Positions 1 to 64,000 of a stretch of DNA of 64,000 nt are shown here, piece by piece. Position numbers and translations under genes: made by a program. Within the stretch, counting starts at the first letter, position 1; the number at the start of each line of letters is the position of its first letter. Source of the DNA: Hypholoma sublateritium FD-334 SS-4 (Eukaryota; Basidiomycota; Agaricomycetes; Agaricales; Strophariaceae); contig KN817598.1 in the NCBI GenBank assembly GCA_000827495.1, forward strand, positions 1 through 64,000, read 5' to 3'. The notes under the pieces are model-generated. The model was not told the origin of the DNA. It ran no database searches and saw only the letters and a list, made by a program, of their open reading frames with translations.

Positions 1-2
1 TA

Positions 3-626
3 GGTGCTATTTCTCCAGTCTTAATTGACTTGGAGGGTTTATTTCATTTAGATGTTGATGACAATATATGGCAAGATATTGGATTAACAGATGAAAATGA
101 CAATCATATTGATACTCCTCCTTGGTTAGCTATTGATGATGTCAGAGAGGGTATCNAAGCACTGCTGGATTACAATCGCTGTGAAGAGGAAGAAACAAGA
201 TTAATAGAAGANAGACTATCCCTACAACAATGGTTTTCAGAAGAATGGATTGTTTTAGATGCAGCTATTTTATGGAGTCAAAGTGACCCTGAAGTTCTGT
301 ATCAATTACTGGAAAGACAAAACTATTTGTTGAAACTCTGTATTGTGTGGCAGCCTTATATAAAAAATATTCCTTGCTCTGAAAATCTGAAATGGGGCCC
401 TACAGACTCTCAGTTGGCTACTGCACATACATATGAAGGAACGGAGCAAGTACTATTTCCAGATGGAATGGATGCAATGGATACATCTAGTACAGATGAT
501 TCTTCATCTGAAAATGATTATAATTCTGCATTAGAAGATGGTTGGGAGAATGATGGAGATGATGCAGAACTATTTGACAATATGGAAGCAAATGGACTTG
601 CAGAAAATTTTAGGTATCACTTGTAA
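3..626 (+). CDS. KDZ-type transposase, C-terminal part (partial)
   Basis: The frame is open to the left edge, so the true start lies outside the window; translation ends at a TAA. Two unresolved bases (N) fall inside. The segment RCEEEETRLIE followed by LQQWFSEEW matches the stretch found near the end of Kyakuja-Dileera-Zisupton (KDZ) transposases and their CxC-cluster associated proteins in basidiomycetes. The tail is strongly acidic and Ser/Asp-rich (about residues 145-185). The KDZ catalytic core is not in the window. The AT-rich repetitive DNA just downstream fits a transposon-rich neighbourhood. I infer an element remnant or the end of an active copy; family assignment is moderately sure, activity unknown. 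Confidence 0.6.
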   Translation, partial: GAISPVLIDLEGLFHLDVDDNIWQDIGLTDENDNHIDTPPWLAIDDVREGIXALLDYNRCEEEETRLIEXRLSLQQWFSEEWIVLDAAILWSQSDPEVLYQLLERQNYLLKLCIVWQPYIKNIPCSENLKWGPTDSQLATAHTYEGTEQVLFPDGMDAMDTSSTDDSSSENDYNSALEDGWENDGDDAELFDNMEANGLAENFRYHL

Positions 627-785
627 AAAAGGATTCACTGTATCTTGTGTTGACAGTCATCAACAAATGGTTTTGCTAGTTATGCATAAGTATATAAATG
701 TCAAATGATGTAGTAAACAAGAACATGTAAATTTTGGTGAAATATATAGTATATAAATCAAATACATTTTGTGAAAGATGAATAT

Positions 786-1400
786 GACAATTGACAATAT
801 ATATTCTGCACTCTGAATCAACTCTGAATATTAGGAATATGTCTTCTCAACTGTCAGGCATTAAATATATATTCTGGTCTTTGAAAGCTAACAACATATA
901 TTCTGAACANCAAAAATTGGAAATATGTATTTTAAATTGTTAGATAATATATATTCTGGTCTTTGAAAGGTGACAGCACATATTCTCAATGGTTGAAAGC
1001 TGACAATATATATTCTGTATTCTGAATACTGTGAATCTATATTCCCAATTGTTTAGCAATATATATTCTGGGCCTGAATACTACCAATATCTGTTCTCGA
1101 TTGTTGGATAATATATATTCTGGTTCTTGAAAGATGACAATATATATTTTGAACTCTGAATATTAGGAATATCTGTTCTCAATTCCTGGATAATATATAT
1201 TCTGGACTCTGAATGTTGCAAATATATACTCTCAGCTATTTGGTAATATATATTCTGGGCCTTGAAAGCTGACAATATATATTCTGTATTCCGAATACTG
1301 GTAATTTATATTTTCAGTTGTTCAGTAATATATATTCTTGGCTTGAATATCAATTGAATATGTGCTCTCAAATATTAGACAATATATATTCTGGCCTCTG
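786..1400. repeat. Diverged AT-rich array on ATATATATTCTG
   Basis: About fourteen copies of ATATATATTCTG or one-base variants occur here, spaced roughly 25 to 65 bases apart. They are commonly followed by a CTTTGAAAG or CTCTGAAT segment and preceded by ACA, ATA or GTA. Spacing is irregular, so this is a decayed minisatellite or internal repeats of a transposon 3' region. Short open frames across it are products of the repeat and are not genes. Confidence 0.75.
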
Positions 1401-1760
1401 GACTCTGAAAATCCAGACTATCCTTGAACAGAGCAAGTATATAATGGCTGTGGCTTCTGAAAACCCAGACTATCTATGGATAACAGCAGCCAAGTCTACT
1501 TATTGAAACACCTACTCTACTGTGATTACAACATTTTGGTACAAATACCTGGATTATTCTTGGACAGATACCCCTAGATTTCAATTTATAATATAACTAG
1601 ACTCTGAAAACCCAGACTGAACAAAAACACCTATGCTGTTGATTTTGGCTATTTTTTTATTCTAAAACCCAGACTATTAAAAAACATCTGGTGTATTATA
1701 ATTTATAGTTGCTTGGGACTTTGGATAACCCAAACTATTCTTGATCAGATACACCAAGGT
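1401..1760. repeat. Second diverged repeat family, CTGAAAACCCAGACTAT-like
   Basis: Five or so imperfect copies of a segment resembling CTGAAAACCCAGACTAT are seen near 1405, 1458, 1606, 1665 and 1722, often followed by an AACAGA or ATCAGATAC stretch. The array continues directly from the ATATATATTCTG repeats, so the two probably evolved from one block. Confidence 0.5.
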
Positions 1761-4361
1761 CCAAGCCTACTACTCTGCAGATGAATCTAGATTCAAAATG
1801 AGGGACTAATTACAATATACATTTTGAATAGTGCCAAATAATAGTATTTCCAATTGATCTAGAACCATGCACATGAAATAGCCCTGAACAATGCCTTTCC
1901 ACCTGTACCTATATCACCTACAGGTATGCACCCATTGAGTGGGTATTTTTTTATTTATTGATAGCCCCCCTGGTACCCTGTGACATGTCAAATACATATT
2001 CTACAGAGAATATGTACTCTGCAGTTTATTATACTCACACAACCATGAATATATTCAGCAAAAAATGTATTCTGACTACAGGTTCTGAATATGTTATTGT
2101 TTTCTATTCCATGGAATATTGTGTCCTAAACACCTGTTAGGCATATTGTTTGGCCANGTTTTTTGGGTCTAAGAGGGGGGGTGAATGGGACCACTGAAGT
2201 GGTTACATTGTGACACGGATATATTTGGATAAATCTTCTTGTTGAGACTGAAAGCCGTCCCAAAAAAACAATCTTGCCATATATGGTCTGTAGGAACTGT
2301 GAAGAATGGTTTGACCTATCCATATTCGTACTTATGTCGGAGAAAATTAAAAAACTGAACATGTAGTTTACAAAATAAGATGCACAACAAAAGTTGGGTG
2401 GGAGATGGTGCTGATCGGTGCTGAAACACTCATATGTACCAAATCCATGGCCATAATCATTACTTAAGTACTCTATAGTGTCCCTCAGCTACCTTCATCA
2501 TTGGATCGACAATAATATGCTGAAAATGGGCATAGATGTGGTGAAAGGTGTGTACAACTGATCTTCGACACTCCAATGGAAACTACTCAAGATCGTGCTG
2601 TCCGATAACCTCAAAAATCTGTGTATATACTCAAATAAGTATTATTGAATGTTCCTACAGACCAAAAGTTGTAATTTCGATGCTGGGCGAAAGATATCGA
2701 GCAAATTGTGGAATATCTCCTGATTTGGATGTCACGGTGTGTCACAGCACGTGAGTTAGCTGTTTGTGGATGTCATCTACCTTATAGCATCATGGACCCG
2801 GCGATTCCGTCAAAAAATACTCCACATATTTATAGCATGCTCGGAGTCGCGAACGCGTCGCTGCTCCAGGCTCCTGAAGCATCGCAGACCTCACTAACCT
2901 ATCGCAGACAAAGAGGGGGTAGCCAAAGTAAGAGTAAAAGGTCTATCTATACGTGCGTTTGCACGACGCTGTGCGCCGCCCTGTCGCCGCTTCCGAGCAG
3001 AATGATTACCAGCGCACAGCATGCGTAATGCGAGGCCCGCTGTTGGTTAGAATCGGCCTCGCGGCGGCGGCGCCCTCCCAAGAGCCCGGAATCCGGACGG
3101 TAGAATGCGTCTTTCCCTTTTCTCGAAATTGTCTTCGGCTGCCACGACTCGTGGAAAGTTGAATTGACGGGGCCCATTTACTAAGTTCTTGCCTGGTAGC
3201 CGCGCCGCGCCGCGTAAGGCCGCGTAGTCAATACATACAGATCCAATACAGGCCCCATGTTTGCGCAACTCGGATACATGTAACAAGTCGATACATGGAC
3301 CGTGCCTCACACGGGTTTCCCAGCTGGACCGTATACTTTTTTTTCTTTTCTGTAGAGGCCTACAAGTGACCGTGTTACTGCATGACTTGTCAGTGAATCA
3401 TGACATGCAATTAAACTATGCTGTCTTCCGGCCGCCTCCACACCGCACCCAGGGCGCACCAGCAAGTTCTCCTCCAAAGCGGCTTTGTGAAGGGCGTATC
3501 TGGGGCGTTGCTGGGGCGTAAGCTTTTCATCCCCACCATACCCGCGCCGCATGATCCACCCAAGCTCCAATTAAGCATCAGGCAGATTCTTAGGGTTGAT
3601 CAAAAAACATCATCAGCGTTTGGATCCAACGCCGGTCATTATGCGTGAGTACAGCACAGCGGATCCGCATAAAAGTTGCTTACGGCGACGACACCGTCGA
3701 TCTGAGCAAACATCAGGTGCACTCGCGTGTTTTACGATCTTCATCTCGGCTTCCGCCAAACCAAACTCGTCCATAACAAATACTTGCGCCGCACGCGACA
3801 GGAGCTGACACTGACAAGACACTGACAGGAGTGGTACAAACGGTTACGTGATTTTTTTAAGTTACGACACAGCGTCCCCGCCTACAAGTAAAAGTAAGTA
3901 AGTACTGCGGTACGAAAAGCAGGAACGCTGTGCATGATCGAAAATACAGGCGCATTCGGCGCGAAAGACTATCACTATGACCTATGAGGGGAGACGGGCG
4001 ATGCAGGCAAGCAGGCAGGCAGGCGGTGGATGCAAGAACGACTCGGAACACAACAAAAGCACCAAGATGACGCGTGGCAGAGCCAGCGGGGCGAAGGCGA
4101 AACACCAACCAAAATGCAATGCAGATGTAAACGTAGATGTAAGTAAACGTAGAACGCACGGCGACGCCGGCCCGTGCAGGAAGACAAAGGCGTATGTATT
4201 CGTACAAAGAAAAGTTGGACCACGTCGAGTGTCCGGCGCGCCAAATAAATAAAAAGAAGCCGCCCAAACGAAAGATCGAACGAGACTTCAACAAGGCGAG
4301 GACTCTTCAGACCATCAAGAAGGATAAGAAAATGAAAGAAGACTCGCGACCCCATCCACCC
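1761..4361. other. No gene seen; base composition shift near 2.8 kb
   Basis: The first part (to about 2.8 kb) is AT-rich and contains one N; the second part is GC-richer and resembles the genic DNA that follows. Only short, unrelated frames exist. Bases from roughly 3.9 kb to 4.36 kb probably include the 3' untranslated region of the copper-fist gene on the minus strand. Confidence 0.5.
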
Positions 4362-6331
4362 TCAATAGATATGCAACCCCGCAAGCGACGGCCCCGCCGC
4401 GTCACCGCTCGACCGCGACGGGTGCGCGGACGACGGCGAGCCCCCATACGGCGCGCCGCGCCCGGCACCGCCGCCCGAGTTCGCGGAGCCGGGCGACGGC
4501 GACAGGCTATTACTCGACGGCGAGCCCGTGCTCGGCCCGCGCGCGAGCCCCGGGCGCATGTTGTTCATGCTCACGTTCAGCTGCGGCGCGCCGCGCATCC
4601 CGCCCGGCCCACCCGCGTCGAACATGCCCTGCACGCGTCCGCTCGGGCGGTACGGCGCGACGCCGCCGCCGCCGCCGCCGTGCTGCTTCGCCGCGCCGAC
4701 GCCGTCGTGCGGCCCGTGGTGGCTCTGGCTCGACTGCGAGGACGTCGACGGGGAGCGGCTGCGCGACGAGTCGGAGCTGGGGACGTCGAGGAACGCACGG
4801 GAGCCGCCGAGGAGGCCGCCGCCTGGGGGGAGCAGACGCGGGTCGATGTTAAGCTCGTCGGACATTGACGAACGGTGGCGCTGGTGCGAGGGATAGTCGC
4901 CGCGCTTCGCGCGGGGGTCCGCGGAATCGTACCCCATCACGGGGCCGCCGCCGCCGTAGCCGTCGAACGAAGTGGGGACGCCACCGTCGGGGAACGTGTA
5001 TCCGCGCGTGGGCCATGCTTGTTGTTGGTTGAAGTCAGAGAAGCCTTGTTGAAATGAAGAAGGGTTGGATTCGGACATCTGTCGGAGCCAGTCATCGATT
5101 GCTTCGGAGGAGTCGTATATTGACAAAGCGGTGTCGGGGGGCAAGATGGCGGATGAAGGGAGAGACATGATCGTGCAGTCCATGCATGTGCCGCAAAAAT
5201 TTGGGTTACTGCAGGACGCGTATGCAGATGAAGAAGGAATGGCGGCGACACGGGAGTGGTGGATACATCCCGGGCAGGCGCAGTCGTCCCCGCACCCACA
5301 CGCAGAGGGCAGGCCAAGGTTGTCAATGCTGCCATCGTTTTCCAGACCTGAGCCCCAGCCACCCATCGTCGGGAATGGGGCGTTGTAGGCCTGATCGTAC
5401 GAAAATGGATTGGACGGGCCCGGTGGGGGCAGGTAAGACTGAGGATGTGCATTTGAATGAGCTGCCATACCCTGAACACGCCCGTACGGCGTATTGTTAC
5501 CGTGGTAACGACTGCTAGGATAACCGTGAGGGGCGCCCATGGATGGGTCATGTACAGGCCCTCCGGCGGGTGGGCGGGGGACGAGGGGACGCAATTCGTG
5601 GATACGAGCTAGAATCTGCGACGAGGTGGACCCCTTGGAAGACGAAGCCTGGCCTGGATTAGAGCGGCGAGACGAGCCCCTGTTGGGGTCCGAGGAGGGA
5701 GGGGGTTTAGCCCTCGGCGTGACACAAGTGCAAGGGTCTCCCGACTTGCAATGTTGGCTGTGATATACGCCTAGTGGGAGATCAGCATGCCTGACTAACA
5801 CGGGAGATGTCGCCAGGCAAGGAGCTGCATACCACCATGGTCAGAATCCGAGGAAGTTCCATCGGCCGGGTTTGGAAATGCAACCGACGTCCCCAAGGCT
5901 GGCGGCAAGCCATTGGGGAACGCGGCGCGATCAAAACCTGGCTGAGGTCCTGAGCAATGAGAAGCGTACAATATAACCTTATTCATGAGCCAGCCGTAGA
6001 GCATATAATTGATGTAGGGCAACACACCTTGCTGTGCGAAGTCGAATTTGGGTTCACAGATGCATTTAACGTGTACTTGTTTGGTTTTACGGAGCTCTCG
6101 ACAGTGTTCACATTGGGTGATGGGGCGGCCTTTCTTTTTTATCTCATAGAGAGGGCGGTCGGTGTGTTTGCACGACGACGACCTGTGGCCTTTGATGCAG
6201 GTCTCGCTGCGCGACGATGAGCAACGACAGCGACGACGACGAACGATCTCGTACCATGCGTATTTTTTCGAGCTGATAATCTGGTGAAACACGTGAGGAC
6301 GAGCGGGAAAAGAGGGCTGGAGACATACCAT
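4362..6331 (-). CDS. CUF1: Copper-fist transcription factor (Cuf1/Ace1/Mac1 family)
   Basis: Copper-sensing DNA-binding regulator. Splicing the ATG alone (6331..6329) to a 26-nt exon (6280..6255) and then to 6206..6028 gives a classical copper fist: KKYACETCIKGHR, then SCKHTDRPL, KKKGRP and CEHCRELR, with the zinc/copper cysteines in place. Exon 4 starts at 5949; the next junction falls near 5833/5795, where the phase-consistent intron is only 38 nt and so is the least certain. The long last exon has CGCGDDCACPGCIHH, which fits the CxCx3CxCx2Cx2H copper-sensing motif of fission yeast Cuf1, and CGTCMDC downstream. The rest is low-complexity Ser/Pro/Gly. Family assignment is firm; which targets it controls cannot be read from the sequence. 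Confidence 0.9.
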
Positions 6332-8527
6332 GGTGAGAATACGAGCGCCTGTTCGCCAAAAATATGGCGGCCAGGGAAGAGGAAGTGTGGGTTATTGGGA
6401 GAGGGAAAGGGCGATGAGATTGTGGGCGTATTTAATCATGGCGGTGGGTGTATGAGAGGAGGAGGAGTGTTGACGAAAGTTGACAGGCCCGGTCTTCCTT
6501 ATACTCGCACAGACCATCTGCCGCCTGCCACAAGCACGCGCAAGCAGCGCCAAACACGCCATGCCACGCTCCACAGATCCTCCAATCTTGCGGGGAACAA
6601 AAACATATTCCGTCCCGTTCTTCTCCCTTTATCATGCATCTGCGCTGCTGTTTCCCGGCCCCCGCGTCCGTATCTGCTCCGTATTTTTCTGCAATATTTG
6701 CGCGCCCAATTACTGCGCCGCCTTCCATCAGGAGGGCATCACGCCCAGATTTGCGCGCTTTTCGCCAGAGGAAGAGCGTCCGTGTTACTCTGGCCTCATG
6801 TCGCTTGCTGCGTCTCTAGCACCACTGGGAATCCTTTTCCATTCGGATTCTCCCCTTATGGCCGTCTTGTCCGCTCACTGCTCGCTACTATATCTAAAGT
6901 ACCACGCAGTGTACTCTGTTTTCATTCCCCATCTACCTCCGTGCTCTATCGCACCCTTCTCCGTCCCCAGCTTCGCTGTTCTCGCTGTGCAAGTGCTATC
7001 TCTAGCCCGCCCTGCTGACCTCCCCGATCTGGCGACAACACTGCTCTCCTCGCCGCGAGGCTGTGTAGGCGGTCGATGAGGGATTTTGGCTGATTCAACG
7101 GTCTTTGTTCCCAGCGCTCATCACACCCGTTTTCTATCACTGCACCACCCAGCGCACGCATCTGCGCTCTGCAATCGGCAATTTATTTCTATCAAACGTG
7201 CCCGGTGGACGTGGCACAAGCACCAGCACGGGCTCTGCTTCTCTGTCTTTCGCCAATTTCACATTTGCACTCGCGGGAGACGACTGCTGCGCGTTTCGTG
7301 CCAAACAAATATTCTGAGGCTTCCTCTTTCTCCGGCTTCTCCGTTTAACCAACGCTGCCAGGTAAAGATAGCATGGGACTCACGGCTCAAAATATGTAAT
7401 ACAATGTCTTTCTATCTATGAACGCATATTGTGTGGGCGGTCTGGGGTATCTGACATCATCATTCCGCTGCGGGACATATCTCCTTCGTATTATAACCCA
7501 TAGACACAGCCCTGCACCAAACAGACGCGAACATGGGCGCCTCGAGGCTCACCGTTTCAAGTCACTGCAACCGGTGATTAATGAAAGTGAAAGCTACATT
7601 CCGCCGGCAGGCCATATGGAACCACGATCGTGCTACGCGCTGTCTGCAGCACACACCCGAGTATCTTCCTTCACCCACCGGCAGGCTGCATGAGGCGCGA
7701 GGGGGGTCGTCGTCTGCCATGCCCACGAAAACGATATGAGCACAGCCCACACCGATACACGGGCCCGGGCTGCGCGCCGTGCATCTCCGCCCCCGAGTCC
7801 GCACTTGGCGCACGACGGGAACGCACCACACACTACCATGGTTGCCACAGAACGTCCGGGCTTCTATCAGAGACACGCAGCGCACAGCGGGAGCCAATCG
7901 CACTCAAAAATAGGCCCAAAGCGTCCGCCACCGCCCCCCCCAGAATAGCACGCGCCTGCGTGCCCCGTGGGCGTGTGCGCTGCGGCCTTTTAGCTGTTCG
8001 GGGATCAGGCGGCGCGCGCGAGGCTGTGCCCGCGATAGCAATGAATTGAGAGCTTAGAAGGGCGCAGTGACCGTGGCGCTGGGCGTATTGCACGCGCGTG
8101 CGTGAAGGCAGCCGCGCGATAAGCACCAACGGTCGAGCGCGGGCCTGGCGGGGCGGCGCGCAGCCGCGCACACCACGCACGCACGGACGCACAGCCTCGA
8201 ACAGCACATCCCACGACGCATCCGCGAAGCCCGCCACGCCCCGTCCGCGCTGCGTCCGCAGCCAGCGCGCCTCGCCTCGCCTCGCGGGTCGCGGGCCCCT
8301 GTCCAGTCCGCGCCGGCGTGCACGCACGCACGCCCGCACGCGTGCCAGATGCTGCTGATAAGCACGCGCCAATCAGCGCTTCCATTCCGCCGATCGCCTA
8401 CCTGGCGGCCCAGGGTCTAGCAGCGATCGCCTCCCTCGCAGCGCCGCGCCGACTCCTGTGCGGCTCTCGCGCGCACGACGGGACAGACGGTCGCGCACGG
8501 TGCGGCGCGGCGCAGGTACGCCCCGAC
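6332..8527. other. Long upstream region without a recognisable gene
   Basis: About 2.2 kb between the copper-fist start and the tRNA. The part from 7.9 to 8.5 kb is very GC- and CpG-rich with runs of CACGCACG. Several open frames of 100-200 codons exist on both strands, but they overlap each other, show no family motif and are explained by high GC. The region probably contains the promoter and 5' leader of the copper-fist gene. Confidence 0.45.
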
Positions 8528-8629
8528 GTCACTTTGCCGGAGTGGTTAACGGGATCGCCTGCTATATACGCCAAGTAATACATCAGCGGTTGGTCTTTGA
8601 CCGCGAGTGTTCGAATCGCTCAGGTGACG
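8528..8629 (+). tRNA. tRNA-Ser (anticodon GCT) with a 20-nt intron
   Basis: The acceptor strands GTCACTT (8528-8534) and AGGTGAC (8622-8628) pair. The D arm CCG...CGG encloses a GGTTAA loop. The anticodon stem ATCGC pairs with GCGGT, and the loop reads CT-GCT-A, giving anticodon GCT at 8561-8563. An intron at 8565-8584 follows base 37. The long variable arm GGTC-TTT-GACC is the type II mark of serine tRNAs. The T arm is GAGTG-TTCGAAT-CGCTC, with the invariant TTCGA. The discriminator base is G8629. It decodes AGC and AGU. Confidence 0.9.
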
Positions 8630-11600
8630 CTGCGCGCGCAAGCGTGCTTATCTTTTATCGTCCGCCGCTCGCCGTTGGCGCTTCCTCAAACCTATTGGCG
8701 TTACTTTTTGTCCCACACTGTGCAATGCGCGCGGGAAAAGGGCGTCGAACTCCTGGGGTTCACCATATCCGCGAGACCCCATTTAAGCGCCCTACCACGC
8801 TGCGTGCAGGGCTTTCCCTGACAGGGTAGATCTGGCCCGGGAAGCGCCTCGCGATGCGGGGCTAGAGAGAGGCGTGTATCGACAATAGAAAGCTGCGCCT
8901 TACCAATCCCCGCACCCCCAGGACGCTATCTTCTGCACCCCCTTCAGAACGACGACGTGAGACCGGGCGACAAATAAGCTTCGTGTGTGCTTGATATGTC
9001 CGTGTTCAAATTTCGCTGTCCGGATGCCGACATGTCTGATAAATTGACGCTTCAGAGTCAGATGAGCTGTACCGCCACAGACCACGACCTACCGTCATCT
9101 ACACGCATGCGCATGTCTATGCAACGGCCGCTTTTTTTCAGGTAAGCTAGCGAGCGCGGGTGAGAGTCCTGCACCATATACAAAAAGACGCCAGCCAGAC
9201 AACCAATGCAGACGACCAATGGCAAACCAATACAGCATATCTCTCCCACTCCCCATTGATCCGCGCGAAGCTCATGTGCCACTCTCAGGTTCCTCAGACT
9301 GCGGCATATATGTACGTAGCAGCCTAGACGGGCGCACGGAAATGAAATGTAACAGAGGATAGACCATTCCATTATCGCAATACAAACGAATGTTGACTGA
9401 TATTGAGCACCTATCGAATAGAAAAAACCCCTCCAGAACTCTGGCGTCCGGGCCAAAGCTCCGAGCGGTCGTCATGAGAGGTCATCAACCGTCGCGCTCA
9501 AGGGGCTCCAAGGGGAGGAGAATATGTCGCGCTGCCACGATGCACTACTGCCAAGGAGGTAAGAACCCATCACCCACAGCAGCCCACAGCGTCAGACGGC
9601 GTCGCGCCACTCGCCGCACAGCCTTGCGAGCTCCGGTCGCTATCCTTCGTTATCTCAATATATGATTGCATATCTTATCCGCAATCCCAAGCATGCGATT
9701 CAATATCAACGATTATCTTGTCTGATTATCAGCGGCGCCCGAGCAGTTCTCATCCATGGCCAGCATACACTCGAATCGACGCCGAAGGGACATTCTCGAA
9801 CGATCATGTCCGGAACATATGTCGCTGCTGCACTGTCCTAACAGGATCGATGCGAATTTCGACTATACGGAGAGTATATCTCATACAGAAAATGAAAGCA
9901 TCGCATGCAGCGCAGGATATGTATTTGTACATCGCAATTATTTTCCGGGAATGAGAGTTGTTCAATGGACGTCCTTGGATGTCTTCGGGTAGATTTTAGA
10001 CTGCTTCGGCCCGTGATGCGGAAGACATTCGTCATGAGTCCCAAGTCCTTCATAATTGAGTAAAGGAAAGTGGCCCCTATTCAATCTCCATATACCCGAA
10101 TATTTCAAAGAGGCTCATCATGTACCAGCTACATAGAAAGTGGGTCTGTACGACGATCTTAAAAAAGCGTCCTGATGTGATGAGCTATTTATAGATTCGA
10201 AGCTGAACTAAATATAGACAATCACTTTCACGTCCCTGCCTGTCCTTGCCCATCTGGTGGTCGAGAGACATTCAATGACACGCAATAGATCATGTATAAA
10301 CATGCTGTCTCTATCCTGCATAGTATAACCTTATTTCATCTACTTGGCAACGTTCGGTACCCTTTTTTCTGTAGCTTGCACAGGCTTGGTACATACGTAT
10401 CAAACATAGCAGGGCAGCTTCAGCGAAGATAGAGGTGCGTTCAGATGAGAATACAACGTATTTAAGTCACCGGCGATATTCTTTGTTGCGATCCGAAGCC
10501 TGACACGACGTTGAACTTCGAGCGCTTCGATCTTCATTACCTCGTGCAACCGGTTCCATCTCCCGTCGCAGCCATGAACTAAAATACATCAGGAGCCCCG
10601 AGGTAGCGAACCTAATTTTTTGCGACCTGGTTCTACATGCATCATCCTCCATGCCCATTTGTATAGCCCTGAGGAAGGCGTCCTCAGGCCCAAGTCTGCT
10701 CCGCCAATAAAAATAAAGGCGATTTATGCCGGGGTGCAGGATTTAGCTCATATACTACTACTTAGAAGTATTGAATTTTGAGCTTGTTCTTCATTTTGAA
10801 CAGTCACATCAGTGCATATTGAGCTTACCCCTTCGAATCTGGCTATTGGTTAGCAAGAAGTGATCTAGGACGGCTTTCCCTGACACCGACGCTTTAGAAC
10901 TCACCTTCGACATCTCTACCCGCAATGATCGCCCGAACTTTGGAAAAGCATCAGTGTTGCATGACATTGGCCACCTTCTCAGCGGTGCATCACTTGTGAT
11001 GGAGTATCGTTGCGAGTAGCACTATCTGTAGCATCAATGTAGTATCCCCTCTACCTCTACGAACGACGCCATCAATATGAACTTCTGATTGACCACTGGC
11101 AGTGTGGGCAACTTCCACTTTAACGGGTCAAAACAGCAGAGAATTCTCATTATCGTGTCTCTGAAATTTGAACAGCACAGAGATCGATGGACACAGAATC
11201 TATGCCACAGGATATTGCTTAGGGTGTTTCACGGTAGAGACCTCCAACTTCTGTCAATGGGCGCCATATCGCCGATGCATCCATACCTAAAACGGGTTTG
11301 TTTATTCTGCATATTGTAATAAGATACACTGCCACTCGAGGCGAAGGGGTCTGTCTTGCTATTTCCAGGTCATTTTGCCGATAGCTCGTAATTAAGTAGA
11401 AAATCCAGAGATCTTCGAAGTTCCGTTTTTCTGTCCCTCTTCAAATTGTCCGTGAGTTGGATTTCTTCCAGTATAAACCGACGGATCGACTCTTTGATTT
11501 GAACACTGAAGCGCTGAAGGCTGATAAATATGATGGGGGCTTTCAACAAGCTTTCGGTATTTCAAAGGCTCTAGATGTATCTTCAATCAGCGCTCGCCGG

Positions 11601-11796
11601 TACCTGGTCAACGCTCTGGATCAGATAGAGTTGGATCGAACAATGGAACATGGAAAAGCTAAGTATAAGTAGTTCTCCTGCCGCTCCGAGTCCTAGTCCT
11701 CAATTCTCATATTTTGTCTCTCCTGGTGCCTCTCCCCACAATCCTGACAGGTCCACGGATTCTCACCTTCCCTCAAGTTTCCCTCTCTAACACAAA
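8630..11796. other. No gene seen in about 3.2 kb
   Basis: Short frames only, none with a clear family signature or a consistent spliced model. A minus-strand stretch at 9058-9456 is hydrophobic and faintly recalls a seven-helix receptor, but is not convincing. From about 9.7 kb the DNA is AT-richer. Confidence 0.4.
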
Positions 11797-12992
11797 ATGA
11801 GTCTTGCTCAAACACGGTCCGTGTTGGTAGATGATTTAGATCCCACTGGAAGCATACAGTACACTGGGGGCCCTTGGTTTGAGGATACCAATGCAACCGA
11901 TAGCCCAGGAAATTACGGGCGCTCCCTATTTGGCACGCTGCATGGAACGAACAGTAGTGCAGTCATCACATTTTTATTCAATGGTATTCTTGATGTTCTT
12001 AAATTCAATCTTAATAATTGGTAACTGACCATATAACTGGAACAGGAACTAAGATAATGCCCGCAGGTGCCTTCCGCAACACGACGGGAGGCGCGGTATT
12101 CCCAACTTGGACATGCCTTATAGATGGTATCAGTGCCCCCCCCAATCCATTCAAAATTCCGATTAACCGCTGGCCCCTATGCGAGGATGATACGCTGCCA
12201 GATGGTCAGCACAATGTCACTTTGCAAATACAAGTCCCCGAAGGGCAGCAGTTCTGGTTTGATTATATGCAGTACGCACCTTCGGAGAATGTGCTGCTCG
12301 ACAACGCTAATATATACATCGACTCCACCGACCCCGATGTTACTTACGGAGTGGGCTGGACGACTTATGCAGCGGGCCAGGAGGCTTTAACATCAGGAAC
12401 TAGCCTGAAATTAAATTTTCACGGTATGCTATCCGCCTGAGTTATAAAGTCTACTTATACCTCGGGTACTTATGACACCGCAGGAACCTCCGTCATATGG
12501 GTCGGGATTATCCCGGCAAACTCGACACCGGAGATGAGCACAATGATATATTCCATTGACGGGGCATCCTCTGGAACTGCAAACATCCCGGGCTCGTCGT
12601 CCCCAACGTCTCCCGTCACCTATAATCAATATCTCTTCCAAACTGCACCGCTCCCCAATGGGGAACATGTCTTGGAGGTAGTTTACAACGGGAACACGAA
12701 GAGTGCGCCACTCGTCCTAGACAACTTCATTGTCTTGAACCGGACGTCGGATGCAGCTTCGACGACGACGACGGGAGCTAGCTCATCCGACGGCAAGTCT
12801 TCAAGTACACCCCAAGCTGGAGATCAGCCACATTCGCATGATATTGGTGTAATAATTGGGATAGTTGTTGGTGGATGCCTGGCACTCATTGGACTGACTG
12901 TGGTCATTTTTTTCGTTCGCCACAGGCGGAGACAAAGCATCCGGTATAACCAGACTTTTACATATCCCAGGCACGAGGATGGCAGGGATTGA
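11797..12992 (+). CDS. One-pass membrane protein with extracellular beta-sandwich-like region
   Basis: Three exons (11797..11983, 12046..12423, 12484..12992) join in phase through introns of 62 and 60 nt. The junctions rebuild FNGTKIMPAGAF and NFHGTSVIWVG, both typical of this large Agaricomycete family. The N-terminal two thirds (VDDLDPTGSIQY, WFED, TLHGTNSS, repeated GT-rich strands) resemble lectin-like or galactose-binding-like sandwiches. A Ser/Thr-rich linker leads to one helix, IGVIIGIVVGGCLALIGLTV, followed by a basic stop-transfer RHRRRQ and a short tail. No clear signal peptide is visible at the chosen ATG, so an upstream exon may be missing. Function is not known for the family; a cell-surface role is inferred from topology. 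Confidence 0.75.
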
Positions 12993-13256
12993 GCTGAGAA
13001 TGAGTACGACGGCAGATAAATAGTCATGCTAGCGAATATAAAAGTTAAGGGACCAAAATTGCCTGTAAAGGTTGCAAAAGGTTGTGTAAAAGGAGTGTTA
13101 GGCGCACACCAAACAGTTGCCAAACAACATCAAGCGAATTGGGATATTCTGTTCGGCTCAAGTTGCATCATCATCGGAGGCGCTGCGCGTGCCAGACCTA
13201 GAATGCTATCCAGACCCTTCCCTTAGCCCACAACATCTTATTCTCTTGCTCTGCCT

Positions 13257-14658
13257 ATGTCGAAATACGATAACCTTCTTGAAGTGCTGTCCAAGGACCC
13301 GGTATGGACACCCAGTCATGAACAGGTGCGCTCATGTTTGCTGCGCCGCGGCCCATTCATGAGCTGTTGATCATGGGGACCGACAGGCTATTCTGGAGCC
13401 CTTTAACTACATTACCGCGAACCCCGGCAAAGAGATACGCGGGAAGTTGATTGAGGCATTCAACATCTGGCTGAAGGTGCCGAACGACAAGCTGCAGCTC
13501 ATCGCAAAGGTGGTTAACATGCTGCACGCGGCGAGTCTCATGTAATACACGCACATTCTGAAATCTCCGGGTACTGAGAAAGCAAGGACAGGGTAGACGA
13601 CATTGAGGACGATTCTCAACTGCGAAGAGGGCAGCCCGGTGAGTTGCCACATTTCTGACTCGGTGCACGATCTGACCGCTCGACTGCGCCTCCAGTCACG
13701 CATAAAATATATGGCGTTCCGCAGACCATCAACACAGCCAACTATGTCTATTTCCTTGCCTATCAGGAACTTTTTGCTCTTCGAGGGACTAGTGCATCTG
13801 AGGCGCCGCAGCAGCCATTAGACGCGCTCGTTACAGGTGTGTTGAATGTACTGTTCAAACATTCTTTTTGAATTCTAAAGGTGGGGTCAGAGGAGCTTCT
13901 CTCGTTGCATCGTGGCCAGGGGTTAGAAATACTCTGGAGAGACTCCCTTCAATGTCCATCAGAAGAGGAGTACATTACTATGGTTAATAATAGTCAGTCT
14001 GATGTCCTTCGTGACCGATTCTTGCTAAATCTCCTCATAGAGACTGGCGGTCTCCTTCGCATAGGTATCAAATTAATGATGGCCTGTTCGACGACCAATA
14101 CTGGAGTGTGGGTTTCTTCCTTCAGCCCATGATCGTGCAACTGAAATGATCTCAGTAATTACGTCCCATTGGTAAATCTGATCGGAGTATATTTCCAGAT
14201 TCGCGACGATTTCATGAATCTGCAAAGTACAGAGGTAGTGCGATCTTTTCATTGGAATATCATATTTGCATACTCTGATGGACTTGCATCATCAACTAGT
14301 ACACTTCGAACAAAGGCTTCGCAGAGGATCTTTCTGAAGGAAAGTTCTCATTCCCCGTCGTACATGGAATCCATGCCAGCAGATCCAACCGACAAATTCT
14401 CAGTGCGCTTCTCCCCTATCTATCTTGCGTTTACTTGACCTAATCGTGCTGCGACAAGATGTACTCCAGAAAAGGCCGACAACACCGACGCTGAAAATCC
14501 ACACGATCAACTATCTGAAGCACGAAACAAAATCCTTCGATTATACATTGTCTGTCCTCGCCAATCTTGAAGCACAGACGCGCGCGGAAATTGCGAGGTT
14601 GGGAGGAAACAAAGGTTTGGAAGCTATCATGGATCTGCTGCATGTGCCCTCTGCCTAA
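13257..14658 (+). CDS. BTS1: Geranylgeranyl diphosphate synthase (trans-prenyltransferase)
   Basis: Makes C20 geranylgeranyl diphosphate from farnesyl diphosphate and isopentenyl diphosphate, feeding protein prenylation, carotenoids and diterpenes. Nine exons join in phase: 13257..13325, 13387..13541, 13592..13638, 13696..13836, 13891..13992, 14041..14107, 14156..14234, 14300..14402, 14459..14658. They give 320 residues, the normal family length. Landmarks in order are [14 protein letters not shown], the first Asp-rich motif DDIED, the RRGQP segment (the usual Ser is Gln here), [37 protein letters not shown], the second motif QIRDDFMN and [13 protein letters not shown]. The second motif has the DDxxN form common in fungal enzymes. 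Intact and probably housekeeping. Confidence 0.95.
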
Positions 14659-14947
14659 GCGTCTTGACTTGACGCAGGTCTAAGTTGGCCGCCATTCTCT
14701 ACATGGAGCGAAGCTTACGCCTTGGCTAAGTGTCGCTCTTTACATAATGTATCATAATCCTAGTTTAATCTTTGGCTTTTGTTATTTGGATCCCAGCTGC
14801 TCGTAATTACGGTTCTCAACAATCTTGTCTGTTAAATAACGCTGTGATATCTCTACTACTCTGATACCGTTGTATACTTATTCCTGAATCTGACCTAACG
14901 TGTGGCTTGATAAAATACATACATTCATCATCAACACGATTGAGATC

Positions 14948-15814
14948 TCATAAATATACATACAGGTCATCTAAGTCTAAAATCCATCTCCAGGTATAAT
15001 TTTCAGGGCACAACAAGCGCCAGAACGCCGCCGGGACCTGCTCATCGCTTTGTATCGAGATGTCTTTATTCAAATTATTGGCTTCGGGATGTTTTTCTTT
15101 ATGTTTTGACTTGTCTGGATCTATTTCCGTAACTAGCATTTCCGGATTGAAATATTCATTCGGAGCCATGCGCGACGCGCATTCCAGCGCGAGCAAGTTC
15201 GCCGTTGCACGATCGGCAGAACAAGCAACGTTCCCCCATATAGCCGCATCGCAAATATCCGGCGTCGGCGTCGGCGCTGCAAAATATATTGGTCAAGACT
15301 TGGCTTGGTAAATAAAAATCATCTCCACACACATTTCAATAGACTCGTGTGCTGCCGGTGCAGTGCGATTTGTTCTTCGATCATGCCGAGCACGCAGGCG
15401 AATACTCGCAGCGCTTCGTCTTCTTCGTCTTCAGAAATAGAACGGGGACGCCCTGACAGCAGATTGGCGACGTTGATTATGAACTGTCCGCTAAGTTGTG
15501 TCCTCGAGGCGGCAGGCTTATCTGATGGTCTGTAGTCTATGCAGACCTGCGGCTGCCCTGTGGCTCCTGCGACGTCGTATAGCGGTAGACGGACGGCATC
15601 ATATCTAGTCCAGTTGTCTTTTTGTGCTAGAATCTGAAACACTCCATTGCAGATGGACGCACGCGAGGTGGTCCAGGACCCGGTGTCTAGGAGGGCGTAA
15701 GTGATTTTCTACAGATAACAACCCATCCATTAGCTTCGAGTGCATAAACATGATTTTGTGGATTACTTGGTTCTCGTCACATACTTTGCTACTGTCGCCC
15801 AAAATTTGGATCAT
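14948..15814 (-). CDS. Unrecognised protein
   Basis: A minus-strand gene model can be built but I do not recognise the family. A phase-0 intron of about 58 nt joins VCDENQ to KITYALLDTGSW. A 56-nt intron (15332..15277) joins SLLK to SPTPTPDICDAAIWGN. The central part, with SGQFIINVANLLSGRP and an acidic SEDEEDEALRVF, looks like a folded domain; the C-terminal third is charged and ends near DLDDLYVYL. The start is uncertain: reading frames continue upstream of 15814 (a spliced exon with SGKPHKMIQILGD is possible). It runs tail to tail with the geranylgeranyl diphosphate synthase gene about 290 bases away. Confidence 0.45.
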
Positions 15815-17103
15815 TTTATGAGGCTTGCCGCTTTGTACAGGCGAAAACCAGTGCTTGTGTATTTGGCGGAAATTGTTAGGATGCAGATGATAGTGGCCAA
15901 ATGATGGAGGATTGCGACGTCTCCAGAGTATTGGCAGTAAACAAACAAGGATTGAAGATAAAGAAGGGGATGGCTAGGAAATAGACGCTCGGATTGGCCT
16001 CAAAATGGTGCCTTGATTTGACTTTGATAGGTTTTGATTACACCGCAAGGTTCAACGTTCAAGTTGTGTTCACATTTGATTCACGTCAAGGGCGAACCTA
16101 CTACGGGAGGCTGGCGGAGCTCAAATTCATCTGCCACCAGCAGTCTGCCGATGGGCCATTTTGACGGCTGTTTAACTTTCGCGTGTTGGCTGTACAGTTT
16201 AAACAATGAGGGATTCCTTATAGGGCATGCAGGTATTCTTTGTCCAACGCCTGATGCCTTTCTAGATAGTAACATGCCTTGTGCGGCTATATAGAGCAGT
16301 GAAACTGCACGCAATGCACCCTCGGGTCATTAATAATTACTAGATTTTGACTGGCCATGGGTTGACCAAAGTTTGACATTCGAAGAAGTCCGACAGGGCG
16401 ACGAGGTTCGCAGATTCCACGAACTGCTTGATGAGTTGATTTAGGAGTCATCTTCTTCCATCAGGATCCTGATTAAATAAGGTTATGCTCACGTTCTCCC
16501 GACGCTGTAAAACTTTCGTACTTAGAAGAAGCTTTATAGAAGCCTCAGGGATATCTAATGCCAAACGGGACGACCTCGGACCCTCTTTTCGTTTTTTGTT
16601 TGTTTTGAGATGTCTACAGTTCGTTCTGACTCGGCGTACGTATATGAGCATTCGTGCTCTTGGTGTAGATTTTTACTCTCTTCCGGACATACTTTCCGTG
16701 CGCCATGGTGAATTTGTATCATAGTATAGGAAATGATGGAACAAATTTGCATGAGCGCCTATTTTGAAGTGGGGTTGTGGCTAGCTTGGGGTAATAATTA
16801 CCACTATATGACGCCTTGAAATGGGGAATATGTTCCTGTATTATTTTATAGTGTCACTGGCAGTGTTAGTACCAGCAGAAGCGACGCGTTTTACTTCAGA
16901 AAGAGCTTGCAGCGCCGTATAGTGTTATCGTAAAGCACTAGCAAGATTGGCCGTAATCAAAGATGATACTCCAGATTTACCCGAGATCAAAGGGACCCTG
17001 ACTCGACTCGCTTCCCACCCATCTCGACGTGGCAGCGGCCTGGCAGGGCGGTTCTCAATTTCTCTTTCAGGTTCAACTTACTCAAGGCAGCCTCTGATGC
17101 ATG
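15815..17103. other. No gene seen
   Basis: About 1.3 kb with only short frames. It may hold the 5' exon of the neighbouring minus-strand gene near 15.82-15.95 kb. No repeats or RNA genes were noticed. Confidence 0.4.
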
Positions 17104-17856
17104 ATGCCCAATCCGACTGGAAAAAATCAATATATCAACTGCCGTGAGTCTTTGAATTGCCACTCAGTACCGTATACCACTGTCCCAGAATAACTCTTGT
17201 TCGCCAGCACAACCCGGCGACGAGGTTGTCGCCAAAGCTCTTCAAGATTATCATGACCGTGGTATTACGAGCGTTCCCAAAATTCGGCAGCTACTACTTG
17301 CCGACTACGGTATAAAGATGCAGTGCGTTACACCATTTATCATCTGTACTAAGTCTACTGGTTTTTGTAGCTAACGGGATCTGTACACATCACTTGCACA
17401 TCACACATTTATAGGGACAGGACAATCTTCCAACGCAGAAAGATTCTTGGGATCAAAGCCAGCGGCGCAACAACCCGCAGTCTGCCAGACACCGTGAAGC
17501 GCCAGCTTGTTCTCGATGAACTCCGGGAAGACCCCGGTGGACAACTCGGGCCCAGAATGATAAAAAAACGGATCCTCGAACGCACGGGAATTCATCTAAC
17601 GAGGTTTGATCGTATATCGTCGCCACTGTTATTTCGACATGCGGGACTAATCACTCTGAATAAACTTGGCAGGGATTATGTCGCGAGCGAGATGCGCCTA
17701 CATGTTCCTGAAGGGTTTATCCTTCGAGCACAAACGAGCAGGTTTGCTCGCGTGCAGGTTGCTCCCGAAAACCCAAATGATAGGCGGAGTGACGCGGATG
17801 AAAGCAAGAGTGTCACTCCAGAGTCGCCTTCACCTTTGCCTTCAGTTTCTTCGTAA
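17104..17856 (+). CDS. Transposon-derived helix-turn-helix protein lacking an integrase domain
   Basis: Four exons (17104..17143, 17208..17322, 17415..17603, 17673..17856) join in phase to 175 residues. The start MPNPTGKNQY and the blocks DYHDRGITSVPKIRQLL, QRRKILGIKASGATTRSLPD, VLDELREDPGGQLGPRMIK and RDYVASEMRLHVPEGF match the N-terminal DNA-binding half of basidiomycete proteins that normally continue into a DDE integrase core. Here the protein ends in a Ser/Pro-rich tail (residues about 145-175) with no catalytic domain. All splice junctions and the frame are clean, which argues against simple decay. It could be a domesticated DNA-binding protein or a recently truncated copy. Confidence 0.7.
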
Positions 17857-18390
17857 TCATGGCACTCCTAGCTTCTAATAATATGCAATCACTTATCTTA
17901 GTACCTGTAATTGACTGCGCCTTGGTCTAGAATTGCGCTCCTACCAGCATTCAAAACAAGAGGAATATTCAAAATTAATCCTGATCATCGTCCTACATCA
18001 AGTGAAGAATCGATCCCGTGTCTGATAAACGACTCTCGTTGACACAAAACAAAACAAAGATACAAAAAAGACGAAAGGTATGGTGTCACGGTTAAATGGT
18101 ATCCCAAAGATATGTATATAAGGGCGGTAACAATGATAATCAAATGGTAGGTTATCGAGGCTGATATAAGCAATGGCGCCTCTTCTTCCTGGAACAAAGA
18201 TTGGAACGAAAGAACATCAGAAGCACAGTTGGGCGTTTATCATAGTCCGACTCAAACAGCATTGTCAATTTGTGCATGCATTACGAATCTGGGAACACGG
18301 GAGTGGCATTCTGAGTGAAAAAAGACAATAAGCATGCATCTGGACGACTCAAACCACATCTCCAACTCACATGAAAAATGGTACGGGCAC

Positions 18391-18558
18391 TCATGCAACG
18401 ACGCAGTACGTATTTCCGCTGCTCCCCGACTTCTCCTGGTCGGCGGGAATAGAGGTAGTGTGTGTGACGACGCAGTAGACGTTACCGCTGCTTCCGGATT
18501 TCTCCTGGTCGGCGGGCGCCTCGACAATTACGGTAGGGATGGTGGTGAATGCGTCCAT
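18391..18558 (-). CDS. Lipopeptide mating-pheromone precursor-like, duplicated core
   Basis: A 55-residue frame starts MDAFTT and ends CVVA, a CaaX box for farnesylation, carboxymethylation and proteolysis, as in basidiomycete a-factor-like pheromones. The length is also right for that class. Residues 15-31 and 38-54 are near-identical copies of one segment, PADQEKSGSSGN followed by V or T and YCVV, so an extra Cys-Val-Val lies inside the precursor. N-terminal cleavage would be expected at the charged QEK, leaving about SGSSGNTYC plus lipid. No STE3-type receptor or homeodomain gene was confirmed nearby, so it may be a solitary, non-mating or B-locus-distant pheromone gene. The family call is based on shape and the terminus only. 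Confidence 0.75.
   Translation of the reverse strand: MDAFTTIPTVIVEAPADQEKSGSSGNVYCVVTHTTSIPADQEKSGSSGNTYCVVA
18397..18516 (-). repeat. Two direct copies of a 51-base coding segment, 69 bases apart
   Basis: Bases 18466-18516 and 18397-18447 encode the same 17 residues with one change (V to T). The DNA copies differ at several third positions, so the duplication is not brand new and the protein sequence has been kept. Confidence 0.8.
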
Positions 18559-20066
18559 TATGAGGAGATTCGAAGCGTGGGTGAACAAGTTGATCAGTTG
18601 CGATTGTAAAAAAAACAGGGACAGCTGCTCTTTTTATATTCCAGCGCTTTGGGCAGGCCAAAGCAAGCATATACGGCAAGAAAGGGCCTAGATTGTGCTG
18701 ACGGGGACTCTAATTATCTAGCGAAATGGCCAATATGCGCCACCAGTCAGCGGGATGGCCGTTATGCGCAGCGCGACAATAGGTAGTATGTGGCTGTTCT
18801 GCGTGTGTTATATACTGGTATTTGCAGAATAGTCGATCTCGTGCTAAGTAGTGAGTGTATACGTACATCGTGGATGCAGGAAGCCCCGCCAGATTGCCCA
18901 GTTTCCGCTCGGCGCTGTCTCTTCGGTAGGGTAGTGGCTACAGTCTTTTGTACTTATATGTATTATCTCGGGCGCTTGGTTTTCAGGTTCATGTTCTGTA
19001 ATGATGTGGTTTGCAAACAAATTCTTTCTGCCCTCGCTGTGAGAATGTGCGTAAAATCCATTATTGTAAACCGATGCCACTGACCGCAACGGGCGTCAAT
19101 CATCGCCCGGCCCGGATGGAGATAACAATAACCACTTCCAGTGTCGCGTTCGCAACGCAATCGAGCCGCATTTTACCTGCAAAACCAGCCAAAAATTGTT
19201 GTTGGCTGCTATAAATAATATGAGAGCGGACCATATAGCTCTCTGAACAAAAAAGGAGATGACGAGCTCTCGGAGTGACGAGTCAGCACATGTTGACGGC
19301 AGTGCTTGCTCACAACATTCCTTACTCACTATGCAGTGATGCTAGCTGGCCAAGTTGCTTGTTGTTCGGGACAATATAGACACGTCTCTTTTGTGCTGGC
19401 CATCCAACAAGACAAAAGATCTGCTGCGGAGAAAATGGAATTCCCGCAAAGGAAATTTTGTCCATGTTGGGAATATCCCGATATTCGAGTGCCAGTGAAC
19501 AATAGCCCATGCTCGGGGTGGTTGCAATGTTTGGGCCCATGACGATAATCACTAAATAACTATCAGCGACTGATAGTACTTAGCGTCGAGCGCTGGTCGG
19601 AAGAGAAACTATTACGGAATTTGAGTCAGTAAATTCAAGCCTTGTTCAGTCTTGGGTGTTGTTTCTAGACAAAGAACAGGATCAACATACTGACATACCT
19701 ACACAGTTCCCGTGCCTTTAGAGCTTACAATGTCCACTGCTGTAGTTTGTCTTGGACGCGTTCTGCTTGTTCTCAATGATAGGAGCGCTAATTGAACACC
19801 GACTTCCCTGTTCTAAATGCGCAGAAGATGATGGGAGCCGCTGAAAACACCTTTTTCAATTGTGCACACTATAATTACAAACAGTCTTTTGAAACAACTG
19901 CGCTGAATTTGACGATACTGGAAATTGGATGCCAAGCAGAGCATCGGGGGTACACATCACAACAGTTCCTGAGACAGTAGCGGCACCGATCGAAATTGGA
20001 TGCCTCAGGCAGAACTCGCCCTTTCTTGACAACGCTGCGGGGCTTCGATCACACTGCTCCGCACGT
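18559..20066. other. No gene seen
   Basis: About 1.5 kb with short frames only. Nothing resembling a pheromone receptor or a second CaaX-ending peptide was found. Confidence 0.4.
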
Positions 20067-20195
20067 TTACTCTGCAGCCTGCGTCAGCAAGATCCCAGTC
20101 GATGGTAGGATATGATACTCACTGGAGCGCGCCCTCATCTTTCTGCGCTTGCGTCTAAGCCTACGGGATCGCTTTTTCTTCCACTTCTCTCTCAT
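20067..20195 (-). CDS. RPL41: 60S ribosomal protein eL41
   Basis: Two exons (20195..20123 and 20071..20067) around a 51-nt intron encode 25 residues beginning MREKWKKKRSRRLRRKR and ending RARSK. This is the nearly invariant, Arg/Lys-rich eL41 peptide that sits between the ribosomal subunits; usual eukaryotic length is 25 residues. The intron splits the last codon: A from exon 1 joins AG from exon 2 to make Lys, immediately before TAA. A strong donor GTGAGT and acceptor CTGCAG support the model. It is divergently oriented from the gene starting at 20403. Confidence 0.93.
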   Translation of the reverse strand: MREKWKKKRSRRLRRKRRKMRARSSEYHILPSTGILLTQAAE

Positions 20196-20402
20196 ATTTG
20201 TCTACACAGGGGTCATTCAATGAGTCAATGTCGCAGAGCCTAATGCAGCGGCGTACCTGATATCAAAAGCGGTGAGAGTGGGGAAACCTGGGGAAGACGG
20301 AGGCAGAATGAACACTGTGGTACTGTACAGTTATTACAAATCTGTTCCCACCCCTTCTTCCTGCTCGCCGAGGCTGGTTTGTGCTCAACGTGATTGACAA
20401 CG
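20196..20402. promoter_or_regulatory. Shared divergent upstream region, eL41 and the 20403 gene
   Basis: Only 207 bases separate two divergent ATGs. A possible 5' leader intron acceptor of eL41 lies in this interval, so both promoters must be compact or overlap. If the plus-strand gene is a Pol I factor, both genes serve ribosome production. Confidence 0.4.
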
Positions 20403-21749
20403 ATGACGAAGCGCGTTCCCGCCGAGCTGCACCACGAACTCGCAGAATATGCATCGCTTCTCCGTGCGTTGCGCGTCCGCGACGCGATGGATGTCACGAA
20501 GCACATCACCCAGCCGAACCCATTCGCGTCGACCTCCGCGCGCGACACCGACCTGAACTCGGCTGACGACCTCCCTGCGGACGATGTCACGGACGAAATA
20601 TCAATGTTCTCATCGTACCCGCCGTCGCCGAGGCCTTCGTCTACGAGGCCTTCGTCGTCGAGATCGCAAAGTCCACAGGAATTGCCGAAGAGCGCCAAGG
20701 CACGCGGCAAGCAGAAGGCGGGCCCTGTCCCGGCGGGCAAGAAGCGTAAACCGCGGCGCGACCACTGGACTCGCTGGCCGTTGCCGCTCGAGGATGTCCC
20801 CACACCGGAGTGGACGCTGGAGGACGAGGTCGCGGTGCTCGTGGCGCAGGCCATGCGCGGGCGCCCGCAGCCCACCTTCCCCGTGACGCCCGCGGCGGGG
20901 CCCCCAGTGCGCGGCGAGGAGCCTGTGTTCGCCGCGCTGGATCTGACGCACGACGAGGACGACCCCGAGCACCCTCTCTGCGTCCCATACGTCACCGCGG
21001 CCATCGCAGAGTACCTCGCGATCGTGTTCGCCGCGCTCGCGTGCCTCATCCCCGCGCGCACCGCCGGCTTCCAAAATCGCATCGAGCCGCTGGGCTGGCG
21101 CACTGTACTGGATGCGCTCGTCGCGTGCGCGCCGTCGGAGCTCGTTCACGCACAGTATGTAACTCACCCTGTGCTCAGCGCTTTCGGTAATCGTATATTA
21201 TGTAGGATAGTGGAACGCGTCACCGCGCGCATGGAAGCAATATATGGCCTGTCGATCATTCCGCTTGAGGGTGAAAAGTCTACGAGCCTACGAGCGGTCG
21301 AGAGAATCAACGCTAAAATTGCAGCGACGCAGCGATTCAACGCGCGAATCGACGGGGAGGCGGCGGTGTACTGGGATACCTCGATGCCACCGTCTGTAGA
21401 GCCACAGCCACCAGAGAGTTCGTCGCTCAGGAAACGCAAGAAGGCACAAGGTATGTTTTGAGATTTCCAGTGGATTCGAGTTTCTGAAGTTGTTCTTGAA
21501 GACGAGGACGAGGCGGAGACCAGTTCTGGATCGAAAGCGCCACGGAAGCGAAAACGAATGCCCAAGCGCGCTTCGGCCCCTCGAGTAACGACCGTCGAGA
21601 ACACCGATGATGAGCCAGATCGTGCGATCCCACCTGTGCCTCAAGATGAGCAAACTTCCACAGCTGCAACAGAACCACTGCGTCGGAGTACGAGAGCGCG
21701 GACGACCCGGGAGTATAATTTTCCTAGTGAAGATGTGTTCATGGATTGA
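20403..21749 (+). CDS. Nuclear protein, possibly Rrn9-like Pol I initiation factor
   Basis: Starts MTKRVPAELHHELAEY. Exons 20403..21154, 21206..21450 and 21502..21749 join in phase; the first intron is 51 nt and also reads through, so it could be retained. A block RDHWTRWPLPLEDVPTPEW with EDEVAVLV following resembles the conserved region I associate with Rrn9, a subunit of the upstream activating factor of RNA polymerase I; this match is from memory and weak. A Ser/Pro-rich and basic linker precedes it (KARGKQKAG, GKKRKPRR). The C-terminal exon has several basic, nuclear-localisation-like clusters (RKRKRMPKR, RRSTRARTTR). Divergent from eL41. The gene is real; the function is tentative. Confidence 0.6.
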
Positions 21750-22606
21750 GGTTTCATAAGTTTGCCTGCTACATTCTCTAGTTTGATATGCGAGCTGAAA
21801 ACTTAATAACCCAAATTTCGGAGCTTGGGGCTTGAAGCTTGAAGATCGAAGCTTTGAAGATCTGTCGAAGATTGGAACATACTATCACATGTAAGGAGTC
21901 GGATGGATAAGTAGAGCTGCACAGGGTGTTGAGCAATTGTTAGATATTCTTTTACATAGATGTAATATAAACTACTGGCAGCACTATTTGGACGGCGCAC
22001 AGATGAACGGCGCGCCGTGTGCATCCCCACCGTGCGCTGCGTGCAGTGCGTCACCTCTACAGGCACGAGGGTATCAAGGTCTACAATCCACTGGGCGGAA
22101 AGCCACGGAGGCAGCGGAAATATGAACTCGTGTGGGAGCGGCTGGGCTAACTAGCGGTGCAATGATCAGCTGGGGAGGTTCAGGGAGATGCCGGGAGATG
22201 GAGGCGTCCGCTTGCGCTGCGGGGTACGGCTCATCGGGCCCGTCTCGTTGTGTTCTGCGGCATGGAGCGAGGGCGTAGGTTCGTCTCTGTGCAAAGCGGT
22301 CGACGTCGACCACAAGGAATAAGCTCAACTTTCGATACATGGAATGAGACCAGAGAAAATGTTATACTCTTGAGTACCTGTTCAGAATGTGCAAGTGCGA
22401 TGAGCGAATTCGGCTTGAGATGGTGTGTCCGGTCGGGCAGACCTTGAAGCTTTGAAGCCTATCCAAGTAGACGACAGGTACGTCACTTGAATAACAAGGG
22501 AAACTCACAAGCTTCAACCGTTTGGAAGTAGTCGCACATCAAAGACACGGGATCAACCAGTTGGTCATCGGAGTCTGGACGGAATAGCATTGGGATAAAT
22601 AATACA
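21750..22606. other. No gene seen
   Basis: About 860 bases. A run of GAAGCTT/TGAAG-type words near 21.82-21.87 kb is a small local repeat. No supported coding region. Confidence 0.4.
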
Positions 22607-23309
22607 TTAACGCTTCGCCAACGAACCCCTGCAAACATGTCAGAAGCCAGTCAGTGACGATGAAAGCAAAGACGCACCTATTAACCATAGCTTCCTCGTG
22701 TGTCTTTTTCTTCTCGGCCAGTACAGGGCTGGTCCCTCTGACAATAGCTATCATTTCCCGAGCCAACCTCTCCTCGTACTTCTTCCCTGGGGCGCCCCTT
22801 GCCTTCTTCTCGTGAATCACTTGGTCGCGAATCCACTTGAGAGCCATGTGGATTCTCTGTCGCTCATTCAAGGGCAGTGGAACCATGGACGACTTCCCTC
22901 CGCGTTGTTTTCGCTTCCGAGACTTCACGGCCGGCGCTGCAGCCATGATTGCCTGTTCCACAATGGGCATCGGAGGGCTCCCTGTCATTGCGCGGACGTG
23001 CAACAACATGTTCGAAACGATTCTTTGCGCCTTCGCATACTCGCCGTGCTTCATGATCATAGTCGTCAGAAATTGAAGAAGGGGCGACTCCGCTGCTGGG
23101 ACATGGTGGTGCATATTTTCGAGATCGAGCTTGGGTTTGGGCGCTGCGGGGCCAGGTGCAGGTGTCGCAAAGGGGTCGACTATATTTCCGAGAATACCCA
23201 TAGCTTCCTCGCGTTGTTTTGCCGCTGTGTCTGTGGTGATTGCCCGCGCATGACTCGGGAAGATTCGTGGCAGGGCGCGCCTGCTGGCCAGGCGAAGCGT
23301 CGAGAGCAT
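22607..23309 (-). CDS. RSM7: Mitochondrial small-subunit ribosomal protein uS7m
   Basis: Binds the 3' major domain of mitochondrial 15S/16S-type rRNA at the subunit head. Start at 23309 gives an Arg/Ser/Leu-rich, acid-poor presequence (MLSTLRLASRRALPRIF) typical of matrix targeting. The S7 fold follows: LLQFLTTMIMKHGEYAKA, MLLHVRAMTGSPPMPIVEQA, then VPLPLNERQRIHMALKW and the basic EEAMVNR end. A 49-nt intron (22677..22629) splits the AGG codon, and a short last exon adds GSLAKR and stops at 22607. Exons are 23309..22678 and 22628..22607. Intact housekeeping gene. Confidence 0.92.
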
Positions 23310-23859
23310 GTTCAAAGAGAGCGCGGTCACGCGTCACGCTTCGAAAATCCTGCTCGCGGCGAATCCGGCCCGAGTAGTACTTATACTTAATTGATTTCAA
23401 GTCGTCCCGCCAGATGCATAAGAGACTGATAAAAGTAGACCGGATGGTACAATAATAATGGTATAATTAACGTAAGTAGGATGATAGCACGAGGTACTGT
23501 ACCTGAAGATATAATACTGTATAGTTAAATGATTGGGGAACGAGAACAGCGACATCCAAGCGCCGACCGAGAGCCGAGAGGCGAGCTATGTGCTTTCCCT
23601 TCTAAAGGCCTCAGAGAGACGCATCATTTAATGACAGAGGTTATTTGCCTTTCAGTTCTAATTCTTACAGTCTCTAAGCTCTCAACCGAAGCAGTCCCGG
23701 AATAAGATAATGTCAGAGGCAAAGCGACGATCATAAGACCAAAACTTACGCTACAAACTCCTTCCGTCCACTCCACTTCGTCTGTAGGACGGGGGAGAAA
23801 GAGGGACCTCTCTTACAGATCTCTTCTTGGGCTCATTTGGACCCTCACATTTCTTGAGC

Positions 23860-24549
23860 CCCTGCCCAGTCCATGGCTGAGAAATGACCACCCTCCAATT
23901 TCTCGTGGCCCGCTTCCCCATTGAACTCGTCTTTCCAGTCTGCACCCCCGGTGAAGAGCCGGTCGAGAATAAGCTTCGCACCGTGGCTGGGGATGTTCAG
24001 CGACCGCCCGAGCATTTGCACGGCGTCCTAGAGGATCGCCTGGCCGTTGTGACAGCGCGTTGCGAGTGCGAAGCCACCGTCGAACGTGCAAGTGGACGCA
24101 ACTCAGGTGCAAATTCCCATAGGAATAGCTTCAGCGGCATTATACACGTGTGTGATGTGACGAGCAGAGGGCTATACAGGCTATAAGCGCAGGTTAATTA
24201 GTGAAGACAAGAGATACGCACTGGATGAGGGAGGTGAAGCCAAGACCGGGAGGGAACTTCAAATGCGACGACGAGTGCGCCGAAAGTAGCGCCTTCTAGA
24301 GCGGTCAAGTCACCGCACAGCGGAAAGCCAGTGAGACAGATGTTGGCGTGTGGGTACATGTATGATACACTTTGGAAACATTCTTGTATAGAATCTGCGG
24401 CACATTAAGAGTTTAGACGCGCCCACTGCGGCTTGCAGAGAACCACTCACCACTGAGTCAGTAGACCAATGGAGTAGAATAGTCCTTCGTCTTTCTTCGC
24501 ATCCTCGACGCAGTCGATGTCGAGGCTTGGTCGAAGCGGTAGAAATCAC
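23860..24549 (-). pseudogene. Decayed protein-coding gene, family not recognised
   Basis: Reading 24549 to 23860 on the minus strand gives coherent protein-like stretches that do not stay in one frame. These are LDIDCVEDAKKDEGLFYSIG, then after a 50-nt intron YMYPHANICLTGFPLCGDLT, then (another frame) HLKFPPGLGFTSLIQ, and lastly LNIPSHGAKLILDRLFTGGA running on to WKDEF. At least one frame change and in-frame stops (for example between ILxDAVQ, x being a stop) separate them. The pieces look like one former gene. I cannot name the family. An unrecognised set of introns could rescue part of it, so the pseudogene call is tentative. Confidence 0.35.
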
Positions 24550-24877
24550 GATTTTCAGTCAAGTTAAATAACGAAGTTCAAGTTGGCAATGGGCGTTGAA
24601 TGGATGCCTACATATTGTGTCACGTCAGCTGATGTGACATTCTGAAATACGTGCGTCTGCACAAATGCACATTCAAGAACATCAATCGCAACATCATCGA
24701 CTCAGTACTTATTTACTCTTCTTCTAAGCAACTAGCTCGTCCTGGAGCGTCTCCCAAATTATCGTGTTTAGTCTAACCTCAACGTCGCCAACACTATATC
24801 AAAGATCAGACGAAAAATGTAAAATATTTTCCGTAAACTCAGCGCCGGCACTCGTATTGATGCAAGCTCTCGTAAAG

Positions 24878-26704
24878 ATGCCTTCGGTCCCTAAAATCGT
24901 CATCCGTGCACGACCGTCATCGACACTCAATCCCGCAACATCGTCCGCGGCTGCCACGCCCGATGTCGAACTTGAATCTGAGCCAGACGACGAGCAAGAC
25001 GAAGAGGCCGATGCTGATGACAATGCCATGGAGGTCGACCAGAACACACCCGGCGCGCTAGATGCCGTCGAGGCTGCGGGGCCCCAGACAGGCGCCCCCG
25101 CGCCCCGCAAACGTGGAAGGCCTCCTGGAAGCCGGAAGGTTCCAACAAGCGGCACAAGCACACCACGCGCGCGGGGACGGGGTAGAGGCCGCGGACGGGG
25201 GCGGGGGCGCGGTGCGGGAGGGTCGTTCCTCATCCGCCTTCCACGACGAGGCGACGACGACAGCGATGCGGACGAAGATGGAGATGGCGACGCTGATTTT
25301 GACGGCGTTGCCGGGGACGGCGAAAAGGAGGAGCCCGTTGGGCGCGGGAAGCCGTTCCGCAAGATCCAGGGCGCGGCGTACGCCATCAGCGGTGATGAGT
25401 TCGTCACGGAGGATGACCCCAAGGGCGACGCGAAGATCGACGAGTTCGGGAATCTGCTTGGTGGTATGTGTATCGTATCCTTCCCCGCCATGTGCTAAGC
25501 GCCCGCAGGCCGTTTCTTCAAGGCGTCGACATTTATCTTGCCCAACCGCCATCCCAAGCGGCAGTACATGCTCGCTATTGACGCTGCGCGCTCTTCAGGC
25601 TTCCGTGACTCACTCTATTATTTCCGCCGCAACATTCTGGCATTCAAGCTCAACGCGACGCAGGCCGAGAAGGAGTACCTCATATCAGAGGGCAAACTTG
25701 GCTCACATCTCCGCACGCGCAGTGTCACGCTCGTCACCGCGCGCAGCGCGTTTAAGCTTCACGGTAGCAAGATGATCATTGGTGAGCATTCCCAAATCAT
25801 TCTATTACGCGTACTCAGTTGTGCGCTCGCTCTATACAGATGGTCGATGGGTCACCGACGACTACTACGAGGCAAAAATCCTCGAAGAGATCACCGAGCG
25901 CGGCCTGAAGGCCGGCGAGCTCGTAGGCGATCTCCCCGACCCCAACACCGCGCACCACAACAACGAGCTCTCGGCTCTCAACGCCGCCGCTGCCACATCA
26001 GGCAAGCCCGACCGTGGTGGGGGCGGCGGGGGCCTATACCGCGCAGGTGGGCCGACTACGATCTTCGGCGGCAGCGGCCTCGGCCCATTCAGCGACGGCC
26101 CACTCAACGCCGTACGCAAGAGCCTGCTCACGCGCGACGGCGTCGCGGAGGACAACTGGCTCTGGATGATGGCGATGCGCGTGAGCGAGGCGAACGAGGA
26201 GTGGGCGAGGCAGCGGAAGGAGGCGGTGAAGAGCATGCAGACCCTCATGGGCGGGCCTGTACCGCCGGCTCCCGCGCCGCTAGATGAAGCACCCGTAAAC
26301 GGTGCGGAGGGCCAGCCGCAGGCGAAGAAGCGCAGGGTGGTGCAGGACCAGCCCGTGCTCGGCGCGTATGAGCCGCATTCGAATACCATACAATGTACGT
26401 CGCCGTACTTAATCCTCGTCATGTCGAATGCCTCTAATATTGTTTCCTGCACGTAGATCGCTCCGATACGCAGCCGACGTCGTGTCACTGGGAACCCATG
26501 CCCGACTCCGCCGTGAAGCGACGCGTGCTCGGTGGAACGAAGGTCGGCAACGGCGCGTGGGGGCTGGCCTGGATCGACACCGTCATGGAGTTTCCGGACC
26601 CATTGGTCACGGATGCGCACAAACCGGACGCGATAGCAAGAAAGCGCCTGTGGGAGGAAGTCCAGCAAGCGGGGGAAGTGCCCATTGATATCAGCCAACT
26701 ATAG
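24878..26704 (+). CDS. NPL6: Chromatin remodelling complex subunit, Rsc7/Swp82 (Npl6) family
   Basis: Subunit of RSC/SWI-SNF nucleosome remodellers. Exons 24878..25463, 25509..25781, 25840..26394 and 26457..26704 join in phase (introns 45, 58 and 62 nt). The N-terminal 170 residues are disordered: an acidic run, an AT-hook-like RKRGRPPGSR and a long Gly-Arg run. The Rsc7/Swp82 domain follows: FRKIQGAAYAISGDEFVTED, the ILPNRHPKRQYMLAIDAARS segment, GFRDSLYYFRRN, LGSHLRTRSVTLV, SKMIIDGRWVTDDYYE, and after the Ala/Gly linker YRSDTQPTS. The C-terminus contains WGLAWIDTVMEF. An in-frame ATG at 24860 is an alternative start. Nuclear, intact. Confidence 0.9.
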
Positions 26705-27192
26705 GGTTTATTGTTCGCGGGTTTTCTTTATATATTATATATGTATTCCGTGATCACTGAGTCTATCATTGCAGCGAGTGGTTGCCTCTGGTCTGTAAAA
26801 AAATGGTGCTGGGACTTTTTTGTGACTTTCCCTGTTGCTGCATTTTCTGTTTTATGGTTCTCCCTGGAGCCCGACTCCTTGCAACAATTGTTGTTCGACT
26901 ATCTGTTCACAGTGGTATTTATAACGTGGCTCAATACAATAAGTTCGTTAATCCACTCGGACCTGGTTGTAGGCATTTATCAGGATAAGAGCGCTCTGAC
27001 AAATGAGATGGGCTCGGAAGTGGGCTGTGGCCATGGCCACCGAGGAGATGTTGAATACGCTCTGTGATGTTTCGAGTATTACTCCGTCGGCGCTAACAGA
27101 TGTTCTGGTTAAGCCTGTTGCTTTGGGTGTACGTACAATCTGATAGTACATTAGCTAGATACCAGGTCGTGACCTAAATCATCCACTCAAAG

Positions 27193-28143
27193 CTAGTCGA
27201 GGTCGTCGTAGTATTCCCGCTCCAAGATCTCGTTAACATACTCTCGACCGAAGAGGTCGTCGAGTTCCTCACGAGTGACGAGAACGGTGTCCTCATCGAA
27301 GGACCGTCTGTGATTTTTGTGGTTCGAATTTCCGCCGCCACCGCCACCACCTACAAGGCTCTTTCCAACCTTAAAGACATCCTTTCTAGAGAAGAAAAAT
27401 GGCAAGCATTTCAGAGGCGGAAATTGACGAGCTAATGGCTGCACTAACGCGATAGTGAACAATCCGAAGGGGCTGCGTTCTTCGAGTTCGACCTCCCGCC
27501 TGTGCTGCTGGTGCTTGTTTTGGTGGATACTACTGACCGCAGAGACGGCTGTCTCTCCAACCTTAAATGCGTCTTTTCTAAAGAGAAAGATACATCAAAA
27601 GTGGGCGCTGCTAGATGATTGGCACCACTAACGCAAGGGTAAATATTCCAAAGGGGCTACGTTCTTCGAGCTCAACCTCCCGCCTGTGCTGCTGCTTGTG
27701 GTTGTGGCCGCCGCTAATTGCGCCGACGGCTTTCTCACCGACCTTGAATAGGCCTTTGCTGAATGAAATATAAGATATATCAGAAGTGGATGCTGCTAAA
27801 ATAACGGCGCAACTCACGCAACAGAGAATAATCCGAAGGGGCTGCGCTCTTCGAGTTCGAGCTCTCTCCTTTGGTTCTGATTCTGGTTCTGGTTGCTTCC
27901 ACCTTGCGGAACCGGTATGGTTTCTACAGCGTGGAAAGCGGCTTTGAAGCCTTTTCTGTATTGACGTTTGAGGGTCAGTCTCGTTGTTACACTTCAATAA
28001 GATTGGTTAGAAACTAACCGTGCAAGTCCACCAAATCCACGTGGACTACGTTGCTGAAGGTCTGTGTGCTCATAGATAGGTGCTGCGACAGTGGATCCGG
28101 CAAGGAGAGCAATAGTAAGTGTGGAGATAGCGAGTTTGACCAT
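27193..28143 (-). CDS. Secreted repeat protein with dibasic sites, one repeat per exon
   Basis: Five exons (28143..28019, 27955..27818, 27758..27633, 27577..27449, 27385..27193), all joined by phase-2 introns of 55-63 nt. A signal peptide (MVKLAISTLTIALLAG, cut near VAA) is followed by modules: FKVGE/K-AV, a polar His/Gln/Asn stretch, a dibasic RR, then E(L/V)ELEERSPFG and LF or IF. The module ending RSPFG(L/I)F is present three times and the FKVG start three times; each lies on its own exon, so the gene grew by exon duplication. The RR pairs are candidate kexin (Kex2) sites. The last exon has a Gly run and an acidic tail. An in-frame ATG at 28149 is also possible. Family unknown to me; a kexin-processed secreted precursor is the best inference. 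Confidence 0.75.
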
Positions 28144-28149
28144 GATCAT

Positions 28150-30090
28150 GAATTGTCGATTAAGCCTGAATGACTACAGTTTAGTACGAGAGTGCTGCGA
28201 CCTGCGACTTTGTAAGTGGATGAAAGATGATTGGGTGAGACCAGCTGAAGATTTACGACACCTATGCTACCCATTTTATACTCTCAAGGGGCTTCCATTG
28301 CGCGTTACTGTATAGGGCCTCGGGCGTCAGGACTCAGCGCTCTCTGATAAAATCAGAGTGATCAATCTTGGCAGCTGCGATATCATTGATTGGTTGATAT
28401 GAAGGGTGGTAACATATTTTCTGCGGTTCCATTTATTCCGACGTAGTGAGCATCATCGGTTCTGTAGCTCAGATTCGCAGTAAAAATTAGGCACATGAAA
28501 CATAATTACTTCTATAAATAGACCAGATCAAGTTTTGAAGGCTATTATTAGATCGACGACCTGGCAAACCCGTGCACACTGCCGCAGCGCTGCAACGCTA
28601 CGTCTGTACTAATGGGAGATCGTACAGAGTCAAGAAAATACTTAACTACGTACTCCACTTTTGCAATTTAGTTAGAAAGATAGTCCCAGAATTATAAAAT
28701 TTCTTGAAATAAGCACTTCTAATAGACCGCAGAAAATACTGAGGGACTCGGAGATGGTTTGCAGAAAGGTTTTGAACATTGACAAACCAAGATATCTCGG
28801 GGGAGTGCCTTCATAATATGTACTATTTAAACAGACGAGTGCATTTACATGATGTCCATGACTTGTCTAATGTCATGTCCACTTGACAAACATGTGAGAT
28901 AACAACGCAACTCGGAGAGGCCGAACGAGGATATTGATAATACGACGTTGAGAAATGGTCATCTACAAGTAGTGGCCTGCAGAAAATTGAGGCCTGGAAC
29001 ATCTTTCAAGCGACTGGTTTAAGATATAGGGAGCCGCTCTCCTTTCTTCGCGTGTAGCTAATACTAGACGATCATAAAATCGGAGACAATCGGAAACGCA
29101 CAGTAGGTGTGTATCTAGTAGGAACTCCGGGGAGTGTCAAGGCAATTTGCAAATAGCAACAGTAGCATTGGAAGGTGATGATCAGTTTAGAGCCCAGACA
29201 CGACTCAGCTGGCTGGGTATCCAGATGAGGCTACCTAGTGCCCAGGATATTGAATTTGCCTTGGCCACTGGTAGCCCGGTGTAGCTTGTATAGCCTGTGC
29301 AGCTTCTAAACTGTCCGCGATGTTGGGATACGTGCATTGGAATGTGCACATCAGCGGCCCGACGTCGTTGACTCGCAGCAAGATGTAAGTAGACTTTGCC
29401 TTCCCGCTAAATTGTATGTTCCTTGTGGTGCATTTGTATGCCCAGCGGCGTCAACTGTTATCTATATACAAATACTATTTTTATGTGCATTACAGGGCCC
29501 AACCTGCCAGTGACTCGACGGAGTCTACATATATGACGATCCATGCGGGGAAATATTCTAAGTCTAAAAATCGGTTAGCTGCCCCCCGATTCGGCCCCAA
29601 AGAACTGTATGAGGAAATATTCGTCCACGTACATCTGACGTACATAGCTCGCAAGTTCACATATCGGTTGACTGGCCCCCGAAGGATTTGTGATTGATTT
29701 GTGATCGATGTCGATGACTCTGAGGGGCCACGAGGCTTAAGTCAAGTACACGGTACAGGCGCGAAATGGAGTGAGTTTATCTAAAAGAATGGGTGAAGCC
29801 GGTTAAACTTGATTTTCCTTTAGTAATCGCCACTGCGCATACAGAAAACCTTATGAATTGAGGCTATTGAGCCTTTTTAAGGACAGTTTGGTACAATAAA
29901 ACTTGCAAAATACGTACTATGGCACGATGACTGGTTCGCTAATCACAGAGACCCTGTATAGAGAATGTTCGCCTCATCATAGTAGATGCTTGTCATTTGC
30001 TTAAAAGCCCCAAAGCAATTTCGACACTGCTTCATAACCCTCGGTCTAAGTCTACCCTATACTCGACAACTTGGATTTCATATTTGCACT
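28150..30090. other. AT-rich intergenic region, nothing recognised
   Basis: Nearly 2 kb. No supported genes, RNA genes or clear repeats were seen; likely contains the promoter of the secreted repeat protein (minus) and that of the beta-lactamase-family gene (plus). Confidence 0.4.
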
Positions 30091-31764
30091 ATGGTTGCCC
30101 TCACGCAAAGTGGTAAAACAGCCTTGGACAATATTGCTGTACGTGCATCCTTTTTTGATTAGAGCAATGTAATTGACGTCGAGAAGGACAACTTAACGGC
30201 GGAGAAAACTCTCCCCGGATTCGTCATAGGTGCAACTAATGCCGAAGAAGAGATTTACTTCAACAGTGGTGGTTACAAGACCCTCAATGACCCAACGAGC
30301 GGTAAAATCGATCAAGATGCCGTGCTTTGGATATGCAGCATGACAAAATTTGTAACTCATGTACGAATCTCTGCTTCCTGCTCGTACTATGGAGGAAATT
30401 AAATACTGCATGTTTCAGATCGCTGCTCTCCAACTTCTGGAACAAGGAAAACTCGAATTGGACACTCCTGTTTCCCAATACTTTCCTCAACTCTCTAACC
30501 CGATCGTTCTGGATGACGTCATGTCGCAAAATCCTACATTCAAACCAGCAAATAACATTATACGAGTGAAGCATTTGCTCAATTTTACAAGCGGGCTATT
30601 CTACCAGTTTACAATGGATTTTGGTATATCATTGCCCCCTCCGTACTCGAGAGAGCACGACATGAATGATCCACACTCCCAATTCTTCTCCATCTTACAG
30701 GTCAGTGTATCCCTACCAGTGGCTATGAGAACTCTTAGAATCTGACGCATCACAAATGGTGAATAGGGCGAGCTTCCGGGAATTCCACTGCAATTTGAAC
30801 CAGGGACAAATTGTATGTTGACTTGTTGGTGATATTAAGTAGTGTAGTTCGCTGACTCTTTTACCAGTTGCGTATGGATATAGCTCGGATGTCCTTGGAT
30901 TCATCGTGGAAAAGATATCCGGAAAAACACTGGAAGAGTATATGTAAGGAGGGCTGCGTTCTATTATAACGTTCAGATGGCGTATTGATGCATCCGCGCA
31001 TATAGGAAGGAGAACATATTTAAACCTCTGGATATAAACGCGTCCTTCTTTCTTACTCCGGAGCTGAAGGACAGACTGTTCCCACTCTATTTCCGTGAGC
31101 AGGATGGGGAGCTACACCTTTGGGATAACCAGCCAATGCCTGACACCCTCGAACATGATCCGACGAAAGGTATTGAGATTTAAGGGCTACATATATAACA
31201 ACGCTAACAACCTCGCTGTACAGTATCGCGGCTTCTCGGCGGCGTAGGCTTGTATACGTCCCTGCGTGACTACCTCAAGCTTCTGCGCCATATTCTCCAA
31301 ATATATGGTAAGCGATAGTCCCTTATCAAACGACTGAAGGATTTGCTAAAATCTGACATAGGTGATAAGGCCACAAACCCGATTTTGAAGCAAGACACCG
31401 TCAAAGCCATGTTTGTTGGCACCTTGGACGAGGTTGCGTCCAAGGGCTTGACCACTATATTGGGCCTCCCCCCGAAGAGTCTCTCTTGGAGCAATGCCCT
31501 AGCAACATGCGAGGCGGATTACCCAGGAGGACGTAAGAAGGGCTCTGCATTCTGTAAGTCCTTTTGCAATGCGATGTAGTGGGTATTGACTATCATTCAG
31601 GGTCGGGATGGGCGGGGACACATTTCTTCATCGATCCTGCGACAGGAATTGCCGTGGTTTATGGGTCGCAGATTGCAAGTCTGCAAGGCGGACCTTTCGA
31701 CACTTCTCTCCTCAAAGGGCGTGATGCGTTCGAAGAGACACTCTATGCCAATCTAACAAGCTAG
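30091..31764 (+). CDS. Beta-lactamase-fold serine hydrolase, copy 1
   Basis: Member of the serine beta-lactamase/LovD-like esterase-transacylase family. At least eight exons. Landmarks: PGFVIGATNAEEEIYFNSGG, then the catalytic SxxK motif in ICSMTK, LLEQGKLELDTPVSQYFPQL, HLLNFTSGLFY, PGIPLQFEPGT, the Tyr motif region AYGYSSDVLG, LLGGVGLYTSLRDYLKL, and GSGWAGTHFFIDPATGIAVVYG near the end, in the place of the KTG-box region. The Tyr motif is YxS rather than the YxN of class C enzymes. No signal peptide, so cytosolic. Exon 1 ends at 30138; the first intron has an unusual acceptor choice (about 30183). It is followed 315 bases later by a close paralogue in the same orientation, so the pair arose by tandem duplication. 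Substrate unknown. Confidence 0.85.
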
Positions 31765-32078
31765 AAATTATGATTCGAGAGAGTATACTTACACTGACAA
31801 ACTACAGTTGACTGTTGTGTTACATAAATTTAAGCGAAGTTCTGGGACTCTAAGCATGTTCAGTGATAAGATCCAAGCTCAATTTTAGGGCCAATTCTCA
31901 CATCTACTTATGTCTGCCCGTTCCCTTCCACGCTTGCCATTCTACGGAGACCGGATTTATATGTAGCCGGAATCAGGGCGTGCCGACAACGATAGGGCCT
32001 TCTATAAACTAGTGACTTCCACTCATTCCGACCACCATCAGCTACGCGGCGCTCATACCTCAAATCCAACTAACAAAT

Positions 32079-33758
32079 ATGATCAAGCTCACGAGCAACG
32101 GAAAAGAGTCCTTGGATAATTTGGTCGTATGTTTCGGTTGTGATTCTTGATTTCTCCCTTGTAAATGTCTCTATATCCCCGATGTAGGCTACGTTAGTAG
32201 CAGGGCGCACCATACCTGGTTTCGCGTTGGGAGCCACAACTGTTGAAGGGGAGATTTATTTCAACAGTGGCGGATACAGAAATGCAGACGATCTTGCAAG
32301 TGGCGAGGTCAACGGAGACACGGTCTTTTGGATATGTAGCATGACGAAGATGATCGCTCACGTACGTGGTTCTGAATCTCGTCCCGCTTTAATGGGTTTC
32401 TATTCACTAGTATTCCGTAGATTGCTGCCCTGCAGTTGATTGAACAAGGAAAGTTAACCACCGAGACTCCAGTTTCCAAGTTCTTCCCACAGTTTGAGAA
32501 TGTTGTCGTGCTCGCCGACATTACATCTGCCAAGCCTTCGTATTCGCCCGCAAAAAATGCAATAACGGTGCAGCATCTGCTCAACTTTTCCAGTGGACTG
32601 TTCTATCCCCCAACCACTGGCACCGCCATGCCTGGCCCATACGCTATGCCCCATGATAAGGAAGACCCTCACGCAAATTTCTTGGCAGCACTGCAGGTAT
32701 GTCGCTTCGAACTCGAAGTTGCCAGGTTAATCATTCGGTGAGCAAGGGAAACCACCCCGGTATACCCGTCAAATTTGAGCCCGGAACGGACTGTACGTGC
32801 CATTCATGAGCAAGGTGCTACTGCTGATCCGATAGCTTGGGGAAATAGTCGTCTATGGCTACAGCTCTGATATCCTTGGATTTATCGTCGAGAAGATATC
32901 TGGACAGACCCTCGAGATATATTTGTCAGGGATAGTAATCGTTAAGTCAAGTTTGAACTAACTCTCCTCAAGCCAGGATAATATATTTGGCCCATTGGGC
33001 GTCAAGGGCTCTTTCTACCTGACGCCGGATTTGAAAGGAAACTTCCTCACACTTTCTCGCCGAACGTCCGACGGATTCAAGCTTGAAACAGATGCAAAAA
33101 TCATGGAACAGGACTACACAAAAGGTGAGGGCCCTCTTGTCCAAATAAAGTGTTCGGCACCTAGACTGGGTCCTATCAGTGTCTCGCCACATGGGAGGAG
33201 TCGGGCTATATACCTCGTTGAGAGATTACCTCAAGATTCTTCGACACATCCTGCAAATTCACGGTGAGTGCGCGGATTTCCAGCTCCCGTCCCTAAGTCA
33301 ACACTATAGACTCACACATTGGCATACCACTATCAGCCGGAACAGCGACGAAACCGGTCCTGAAACTCGAGAGCGTGAGCAGCCTCTTTGTCGGCGCATC
33401 GACGGAAGAAGGCATCAAGAATCTCGACCTGTTCACCATCTCCGCGCCCACCAAAGGAAACTCATGGAGCACAGCCCTTGCCGTCTCGTCCGTGGACGCA
33501 CCTTGGGGTCGGAAGAAAGGATCAGCATTTTGTAAGCTCATGCAGTTCAATTATCGTACTCACCGCACAGCTTGGTTAAATGGTTATACAGGGTCCGGAT
33601 GGGCGGGGACGTACTTCTTTATGGACCCCACAACTGGCGTCGCAGCTATATATGGCACTCAACTCATAGGCGAAACGAGCGGCAGCCGCGACCCGGACAA
33701 CCTGAGTGCCTTTGTAGCTTTCGAGAAGACCCTGTACGCAGGCCTGCAACAAGATTAA
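32079..33758 (+). CDS. Beta-lactamase-fold serine hydrolase, copy 2
   Basis: Paralogue of the preceding gene with the same exon pattern. Landmarks: PGFALGATTVEGEIYFNSGG, catalytic SMTK, LIEQGKLTTETPVSKFFPQF, HLLNFSSGLFYPP, PGIPVKFEPGTD, VYGYSSDILGFIVEKISG, HMGGVGLYTSLRDYLKIL and GSGWAGTYFFMDPTTGVAAIYG. The junction after EPGT needs the second of two nearby TAG acceptors (TC following) to restore FVYGYSS, matching copy 1. The two proteins differ strongly between about residues 230 and 290, so the copies are old enough to have diverged in the substrate-facing part. Ends 115 bases from the convergent Rcy1 gene. Confidence 0.85.
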
Positions 33759-33872
33759 CAACATTGTGATACCCAACGAGTAACGTACAACAAATAAGTC
33801 CAAACGCCCTAACAATGTAAATGCGAATGTACAAGTCTACAGCGAATCAAGTGAAATATTGATTTTGGGAAC

Positions 33873-36800
33873 TCAACACACCGTGCAGTCCTCCTTGAAA
33901 CTTAAATTATACATCGTTTTATCCACTATTTTCTCTATCTTTTTCCAATCCGAACGTCTTTGAATAAATTCATAGATGTCCTACAAATATGTCAATGAAC
34001 AATAATACAAAGGTACGGGTTGAAAACACAAACCTCAGGTCTATAAGCTCCACCGTATCTTGCTACGTCTTTTACAATTTGGGCCAGATCCTTAGCGTCT
34101 TCGACGACATAAACGTGCCCCAGCATTCTGAGATGTGCAAATTCAGTTGTTATAGCTGACACCTACGCCAGCGTCAGCCCGTATATTAAAAAACAGTCAA
34201 GCGCAGAATTTTACCTTCAGCGATGCAATAAATGCATTATATGCATTCAAATCTGCTATAACTTGGAACCCACCCGTTAATGATATAATTTGCCGTTTGA
34301 TATGCTTTTGCAAAATTCTGCAGCATAAATATATTAATGGCGCCCCCACAAACAGGTAGCGATAGACACACGCACCCAATCAGTCGCAAGCCAACTTCCT
34401 GATAGAATACCTCCAAGACTTCCTTGCTAGTGCTCCCCTTCAACAGCTTACAATGGTTCTCCAAGCACCGGATTGCTTCCTGACATCCTTTCGTCGGGGC
34501 CAGCTCAAGAGGGGCATCCTCCGGCGGATAGTATTCCCGCGCTTGCGTCAGAGTGAGGATAATGTGCTCAACCTGGATGTTTCAGGGTATTAAAATAGCA
34601 ACGGGAGGGCACGCGAGATGACAAACAGACCTGGTTCATTAGTACCTCGGTACCAGCATTGAGCCCAGTCGCAACCGAGTCGTCTAATGAGTTTTCAAAG
34701 CGCTTTTTCTCCCGCACAACGGCGTTTAGGAAATCAGTTTTATCAATGTGGTGCGCCTGGTGTTGTGCATTAGGCATGCGCTGGGTGAAGGTGGAACAGG
34801 GCTTACCAGCTCTTTGTCGAAATAGACTTGCGTGATCGATTGGATCGTATCACCGATGTGCACCAGCTCGAAGAATTGGACCAACGGAGCAACGTTCGCC
34901 GTGTCGGAGTGTTCGCCTGGTTTATAATCGCGCATGCGTTCCGTCGCCCTAACGTCGGCAATACTCGGTCAAAGACGAATGCAGGAACGTTGAGTGCACA
35001 CACTTTGCAAACCCTCGCGATACGTGCTGATCCCCGAGTGCCTGTAGCATCAGTATGAACAGCTCCTCGATCGTATCCCGAACCCTATGACCATAGTGTC
35101 CGGGATACCCGGCAAACGTCTCTACGCGTTTCAGAGATTCGCGATCGGCGTGGATGATTTCTAGCGCCACGTCCAACGAGAGTAATAAGTCAAGCTGATG
35201 GGTGCCGTCGGCAGTGCCCGCTGTCGAAGGCGTGACACTGGAGGCGTCCATGAGCGGCGTCGGGGATTTGATGTCCAGGTGAGTCAAGGATCCTGACAAG
35301 GCATAGGCTCTACATGAGTCGACGCTAAAGAAAGGATGAAAGCTCACAGACCTGGTGGTTTTTCATGTGCACCGCTCACTTTCGGGGAATAATCGTCGTC
35401 GTCGTCGTCAAAGAACGTGGTGTCTTTGCTACTCAAATTCTTCGAGTATGCGGTAGGGCGGGCTACACTGCTCCTGCCAACCCCGGTGACCCAACGTTGC
35501 GGGTTGAGCATGGCGATACCTTGAACGGCCGCAGTGCCTCCGGTCATCAACGCGCCACCCACAGCACCAACGGTTCGTGGAACGATCGTAACGGGGAGTA
35601 GAAGAATATTGGTGAATGATGCGAGAACGTTGCGCTTGAGCATCGCTGGGTTCTGGGAAGTGATGAATTGCCTAGTCCCGTCAGCTCCGATAGCATTTGT
35701 ATCCGAGGCCTAATCAAAAACGGAAAGGTGAACATGGTGCACGCAAGTGAATAGGGTAGCCAACCTCTTGATCCCAGCCTTTGCAGATTATATCAAATGC
35801 GATTTTCACAGATTCCACTTCTTCGTCAAGGTATTCGTCCATGTTGGTCTCGAACATGCGGTACCTACCCCAAATATGTCAATTTTAGTCGGTATGCGGC
35901 AGCAAAAATGCATACACCACATCTTCTGCCTTGTGCTGGTCCACGTCTGAGTCTTTCCGCTCCTTGGCAACCTCGAAAATGGCGTCAACCATTTTCCATG
36001 CCTCGCGGAAGGAGGCTGCTGCGGATTTGAGGTATATGTCGTTGGAAATCTCGCGCGCATGCTGCAGGAGAATGGTGATATATTCGCCGACCACTTCCAT
36101 TGCCAACCGGTCAGAGAACAAGATGAGGACTTGTGATGCAGGAGGGAAAACACGGACGGCTTGCGCGCCGTGTTCCCGTATAGAACTGAGAATGACGTCC
36201 ATGAACTGATCCATGGCAGCAAAATCAAGTTGACCTTCCGAACTGGAGATCGTAAGTATGGGCCAATCTATCTGCGCTGGACTCACGTAAAATTATCCAG
36301 CGCTGGCCATTGTCCTTGCTGATAGAATATTTCCCTCTTCTCTGTCCAGACCTTGCCCATCTCCCAGTCACCACTGCTTACATCCCAGACTTCCCAGCTC
36401 GACTCTGCTGCTTCTCGCATCCCAGCCTCATCCCCCTTTCCATCCGCAACATCAAAAGCAGCCAGGAGACTCGAATCGAAACGATCCATTGCTGTCCGCA
36501 GGGATGCGAAAAGCGTGTCCCATTGTCGCACAGGTTGTATTGCGGGCGATAGAAATGAAGAGAGGAGCCGTAGAGTTTTCGCTTGGTCATAAAGTGAAGA
36601 CTTCAGTTCTCCCGCCAGATCAGAAAGGACAATGTGGGGGGCAGATGAAAGCAGGCGAATCAAGGGTTTGAGAAGGGTATGCGCTCGCATATATTTAGTC
36701 CGCGAGCTGTCTTTTGGTGGCAGAGGGGAATGTGGCGGGACCAGGCTTTCGCTGTGCATGTTCTGGAATGCCCCAACAAAGTCCCCCATCTCTTCTAGGG

Positions 36801-37215
36801 GTGGCTGGAAGATATCAGCCGTCGTGAAGTCGCCGAATTCATCGTCGACCGGTATGACTGGAGGCGCAGCCGCACGTGAGTTCACGGTTTTTTCGTTCGA
36901 TTTCCGCTCGAGCGAGTCAAGCACCTTTCTGAATGTAGAATCAGCATCGACCCCAAGTGCCTTCCACCGCTTATCCCAGAGTCCTTCGTCCCGGGCAAAA
37001 GCAGCAGTTTCCCGACAGCATCTGCTGTATGAAGGGACATCGGGTACTGGGAGATGAGAAAGTATTAGCAGATGAAGATCCGATGGTAACCGACCGACGA
37101 GAAGTGGTGCTGGTTCTATTGGCTTTTGGCCCGTCGCTCGTGACAGAAAACGAGCTCCTGTCGACGCAGCCGACGAGTAGAGCTTGACGGGCTCCAATGT
37201 TGCGAACTTTTCCAT
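33873..37215 (-). CDS. RCY1: Recyclin-1 (F-box plus Sec10-like domain)
   Basis: Endocytic recycling and exocyst-linked F-box protein (yeast Rcy1, fission yeast Pof6). The N-terminal F-box is RLPSDLHLLILSHLPVPDV with YSRCCRETAAF after it (residues about 42-85). The Sec10-like region follows over many exons: SEGQLDFAAMDQFMDVILSS, ISNDIYLKSAAASF, the LASFTNILLLPVTIVPRTVG segment, KRFENSLDDSVATGLNAGTE, ADLNAYNAF, LRMLGHVYVVEDAKDL and DIYEFIQRRSDWKKIEKIVD. The stop is at 33873 after a Cys-rich end (CTVC). The first exon (36283..37215) alone codes for 310 residues. The C-terminal block is nearly diagnostic for the family. Intact; acts at sites of polarised growth and endosomes. Confidence 0.9.
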
Positions 37216-37592
37216 GTGATAGTAGATAACAGCCCAGAGAGATTCGATGCAAAGTCTTTGCTAGGCACAGTCGTATGTAGGCGTCGTGCGCAAGTCGTTG
37301 GCCCGCCGCGCGGCGCGTGCACTACGCACTGCGGCATGTTGCCACGTGCCATTTGCCGTGGCACGCTCGCTGGCCGCACGACGGTTCGAACCGCCGCACG
37401 ACGCAGAAGACCGGAGGTCGGTCCCAGATATCCAGCTAACGGCGCAGAGGGACAACAGAGGGCTCCTTCATTCAGTATGTCATACAAATTTTATATGATT
37501 TTACTTGGTCTGAGAAGGAGAATAAGTAGCTCTTCACGCTCAAACTTGGCTCAAACCAAAATAGCACTCGACCAAACATGACTATCGAAAAT
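37216..37592. other. Short intergenic region with GC-rich inverted repeats
   Basis: The stretch 37.30-37.42 kb is GC-rich and has small palindromes (GCCACGTGCC facing CCGTGGCACG, and GACGGTTCGAACCGCC). It resembles a tRNA T arm at first sight, but no cloverleaf forms. No gene seen. Confidence 0.35.
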
Positions 37593-38254
37593 CTAACCTC
37601 TCCTGTGTTCCTTCTGATTCCTTTCCACAGCACTATAAACCGCGTCCCAATCCCAGCACTGGTACTGGTACAGTATAACATCCGGCTTGGGCTGTCCGGC
37701 TACCGTTTGCAAGTCGAGGTCACCACGGCATAATACCATCTCGCGAAGGTAATTGACGCAGTGTTGTGTAGAAGATGTGACTGCATTGAACTCTGGCTCC
37801 CGGGGCTTTCGACGCTCGACCTCAACTATACTCTTGCGGATAAGGTCGAGGCATTGAAGTTGGTGGTAGATGGACACAGTATACTCTTGTGGATCTTTGT
37901 TCTCTTGAGAACGTAGATGGACAGTACCAATTCCAGGGGTGAGTCTACCCCACTCTTCGTCATCTCCCAATATCTGATAGTGTGCAGAATTCTCCAAATG
38001 CATGCGTACGGGGTGGAGAGGTGCAACAGGAAAGGTCCTCGGACTATCAGTGTCTATAGCAGCACGTGTTAGCCAGCACTACAAAAACCGAAAAGTATAA
38101 GTTTGTTACCATCTGAGATGAGTCCTTTATGTTGATATGTCTGCAGTATACTGTTAATCCATGTCATGTTGAAGGATTTAACAACAAGGATGACAAATAA
38201 TAAAGCGCAAAGGAGAGCAGACGGTTGTCCAGTCAAAGCCCTTTGGTGCCTCAT
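37593..38254 (-). CDS. UstYa/DUF3328-family protein 1
   Basis: Two exons (38254..38110 and 38053..37593) make 201 residues. A membrane segment, ALLCALLFVILVVKSF, lies near the N-terminus, giving a type II topology as in UstYa oxidases. The family has two HxxHC motifs thought to bind metal. Here the first is HQLQC (YHQLQCLDLIR; Gln for the second His) and the second is TQHC followed by VNYLREMVLC, lacking the leading His. Downstream comes the conserved W-rich segment CWDWDAV. In ascomycete dikaritin clusters UstYa proteins oxidise or cyclise ribosomal peptides. The altered motifs mean this copy may be catalytically different or a partner subunit. It belongs with the related genes to its right. 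Confidence 0.85.
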
Positions 38255-39103
38255 TGCGGGATCAAGCTTCAAGTGCTGCACAAAAGTTGCATCCTGTACC
38301 TACTACTAAAAGTAAGGAAACTATGCCCTTCGTGAACCGGATTCGAAAATTTCCGAGATTAATTTCTCGATCTTGGAATATAATCGGACGCCTAGCCTTC
38401 CTCATGCCTGAAATACATGTTTTAATCAACGCCGGTGCTATGACATACCGTGTAATCGGTCATTGATGTGGGCCGGGTTTTGTTGGACCAAGAAGATGGT
38501 TAGGTTGAGCACATATATAATTCACATTCACATTCACACAGACCGAAATTAATATTGCAGGCTCTGATCAGATAAGAGGAATGATCATTCCTACTTCTAG
38601 TTGTTTATTTTGGATCTACTTATCTGCCCCATCAAAGATCAAAGAAAAAGAATTTGGACAATGGAAGAGCAAAATTTGCTCATGTGCTCACAAGCCAGCT
38701 GAGCTGTTCGTGTTGATGATTTTAGAAAGATTCACTCAGACTCGGAAGCAAGGTGTGCGCTGAGAGTCAATCAAGAGCGCCGAGACCTAAGATTAGTAAG
38801 ACCTATGTAAGACTCGGAGGCTGTGGGTCCTTGAGGGAGCATCAAATGCATATACCTTGTGCTCACGTCATCGCAACTCCACTTTCTGATGTGCATTGCG
38901 TCTTTGCGCGTAGTAAGTACCTGCGGTTGTAATTTCCACATGTGACCCTCCTTGATCTACGTATACTAAGTCAAGCTCAAGATTTTCTCGGGTATGTCGG
39001 CCATAGCCACAAGGAAAGATTTACGACGAATTCTAAATTTGACAGTTATTGGATACGATGTCTCTACAAAATCGGAGTACATAGTATATCTACAACTAAA
39101 ATT
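38255..39103. other. No gene seen between the first two UstYa-family genes
   Basis: About 850 bases, AT-rich, containing the upstream region of the first gene and the 3' region of the second, which are in the same orientation. Confidence 0.4.
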
Positions 39104-39768
39104 TTAATTTGTGTCTGACGTATCATTCATCCACATTCGCATGTCGTTTTCAAGAAAATCATGGGGCTTCCTCCAATCCTGACACACATGTACTGATCCC
39201 GCAGTGGTGGAGATGAAATGGTTGTCCTGGAAATATCCTGACTCAAGAGTCAGATCTGGTCGACACATGATGAGTTGGCGCAAGTAATTCAGGCAGTGAC
39301 GGAGATGCGGCCAGTCTTCTCTTTTATTATCGACGAGTGCCGCGGAGAGTATCTGCACGCAGTGCATCTCGTGATACATTGCAACAAATACTGCACGATT
39401 TTCTTCACTGGAACCGAGCGCATGGAGTCGGTAGACACCAGCACCCCGAGGAAATATAGCCATCCATTCGTTACTGGCCTCGGGTGTTGTGGCATTGTAT
39501 CGTGCTGATATATCGCTGGTTCGCATGAGGACACGACCCGTAAGGACCGGTAGAGCCTCGGGCTCTTCTTCTAATGAGACAGGATCATTTAGCAGGCGTT
39601 CTGTTGGTACGAAAGTAATAACATAGGATACTTACTGTGTAGCCCAACATGGTACACATCTGCAATGTCTTGGGTAGGTTGATGGACAAGCTTCTGTACA
39701 CTGATAGAATGTAACACGGAGACGACGCAAAGTAAACAGAGAATCACAGTAAATACTGTTTTCGACAT
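39104..39768 (-). CDS. UstYa/DUF3328-family protein 2
   Basis: Two exons (39768..39636 and 39570..39104) make 199 residues. The N-terminal helix VFTVILCLLCVVSVLHSI anchors it. Both family motifs are complete: HEMHC (AMYHEMHCVQIL) and HLRHC (PHLRHCLNYLRQLIMC), followed by RPDLTLE and the CQDW segment. Of the three copies in this window it has the most canonical motif pair, so it is the best candidate for an active enzyme. Expected location is the ER or Golgi membrane with the domain in the lumen, where it could meet a secreted precursor. Same strand as copy 1. Confidence 0.88.
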
Positions 39769-40630
39769 TATGGTGTTGGTGTAGGTCTCAAAAAGAGGTT
39801 CGCTGGGAACGGGGTGCGAAAAGAACAAGGGGCAGTACTTTGTCCGTCCCTCAGCTCCTGCCGCTTCAGGCCTCACTTAAGTGTACGCGACAAGTACGCG
39901 ATACATCAATTTGTGTAATTTGGATACAAATCTTTACTACCATGAACTTGGGTGCAACCCATGTTCGGCACAGATCGTCTGGCTCGCGAGACTAGAGGCA
40001 ACTGGAGCTGGAGATACCATATTGGTACGCGCTACCTTTTTTGTGTTTTGCGCTGCCAGCCGTTATTCGGCAGCAGATTGAGATCGAACAGGGAAATACA
40101 TACCCCTTTCGGGCTATTCTTGGTACAATCCGACGTTAGCCGAATGATGTGCTAAAATTAGACCTTTGCTCGACTGCCAGGCAACTGCCAGGGCCATTGC
40201 GCCATCGTGAGAGATCGACTGTAAGTGAATTGTCGATTTTCAGGGTGAGTTTAGATTGATCAGTGTGCTCTGAGTACTTGAGAGGTGGTTTTACATATAA
40301 TTTCTAAACAATCGACGTTACAAAACGAAAGCGGAAAAAACAAGTTGATACACGCTTTCGGGCCGTTTGTCCGTGATATTTCCCTCCTTTTCGAGATCGT
40401 GGGCCAAGATTTCTTACGCCCCATTTGGGATAAAATAGAAAGATGATGGCCTGGTCTGCTTGGGTTTGCGCAGTCTTTGACGAGGCTGATCTTGTCTCAC
40501 CCTAATCAATTGCCAAGTCACTTTCAATATGTAACATCTATGCAGTACTATTTCAAGGCCGTCCACAGTTAAGCCGTAAAAAAAAATCGACGCAGTGCAG
40601 AAGATTCCGCAATCAGACTTCAAGTCATTT
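39769..40630. other. Intergenic, nothing recognised
   Basis: About 860 bases between copy 2 of the UstYa family and the But2-like gene. Short frames only. Confidence 0.4.
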
Positions 40631-41617
40631 TTAGATTGTCTGATACTGTCTCATGTAGATTCCTGTAATTTGGTGAGAAATATGGAAGTTTCTCAGAACG
40701 ATGCAATCCAACATACCATTAAGCTCTTTCTGACCGGAGGCAAGGATGTGCATGTTGCATGGGCCTTGCCCACAAGAGACTTCAATATGTTGGTACGTTC
40801 CTGACGGGCACATGTAAGGTTCGGTGCTCTGGGTGGATGGACCCAGTGCAGAAAATACGCCAAGGCGCTTCGCTCGTGGTGGTTTTGAGTTCCAAGTCAA
40901 ACGTCTGGTGTCGATGGTCTGGTCCCACTCAAGTGCCCATACGTCGAAAAATGCGTTCTTAACATCGGTAAAAAGCTTCCGGGCTTGTGGTGGTATAGTA
41001 AGGACGACACTGCAGTTCTCCATTCCGTAATCAGTCGCAAAAAATTCTGCAACGGTCGATATCTGCTGGGTAATTAGTGAAAAGACGCAAATGTTAATTT
41101 CTGTACGTACTTCTTGCGTTATAACAGTGCGTCGTTCATTGTATGGAATCATTCCGAATGCCGGAAGTTTTAACTGATCGGGGTACGGTTGCTGAGTTTC
41201 CCCCGGAGCAGACGAATCAACTTGAGTCAAACTGTAGGGAGGTTGAGTGGTTGGGCCTCGTGGGGTTGCTTTGAGCTTTCCGGCCCTGTATAAATCGTCT
41301 AAATTGGAGTAGGAACTGAGGAACGGCAGATTATCGAGTGGAATGGGCCCCAAAGGCCGAGTCACGGTGACTTGGCTACCGAGGTACGCAAGACTCAAAG
41401 CGTCAAGCATGGTACATAGGCCTATAAAAATTGACAACCACAGTATCAGATTGAAATGCTGTGTTTGAGTCTTTGTGTCTTGATTAATTACTCGAGTTTG
41501 AGCTCGTACACAAATTTATTGCATTCGAAAGAGGTGAATACCTTCTAGTTTTTCTTCAGGTCTGAACTCTTCGAAATGATCAGCCTCACTTTGCGGCAAC
41601 GACATATAGCTGGCCAT
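40631..41617 (-). CDS. One-pass membrane protein with But2-like C-terminal domain
   Basis: Three exons (41617..41542, 41478..41111, 41065..40631) give 292 residues. The start MASYMSLPQSEADHF leads to a cytosolic acidic stretch and one membrane helix, FNLILWLSIFIGLCTMLDAL. The lumenal part has FATDYGMENCSVVLTIPP, VWALEWDQ, LTWNSKPPRAKRLG, MCPSGTYQHIEVSCG and ends GIYMRQYQTI. This pattern matches a common basidiomycete group related to the C-terminal domain of the ubiquitin-3-binding protein But2; the assignment is from pattern memory. Its single N-terminal anchor is the same topology as the UstYa proteins around it, so it could share their compartment. Biochemical role unknown. Confidence 0.65.
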
Positions 41618-42557
41618 CTGGAAACGGCGTTGAATTCAGTCGGACTGCCAGACCCGTGTAGCAGCAATTTCCCTATTATACTATTCTTTTCATCGAGAAA
41701 CCATCTTCCTCTTCCGGGAACTTTTTTCCCATCTGCGCATACGCTCACTATTTATAATACAGCGCTGATGATCTAGCTAATTATAGATCTGAACAAAATT
41801 GATCATTGGGCGTACATAACAGTGAAATCTCATCAATCTGAACAAAAAACCTCGGCAGGAAGCAGGAAACAAAATCTCCATATACTGTTAAGTAGTACGT
41901 AATCAGCAGAACGTTCATCTACATGTATATATAGACCGTCTTATCTTACGCAGTCCATTTTTTCCATACATTGGCTTTGGGGAAAGAGTAAATTTATACT
42001 AAGCAATGGCCTTGTGTCGGTGGCTCTTGCTGGGGATACCTTATCAGGTAATCCTCAATAGCTGCAAAGGGCTACAATCAACTTAATGCGAATAACTGTC
42101 ACGGTATCATCTCCCCACGGCGTCATTGCACACAATCTCACCCACTTCGAAGTTAAGTATTGTCAGATGATCAGATATTAATCACAATATTTATACACCA
42201 AATCAGATTTATATAGTTTAGTGTACATGTGGAGCGTACCAGAATTGCCTCTCTTGCAGCCTTGCCGCGTAGCAAGTCCTGTCTATTATGTTTCATCCCC
42301 ATGAGATTATGGATGCGATTTTAATAGTTCTCTCTTTGACAGAGAAGTGGTTTTGATGAATATGATGTGCAACAGAACCGTTCAACCGTATAAAAGAAGT
42401 TTTACCCATGGTACTATCTATACACCAATATATAGTCTCCGCTTGATTTCATCACAGTTCCATTTCTTTACGTGCACACGCAGTGCACATGGCAATGCAT
42501 ACATATAAGTAATGGGGCCAATAGAAGTCCTTAACTCGTCTGTATCTCTGAAGAGCT
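41618..42557. other. Divergent intergenic region, nothing recognised
   Basis: About 940 AT-rich bases between two divergently transcribed membrane protein genes. Confidence 0.4.
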
Positions 42558-43774
42558 ATGGTAGGCCTCACTGTACCTGAATCCATCTTCATTTCCGATT
42601 TACTTGGAGGAATTTTCTATGGTAATGTTCTTTCACTTCAAATCTACTAAGACATTACATAAAGCTGACGGCCTCAATCTTAGGATTATACTGCGTCTTA
42701 TTCATACAGTACCTATCGCTCGTACGACGTAATAAGACCGTTGGGACTGCGGTCTTCTATCCCATAGTCGCGTTATTTTTAGGAGGCACAGCATTTGTGG
42801 GCATCGGTTTCGCCCAAGGGTTCCTCTCTCTTGTGAGCATGAGCATGCTTATTGCGCGTAAAACATCCCATTGACAGTACAAACCAGCTCCGCGCTACTG
42901 ATCCAGGAACTGCGATCACCTTATTCCGCCTCAGGCTTTCCACAAGTACAATATACTCATTCCTGGATTTAATATCTCAGGGTGTCCTTGTATGTTTTAC
43001 AGTACTCAGATGTATACACCCATTCACGCCATTACAGATATATCGTTGCTGGATTGTGTGGGGTAAAAACACTGCCCTCATTATTGTTCCCTCGCTTTTG
43101 GCTACTGCGTCATTTAGTGAGTATATCTTACTCACCAAAGGTGCATGATACAAAATCTGATGTTTATAAAAGTCACAGATATCGTCCTTGTTGCCGAGCT
43201 GGGACTCTTTGGTCCAGCCTCCCGGGCTGCCCCTGACTGGTTTACGAAGCTGGGGACTGCATCCTTCTCCATCTCACTTGCAACAAACGCAATCGTCACA
43301 GCAGTTCTTGTCGCAAAATTGATCATGGTTCACCGTGAGCTCACCGGAGACGGCTACGCGCACGGACACTATATTTCTGTGGTCATCGCCATGTTGATTG
43401 AGTCCGGAGCCCTGACCTTTGTCGCGCAGCTAATTTGGGTCGTACTATTCAGCCTTCAAAATGTGAGCTCGGGCTTCAATGCGGTTGGTAACGAGACGGC
43501 CCTTGCATGCGTACGTCTGGAATTTTTGTCACAAATTACCCCATCCTAAAGTTGAACTCAGGGGATTGCACCTACTGCTGTCATTGTCCGTGTAGCCATG
43601 GGAAGGTCGTACGAGACTAAGATGACTGGACACTCGCAGTTTGAAAGCGGAATGCGCTTTGCGGAGCGGAACGCTTCTACTACGGCGGCTGGTGAGGGCA
43701 CGCTGCAGTCGAAGTACGCAAGTGCTACTCGAATTGGTGTGAGCACAGACAAATTGGAAAAGGGTTCTCTCTGA
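42558..43774 (+). CDS. Polytopic membrane protein, DUF6534-like
   Basis: Begins MVGLTVPESIFISDLLGGIF. Spliced exons then give several hydrophobic helices, among them LFIQYLSLVRRNK, AVFYPIVALFLGGTAFVG, the hallmark IYRCWIVWGKNTALIIVPSL, ASFSISLATNAIVTAVLVAK, ISVVIAMLIESGALTFVAQL and LACGIAPTAVIVRV. The YRCWIVWG motif and the N-linked topology are typical of the very large, uncharacterised seven-helix family of Agaricomycetes often named DUF6533/DUF6534. The C-terminus is a soluble Ser/Thr tail ending DKLEKGSL. At least six exons; middle exon limits (about 42.85-43.05 kb) are uncertain. Whether it is a receptor or a transporter cannot be told. Confidence 0.7.
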
Positions 43775-44464
43775 TTGTCCAAGTGTAAATCATATTCGAA
43801 TAAATGTACACTGCAGAGGGCTTCGTTCAATATTGTTTCTTAAATTGCACCACAAATATGTAATAGCCTTCGCCTGGATTCTAAACTGTTCGAACCTTGG
43901 CCTACACGCTGATAAAGAATCCAGTTATACCATCGATGGAATTCACTCGGAGACGATACCGCTACGAAAATCATGACTCAGAAGCATGCCGAATAATAGC
44001 GGCGAGGCTCCACCATAGGTTTCAATCTATCTACCAAAATCTTTTTTGTCTGACCACATGATAACAGATTCATCGCGTGTACATATGTTTATTATTAAAC
44101 CGACGCCTTAATTTTGCGCAAGCTCAAAACTGACTCCTGAGGGGCGTGGGATGCACGATGAAGGGAATCAGAGTTGAGCGTTGAACGCCGAACGTTGAAA
44201 GTTAAATGAGGCTGATGCATTGATGAACAGTGAAGCAGAGCTATTCCGTCTTCCCGCAGGCGTAAATACGTTCGTCATCTATCTATCTCCATTATATCAA
44301 GGGGTGTGTTGATATTCGCTCAAGTTCATGTACCAAATTACTCTTGTGTGTTCCCTGTCAATTGTTTGCATCATCGAAGCTTCCCTTGGACGCTATATAT
44401 GAGAGAAAATCATCAACATGAGCTACGTCCCAACACCCGATCGAGTCAGACCAAACAGAACAAC

Positions 44465-47067
44465 ATGTCTTTGTACACCCAACTTGAAGAGATTCCTGTC
44501 CCCGTATCGGCCCAATTTATCTCACCCAAAGGTGTGCTATGCAACTACCGGCAGGAATCGCCTCCCTAACGATCATACGTAGATGCAGAACTCACAGTTG
44601 TTCAAGTGACATCCTTAGGAAAGGACCATGTCACAAATGCCAAACGCACAATGTCAAAATCGATTGCCTTCAACCAACTGAAAACGACAGCCGGCGATCT
44701 GTCCGGCCCGGGCGCGCCAATATCGTCGAGGCTGCAAGACGTCGACTTTGTCGCGCAAACCACGTCGCTCTCCGGCAACAAAGTTGCGACCCTCAGGAAC
44801 GTCAAGGGCACAGGTGGCGATGTAAAGCGAGTGGTCGAAGTCTGGAACCTTGGGCTGTTAGAAATATCGCTCAATGTGACGGACCACCATGGCGATTTCT
44901 ATCCGGATGGTGAGCATTGAGGAACTTCGTAATTTCTGATCACAATGAATAAGTATAAAAACTCAGAGATAATTGGATCACTGGCGTTTGCTCCTTCGGA
45001 GTTCTCGATCTTGTACATCGCGGAAGGAAATGCACCGGAGTCTGAGGACCCGTACCAGAAGTTTCGATTCAGCCCAGACTTCGGCGAAGGCTTTGTCGGC
45101 AAGCGACGCCCAGCGATATTCGTGCTTCGCTGGGAAGCCCATACGCCCGACTCCTCGTCAGACATACACGCAAACCTCGCGCAACTGGAAACACCGGACA
45201 GCATACGTTTCGGGCAAGCGATCTTCTCGGCTACATCCGACGAAATCATCTACGCGACAGGCTATGAGCTCACGCAGGACGGCCGCATGCTCGGGGTCAA
45301 GGGTCCCCTCAACCACCCTGTAGGGATATGGCAGCTGCGTGCACCCGCGCTGGCCGACGTCGCGTACAAGGTCGAGAAGAAGCCCACTACCGTTACGCTC
45401 AGCTTCGCGTGGAAGTTGACTCCCGCCCACCGCTCGTGCCGCTCGCCGCGCATCTTGCGCACTGAAGGCGCCGCGCCCACGCTGCTCTTTCTGTCATCAG
45501 CAACTGACGGCCCCCATGCTAGTGGATCTGCGCTCGAAGCGCTGGACCTCGCAGACGAGAGCAATGCAGATGCCGCGCCCGCCTCGCAGGCAAGGACACT
45601 GATCGGCACGGTCGAGGTGCCGGCCGAGAACGGCTTCCCCGGGTTGTATCCCGCGAACAGCCTGACAAAGACTTTTGAAATCCGCGCGCAAGGCGGAAAA
45701 TCTCCCAGCATACTCATCGGTTCCCAGTGGGGGTCACGGACCAGTGTACTCTGTGTCTCGCTGGACAGCGGGTCAGTTCAGGATCTCACTGGGGGCCAAA
45801 ACGGCCTGTACAGCTGGTCGCTTCTGGCGACCGACGGTCACCGGCGTGCTATTTGCACGCGAAGCTCGCCGTCTGTGCCCCCCGAAATTGTCCTCGGGAC
45901 GTTTGACAATGCAGGCAACGTATCGTGGACCATCATCGACAAGCCTGCACTTCCGGAAGGGCGTACGTGTTGCGAAGACTGACTTATTTTGTTTGTAGTT
46001 GCTGACGAACGCTTTTCTTTTGCGTCAGTCGCCAAGGTGTTATCAGCAATTCGAACTTCAATAATCCAAATTCCTGGTCGTCCCTTTTTAGAGACAATAG
46101 TAGTCCAGAAAGAAGATACGCAGACCTCAAATGCGAAACCCCCTTGCATTACTTACCCGCACGGCGGCCCTCATGGTACAGCCTCTATAGCGTTCTCAGC
46201 GCCCACGGCAGCCCTTGCACTTGAAGGATGTGAGTGGCCCATTGTCCGTTAAAACTGGATAATCAAGCAGATTTGTGCTAGATACCATTTCATTCCCGAA
46301 CTATAGCGGCTCGCTGGGATATGGCGAAAAGTTCCTCTTAGCACTGCTGGGAAGATGTGGCGAGCTTGATGTGCAGGATTGCATCGCATCCGCGCGCCAT
46401 CTCATTGAGCTTGGAATATCGGAGGCCGGGCCTCGGAAGCAACTCATCATGGGGGGAAGTCATGGAGGTTTCCTCACCGCACACCGTACGTTGTATTCCG
46501 CTGTGCGCAAAAGCCCGTGTTCACGTGTAAAACTAACGACATCCTTGTACATGTAAAGTCATCGGCCAGTTCCCTGACTTCTTCACCGCCGCCGTGCTGA
46601 TCAACCCCGTAATTTCCGCTGCTGAAATCGGTGGCTCGGACATTCCCGACTGGTATTTCGTTGAGTTCAACCTAGGTTATCCCCTCGCGTCCTCCCCGCC
46701 TGGAAAATACCCTCCTGCAACGTCCACACCCGGGTTGCCCATCAACCTGCCCCCACGCGTCGACCCCGCTGCGTTTTCCGCGCTTGACGCAGCGATGCCT
46801 CTCGCTCGCGTCGCCTCGATGACCGTACCCGTGCTTATCCTCTCTAGCACTGCGGACCGCCGCCTCGCGCCAACGAACTCACTTGCCCTGTACCACGGGC
46901 TGTGCGCACACTATGCCCGGCCGGAGTTGAGGGCCCGCGGCGCACGTGTCGAAATGTTAACGCTCGAGGGAGAGGGCCACATGATGGACGGCGTCGAGGC
47001 AGCGCGTATATGGTTTGAGTCAGCGCGTGATTGGTTTGCTGAAGCGTGCAAGACGGAGGCGGCGTAA
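44465..47067 (+). CDS. Acylaminoacyl-peptidase (S9C prolyl oligopeptidase family)
   Basis: Removes N-acylated residues from short peptides. An N-terminal beta-propeller (from MSLYTQLEEIPVP to about DKPALPEG) precedes an alpha/beta-hydrolase domain. That domain has the oxyanion segment YPHGGPHG, SFPNYSGSLGYGE, the nucleophile elbow MGGSHGGF (Ser), the Asp in LSSTADRR and the His in GEGHMMDG. Several introns; at the SFPNY junction the TAG acceptor just before ATACC restores YTISFPNY. No signal peptide, so cytosolic. The last exon encodes 46.6-47.07 kb. Probably a housekeeping enzyme, but it sits inside the UstYa-rich region. S9-family peptidases trim peptides in some fungal RiPP pathways, so a role cannot be excluded. 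Confidence 0.88.
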
Positions 47068-47757
47068 GACCGAGAAGAATTAGCGGCTTTCAAAGCCGGC
47101 ATAGAGGTTTCACGATGTACTTTTTTGGCACGCCTATGGAACGAATACGTATTTTGAAAGACTGTCTAATCATAAATATGATTTTACGATAACTGGTACA
47201 TGACCAGTGACCACAGCTGAAAGTTGGCGGACAGGTTTCGACTTCGTTCAACGTCGCCAACTTTGACCACCCTCGCGTCGCGCTCCACGGGACGTCAATC
47301 CGGACGGGAGCGCTCCGCGCGAGATTGTGCGTTACGCGTCTGATCATAAAAACTGTGTAGCTCGGAAACCCAGCCATCAGAGTCTGGGAAATTACCAACG
47401 GAGTCCAGACCACGGTCTCAAGGGACCGCCTTCAGAGTGCCGTTTACTTATTCGACCTCAGCGCTCAGGCGTTCGGGTGTTTTTAAAACCTCTCGCACCT
47501 GTGACCTTGCTCGCGTCTCTTCATCACGGCCCTTTTAGTACACATGAGCCCAGTTATGCATGCAGCAGCATATTATCTGCCAATTATCTTCCATTCATCA
47601 TTCTGCAGCCCGAAGGTATCAGTACTGTAATTTTTCGGACACATATTTGTAGCTGAGACATCCCTGACGCATCTCAATCTCAACAAACGTCCGTACATGG
47701 TCCGTACAATGGATTATATTTACACGCTCAACCTGTATATGTAAAATTAAGGTCGAA
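47068..47757. other. Convergent intergenic region
   Basis: About 690 bases between the convergent ends of the S9C peptidase and UstYa copy 3. No gene seen. Confidence 0.4.
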
Positions 47758-48899
47758 CTACGGTGGTATAATCAGATCAACTTCGCCCTCTAACCGCACT
47801 ATATGGCTGGCTCGTATGCTATCTGGAATCCCGTTGGCATCTTGCCAGGCGAGTAGTTTGTCATAATTCATGCATTGATGTTCGGTATTGAAGTCTGGAT
47901 ATGGAGTGCTGAATCCTCTGAGGTATTGTATGGAGATATGAAAGTCGGACCAAGAACAAGCGTCGAATACCTTACCTTACCCAATCAAAGGTGATCATTG
48001 TAGTATCGGGATTGCACATCAAAACCTGCCGAAGTATCTCAATGCAATGCTCTAAGAAATCATATTTTCCTTAACAACAAAGAGATGCGAAGAGCTTGCC
48101 TGCCACGTACCAAGATGGGCACGGTATGTCTCTTCCTTTGCTTCTGTAAAAAAGGGATCGAATGTGCTGTAATGGTCGAAGTATAAATATTTTCGAAGCA
48201 CATTCTACACGGAAGGATGTTAGTTATTATCTGCAGTGTTTTGAGTCCCAAGGATGCATACAAGACAATGAAGCTGATGAGTGACCGCCAAAGCACCCAT
48301 ATATCCACCTCCGTCTGCCTCCGAGTACTTGACTATCGAAGGTGTGTCCTCCTTGCCTATCTTGATTAATTCCTCTCGAGTAAGGCGCGACATGGTGGCT
48401 ATTAAATGTTTAGTTGTAACGAAGATTGAGATAAATTTCCCCTAAGATACGCGCACCGCCTGATGATATGTTGAACCACGCCTCGTCGAGCTCCGGTGTA
48501 GGCTGCCCGCGATAGATAGAGGGAGCTCTAAACGAGCCCTTGAAGATAGTATGTTCTTTTTCAAACTCAAGGCCTGCATTTGAGGGAGCTAAGATCCCAA
48601 TTAGTCTACTTGGAGGATCTCTGAGGATTCAGGGAATACCTACAATATGGGAGAGTTGTAATTGATGCTTGCCTCCGCGCTCGACTCCACAGAAAGAGGA
48701 AAACAAAGCAGAATAACAGCAAAATCCCATGAGTCAAGTAAGCCCAATAAGAATTTAAAACCAATTTAGTCGCAGACAATTTCTCAGAGCCCGAGCGATA
48801 GCTGTTTGAGCTGGTATTGTGACTGAGTAACTTCTCTGTATCGTCCAATTCTTCGCTGCGTCGTGTTACGGCACTGTATTCTGAGGATCGCGAAAACAT
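47758..48899 (-). CDS. UstYa/DUF3328-family protein 3
   Basis: At least six short exons rebuild a classical UstYa-type protein. A cytosolic Ser-rich start (MFSRSSEYSAVTRR) leads to one helix, WAYLTHGILLLFCFVFLFLW. After it come APSNAGLEFEKEHTIFKGSF, YRGQPTPELDEAWF, LTREEL, GGGYMGALAVTHQLHCLNVL with the first motif HQLHC, then LGKYDFLEHCIEILRQVLMC, and TPYPDFNTEHQCMNYDKLLA. The first HxxHC motif is complete; the second reads FLEHC. Stop at 47758. It is divergently oriented to the kexin-type repeat precursor that starts 1.33 kb away, a layout that could share regulation. In ascomycetes this family cyclises the core peptides of such precursors. Confidence 0.88.
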
Positions 48900-50229
48900 T
48901 TTTGAGAGTGAGGTTGAATGCAAAACGGCCTTCCGCTGAACCTGGCATTATATTATCTACTATCAATTTCAGTCGTGAACTCCTAATAGAAGGTAGTATA
49001 GAGAGCCAGATTGCAGATGTTTTCCAACAATACTGTGCCGTCAGATCATGATACAGATTCAGAGAAGCAGAATTTGATGTACGATGAATCGGTAAAATTG
49101 GAAACGGCGCTCGTCTGCCATCTCGGAGATGAATATTGGTTTCATATGTGCTTTCCCTCTCCTCTCACAGTCATATTTTTACACTGCTACAACGCGAGTT
49201 TTCACTAACAATAGACCGTGTTCGTTTGTTTTGTTTTCATTACGTATATCTACAATCTTCTTCAGTAACGATCATTTACACCTTTCAAGTCCCAGAATAT
49301 TTTCGAATGCGAGCGACAGTTAGGGTCAAGATAAATGGTACTGGGTGGGATCGATTTTATTTGAATACTTACAACACTGTCCACCTTTCGGAAATAATAT
49401 AGCCCTACTCCGTCTCGCTGTGATCACCCGATGATGGACTGAAAACAGAGGCGACTTTTGCACTATTTTACTAGTCTTGGCGCTACTATAACAGGCTGCG
49501 ACTTCTTTCGGAACACTTATTCACGAAAATGACACGAGTCCACTAACCCCTACGAACAACCATTGTGCCACTTCTGTTCTGGGAGCCGAATTTGCCTTTT
49601 GATTGGCTCGTTATCGCATTCAAATTTGTTGTGAAAACGGACTGCTGACCGCTGACCGGGACCGCTCATTTTCTATATAAAGTTGATCATGATTTCCATG
49701 AGAATATACTACACCGTCATAACGGTGCGAGTTGGCGGGGGCAGATTCCTGTGGGCTCCGAGTCGAGCATATTCTTCTACTTCCCACCGACACCAGTTAA
49801 TTCAAATCTTCTCACCGACAATTTTTTTCAAGATTGATATCAGCGTTTCTCAGAGCCAATGGAACTGTTTTGAATATACAATTTTTTTCTCACAATTCAT
49901 GTTTCCACTCCACCGACCACATCTTTCACAAGAAGCATACAATTTGTAAATAATGCGTCAGTGAAAAATACATCAAATCAAAGCTATACGTATCTGGAAT
50001 GGAAGGCATAGAATCCACAAGATGCCAACAGACTACTGATATTTTTTGAGCGTCATATATTGTTACGACGATAAGCCAATTGCATGTAGCATCCAAATAA
50101 TAACATTGCTATAATTATAAGTTCGCCCTTGAACTTTTCCAGGGATAAATAAGAAGATCGTCTACTCAAGCGGTAACCCAAACGATACGCACCCAGAAAA
50201 CAGTTGTCTTTCATCAAGCCAGTAGAAAC
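48900..50229. other. Divergent spacer; small possible gene fragment at 49017
   Basis: A 64-codon plus-strand frame from 49017 starts MFSNNTVPSDHDTDSEKQNL. It has the polar start typical of UstYa-type cytosolic tails but ends without a membrane helix or motif, so it may be a relic exon or chance. The rest is AT-rich with no other candidate. The spacer should contain the promoters of the third UstYa gene and of the repeat precursor. Confidence 0.35.
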
Positions 50230-50999
50230 ATGCAACTTATTCGCGTATTTTCGGTTTGCGCAATTATTCCATTCATTACCACTGGACTGGCGACTCCTCT
50301 CAATGCCCAAGGTACGCGCTGCGATCTCAATGCCCAGAGCTCTGGTGTTGACAGATTTCATAGATCTTGCTAAGCGCCGCATGTTCAATTACGAGCCCGA
50401 TCTTGGTATGTCGCTGGCGTTCTTTTGCCATCCGCCCGCATTTATGCTCATGGCGCTGAAGTAGTCGACGACTTGCCGGTCGCCAAACGAGGTAAGCGCC
50501 CAGGTTCCGTGGCGTATTTCCCCATTAATACCTGCCCAAAACAGACCAGTTCGAGAAAGGCGCTGTCGCGATGTTCAAACGCAGCGAAAAGGAGTCTGTT
50601 GACAAAGCCCTTGCGATGTTCTTAAGGCGCAGTGAAGTGGAGTCCGACGACAAATCTCTTGCGATGTTCAAGCGCGACGAAAAATCATCTGTCGACAAAG
50701 CCCTTGCGATGTTCTTGAAACGCAGCGAGCCGGAATCCAACGATAAATCTTCCGTCGATAAAGCCCTTGCGATGTTCTTGAAACGTGGCGAACCGGAATC
50801 TGTCGACAAAGCCCTTGCGATGTTCTTGAAACGCAGCGAAGCGAAATCCAGTGGTGAATCGTCCGTTGATAAAGCTCTTGCAATGTTCTTGAAACGCACC
50901 GAACTCGAGTCCGACGACAAATCTCTTGCGATGTTTAAACGCGGCGAATTGGAGTCGCAAGACTCCGACCTTGTAGTAATCAAACGTGGAGCAGAATAA
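50230..50999 (+). CDS. Kexin-processed repeat precursor (candidate RiPP precursor)
   Basis: Four exons (50230..50311, 50355..50405, 50465..50491, 50545..50999), all phase-1 introns of 43-59 nt, encode 204 residues. A signal peptide, MQLIRVFSVCAIIPFITTGL, is cut near ATP. After a leader with KR sites, the last exon carries a series of units each ending KR (once RR). Eight units contain AMF: five end SVDKALAMFL, two end DDKSLAMF and one reads EKGAVAMF; acidic spacers such as SEPESNDK or TELESDDK vary freely. The final unit is DSDLVVIKR. Conserved cores, variable acidic spacers and Kex2 sites are exactly the layout of dikaritin precursors such as UstA. The neighbouring UstYa-type genes support this. 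No Tyr occurs in the cores, unlike known dikaritins. Product not known. Confidence 0.88.
50545..50996 (+). repeat. In-frame tandem repeats coding for AMF core peptides
   Basis: The DNA word GCGATGTTC (once GCAATGTTC) recurs at about 50571, 50615, 50660, 50707, 50770, 50817, 50880 and 50929, followed by an optional Leu codon (TTG or TTA), AA(A/G) or AGG and CGC/CGT. Unit length varies from 45 to 63 bases because the spacers vary, always in multiples of three. Confidence 0.85.
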
Positions 51000-51582
51000 C
51001 TGACCTCTCTCGCCAGGGAGTCCCTTGAGCCCTTGAAAGATAAATGATGTAAGTCGGGTGCCAGTGCTGATGTCAAGTTAATTGATTACTGACAGTAGTG
51101 GTTGTCTATCAGAGAAATTGTGTTAGAACATTACTTTGATATATACGGCAATGCATGTTATAAGACGTACCTTGTACTCAGGGATTCTGGTTAGTTATTC
51201 ATATAAGCAAAATCACGAATACCTCTTGTCTCCCGAATTCTGAACTGGCCACCACGTCCAGCCCTAGTCTGCCCGAATTGAGCCTGACTTGAGGGCCTGA
51301 AGGGCAAGTTGAAGGGCGATAGCTACAAGGAGCGCATCGCCCCACTCACAGTAGACGACTTAAAATCCGGGTTGTTCGCCCCAGCATTGCATCCACCCTC
51401 CGCCTAACACTATGTATCCGTTGGGCGTATGCTGGAAGTGGAAGTGGAAGGAAAGATGGCTGATTTCAGTGTTTACGTGGCTTGCCGCTCGGCGCAAGCC
51501 AAACAATGACTGCCGACAGCAATGCCACGGCGACCACGACAGTCTCTTTCTGAAAACCCGCAGCGAGCGCGGATGTCCGCCG
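51000..51582. other. Upstream region of IRE1
   Basis: About 580 bases between the repeat precursor and the Ire1 start, same orientation. An in-frame ATG exists at 51412, but the signal peptide favours 51583. Confidence 0.4.
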
Positions 51583-54500
51583 ATGGCCTTCGTTTTGCTC
51601 TCAGCTTTACTCGCGTCGTCCATTACAGTTTGGGCATCTTCTTCTGAATCGCAAGCGCTCGTGCAGCGCTCGGAAGGCCAGTATGCTTCGGCCAACACCC
51701 GTTTTGCGCATCCTGCAGCGCAGGAACCAATACCGGACATATCGAAGGACTATGATCTGCTGGACACGGTTCTAGTGGCATCTATCGACGGGAAATTCCA
51801 TGCGCTCAACAGGACGAGCGGCCAGACGTTGTGGTCCATGTCGTCGTTCGCAACCACGACAAGCGTTTCCGCGCCATCATCGCTTGCACCGCTCGTACGA
51901 ACAGCACACGTACAGCACGATCCAGAGGTCGACGATGAAGACACGGAGACGTACATTATCGAGCCGCAGTCGGGCGACATATATGTGCTTCAATCACCGT
52001 CTGCGCCGCTTCAGCGCTTCCCTTTCTCGATGTCCCAGCTCGTTGATATCTCACCATTCACTTCTATCGGCGAGCTCGACACCACGGTCTTCGTGGGACG
52101 CAAGGAGACCTCACTGCTTGTTATCGAATTAGAGACAGGCCGCATCAAGGCGACGCTCAACGCCGAATGTCCGTTTGTGCCGGAGGAGTACGAAGATCTC
52201 CCTGCCGAATTGGACGACTTTGAGGGAATGAAGCCGCCTGTATCAGCACCGACTGAAGTGTACATCGGTCGCACTGGTGTGTTATTGCGTTTTTAATTTG
52301 CCACTTATTCTCACATCTTGCAGACTACCATATATCAATCCTCAAGAAACCGAAATCAGGGAAGCCTGCGCCGCCCGCACAAGAGCTAGCGTTCTCGACG
52401 TACGGGCCGAATAACAAGGACAACCACTTGCAGAATATCTACCGTCGCACTGCAGACAATACCTATATCCAAGCACTGCCCGGCGGCGACGTGATCGCCT
52501 TTTGCACAAAAAACAGCTCTGCGGCTGCCGGGGAAAAAGACGCGAAGGCAAGAGCGGCATGGGGGCGTCCATTTCCCAATACAATGTGAGTACTGCGCAG
52601 TTCGACTCTGATCAACCTAACCCACACCTCACTCCGCAGTGTCGCCATATTTGATGTTCTCAAGGCATCATCAACCTCCTTTCCACTCGCCAGCGCCCAC
52701 CCATTCGTCTTACTTCAACCACAGCCAACGCTCGCCGACCTCTTCCCACCGAATGAATACTCCGGGTCGTCCACACCCCCGTCCGCCGGCTCAGCGTACA
52801 TCGGGCTTGTCGAAGAGACAGACAGCCTCTTCGCGCTGAGTCCCGCGCATTTCCCGCTCGTCGTCTTCGGCAGCAAAGAGCGTCAGGCTCTGCCACCAGG
52901 CGTGCGCCAGGGACATACCATCGGCTCCTCGCACGACGCAGACGACGCGGACGACGAGTTCCAGTATTGCCTGCGCAACCGGTACACGCCACGCTGCCTT
53001 GTCGGCGTGCACAAGCTTTCGGACGGCGAGGCGGACCCGCAGGTCGGTCGCTGGAACCGCCTGCTTGACGCTCCGAAACCGCAGGCACCGGCACTGCAGC
53101 AGCCGATGGACAACAGTGTTGTGGGTGCGGCCCCCGAGGACCGCCGCCCGCACGGCGTACTTGTGGGTGCACCTTGGGACACGGACGAGGGTGACAATGC
53201 AAGCGGCACTGGGCTAGGGCAGGATGCGGGCGACGTGAAGACAGGGCCTGTTCCGGTATACGACGCCCCGTGGCGGAACGGCCTACCGGCGATCGGTGAC
53301 GGGCGCGGGAGCAGGGTGGGCGCGCTGCAGGGCGGCTGGGAGGTTATCAGCGTGTGGGTTGTGGTGGCGCTTGTGGGCGCCTGGGTCGTGCTTGGGCGCG
53401 TGCGTGCATGGCTCGGCGCGGGTGCTCGGAGGCGTGAGAGGGAGCAAAGGCAGAGCAGCGCTAGTGAGGGCGAAGCGGAGGGGAGGACGGTCGCCGGCAC
53501 CGAGGAGAAGGAGAAGGTCACAGTACACTTCGCGAATGGCGACGTCGCGCGCGGTCAGCCCGACGGCAGTGCGTCTGTTGATGTTGATGGAGGTTTACTG
53601 TCGTCGGTTGTGGAGGGTGTCCCGGCTGCGGCAGCAGCGGACATGCTTGAGCTCGCCAGACCATCAACGCCGAAGGCGCGACCGGCGGCGCTGAACCTCG
53701 TTGCAAGTGAAGGAGCAGCAAATACGGAAGTCCTCCAGAGCGCTTCGCTTGCCACGCCGAAGGCCGTCGTCAACGGGACTGTAGGGTCAGAGTCGGGATC
53801 GAATGGAGCTGCAGACCCCGAAGACGGTGATGAGAGCGACGCCGATGCTGACGCAGGGACAGCTGCCACTCCGGGTAAACGCAAGAATAGGAGAGGGAAA
53901 AGAGGAAAGAAGAAGAAAGGAGTCACCATCGCCAGTGGGGATTCAGCCGACAAGGACAAGGAGACTGAGCCGGAAATCGAGAAAGAACAAGAGGAGAAAC
54001 CATCGTCCATTGTGCTAACCACATCGTCGCCCAAGCCCACCATGCAGCCTTCGCTAATTGTGTCTGACACTGTTCTCGGTGCGTTGCTCTATTCGGGCAT
54101 GATATTAAATCTAATGGACGTGTTTTGCAGGATACGGCTCGCATGGAACTGTCGTGTTCCAAGGATCGCTCCAGGGCCGCGCTGTCGCTGTGAAGCGCCT
54201 TCTCCAAGACTTCGTCACACTCGCCGCGCGCGAAGTCTCCATCCTGCAGGAGTCCGACGATCACCCTAACGTGATCCGATACTACTATCAGGAGTCTCAC
54301 GCAAACTTCCTCTACATCGCCCTGGAGCTGTGCCCCGCGTGCCTCGCCGACATCGTCGAGGCACCCGACCGCGAGGCCTACCGTGACATCGCGATCAACT
54401 TCGACCCCAAGCGTGCGCTGAAGCAGATCGCCAGCGGCCTGCGGCACCTGCACGCGCTGAAGCTCGTGCACCGCGACATCAAGCCGCAGAACATCCTCGT

Positions 54501-55576
54501 AGGCATCTCTCCCGGCGCAAGCGCTGCGGGCGGCAGCAAGGGCGGCAAAGCGTACCGCATGCTCATCTCGGACTTTGGACTGTGTAAGAAGCTCGACGTC
54601 GACCAGACGAGCTTTGCGCCGACCGCGCACGGCGCAGCGGGGGCGGGCACCGTCGGCTGGCGGGCGCCCGAGATCCTGCGCGGCGAGGTCAAGCTGGACG
54701 AGCTGGCCAGCGGAGACGACACCATGTCTTCACGGGGATCGGTCGCGACGGTCAGCGGCTCTTCGTCTGCTAATGGGCTTGCGTCTGGGAAGCCCACGCG
54801 CTTGACGAAGAGTGTCGACATATTCGCGCTTGGATGCCTATTTTACTACACCTTGACAAGCGGTGGACATCCATATGGCGACAAGTTCGAGCGCGAGGTG
54901 AATATTATACGGGATGCCAAAGATCTAAATTCGCTGCAAAGGTTCGGTGAGGAGGGTACAGAGGCGACGGACTTGATTAGTGAGATGTTGAGCCCAGAGG
55001 CACGAGATAGGTAGGCTTCAATGCCAAGAACTTCACACTCCACCGCATTCTAACTCGGCTTGTTTTCAGGCCGGACACAACAACGATTCTTTTACATCCC
55101 TTCTTTTGGGATGCAGGGCGCCGCCTGAACTTCCTTCAGGATGCGTCGGACCGCTTTGAAATCATGTGTCGAGATCCGAAGGAGTCCAATCTGCTCGCTC
55201 TGGAGGAAGGAGCACAATCGGTGGTTGGAAATGACTGGCACACGCGGCTGGACAAAATCTTTATTGACAACTTGGGGAAATACCGAAAGTACGATGGCAA
55301 AAGTGTGCAAGATCTGATGCGTGCCCTGAGGAATAAGGTACGTAAATTGCTTTCTTCTCATGATCTGGCGCTGATTGTCCATTTATCAAGAAACACCACT
55401 ACCAAGACCTTCCAGATAATGTAAAACGGCATTTAGGTCCAATGCCTGAAGGGTTCCTGGGCTATTTCACCCGAAGATATCCTCGACTCTTCCTCCATGT
55501 TCATGGAGTGGTCAAAGACACTGGCCTGCATTCTGAGTCTATGTTCCGCGCATATTTCGAGTTGCCCGACAATTAA
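51583..55576 (+). CDS. IRE1: ER stress sensor kinase/endoribonuclease Ire1
   Basis: Type I ER membrane protein that senses unfolded proteins and splices the HAC1/XBP1-type mRNA. Exons 51583..52276, 52324..52585, 52640..54078, 54131..55010, 55070..55337 and 55391..55576 join in phase. A signal peptide (MAFVLLSALLASSITVWA) precedes the lumenal beta-rich sensor (DTVLVASIDGKFHALN, GDIYVLQ). The membrane helix is VISVWVVVALVGAWVVLG, then a basic and acidic linker (KRKNRRGKRGKKKKG). The kinase has GYGSHGT, VAVKR, the catalytic HRDIKPQN, SDFGLCKKL and GWRAPEIL, with an insert after EILRGEV typical of fungal Ire1. The RNase domain has NFLQDASDRFE, LRNKKHHYQDLP and GYFTRRYPRLFLHVH. Intact. Confidence 0.95.
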
Positions 55577-57157
55577 CCGGTCTCCCGACGTCACTGCACA
55601 TATGACATTCCAGTCCATGACCTCACGATTCGCACTAATCCCCGCCGTTTGCGACACAGTGGGTCTCACTCGTGCCCCCGCACCATAATCACAATTCCAT
55701 CGGCATCACCTCATCACACTGCATTCCACTACATATTCTTATTCTTTCTCTGTCAACCATCAAAAGCTCGCGCTAAGCGCTGTACATTTGTATTGTTCCG
55801 CCACGCACAAACCAGGCCCAGTCACACCCTACTACTTGCACGGACTCGCAGCACTGTCTGGCTTTCAAGAATCCCACCATGTCTTATGCTTTCTAATTCA
55901 CACCGCCTAGCTCTTATCTTTAGGTTCTTCGCTCGGCGCCCGGACTTCCCAGGCGCTTGCTTCTTTCAATACCCTCCTTCTACCATGTTCTCCTGTTGTG
56001 ATACCTTGGATTCTTTTTGCGTCGTCCGCCCTGCTCGTATATAGGTTGTATTTAGATTCAGGCGTTGTAATTAACATACCGTAGTAACTTATATTAGATT
56101 ATATTCTCCCCCCAGAACTTCTTTGCCTCTCACCAGTACCATGAACATGTTGCCAGTCTGGCCCAGGTCTGCCCTACGCCGTGTTTGCGCGACGCACGAA
56201 CCATGATAATGATTGAACTTTCCCACGACATAAAAACTGTTGGCCTCGTTTAACGCTCAAGCGTTCCGTTCAACGTTCAACGTTCAACCACGACCTTTTA
56301 TTATCAATTCGTCTTGCTTCTTCGGATAGAGCCTACATGATCATCCTTGAATTGGTTATTCTTCCTTCACTGTGCTCTCGGCAGCTGCCCAGGCTCGCGC
56401 GGCCGCCACGGCTGCCACTTCGAACTTGGGATGTCGTCCCTCCATGGTTTGATATCTCTGTCTCTGTGTTCTTGAACCTTCATAACTTAAACCTACATAA
56501 CGAAGCAGGTCCAAATCCACGCGGTGAGTAAGTGGACCTTTGACCAATTGAAGGTCATGAGCCACTTACATTCGAGCACCGACATTAGGGCTCTCTGGCT
56601 TCTGGAAGTAGCCTGGTCCGGCCATTGACTTTTCAATATAATACGGCTGCTCCTCCGCGTCTCAAGACGTCATGAAATGCATCCGAAGTACGATCACCGG
56701 CGCACCCTGATACGCCAACGCTTTCATTTTCCATCGCCCTTTCATGTCGACCGACGCCACTGAATCCACCGTCCCGTAAAAGGTCGCAAATGTGATTCGC
56801 CTAGCATGCAACTTGAATGCACAACATATAGGTGGATGCCGCTAGATCATAATTTCTAGGTAAGAAACTCAATAATATACGGTGATATTATTTGCCTTGC
56901 TCAAAGCATCCCGTCTTTTCAAGCAATGCGGCTGTTCCCAAAATACAACTGAACCGCGATATCAGATGCTCATCTGAGCATACGCTCCAGCTTTTCTGTG
57001 TGCTTCTGCAAGAGTTATCTGAGTTATCCCGCAATCATGGAGTAATTATAAAGATCACAAGCAAAGAATGTGAGCTTCTTCCGGTCCGGTAGTATGATCT
57101 TTGGAATATAAGTGTAAACATTTTACTCTAGTGTCATACCCCAACATCAAACCTCAA
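55577..57157. other. Intergenic region with a small CGTTCAA repeat
   Basis: About 1.6 kb. Three tandem GTTCAAC words lie near 56263-56288. No gene was supported; frames on both strands are short. Confidence 0.4.
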
Positions 57158-60100
57158 ATGAAATCCCTCATTTACCTCCTTAGTCTGGGTACGGTGTTCA
57201 TCGGAGTACGCGGCCAAACAGGGCGTACGTCCTCACTAATTCACTGAGAGCTGATTCACTGTATAACTGACGCCGAGATACGTGTAGTTGCTCCAAAGAA
57301 ATTTATTTCGTTGCCCTTGGGAAATGTCAAACCTTCAGGTTGGCTTGTGGATCAAGTAAGCGAGTGTATACGATAAAAACGCGGTCAATATTCAATGCCT
57401 TCAACAGCTGACAGTCCAGACCAATGGACTGGCCGGCCATGAGCATGAGTTTTATGACTAGTAAGTAGCGAAAGAATATGTATATTCACCATTCGGTAAC
57501 CTAAGTCCGTAGCGTTGCCCAGACGGATTGGATGGGGGGAGACTCTTATTATTCCAATCTCGAAGAAGGTGGGCATCATTCAGATCTTCAGGCTGTGTAT
57601 GAATGCCCTGACATGCTTGTCTATAAGCTGGAAGCTATTGGTTTGTATGTGATTTCTCTCCAATTTTTTAACGTGGTACCGCTCAATCAAGGTTGTTCTT
57701 GAAGAATGCAATGGTTCCGAACGGTATTCTCGTCAATAACTCGGCCATCAATGCAAGGACATCGGCGTTCTTGCAATATGTGCTCTCTCATCAAGATTCG
57801 ACGGGTTGGCTCGGGCCCGAAGTCAACACCACCAAGCCGCGATACCTATGGGGAAGGTAATATACAATTATCTGCTCACTCAATCATGATTTTGATCTGG
57901 TTTGCCTATCTCAGGTATCCCTTCATGTTTGGCGCGATCCAAATGGTCGAGAACGATCCCTCCCTGACCACCGAAGTTGTCACCGCTTTGTATAAATTTG
58001 TCAATCTAGCAAATTCGATGTTGCATGCTGGGGAAGGTGTCGAAGCATGGACTCAAACCCGCTGGGAAGATTTTGTCATTACTCTTCAGTGGTACGTGTA
58101 TTTCTAAGCCAACATCTGTTAATATTGCATTTAATTAGACCATTTTCCATTTATGCAGGCTCTACGATTATCATCCAAATGGGAACGAAGCGCTATTAAT
58201 CGACACTATGAAGCAATTGAAGTACACAGGTGTTCCCTGGGAAGAAGTTTTTAGCGCAACGGTAAGTATTACAAAACAAGTGTCTGATCGTTAACACTTC
58301 AATTCATTCGACGTCCGATTATATAGTATTTCCCTCAAAGCGCAGGTAAATTGTTCTCTCCACCATGTTGAGACTAATATTGACTGGCCGGTTTGATAGT
58401 GGAAGATATTCCTGTATGCAGCAGTTTTCCATTGGTTGCAATGACTAACCCTAGTTACTTCGCAGAACCCATTCAACCTGCCCCTGACTGTGCGTGCAAC
58501 AATTTTGGTGGCCCTTCCATGCCTAATAGCACCTCTATAGTGGCACGGAGTCAATATGGCGGAGGGTCTAAAAGCGCTTCCTTCTACATACCGATTTACT
58601 CATAACCAATCGGGTCAGCACACTCATTTATATATCGGTTGAGATTCTGGTCACTGAGATGTATTGGCTAGACCTGGACCGCGCCAGCGAGGGATGGGAC
58701 TTGCTTTTCCAATATCACGGACGTCCCTCCGGAATCTACGCCGCCGATGAATACCTAGCAGGGCTGGAGGCTGTTCGTGGGTGAGTTTTTGATCATCTGA
58801 CAATGACTTCCCCATCCTAATACATATGGTCATCTCAGAACAGAGCTTTGTCTTGTCGTCGTATGTCTATGAGTTGAATCATCTTCCTGTATAATTCATT
58901 TTTCGGCCGTAGGAAACCATGTTCAGCGGATCGTATCTCTATCAAGTCATTGGTGACCCCAAATTCCCCGATCGAGTCAGTCTCCCTACCTGATACGACT
59001 GGGTAATATCGTTGATCGATTTTTCCAGGTAGAAAGAATCGCCTACAACGCCCTACCCGGTACATTAACTGGCAGTAAGTGTGGCAATCAAGCGCCGGGA
59101 AAATAGGCTCAAACGTATTACACTCTTAGACATGTGGTCGAGACAATATCTTCAGCAACAGAACCAAATCGCTTCCCAAAATATGAACCCGTTAGTCGAC
59201 CCTCCTTTTACATCCATTGAAAGCACCTCTGATGAAGCAAACACTAGAAACCCTTTCCCACTGGATGGGTAAGAAACTGCGTTTATTATGCGCTGCATGT
59301 GCACTAAGTATTCATAGGCCATATTCTAACGTATTCGGGCTTGAGCCCAATTACCCGTGGGTTCCGTCTGCACTATTGTAGCTTGGATTTGTGGTTCATC
59401 ATATCAAACATAGGTGCTGCACTGTGAACCATCCTCAGGGATGGCCCAAATTCATCACGAATTCCTTTGTGATTACTCCGGACCAATCATCCTTGGTCCA
59501 CCTGTATTTGGGACCATTCGAGACCACAGTCACCCTTGCTTCTGGTACCTTTATCTCTCAAATATTCTATATTCGAAATAAATCTCAACTCGACCATCAG
59601 GAAACAAGGTCAAAGCCGTTGTCGACACGCAATACCCATTCAGCGATAGTCTTGCGACCACGATCACAGCAACCAAGGCCTTTACTTATTACGTCCGCAT
59701 CCCGAGCTGGGTCGTAGGAGGTACGATCGCCGTAAACGGCGGAGCAGCCAAGGCTGTCAACCCTGTGAACGGTCTACAGGCCGTCGCAGCAAGCGCAGGA
59801 ACAACCAAATTCGTTCTTGAATTGCCTGCGCCGATCACGATAGGTGCGTTACACAAATTCAGCATTGGTGAGGAATTCTGAATCGTATTCATTGGTATAG
59901 AAAACAGACCTCAGGGATCCATCGCGGTCCACCGCGGTCCCTTGCATTACGCATTGGACAGTTCGTATCGTTTCTTCCGCGTTGAATACACCCAATTGAA
60001 CCCCCTTATTCAGTTGCGCGCAACCAGACTGTACTCGCCCAGAACAGCGAGCAGCCCATGGCCGTGGACCTCCAGTTCGAAGCCACCGCGCCATGGCAAT

Positions 60101-60425
60101 ATGCAATTGACCCAGCGACGGTCAAGTTCAACGCGGGAATTACGCCCCCCGCGCTTCCCTCGCCTATCTTCGATTCTGGAAAGCCGCCCATGACAATCAG
60201 CGTGTCAGCGTGTCCGATAGTATGGCCTATCGCGGGGAACACCTTCGCGTCCTCTCCCCCCACCAACCCGAATTGTACCGGGCCGGCTACAACGATTAAG
60301 CTCACCCCTTACGGAGTAAGTCTTTCACGGATATGGGTTTCAGACAAGATTGATGACTGGTCATTTTCTGTCCGCAGGCTACAAAGCTGAGGATCGGAGA
60401 ATTTCCCGTGTTCAAATCTACATGA
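57158..60425 (+). CDS. GH127-like beta-L-arabinofuranosidase (six-hairpin glycosidase)
   Basis: Secreted carbohydrate-active enzyme. The start at 57158 gives a signal peptide, MKSLIYLLSLGTVFIGVRG. More than a dozen short exons rebuild the family: [136 protein letters not shown] and the end GATKLRIGEFPVFKST. The CC pair in PCCTVN, rebuilt only after splicing out an intron at about 59359-59411, belongs to the zinc-thiolate site used by GH127. A junction at about 58787 restores RGTELCLVVE. Likely acts on arabinose side chains of plant pectin or extensin, consistent with a plant-degrading fungus. Intact as far as checked. Confidence 0.88.
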
Positions 60426-60782
60426 AGAGTTCTAGGCTCTGCTGGATGGGTACATTGAAGTCTGTTTTCGTGGTTACTGGATTGTTGTCCTGTTTGATGC
60501 AGATAAAGAACAAAGATAAAGATTTTAGGCTCACTTGAAAGCAGTCGATACTTGCTCTTCACCACCAGAAATATATTGTTGTTTTTTTACGGCCAACACA
60601 ACTCCCACACAAAATACAGTAAGTGCACAGATATACGTTGAGGTGTCTCTGTGCATCCCGGTAGCTCAAATATGCCACTAAGAGAGATTTCGCGTACGTC
60701 CAGCTGTAGGTTTGCTGATTTGCTAATGATGCTTTTGGCGCACTCATAGCATTAGCCCAAGTGAAAGCCTGTCAAAATCTCT
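60426..60782. other. Convergent intergenic region
   Basis: Short spacer between GH127-like and MFS genes, which end toward each other. Nothing else seen. Confidence 0.35.
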
Positions 60783-62602
60783 TCAGCCTTGGATCTCCCG
60801 CACTCCACGGCGCGGTTTATCAGGCGGTAGGAACGACGTCCCGTAGATGCCAACGAGCGTCAAGCCCAGGAAAATATAATACACCAGATTCCCGCCGGCG
60901 AGATTGCGCTGGAGCGAGAGCGCAAAAAGTGACGTCGCAAGCGTCGGGGCGATAGTGCGCGAGCCAGAGCTCGCCATTTGCGCGAGGCCGTTAGCAGTGC
61001 CCATCGGACCGCCGGGGGGCACACTCTCGACGACGATCACCTGAATGGCACCTTCGTTACAGACAGCAGACCGGTGAGCAAGGGGGTAAGTTGGGGTGGG
61101 GCAAGAGTGCTGCGCTCACCGTACGCGAAATATATCATAGTTTGGCAACACAGCTGCACACACATGCACAGCACGACACGGGCGTCGACACGCCCCGCAT
61201 CGCGCGCGAAGTGGCTCATGAGGGGGTACATCGCGAAGCACAATAGCAGACTGCGCACAGATAAGCGGAACACGCGCACGACGCCGAAGCGTCGCAACAG
61301 TGGGCCCATACAGTTGATTTGGATCACAGCATTGAGGAACCCAAAAGTACCGAGCGTGGCCCCGATGCGCAGGGGGTCGAGTCCAAGCCCACCGAGGGGG
61401 ATAGAGGTCGACCACATCAGGGGGAGGAGGGAGAAGTGACACATGTCGATGAACGCGAGGAAGCCATTGCACATCACGGCGAGCATGATTGGACGAATAA
61501 AAGCATCGCTAAGTTTGGGGACGGTGGCGGCCTCATTCTCAGAGTTGGTCGGAGGCGATGTTTCGTATTCACGGGAAGTAGGAACACCGAGAAGAGGCGA
61601 CTGCTCCGTTGGCGTAAGGACATCACCATCGGCGATGGTTTTAAGATGTTGCCTGTGCTTTTCTTTTGCCACAAGCAATGGCAGAGTCTAGTAAAGCAAT
61701 TAGATGACGCTATAAGTATGCCTGACCATGTGCATGAATGCTTACCTCTTTCAAAAACAAAAATGCAATGACAAACCCGAGAAATGACAAACTACCTGCA
61801 ACCGCACAGGGTAAAAAGTACGGGTGCTCTCTGAGAAGACGAATGCGGCCAATGCCGTCTGGCCATCTCTTTTCTGGATTAGACAATAGACCACCTATTA
61901 GATGGCTGTAGAGTTATCAGTTACATCTCCGGCTAGTCTTTATTGTCCAGACTCACGCACTCGTGGAGCCAACGCTCCATACCAGGGGTATAATGGCAAA
62001 TGCATCTGCTCTGTTGGTCGAATCGGTAACCTACACGGCCCCATTTGGCCGCACTCTTGAGCATGTTGGTTGATACAAGGCAGATACGAGACGTGGAATT
62101 TACCTCGGCTATCACACTTCGGCTGACACCAATGTTTCCATTAAAAATTCCTTGTAGGCACCGTGCCACGACCAGTGGCCAGAAAGTTGTCGACAAGCCG
62201 AATATAAACATGGCGATGGTCAGGCCGATCGGGGCAATGAGAAGAATAGGCCGTCGTCCATGACGATCAGATAAAAATCCCCAGGTAACGACTGTCAAAC
62301 TTTCCGAGAGAAAGAAAGTGGATTCCTGCAGACAAAATCAGCAAACAACCAACACATTTCAAGTCATCAGTACGTACAATTATGCCTCCGTAGTATCCCG
62401 TCTTCCTTTCGTCTCCTCCTGTGATTCCTGTGTCCCTTATAAACTGGTTTATAAAGGGATATATACACAACGCTGTTATGGGCTCTGCTATTTGGATCAG
62501 GCTGACACTGAATAGCTGCAACAGCGGCAGTGGCGTCTGCCTGGTAGCATCCTGAATTTCTTGAGCTCCATGGTCTGAAGGTTCTTCTGAATCCGCCGAC
62601 AT
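60783..62602 (-). CDS. Major facilitator superfamily transporter (DHA1/ZIFL-like)
   Basis: Proton-coupled small-molecule exporter family. Start 62602 (MSADSEEPSDHGAQ). The helices begin LLQLFSVSLIQIAEPITALC; the signature between helices 2 and 3 reads WGFLSDRHGRRPIL, and helix 4 has ARCLQGIFNGNIGV. Splicing at a GTAAAT donor gives IAEVTDSTNRADAF, and a GTGAGT donor restores SAHLIGGLLSNPEKRWP. A cytosolic loop (61.57-61.68 kb) with ADGDVLTPTEQSPLLG separates the halves; the second half carries FLAFIDMCHFSLLPLMWST and MASSGSRTIAPTLATSLFAL. Ends with GVREIQG at 60783. The ZIFL/ZRT-like subgroup is suggested by the LSDRHGRRP and NSSTRS-type contexts, but the substrate is unknown. Confidence 0.88.
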
Positions 62603-63909
62603 GAACAAGGGTGGGGTCAAAGTAGCAAACGAGCGGAGTCATCGCCGTCGTTGCTGGCAAGTTTAAATATCCTGGCCTACGATTCTTACCCGAAGCGATA
62701 AGCCATGACTAATCTAGATCTACGATTTGTCTCTGATATTAACAAGATATTAATAAGTTATGACTCCTCGGATACGGATTACGGGACGTGGTCCGGGGAA
62801 GTTATTGGGAGGCTACTTATCTATATGTAAAGAAGTTAGAAAACACAGTCTACATACCGACATAAATACAACATACATCAGTACCGTCCTTATACTGAAT
62901 CCCAGGTGCGCCAGCATTCGATTGGATCCTTGGCGGAGCGGTCATGATCAGTATCACGGGTAATGAGAATACTCTGCCGACTGAGTGTGTTCTCAAAGAA
63001 TGTGCTTTCTATAGCTAACCGAGATTGCGAATTTGTTTCGAGATATGAGTCATTCCTAAGAAAGGATAGAGGCAGAAATCAGTTGGTTTCTATGATCATG
63101 TCAATACTAGTAAGTACTCGTATAAGCATTTGATATTCAGCGCTCAGCACTCAGTACAAAGAAGGGAGGGACAGTAGACTTTTGTTAATGCCGATCAATT
63201 ATGTAGATAGAAGTGTCCACAAGAGTATCACTAAGTCTATATTAAGTTGATATTTAGTATACAATATAACTAAGTAAAGGCATTCACTAGACCATCTGCC
63301 TACTAACCATTGAAGGAAGCCTTGACATCAGATATCCTGCTTCATATCTATATAAACGAAAATCTTTCTCGAGGTGAATACCTCACTTCTCCAGAAACTC
63401 TCAACCCAATTGGTGCTAGTATCTGAGTCTAGTGATTCTCTAACAATTATTCTCGTCAGTTTCATCGATGAGTTAAAGACGGAGCCGATCTACTTCAAAA
63501 GCCACCCAATGTAACACGGATATCCGTTGTGCACGAAGGTTCAAAAATTCAGGATGGCTGCTTTAGGAGAGACTACCCTGCCTGACGCGCGAAATGTGCC
63601 TTCACGTCAACTTCACATAATTATAATTGACAATGTAAAGCTAGATAAAACCACACTTGATTTACAGTGACAGATCGTATGGTGATTTGTATACATGCTT
63701 TAGAAACCCAATAGAAACCCCCGATATTAATTCGCTCAAAAAGCAAAGACCCCTGGGATGCATACGGTGGTACTTCGGAGTAAGTAGCTTGAGTTTATTG
63801 TACATGGATTATCAGCGGGTATTACCGTACAGAAACATAGACCCGTCTACTTTCGGTCTGCAGATACGCCCTAGTAACTTTCATTGTCGAACAACCTTTC
63901 ATTTAATCA
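62603..63909. other. AT-rich region, no gene seen
   Basis: About 1.3 kb with short frames, probably the MFS gene promoter followed by the 3' region of the edge gene. Confidence 0.4.
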
Positions 63910-64000
63910 CTAAGTATGCTCAGGATATTCCTCGTCGTCACGCTCCTCCTCGAATGCGCCAAACTCCCCAAAATGGCCCATGAAATTCAGTTTGTTGAGG
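63910..64000 (-). CDS. C-terminal end of an unidentified protein (partial)
   Basis: Reading inward from the right edge on the minus strand, an open frame gives NFMGHFGEFGAFEEERDDEE and then YPEHT before a TAG at 63910-63912. The start lies outside the window. The composition (acidic, hydrophobic patches, no repeats) looks like a real C-terminus, but about 30 residues are too few to name a family. Confidence 0.45.
   Translation of the reverse strand, partial: LNKLNFMGHFGEFGAFEEERDDEEYPEHT

Follow-up and report, generated by a model that had tools for sequence, protein, structure and literature searches.

A dibasic-repeat precursor beside a UstYa-family gene is probably one of three paralogous dikaritin-like modules sharing an FNYEPDL tag

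Does a divergent gene pair in a 64,000-nucleotide stretch of DNA (the window) encode a RiPP system of the dikaritin kind, and which of its features would set it apart from known ones? The original prediction for this locus paired a repeat precursor with a UstYa-family gene and saw novelty in a basidiomycete host and in cores lacking Tyr. The genes can be laid out as follows; the splice sites of both are models chosen by open frame, consensus ends and family match.

50230–50999, plus strand: precursor gene, ATG at 50230, stop codon ending at 50999, four exons
50230..50311, plus strand: precursor exon 1, signal-peptide-like MQLIRVFSVCAIIPFITTGLATPLNAQ
50355..50405, plus strand: precursor exon 2, DFIDLAKRRMFNYEPDL, carrying FNYEPDL at 50384–50404
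50462..50491, plus strand: precursor exon 3, VVDDLPVAKR; an alternative acceptor would start the exon at 50465
50545..50999, plus strand: precursor exon 4, with the eight AMF units, the DLVVI-KR unit and the stop codon
48900..50229, no strand: intergenic stretch, 1,330 bp between the divergent start codons
48899–47758, minus strand: UstYa gene, ATG at 48899, six exons; 286 amino acids in the model used, one among many possible open splice combinations
48644..48899, minus strand: UstYa exon 1, N-terminus and the membrane-anchor-like stretch GILLLFCFVFLFLW
48451..48588, minus strand: UstYa exon 2, whose 3' border could shift by a few bases
48262..48398, minus strand: UstYa exon 3, HQLHC at 48279–48265
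48111..48204, minus strand: UstYa exon 4, in which HLEHC starts at 48117
47976..48051, minus strand: UstYa exon 5, remainder of HLEHC, to 48044
47758..47917, minus strand: UstYa exon 6, stop codon at 47760–47758

KR and RR sites downstream of a signal peptide are kexin substrates. The modelled precursor, 205 amino acids long with GT–AG introns, begins with a hydrophobic segment whose layout, judged by eye only, is typical of a signal peptide, and each of its eight AMF units is followed by a dibasic site (KR in seven, RR in one). Five of these units read VDKALAMFL-KR/RR, two DDKSLAMF-KR and one KGAVAMF-KR; a ninth, DLVVI-KR, is without AMF. A degenerate DNA pattern for AMFxKR matched four times in the window, always within the precursor, whereas 100 shuffles averaged 0.00 matches. 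The repeat precursor with eight KR- or RR-closed AMF units that had been proposed is thus confirmed, its signal peptide remaining putative. The proposal that the cores lack Tyr stood only for the repeats: no unit contains Tyr, but the precursor itself does, in the previously overlooked FNYEPDL, where its only Tyr sits within RRMFNYEPDL (50375–50404) on exon 2, outside the AMF repeats. A genome search for AMF-repeat paralogues matched the precursor gene itself and nothing else. Computed [M+H]+ values for the predicted linear peptides are 1567.8036 for SEKESVDKALAMFL, 1506.7508 for GEPESVDKALAMFL, 1457.6464 for SEVESDDKSLAMF, 1485.6777 for TELESDDKSLAMF and 1553.7879 for DEKSSVDKALAMFL; minus-2H forms would lie 2.0157 lower, and Met oxidation 15.9949 higher.

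The neighbouring protein matched the Pfam UstYa model with 203.1 bits (cut-off 25) over profile positions 9–220 of 220 and carries a hydrophobic anchor and two HXXHC motifs, HQLHC and HLEHC, the latter split by an intron, bearing out the predicted UstYa-family assignment with its membrane anchor, HQLHC and LEHC. Two such motifs are said to mark RiPP-related DUF3328 proteins (PMC12048977). Against the PDB, the protein gave a single chance match (E 0.45). The spacing of about 1.3 kb claimed for the divergent pair was likewise correct, at 1,330 bp from start to start; this stretch is possibly a shared promoter region, in which case the two genes may be regulated together. Chance does not explain the precursor/UstYa pair.

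With the dikaritins ustiloxin, phomopsin and asperipin-2a, the pair has in common KR- or RR-closed repeats, a putative signal peptide, a core surrounded by acidic residues and dibasic sites, and a UstYa (DUF3328) gene nearby, the dikaritin trait of a KEP gene adjoining a UstYa gene being present here in divergent orientation; a single UstYa gene is a further likeness to asperipin-2a. Unlike the dikaritins, it has repeat units without the Tyr of ustiloxin-type cores, a conserved tag that occurs once and lies outside the repeats, and a host that is most likely a basidiomycete, and whereas ustiloxin and phomopsin have a tyrosinase, no match to one was found among the 20 window ORFs scanned. Neither of the novelty claims survives comparison with the literature. 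In the Umemura survey, DUF3328 genes lay near 1758 of 7878 KEPs, and basidiomycetes contributed 103 of their 1680 KEPs to this class, the same one as the window pair (Umemura 2020, PMC7329392). Tyr was present in 65.6% of the repeats of the 1758 UstYa-linked KEPs, so about a third are without it (PMC7329392), and victorin is cyclised via a C-terminal Phe (PMC9233826), a precedent for Phe ahead of the cut site as in the window precursor, although victorin is an ascomycete, chlorinated product likened here by description and not by sequence. Host phylum and Tyr absence are thus both without novelty. The precursor/UstYa module is real, and its main interest lies in a common tag and a three-copy design, less in its host or in the absence of Tyr.

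The three copies are joined by FNYEPDL. The pattern FNYEP[DE] had three matches in the 46 Mb genome (reversed pattern, 0), and each lies within a precursor with dibasic repeats that has a UstYa gene in its vicinity. A 20-base form of FNYEPDL searched with up to two mismatches gave three exact matches, none with one mismatch and 16 with two, compared with 12 for the control; candidate loci beyond the three exact ones were rejected as background. One of the two additional precursors, at C69, was found while scanning UstYa surroundings for dibasic repeats, and the motif was defined from it and the window, making the third, at C132, a prediction. The two are located as follows.

L024, 8796–9262: C69 precursor, units ending in VEF-KR/RR
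L035, 1351–2026: C132 precursor, reading MQVILALIALVPFFTVTISIPLNEHGLSGRRFNYEPDL and then five repeat units

In all three precursors exon 1 ends in the same phase and exon 2 carries FNYEPDL; the exon that follows the signal-peptide-like exon at C69 has LAKRRIFNYEPDL, for which the window counterpart is LAKRRMFNYEPDL. Distances from precursor to nearest UstYa match are 0.8, 1.6 and 8.3 kb: the C132 genes are 673 bp apart (0.8 kb to the UstYa match), and the C69 pair is looser, with the precursor about 8 kb from the UstYa gene. The tag is identical in protein sequence at all three loci and differs by 5 nucleotides per pair, all silent, with about 3.5 synonymous sites among its 21 positions. The repeats, by contrast, differ fully (ALAMFL, DLVEF, RGAFG), so that the feature kept among the copies is the Tyr-bearing tag and not AMF. 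Phe occupies position -1 or -2 relative to the dibasic site in 18 of the 20 dibasic-closed segments after FNYEPDL, a count that reflects at most a few independent events because repeats within a precursor are copies; both exceptions, VVDDLPVA-KR and DLVVI-KR, are in the window precursor. At C132 the units follow x[IV][EQ]DRGAFGRRxxx (n=5) with one exon each, the first four exons being 42 nt and the last 41 nt including the stop codon, so repeat number could change through exon gain or loss. Two of the six introns of this precursor begin with GC instead of GT (GC–AG). Searching Pfam with the three precursors yielded sub-threshold matches only for that of the window and none for the other two.

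Such conservation raises the question of whether FNYEPDL is itself the main product, a Tyr-bearing peptide freed by a kexin cut behind the preceding RR and crosslinked by UstYa in the way known from dikaritins, with the repeats as spacers or by-products. It is the longest stretch common to the three precursors, and RR stands directly before it at C132 and one residue earlier in the window and at C69. This account is nonetheless unlikely: the tag occurs once per precursor, whereas the repeat units number 9, 5 and 5; its distance to the next dibasic site varies (8, 21 and 9 residues); and a conserved product would run against the usual RiPP arrangement of a conserved leader and variable cores, which the single-copy kept tag and divergent cores fit.

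The UstYa genes tell a related story. A family search gave 39 exon matches in the genome, grouped manually into 31 genes. Of the other 30 genes, those at C69 and C132 matched the window UstYa best (49–73% identity by exon); assembled proteins were 56% identical over 252 amino acids for C69, taken up to its first in-frame stop, and 49% over 286 for C132. Next by score came the C15 UstYa, at 39.5% over 81 amino acids. Five introns lie at matching places in the window, C69 and C132 genes, one C132 donor being poor and uncertain. The C69 frame (L023/L024) ends about a dozen residues earlier than those of the window and C132 genes, its stop lying beyond the Pfam domain. A 26-row tree of the shared domain placed the three UstYa proteins and C15 on one branch supported at 100/100, the long, partial C15 row nesting inside the three with 93/91; without it (25 rows), window, C69 and C132 grouped at 100/99. 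Both trees leave out 5 of the 31 genes. No repeat precursor was seen near the C15 UstYa (C15:222801–224400, L018/L019).

How often do repeat precursors accompany UstYa genes at all? A detector for alike residues before dibasic sites, prefiltered against segments rich in few residue types (R, K, P and G among them), was applied to 292 kb comprising the window, 23 loci of 7–10 kb around UstYa genes and L035, which together include 26 of the 31 UstYa genes. At the level of at least three alike units it returned three clusters, one per FNYEPDL locus, and 0 in 1.46 Mb of shuffled sequence. With two alike units it returned six further pairs (in L011, L014, L017 and L024), shuffles giving 1; these pairs were put aside on inspection. 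Detector matches in L024, L025 and L027 that came from Arg-rich or Pro-rich frames were discarded by eye.

These counts bear on whether the precursor could be an ordinary KEP yielding linear signalling or defence peptides, with UstYa an uninvolved neighbour. Coprinopsis cinerea, with its agaricomycete Kex2-processed repeats and three kex2 genes, offers a likeness, since in the present genome C5 and C8 hold kexin P-domain matches that were grouped manually into three genes; the characterised C. cinerea peptides are linear or minimally modified, linear KEP peptides being the known outcome in Agaricomycetes (Vogt 2022, PMC9769878), and the main text of that report contains neither the word UstYa nor DUF3328. 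Moreover, 23 of the 26 scanned UstYa genes have no repeat precursor of their own assigned, so that a UstYa gene alone is no sign of one, and other UstYa genes here pair with a But2-like protein (described below). Against a mere neighbour, each of the three FNYEPDL precursors has a UstYa gene in its vicinity, and these genes belong to a single subfamily. Only 0.84% of the genome lies no more than 10 kb from a UstYa match, and the nominal probability that three of three precursors fall within 8.5 kb of one is 4e-7. As the motif was defined from two of these loci, that figure is too favourable; the independent evidence consists of the C132 locus and of how the UstYa paralogues rank. On this balance, we regard an uninvolved UstYa as improbable.

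We therefore favour, with a probability of roughly 0.6, the interpretation that the window pair is one of three paralogous two-gene dikaritin-like RiPP modules in this genome. Against it count the separation of about 8 kb at C69 and the position of C15 inside the three UstYa proteins in the first tree. The dikaritin-like pairing originally predicted is well supported, recurring at two more loci with the closest UstYa paralogues; AMF, on which that prediction centred, is not a conserved feature. We consider it likely that UstYa acts on the window precursor, and about as likely as not that FNYEPDL serves as a leader-type recognition element. That Phe is the residue modified is a tentative suggestion, somewhat easier to doubt than to accept. 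The fullest form of the proposal, in which UstYa would be guided by a leader-like FNYEPDL outside the repeats and would work on Phe-bearing cores of unrelated sequence, the repeats being freely exchangeable, even where each has a micro-exon to itself, and tag and enzyme being retained, is possible but doubtful. The precursor would enter the secretory pathway and, in the Golgi, meet the membrane-anchored UstYa, FNYEPDL perhaps aiding its recruitment or positioning; kexin would cut behind KR or RR, a carboxypeptidase would remove the basic residues, and UstYa would oxidise the Phe-bearing cores by loss of 2H or by ring closure. Such oxidation would resemble the use of the C-terminal Phe in victorin and not the Tyr ethers of ustiloxin, and product sequence would have diverged among the copies with tag and enzyme retained. 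UstYa-family oxidation is known to bring about cyclisation in ustiloxin, asperipin and phomopsin, and desaturation in phomopsin (PMC10512285, PMC6514808, PMC7329392). In UstA, each core lies between conserved ED and KR motifs, which are thought to be recognition features (PMC6514808); since acidic residues likewise precede the cores in the window units, a signal in each repeat is also conceivable. It is very improbable that FNYEPDL is instead a propeptide sorting or folding signal, with UstYa still modifying the cores, because such a signal, although compatible with a place shortly behind the signal-peptide-like segment, would be expected in precursors away from UstYa too, and all three exact matches in this genome are near UstYa.

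Three paralogous pairs in one genome, with one tag and three unrelated repeat sets, make up a natural experiment on leader-directed substrate recognition by UstYa enzymes. If the proposal is right, modified peptides could usefully be made with one enzyme and a swappable repeat cassette, and FNYEPDL could be used to look for further modules of this kind in other fungi. A limited literature search found no report of the tag.

The surroundings of the pair hold further genes, among them two UstYa genes missed in the original prediction.

46537–47064, plus strand: part of an S9 peptidase gene (PF00326, prolyl-oligopeptidase family), adjoining the UstYa gene of the pair
54115–55421: IRE1-type kinase/RNase gene (PF00069 and PF06479), on the other flank of the pair
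37596–38078 and 39107–39631, minus strand: two further UstYa genes
40634–41515, minus strand: But2-like gene, with a membrane-anchor-like stretch seen by eye

S9 enzymes work in other fungal RiPP pathways (PMC9769878), and this peptidase was considered as a macrocyclase; no relative was found in 20 kb of the C69 locus or 3 kb of C132, and we therefore treat it as a bystander. The UstYa/UstYa/But2-like trio lies 6–10 kb left of the pair and has copies at C135 (L032) and C136 (L031) with 64–71% identity. Genome-wide, 14 matches to the But2-like protein were grouped manually into 11 genes, 10 of them within 5 kb of a UstYa match, surroundings that make up 0.5% of the genome; the eleventh, at C35, is 41 kb from a UstYa match. 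The Pfam But2 model matched weakly (25.1 bits, cut-off 24.2) and detects two of the 11. Perhaps the But2-like protein is a substrate or helper of UstYa; taken together, this association and the FNYEPDL precursors suggest that in this fungus UstYa genes regularly go with partners of at least two kinds. DUF6533 has 39 matches in the genome, which, along with gene style and the three kexin-type genes, a number also seen in agaricomycetes, makes an agaricomycete host plausible. An ORF at 43121–43546 (plus strand), to which Pfam gave no match, resembles at 41% over 92 amino acids an ORF at C56 (L016, 4836–5222) that also lies near UstYa genes.
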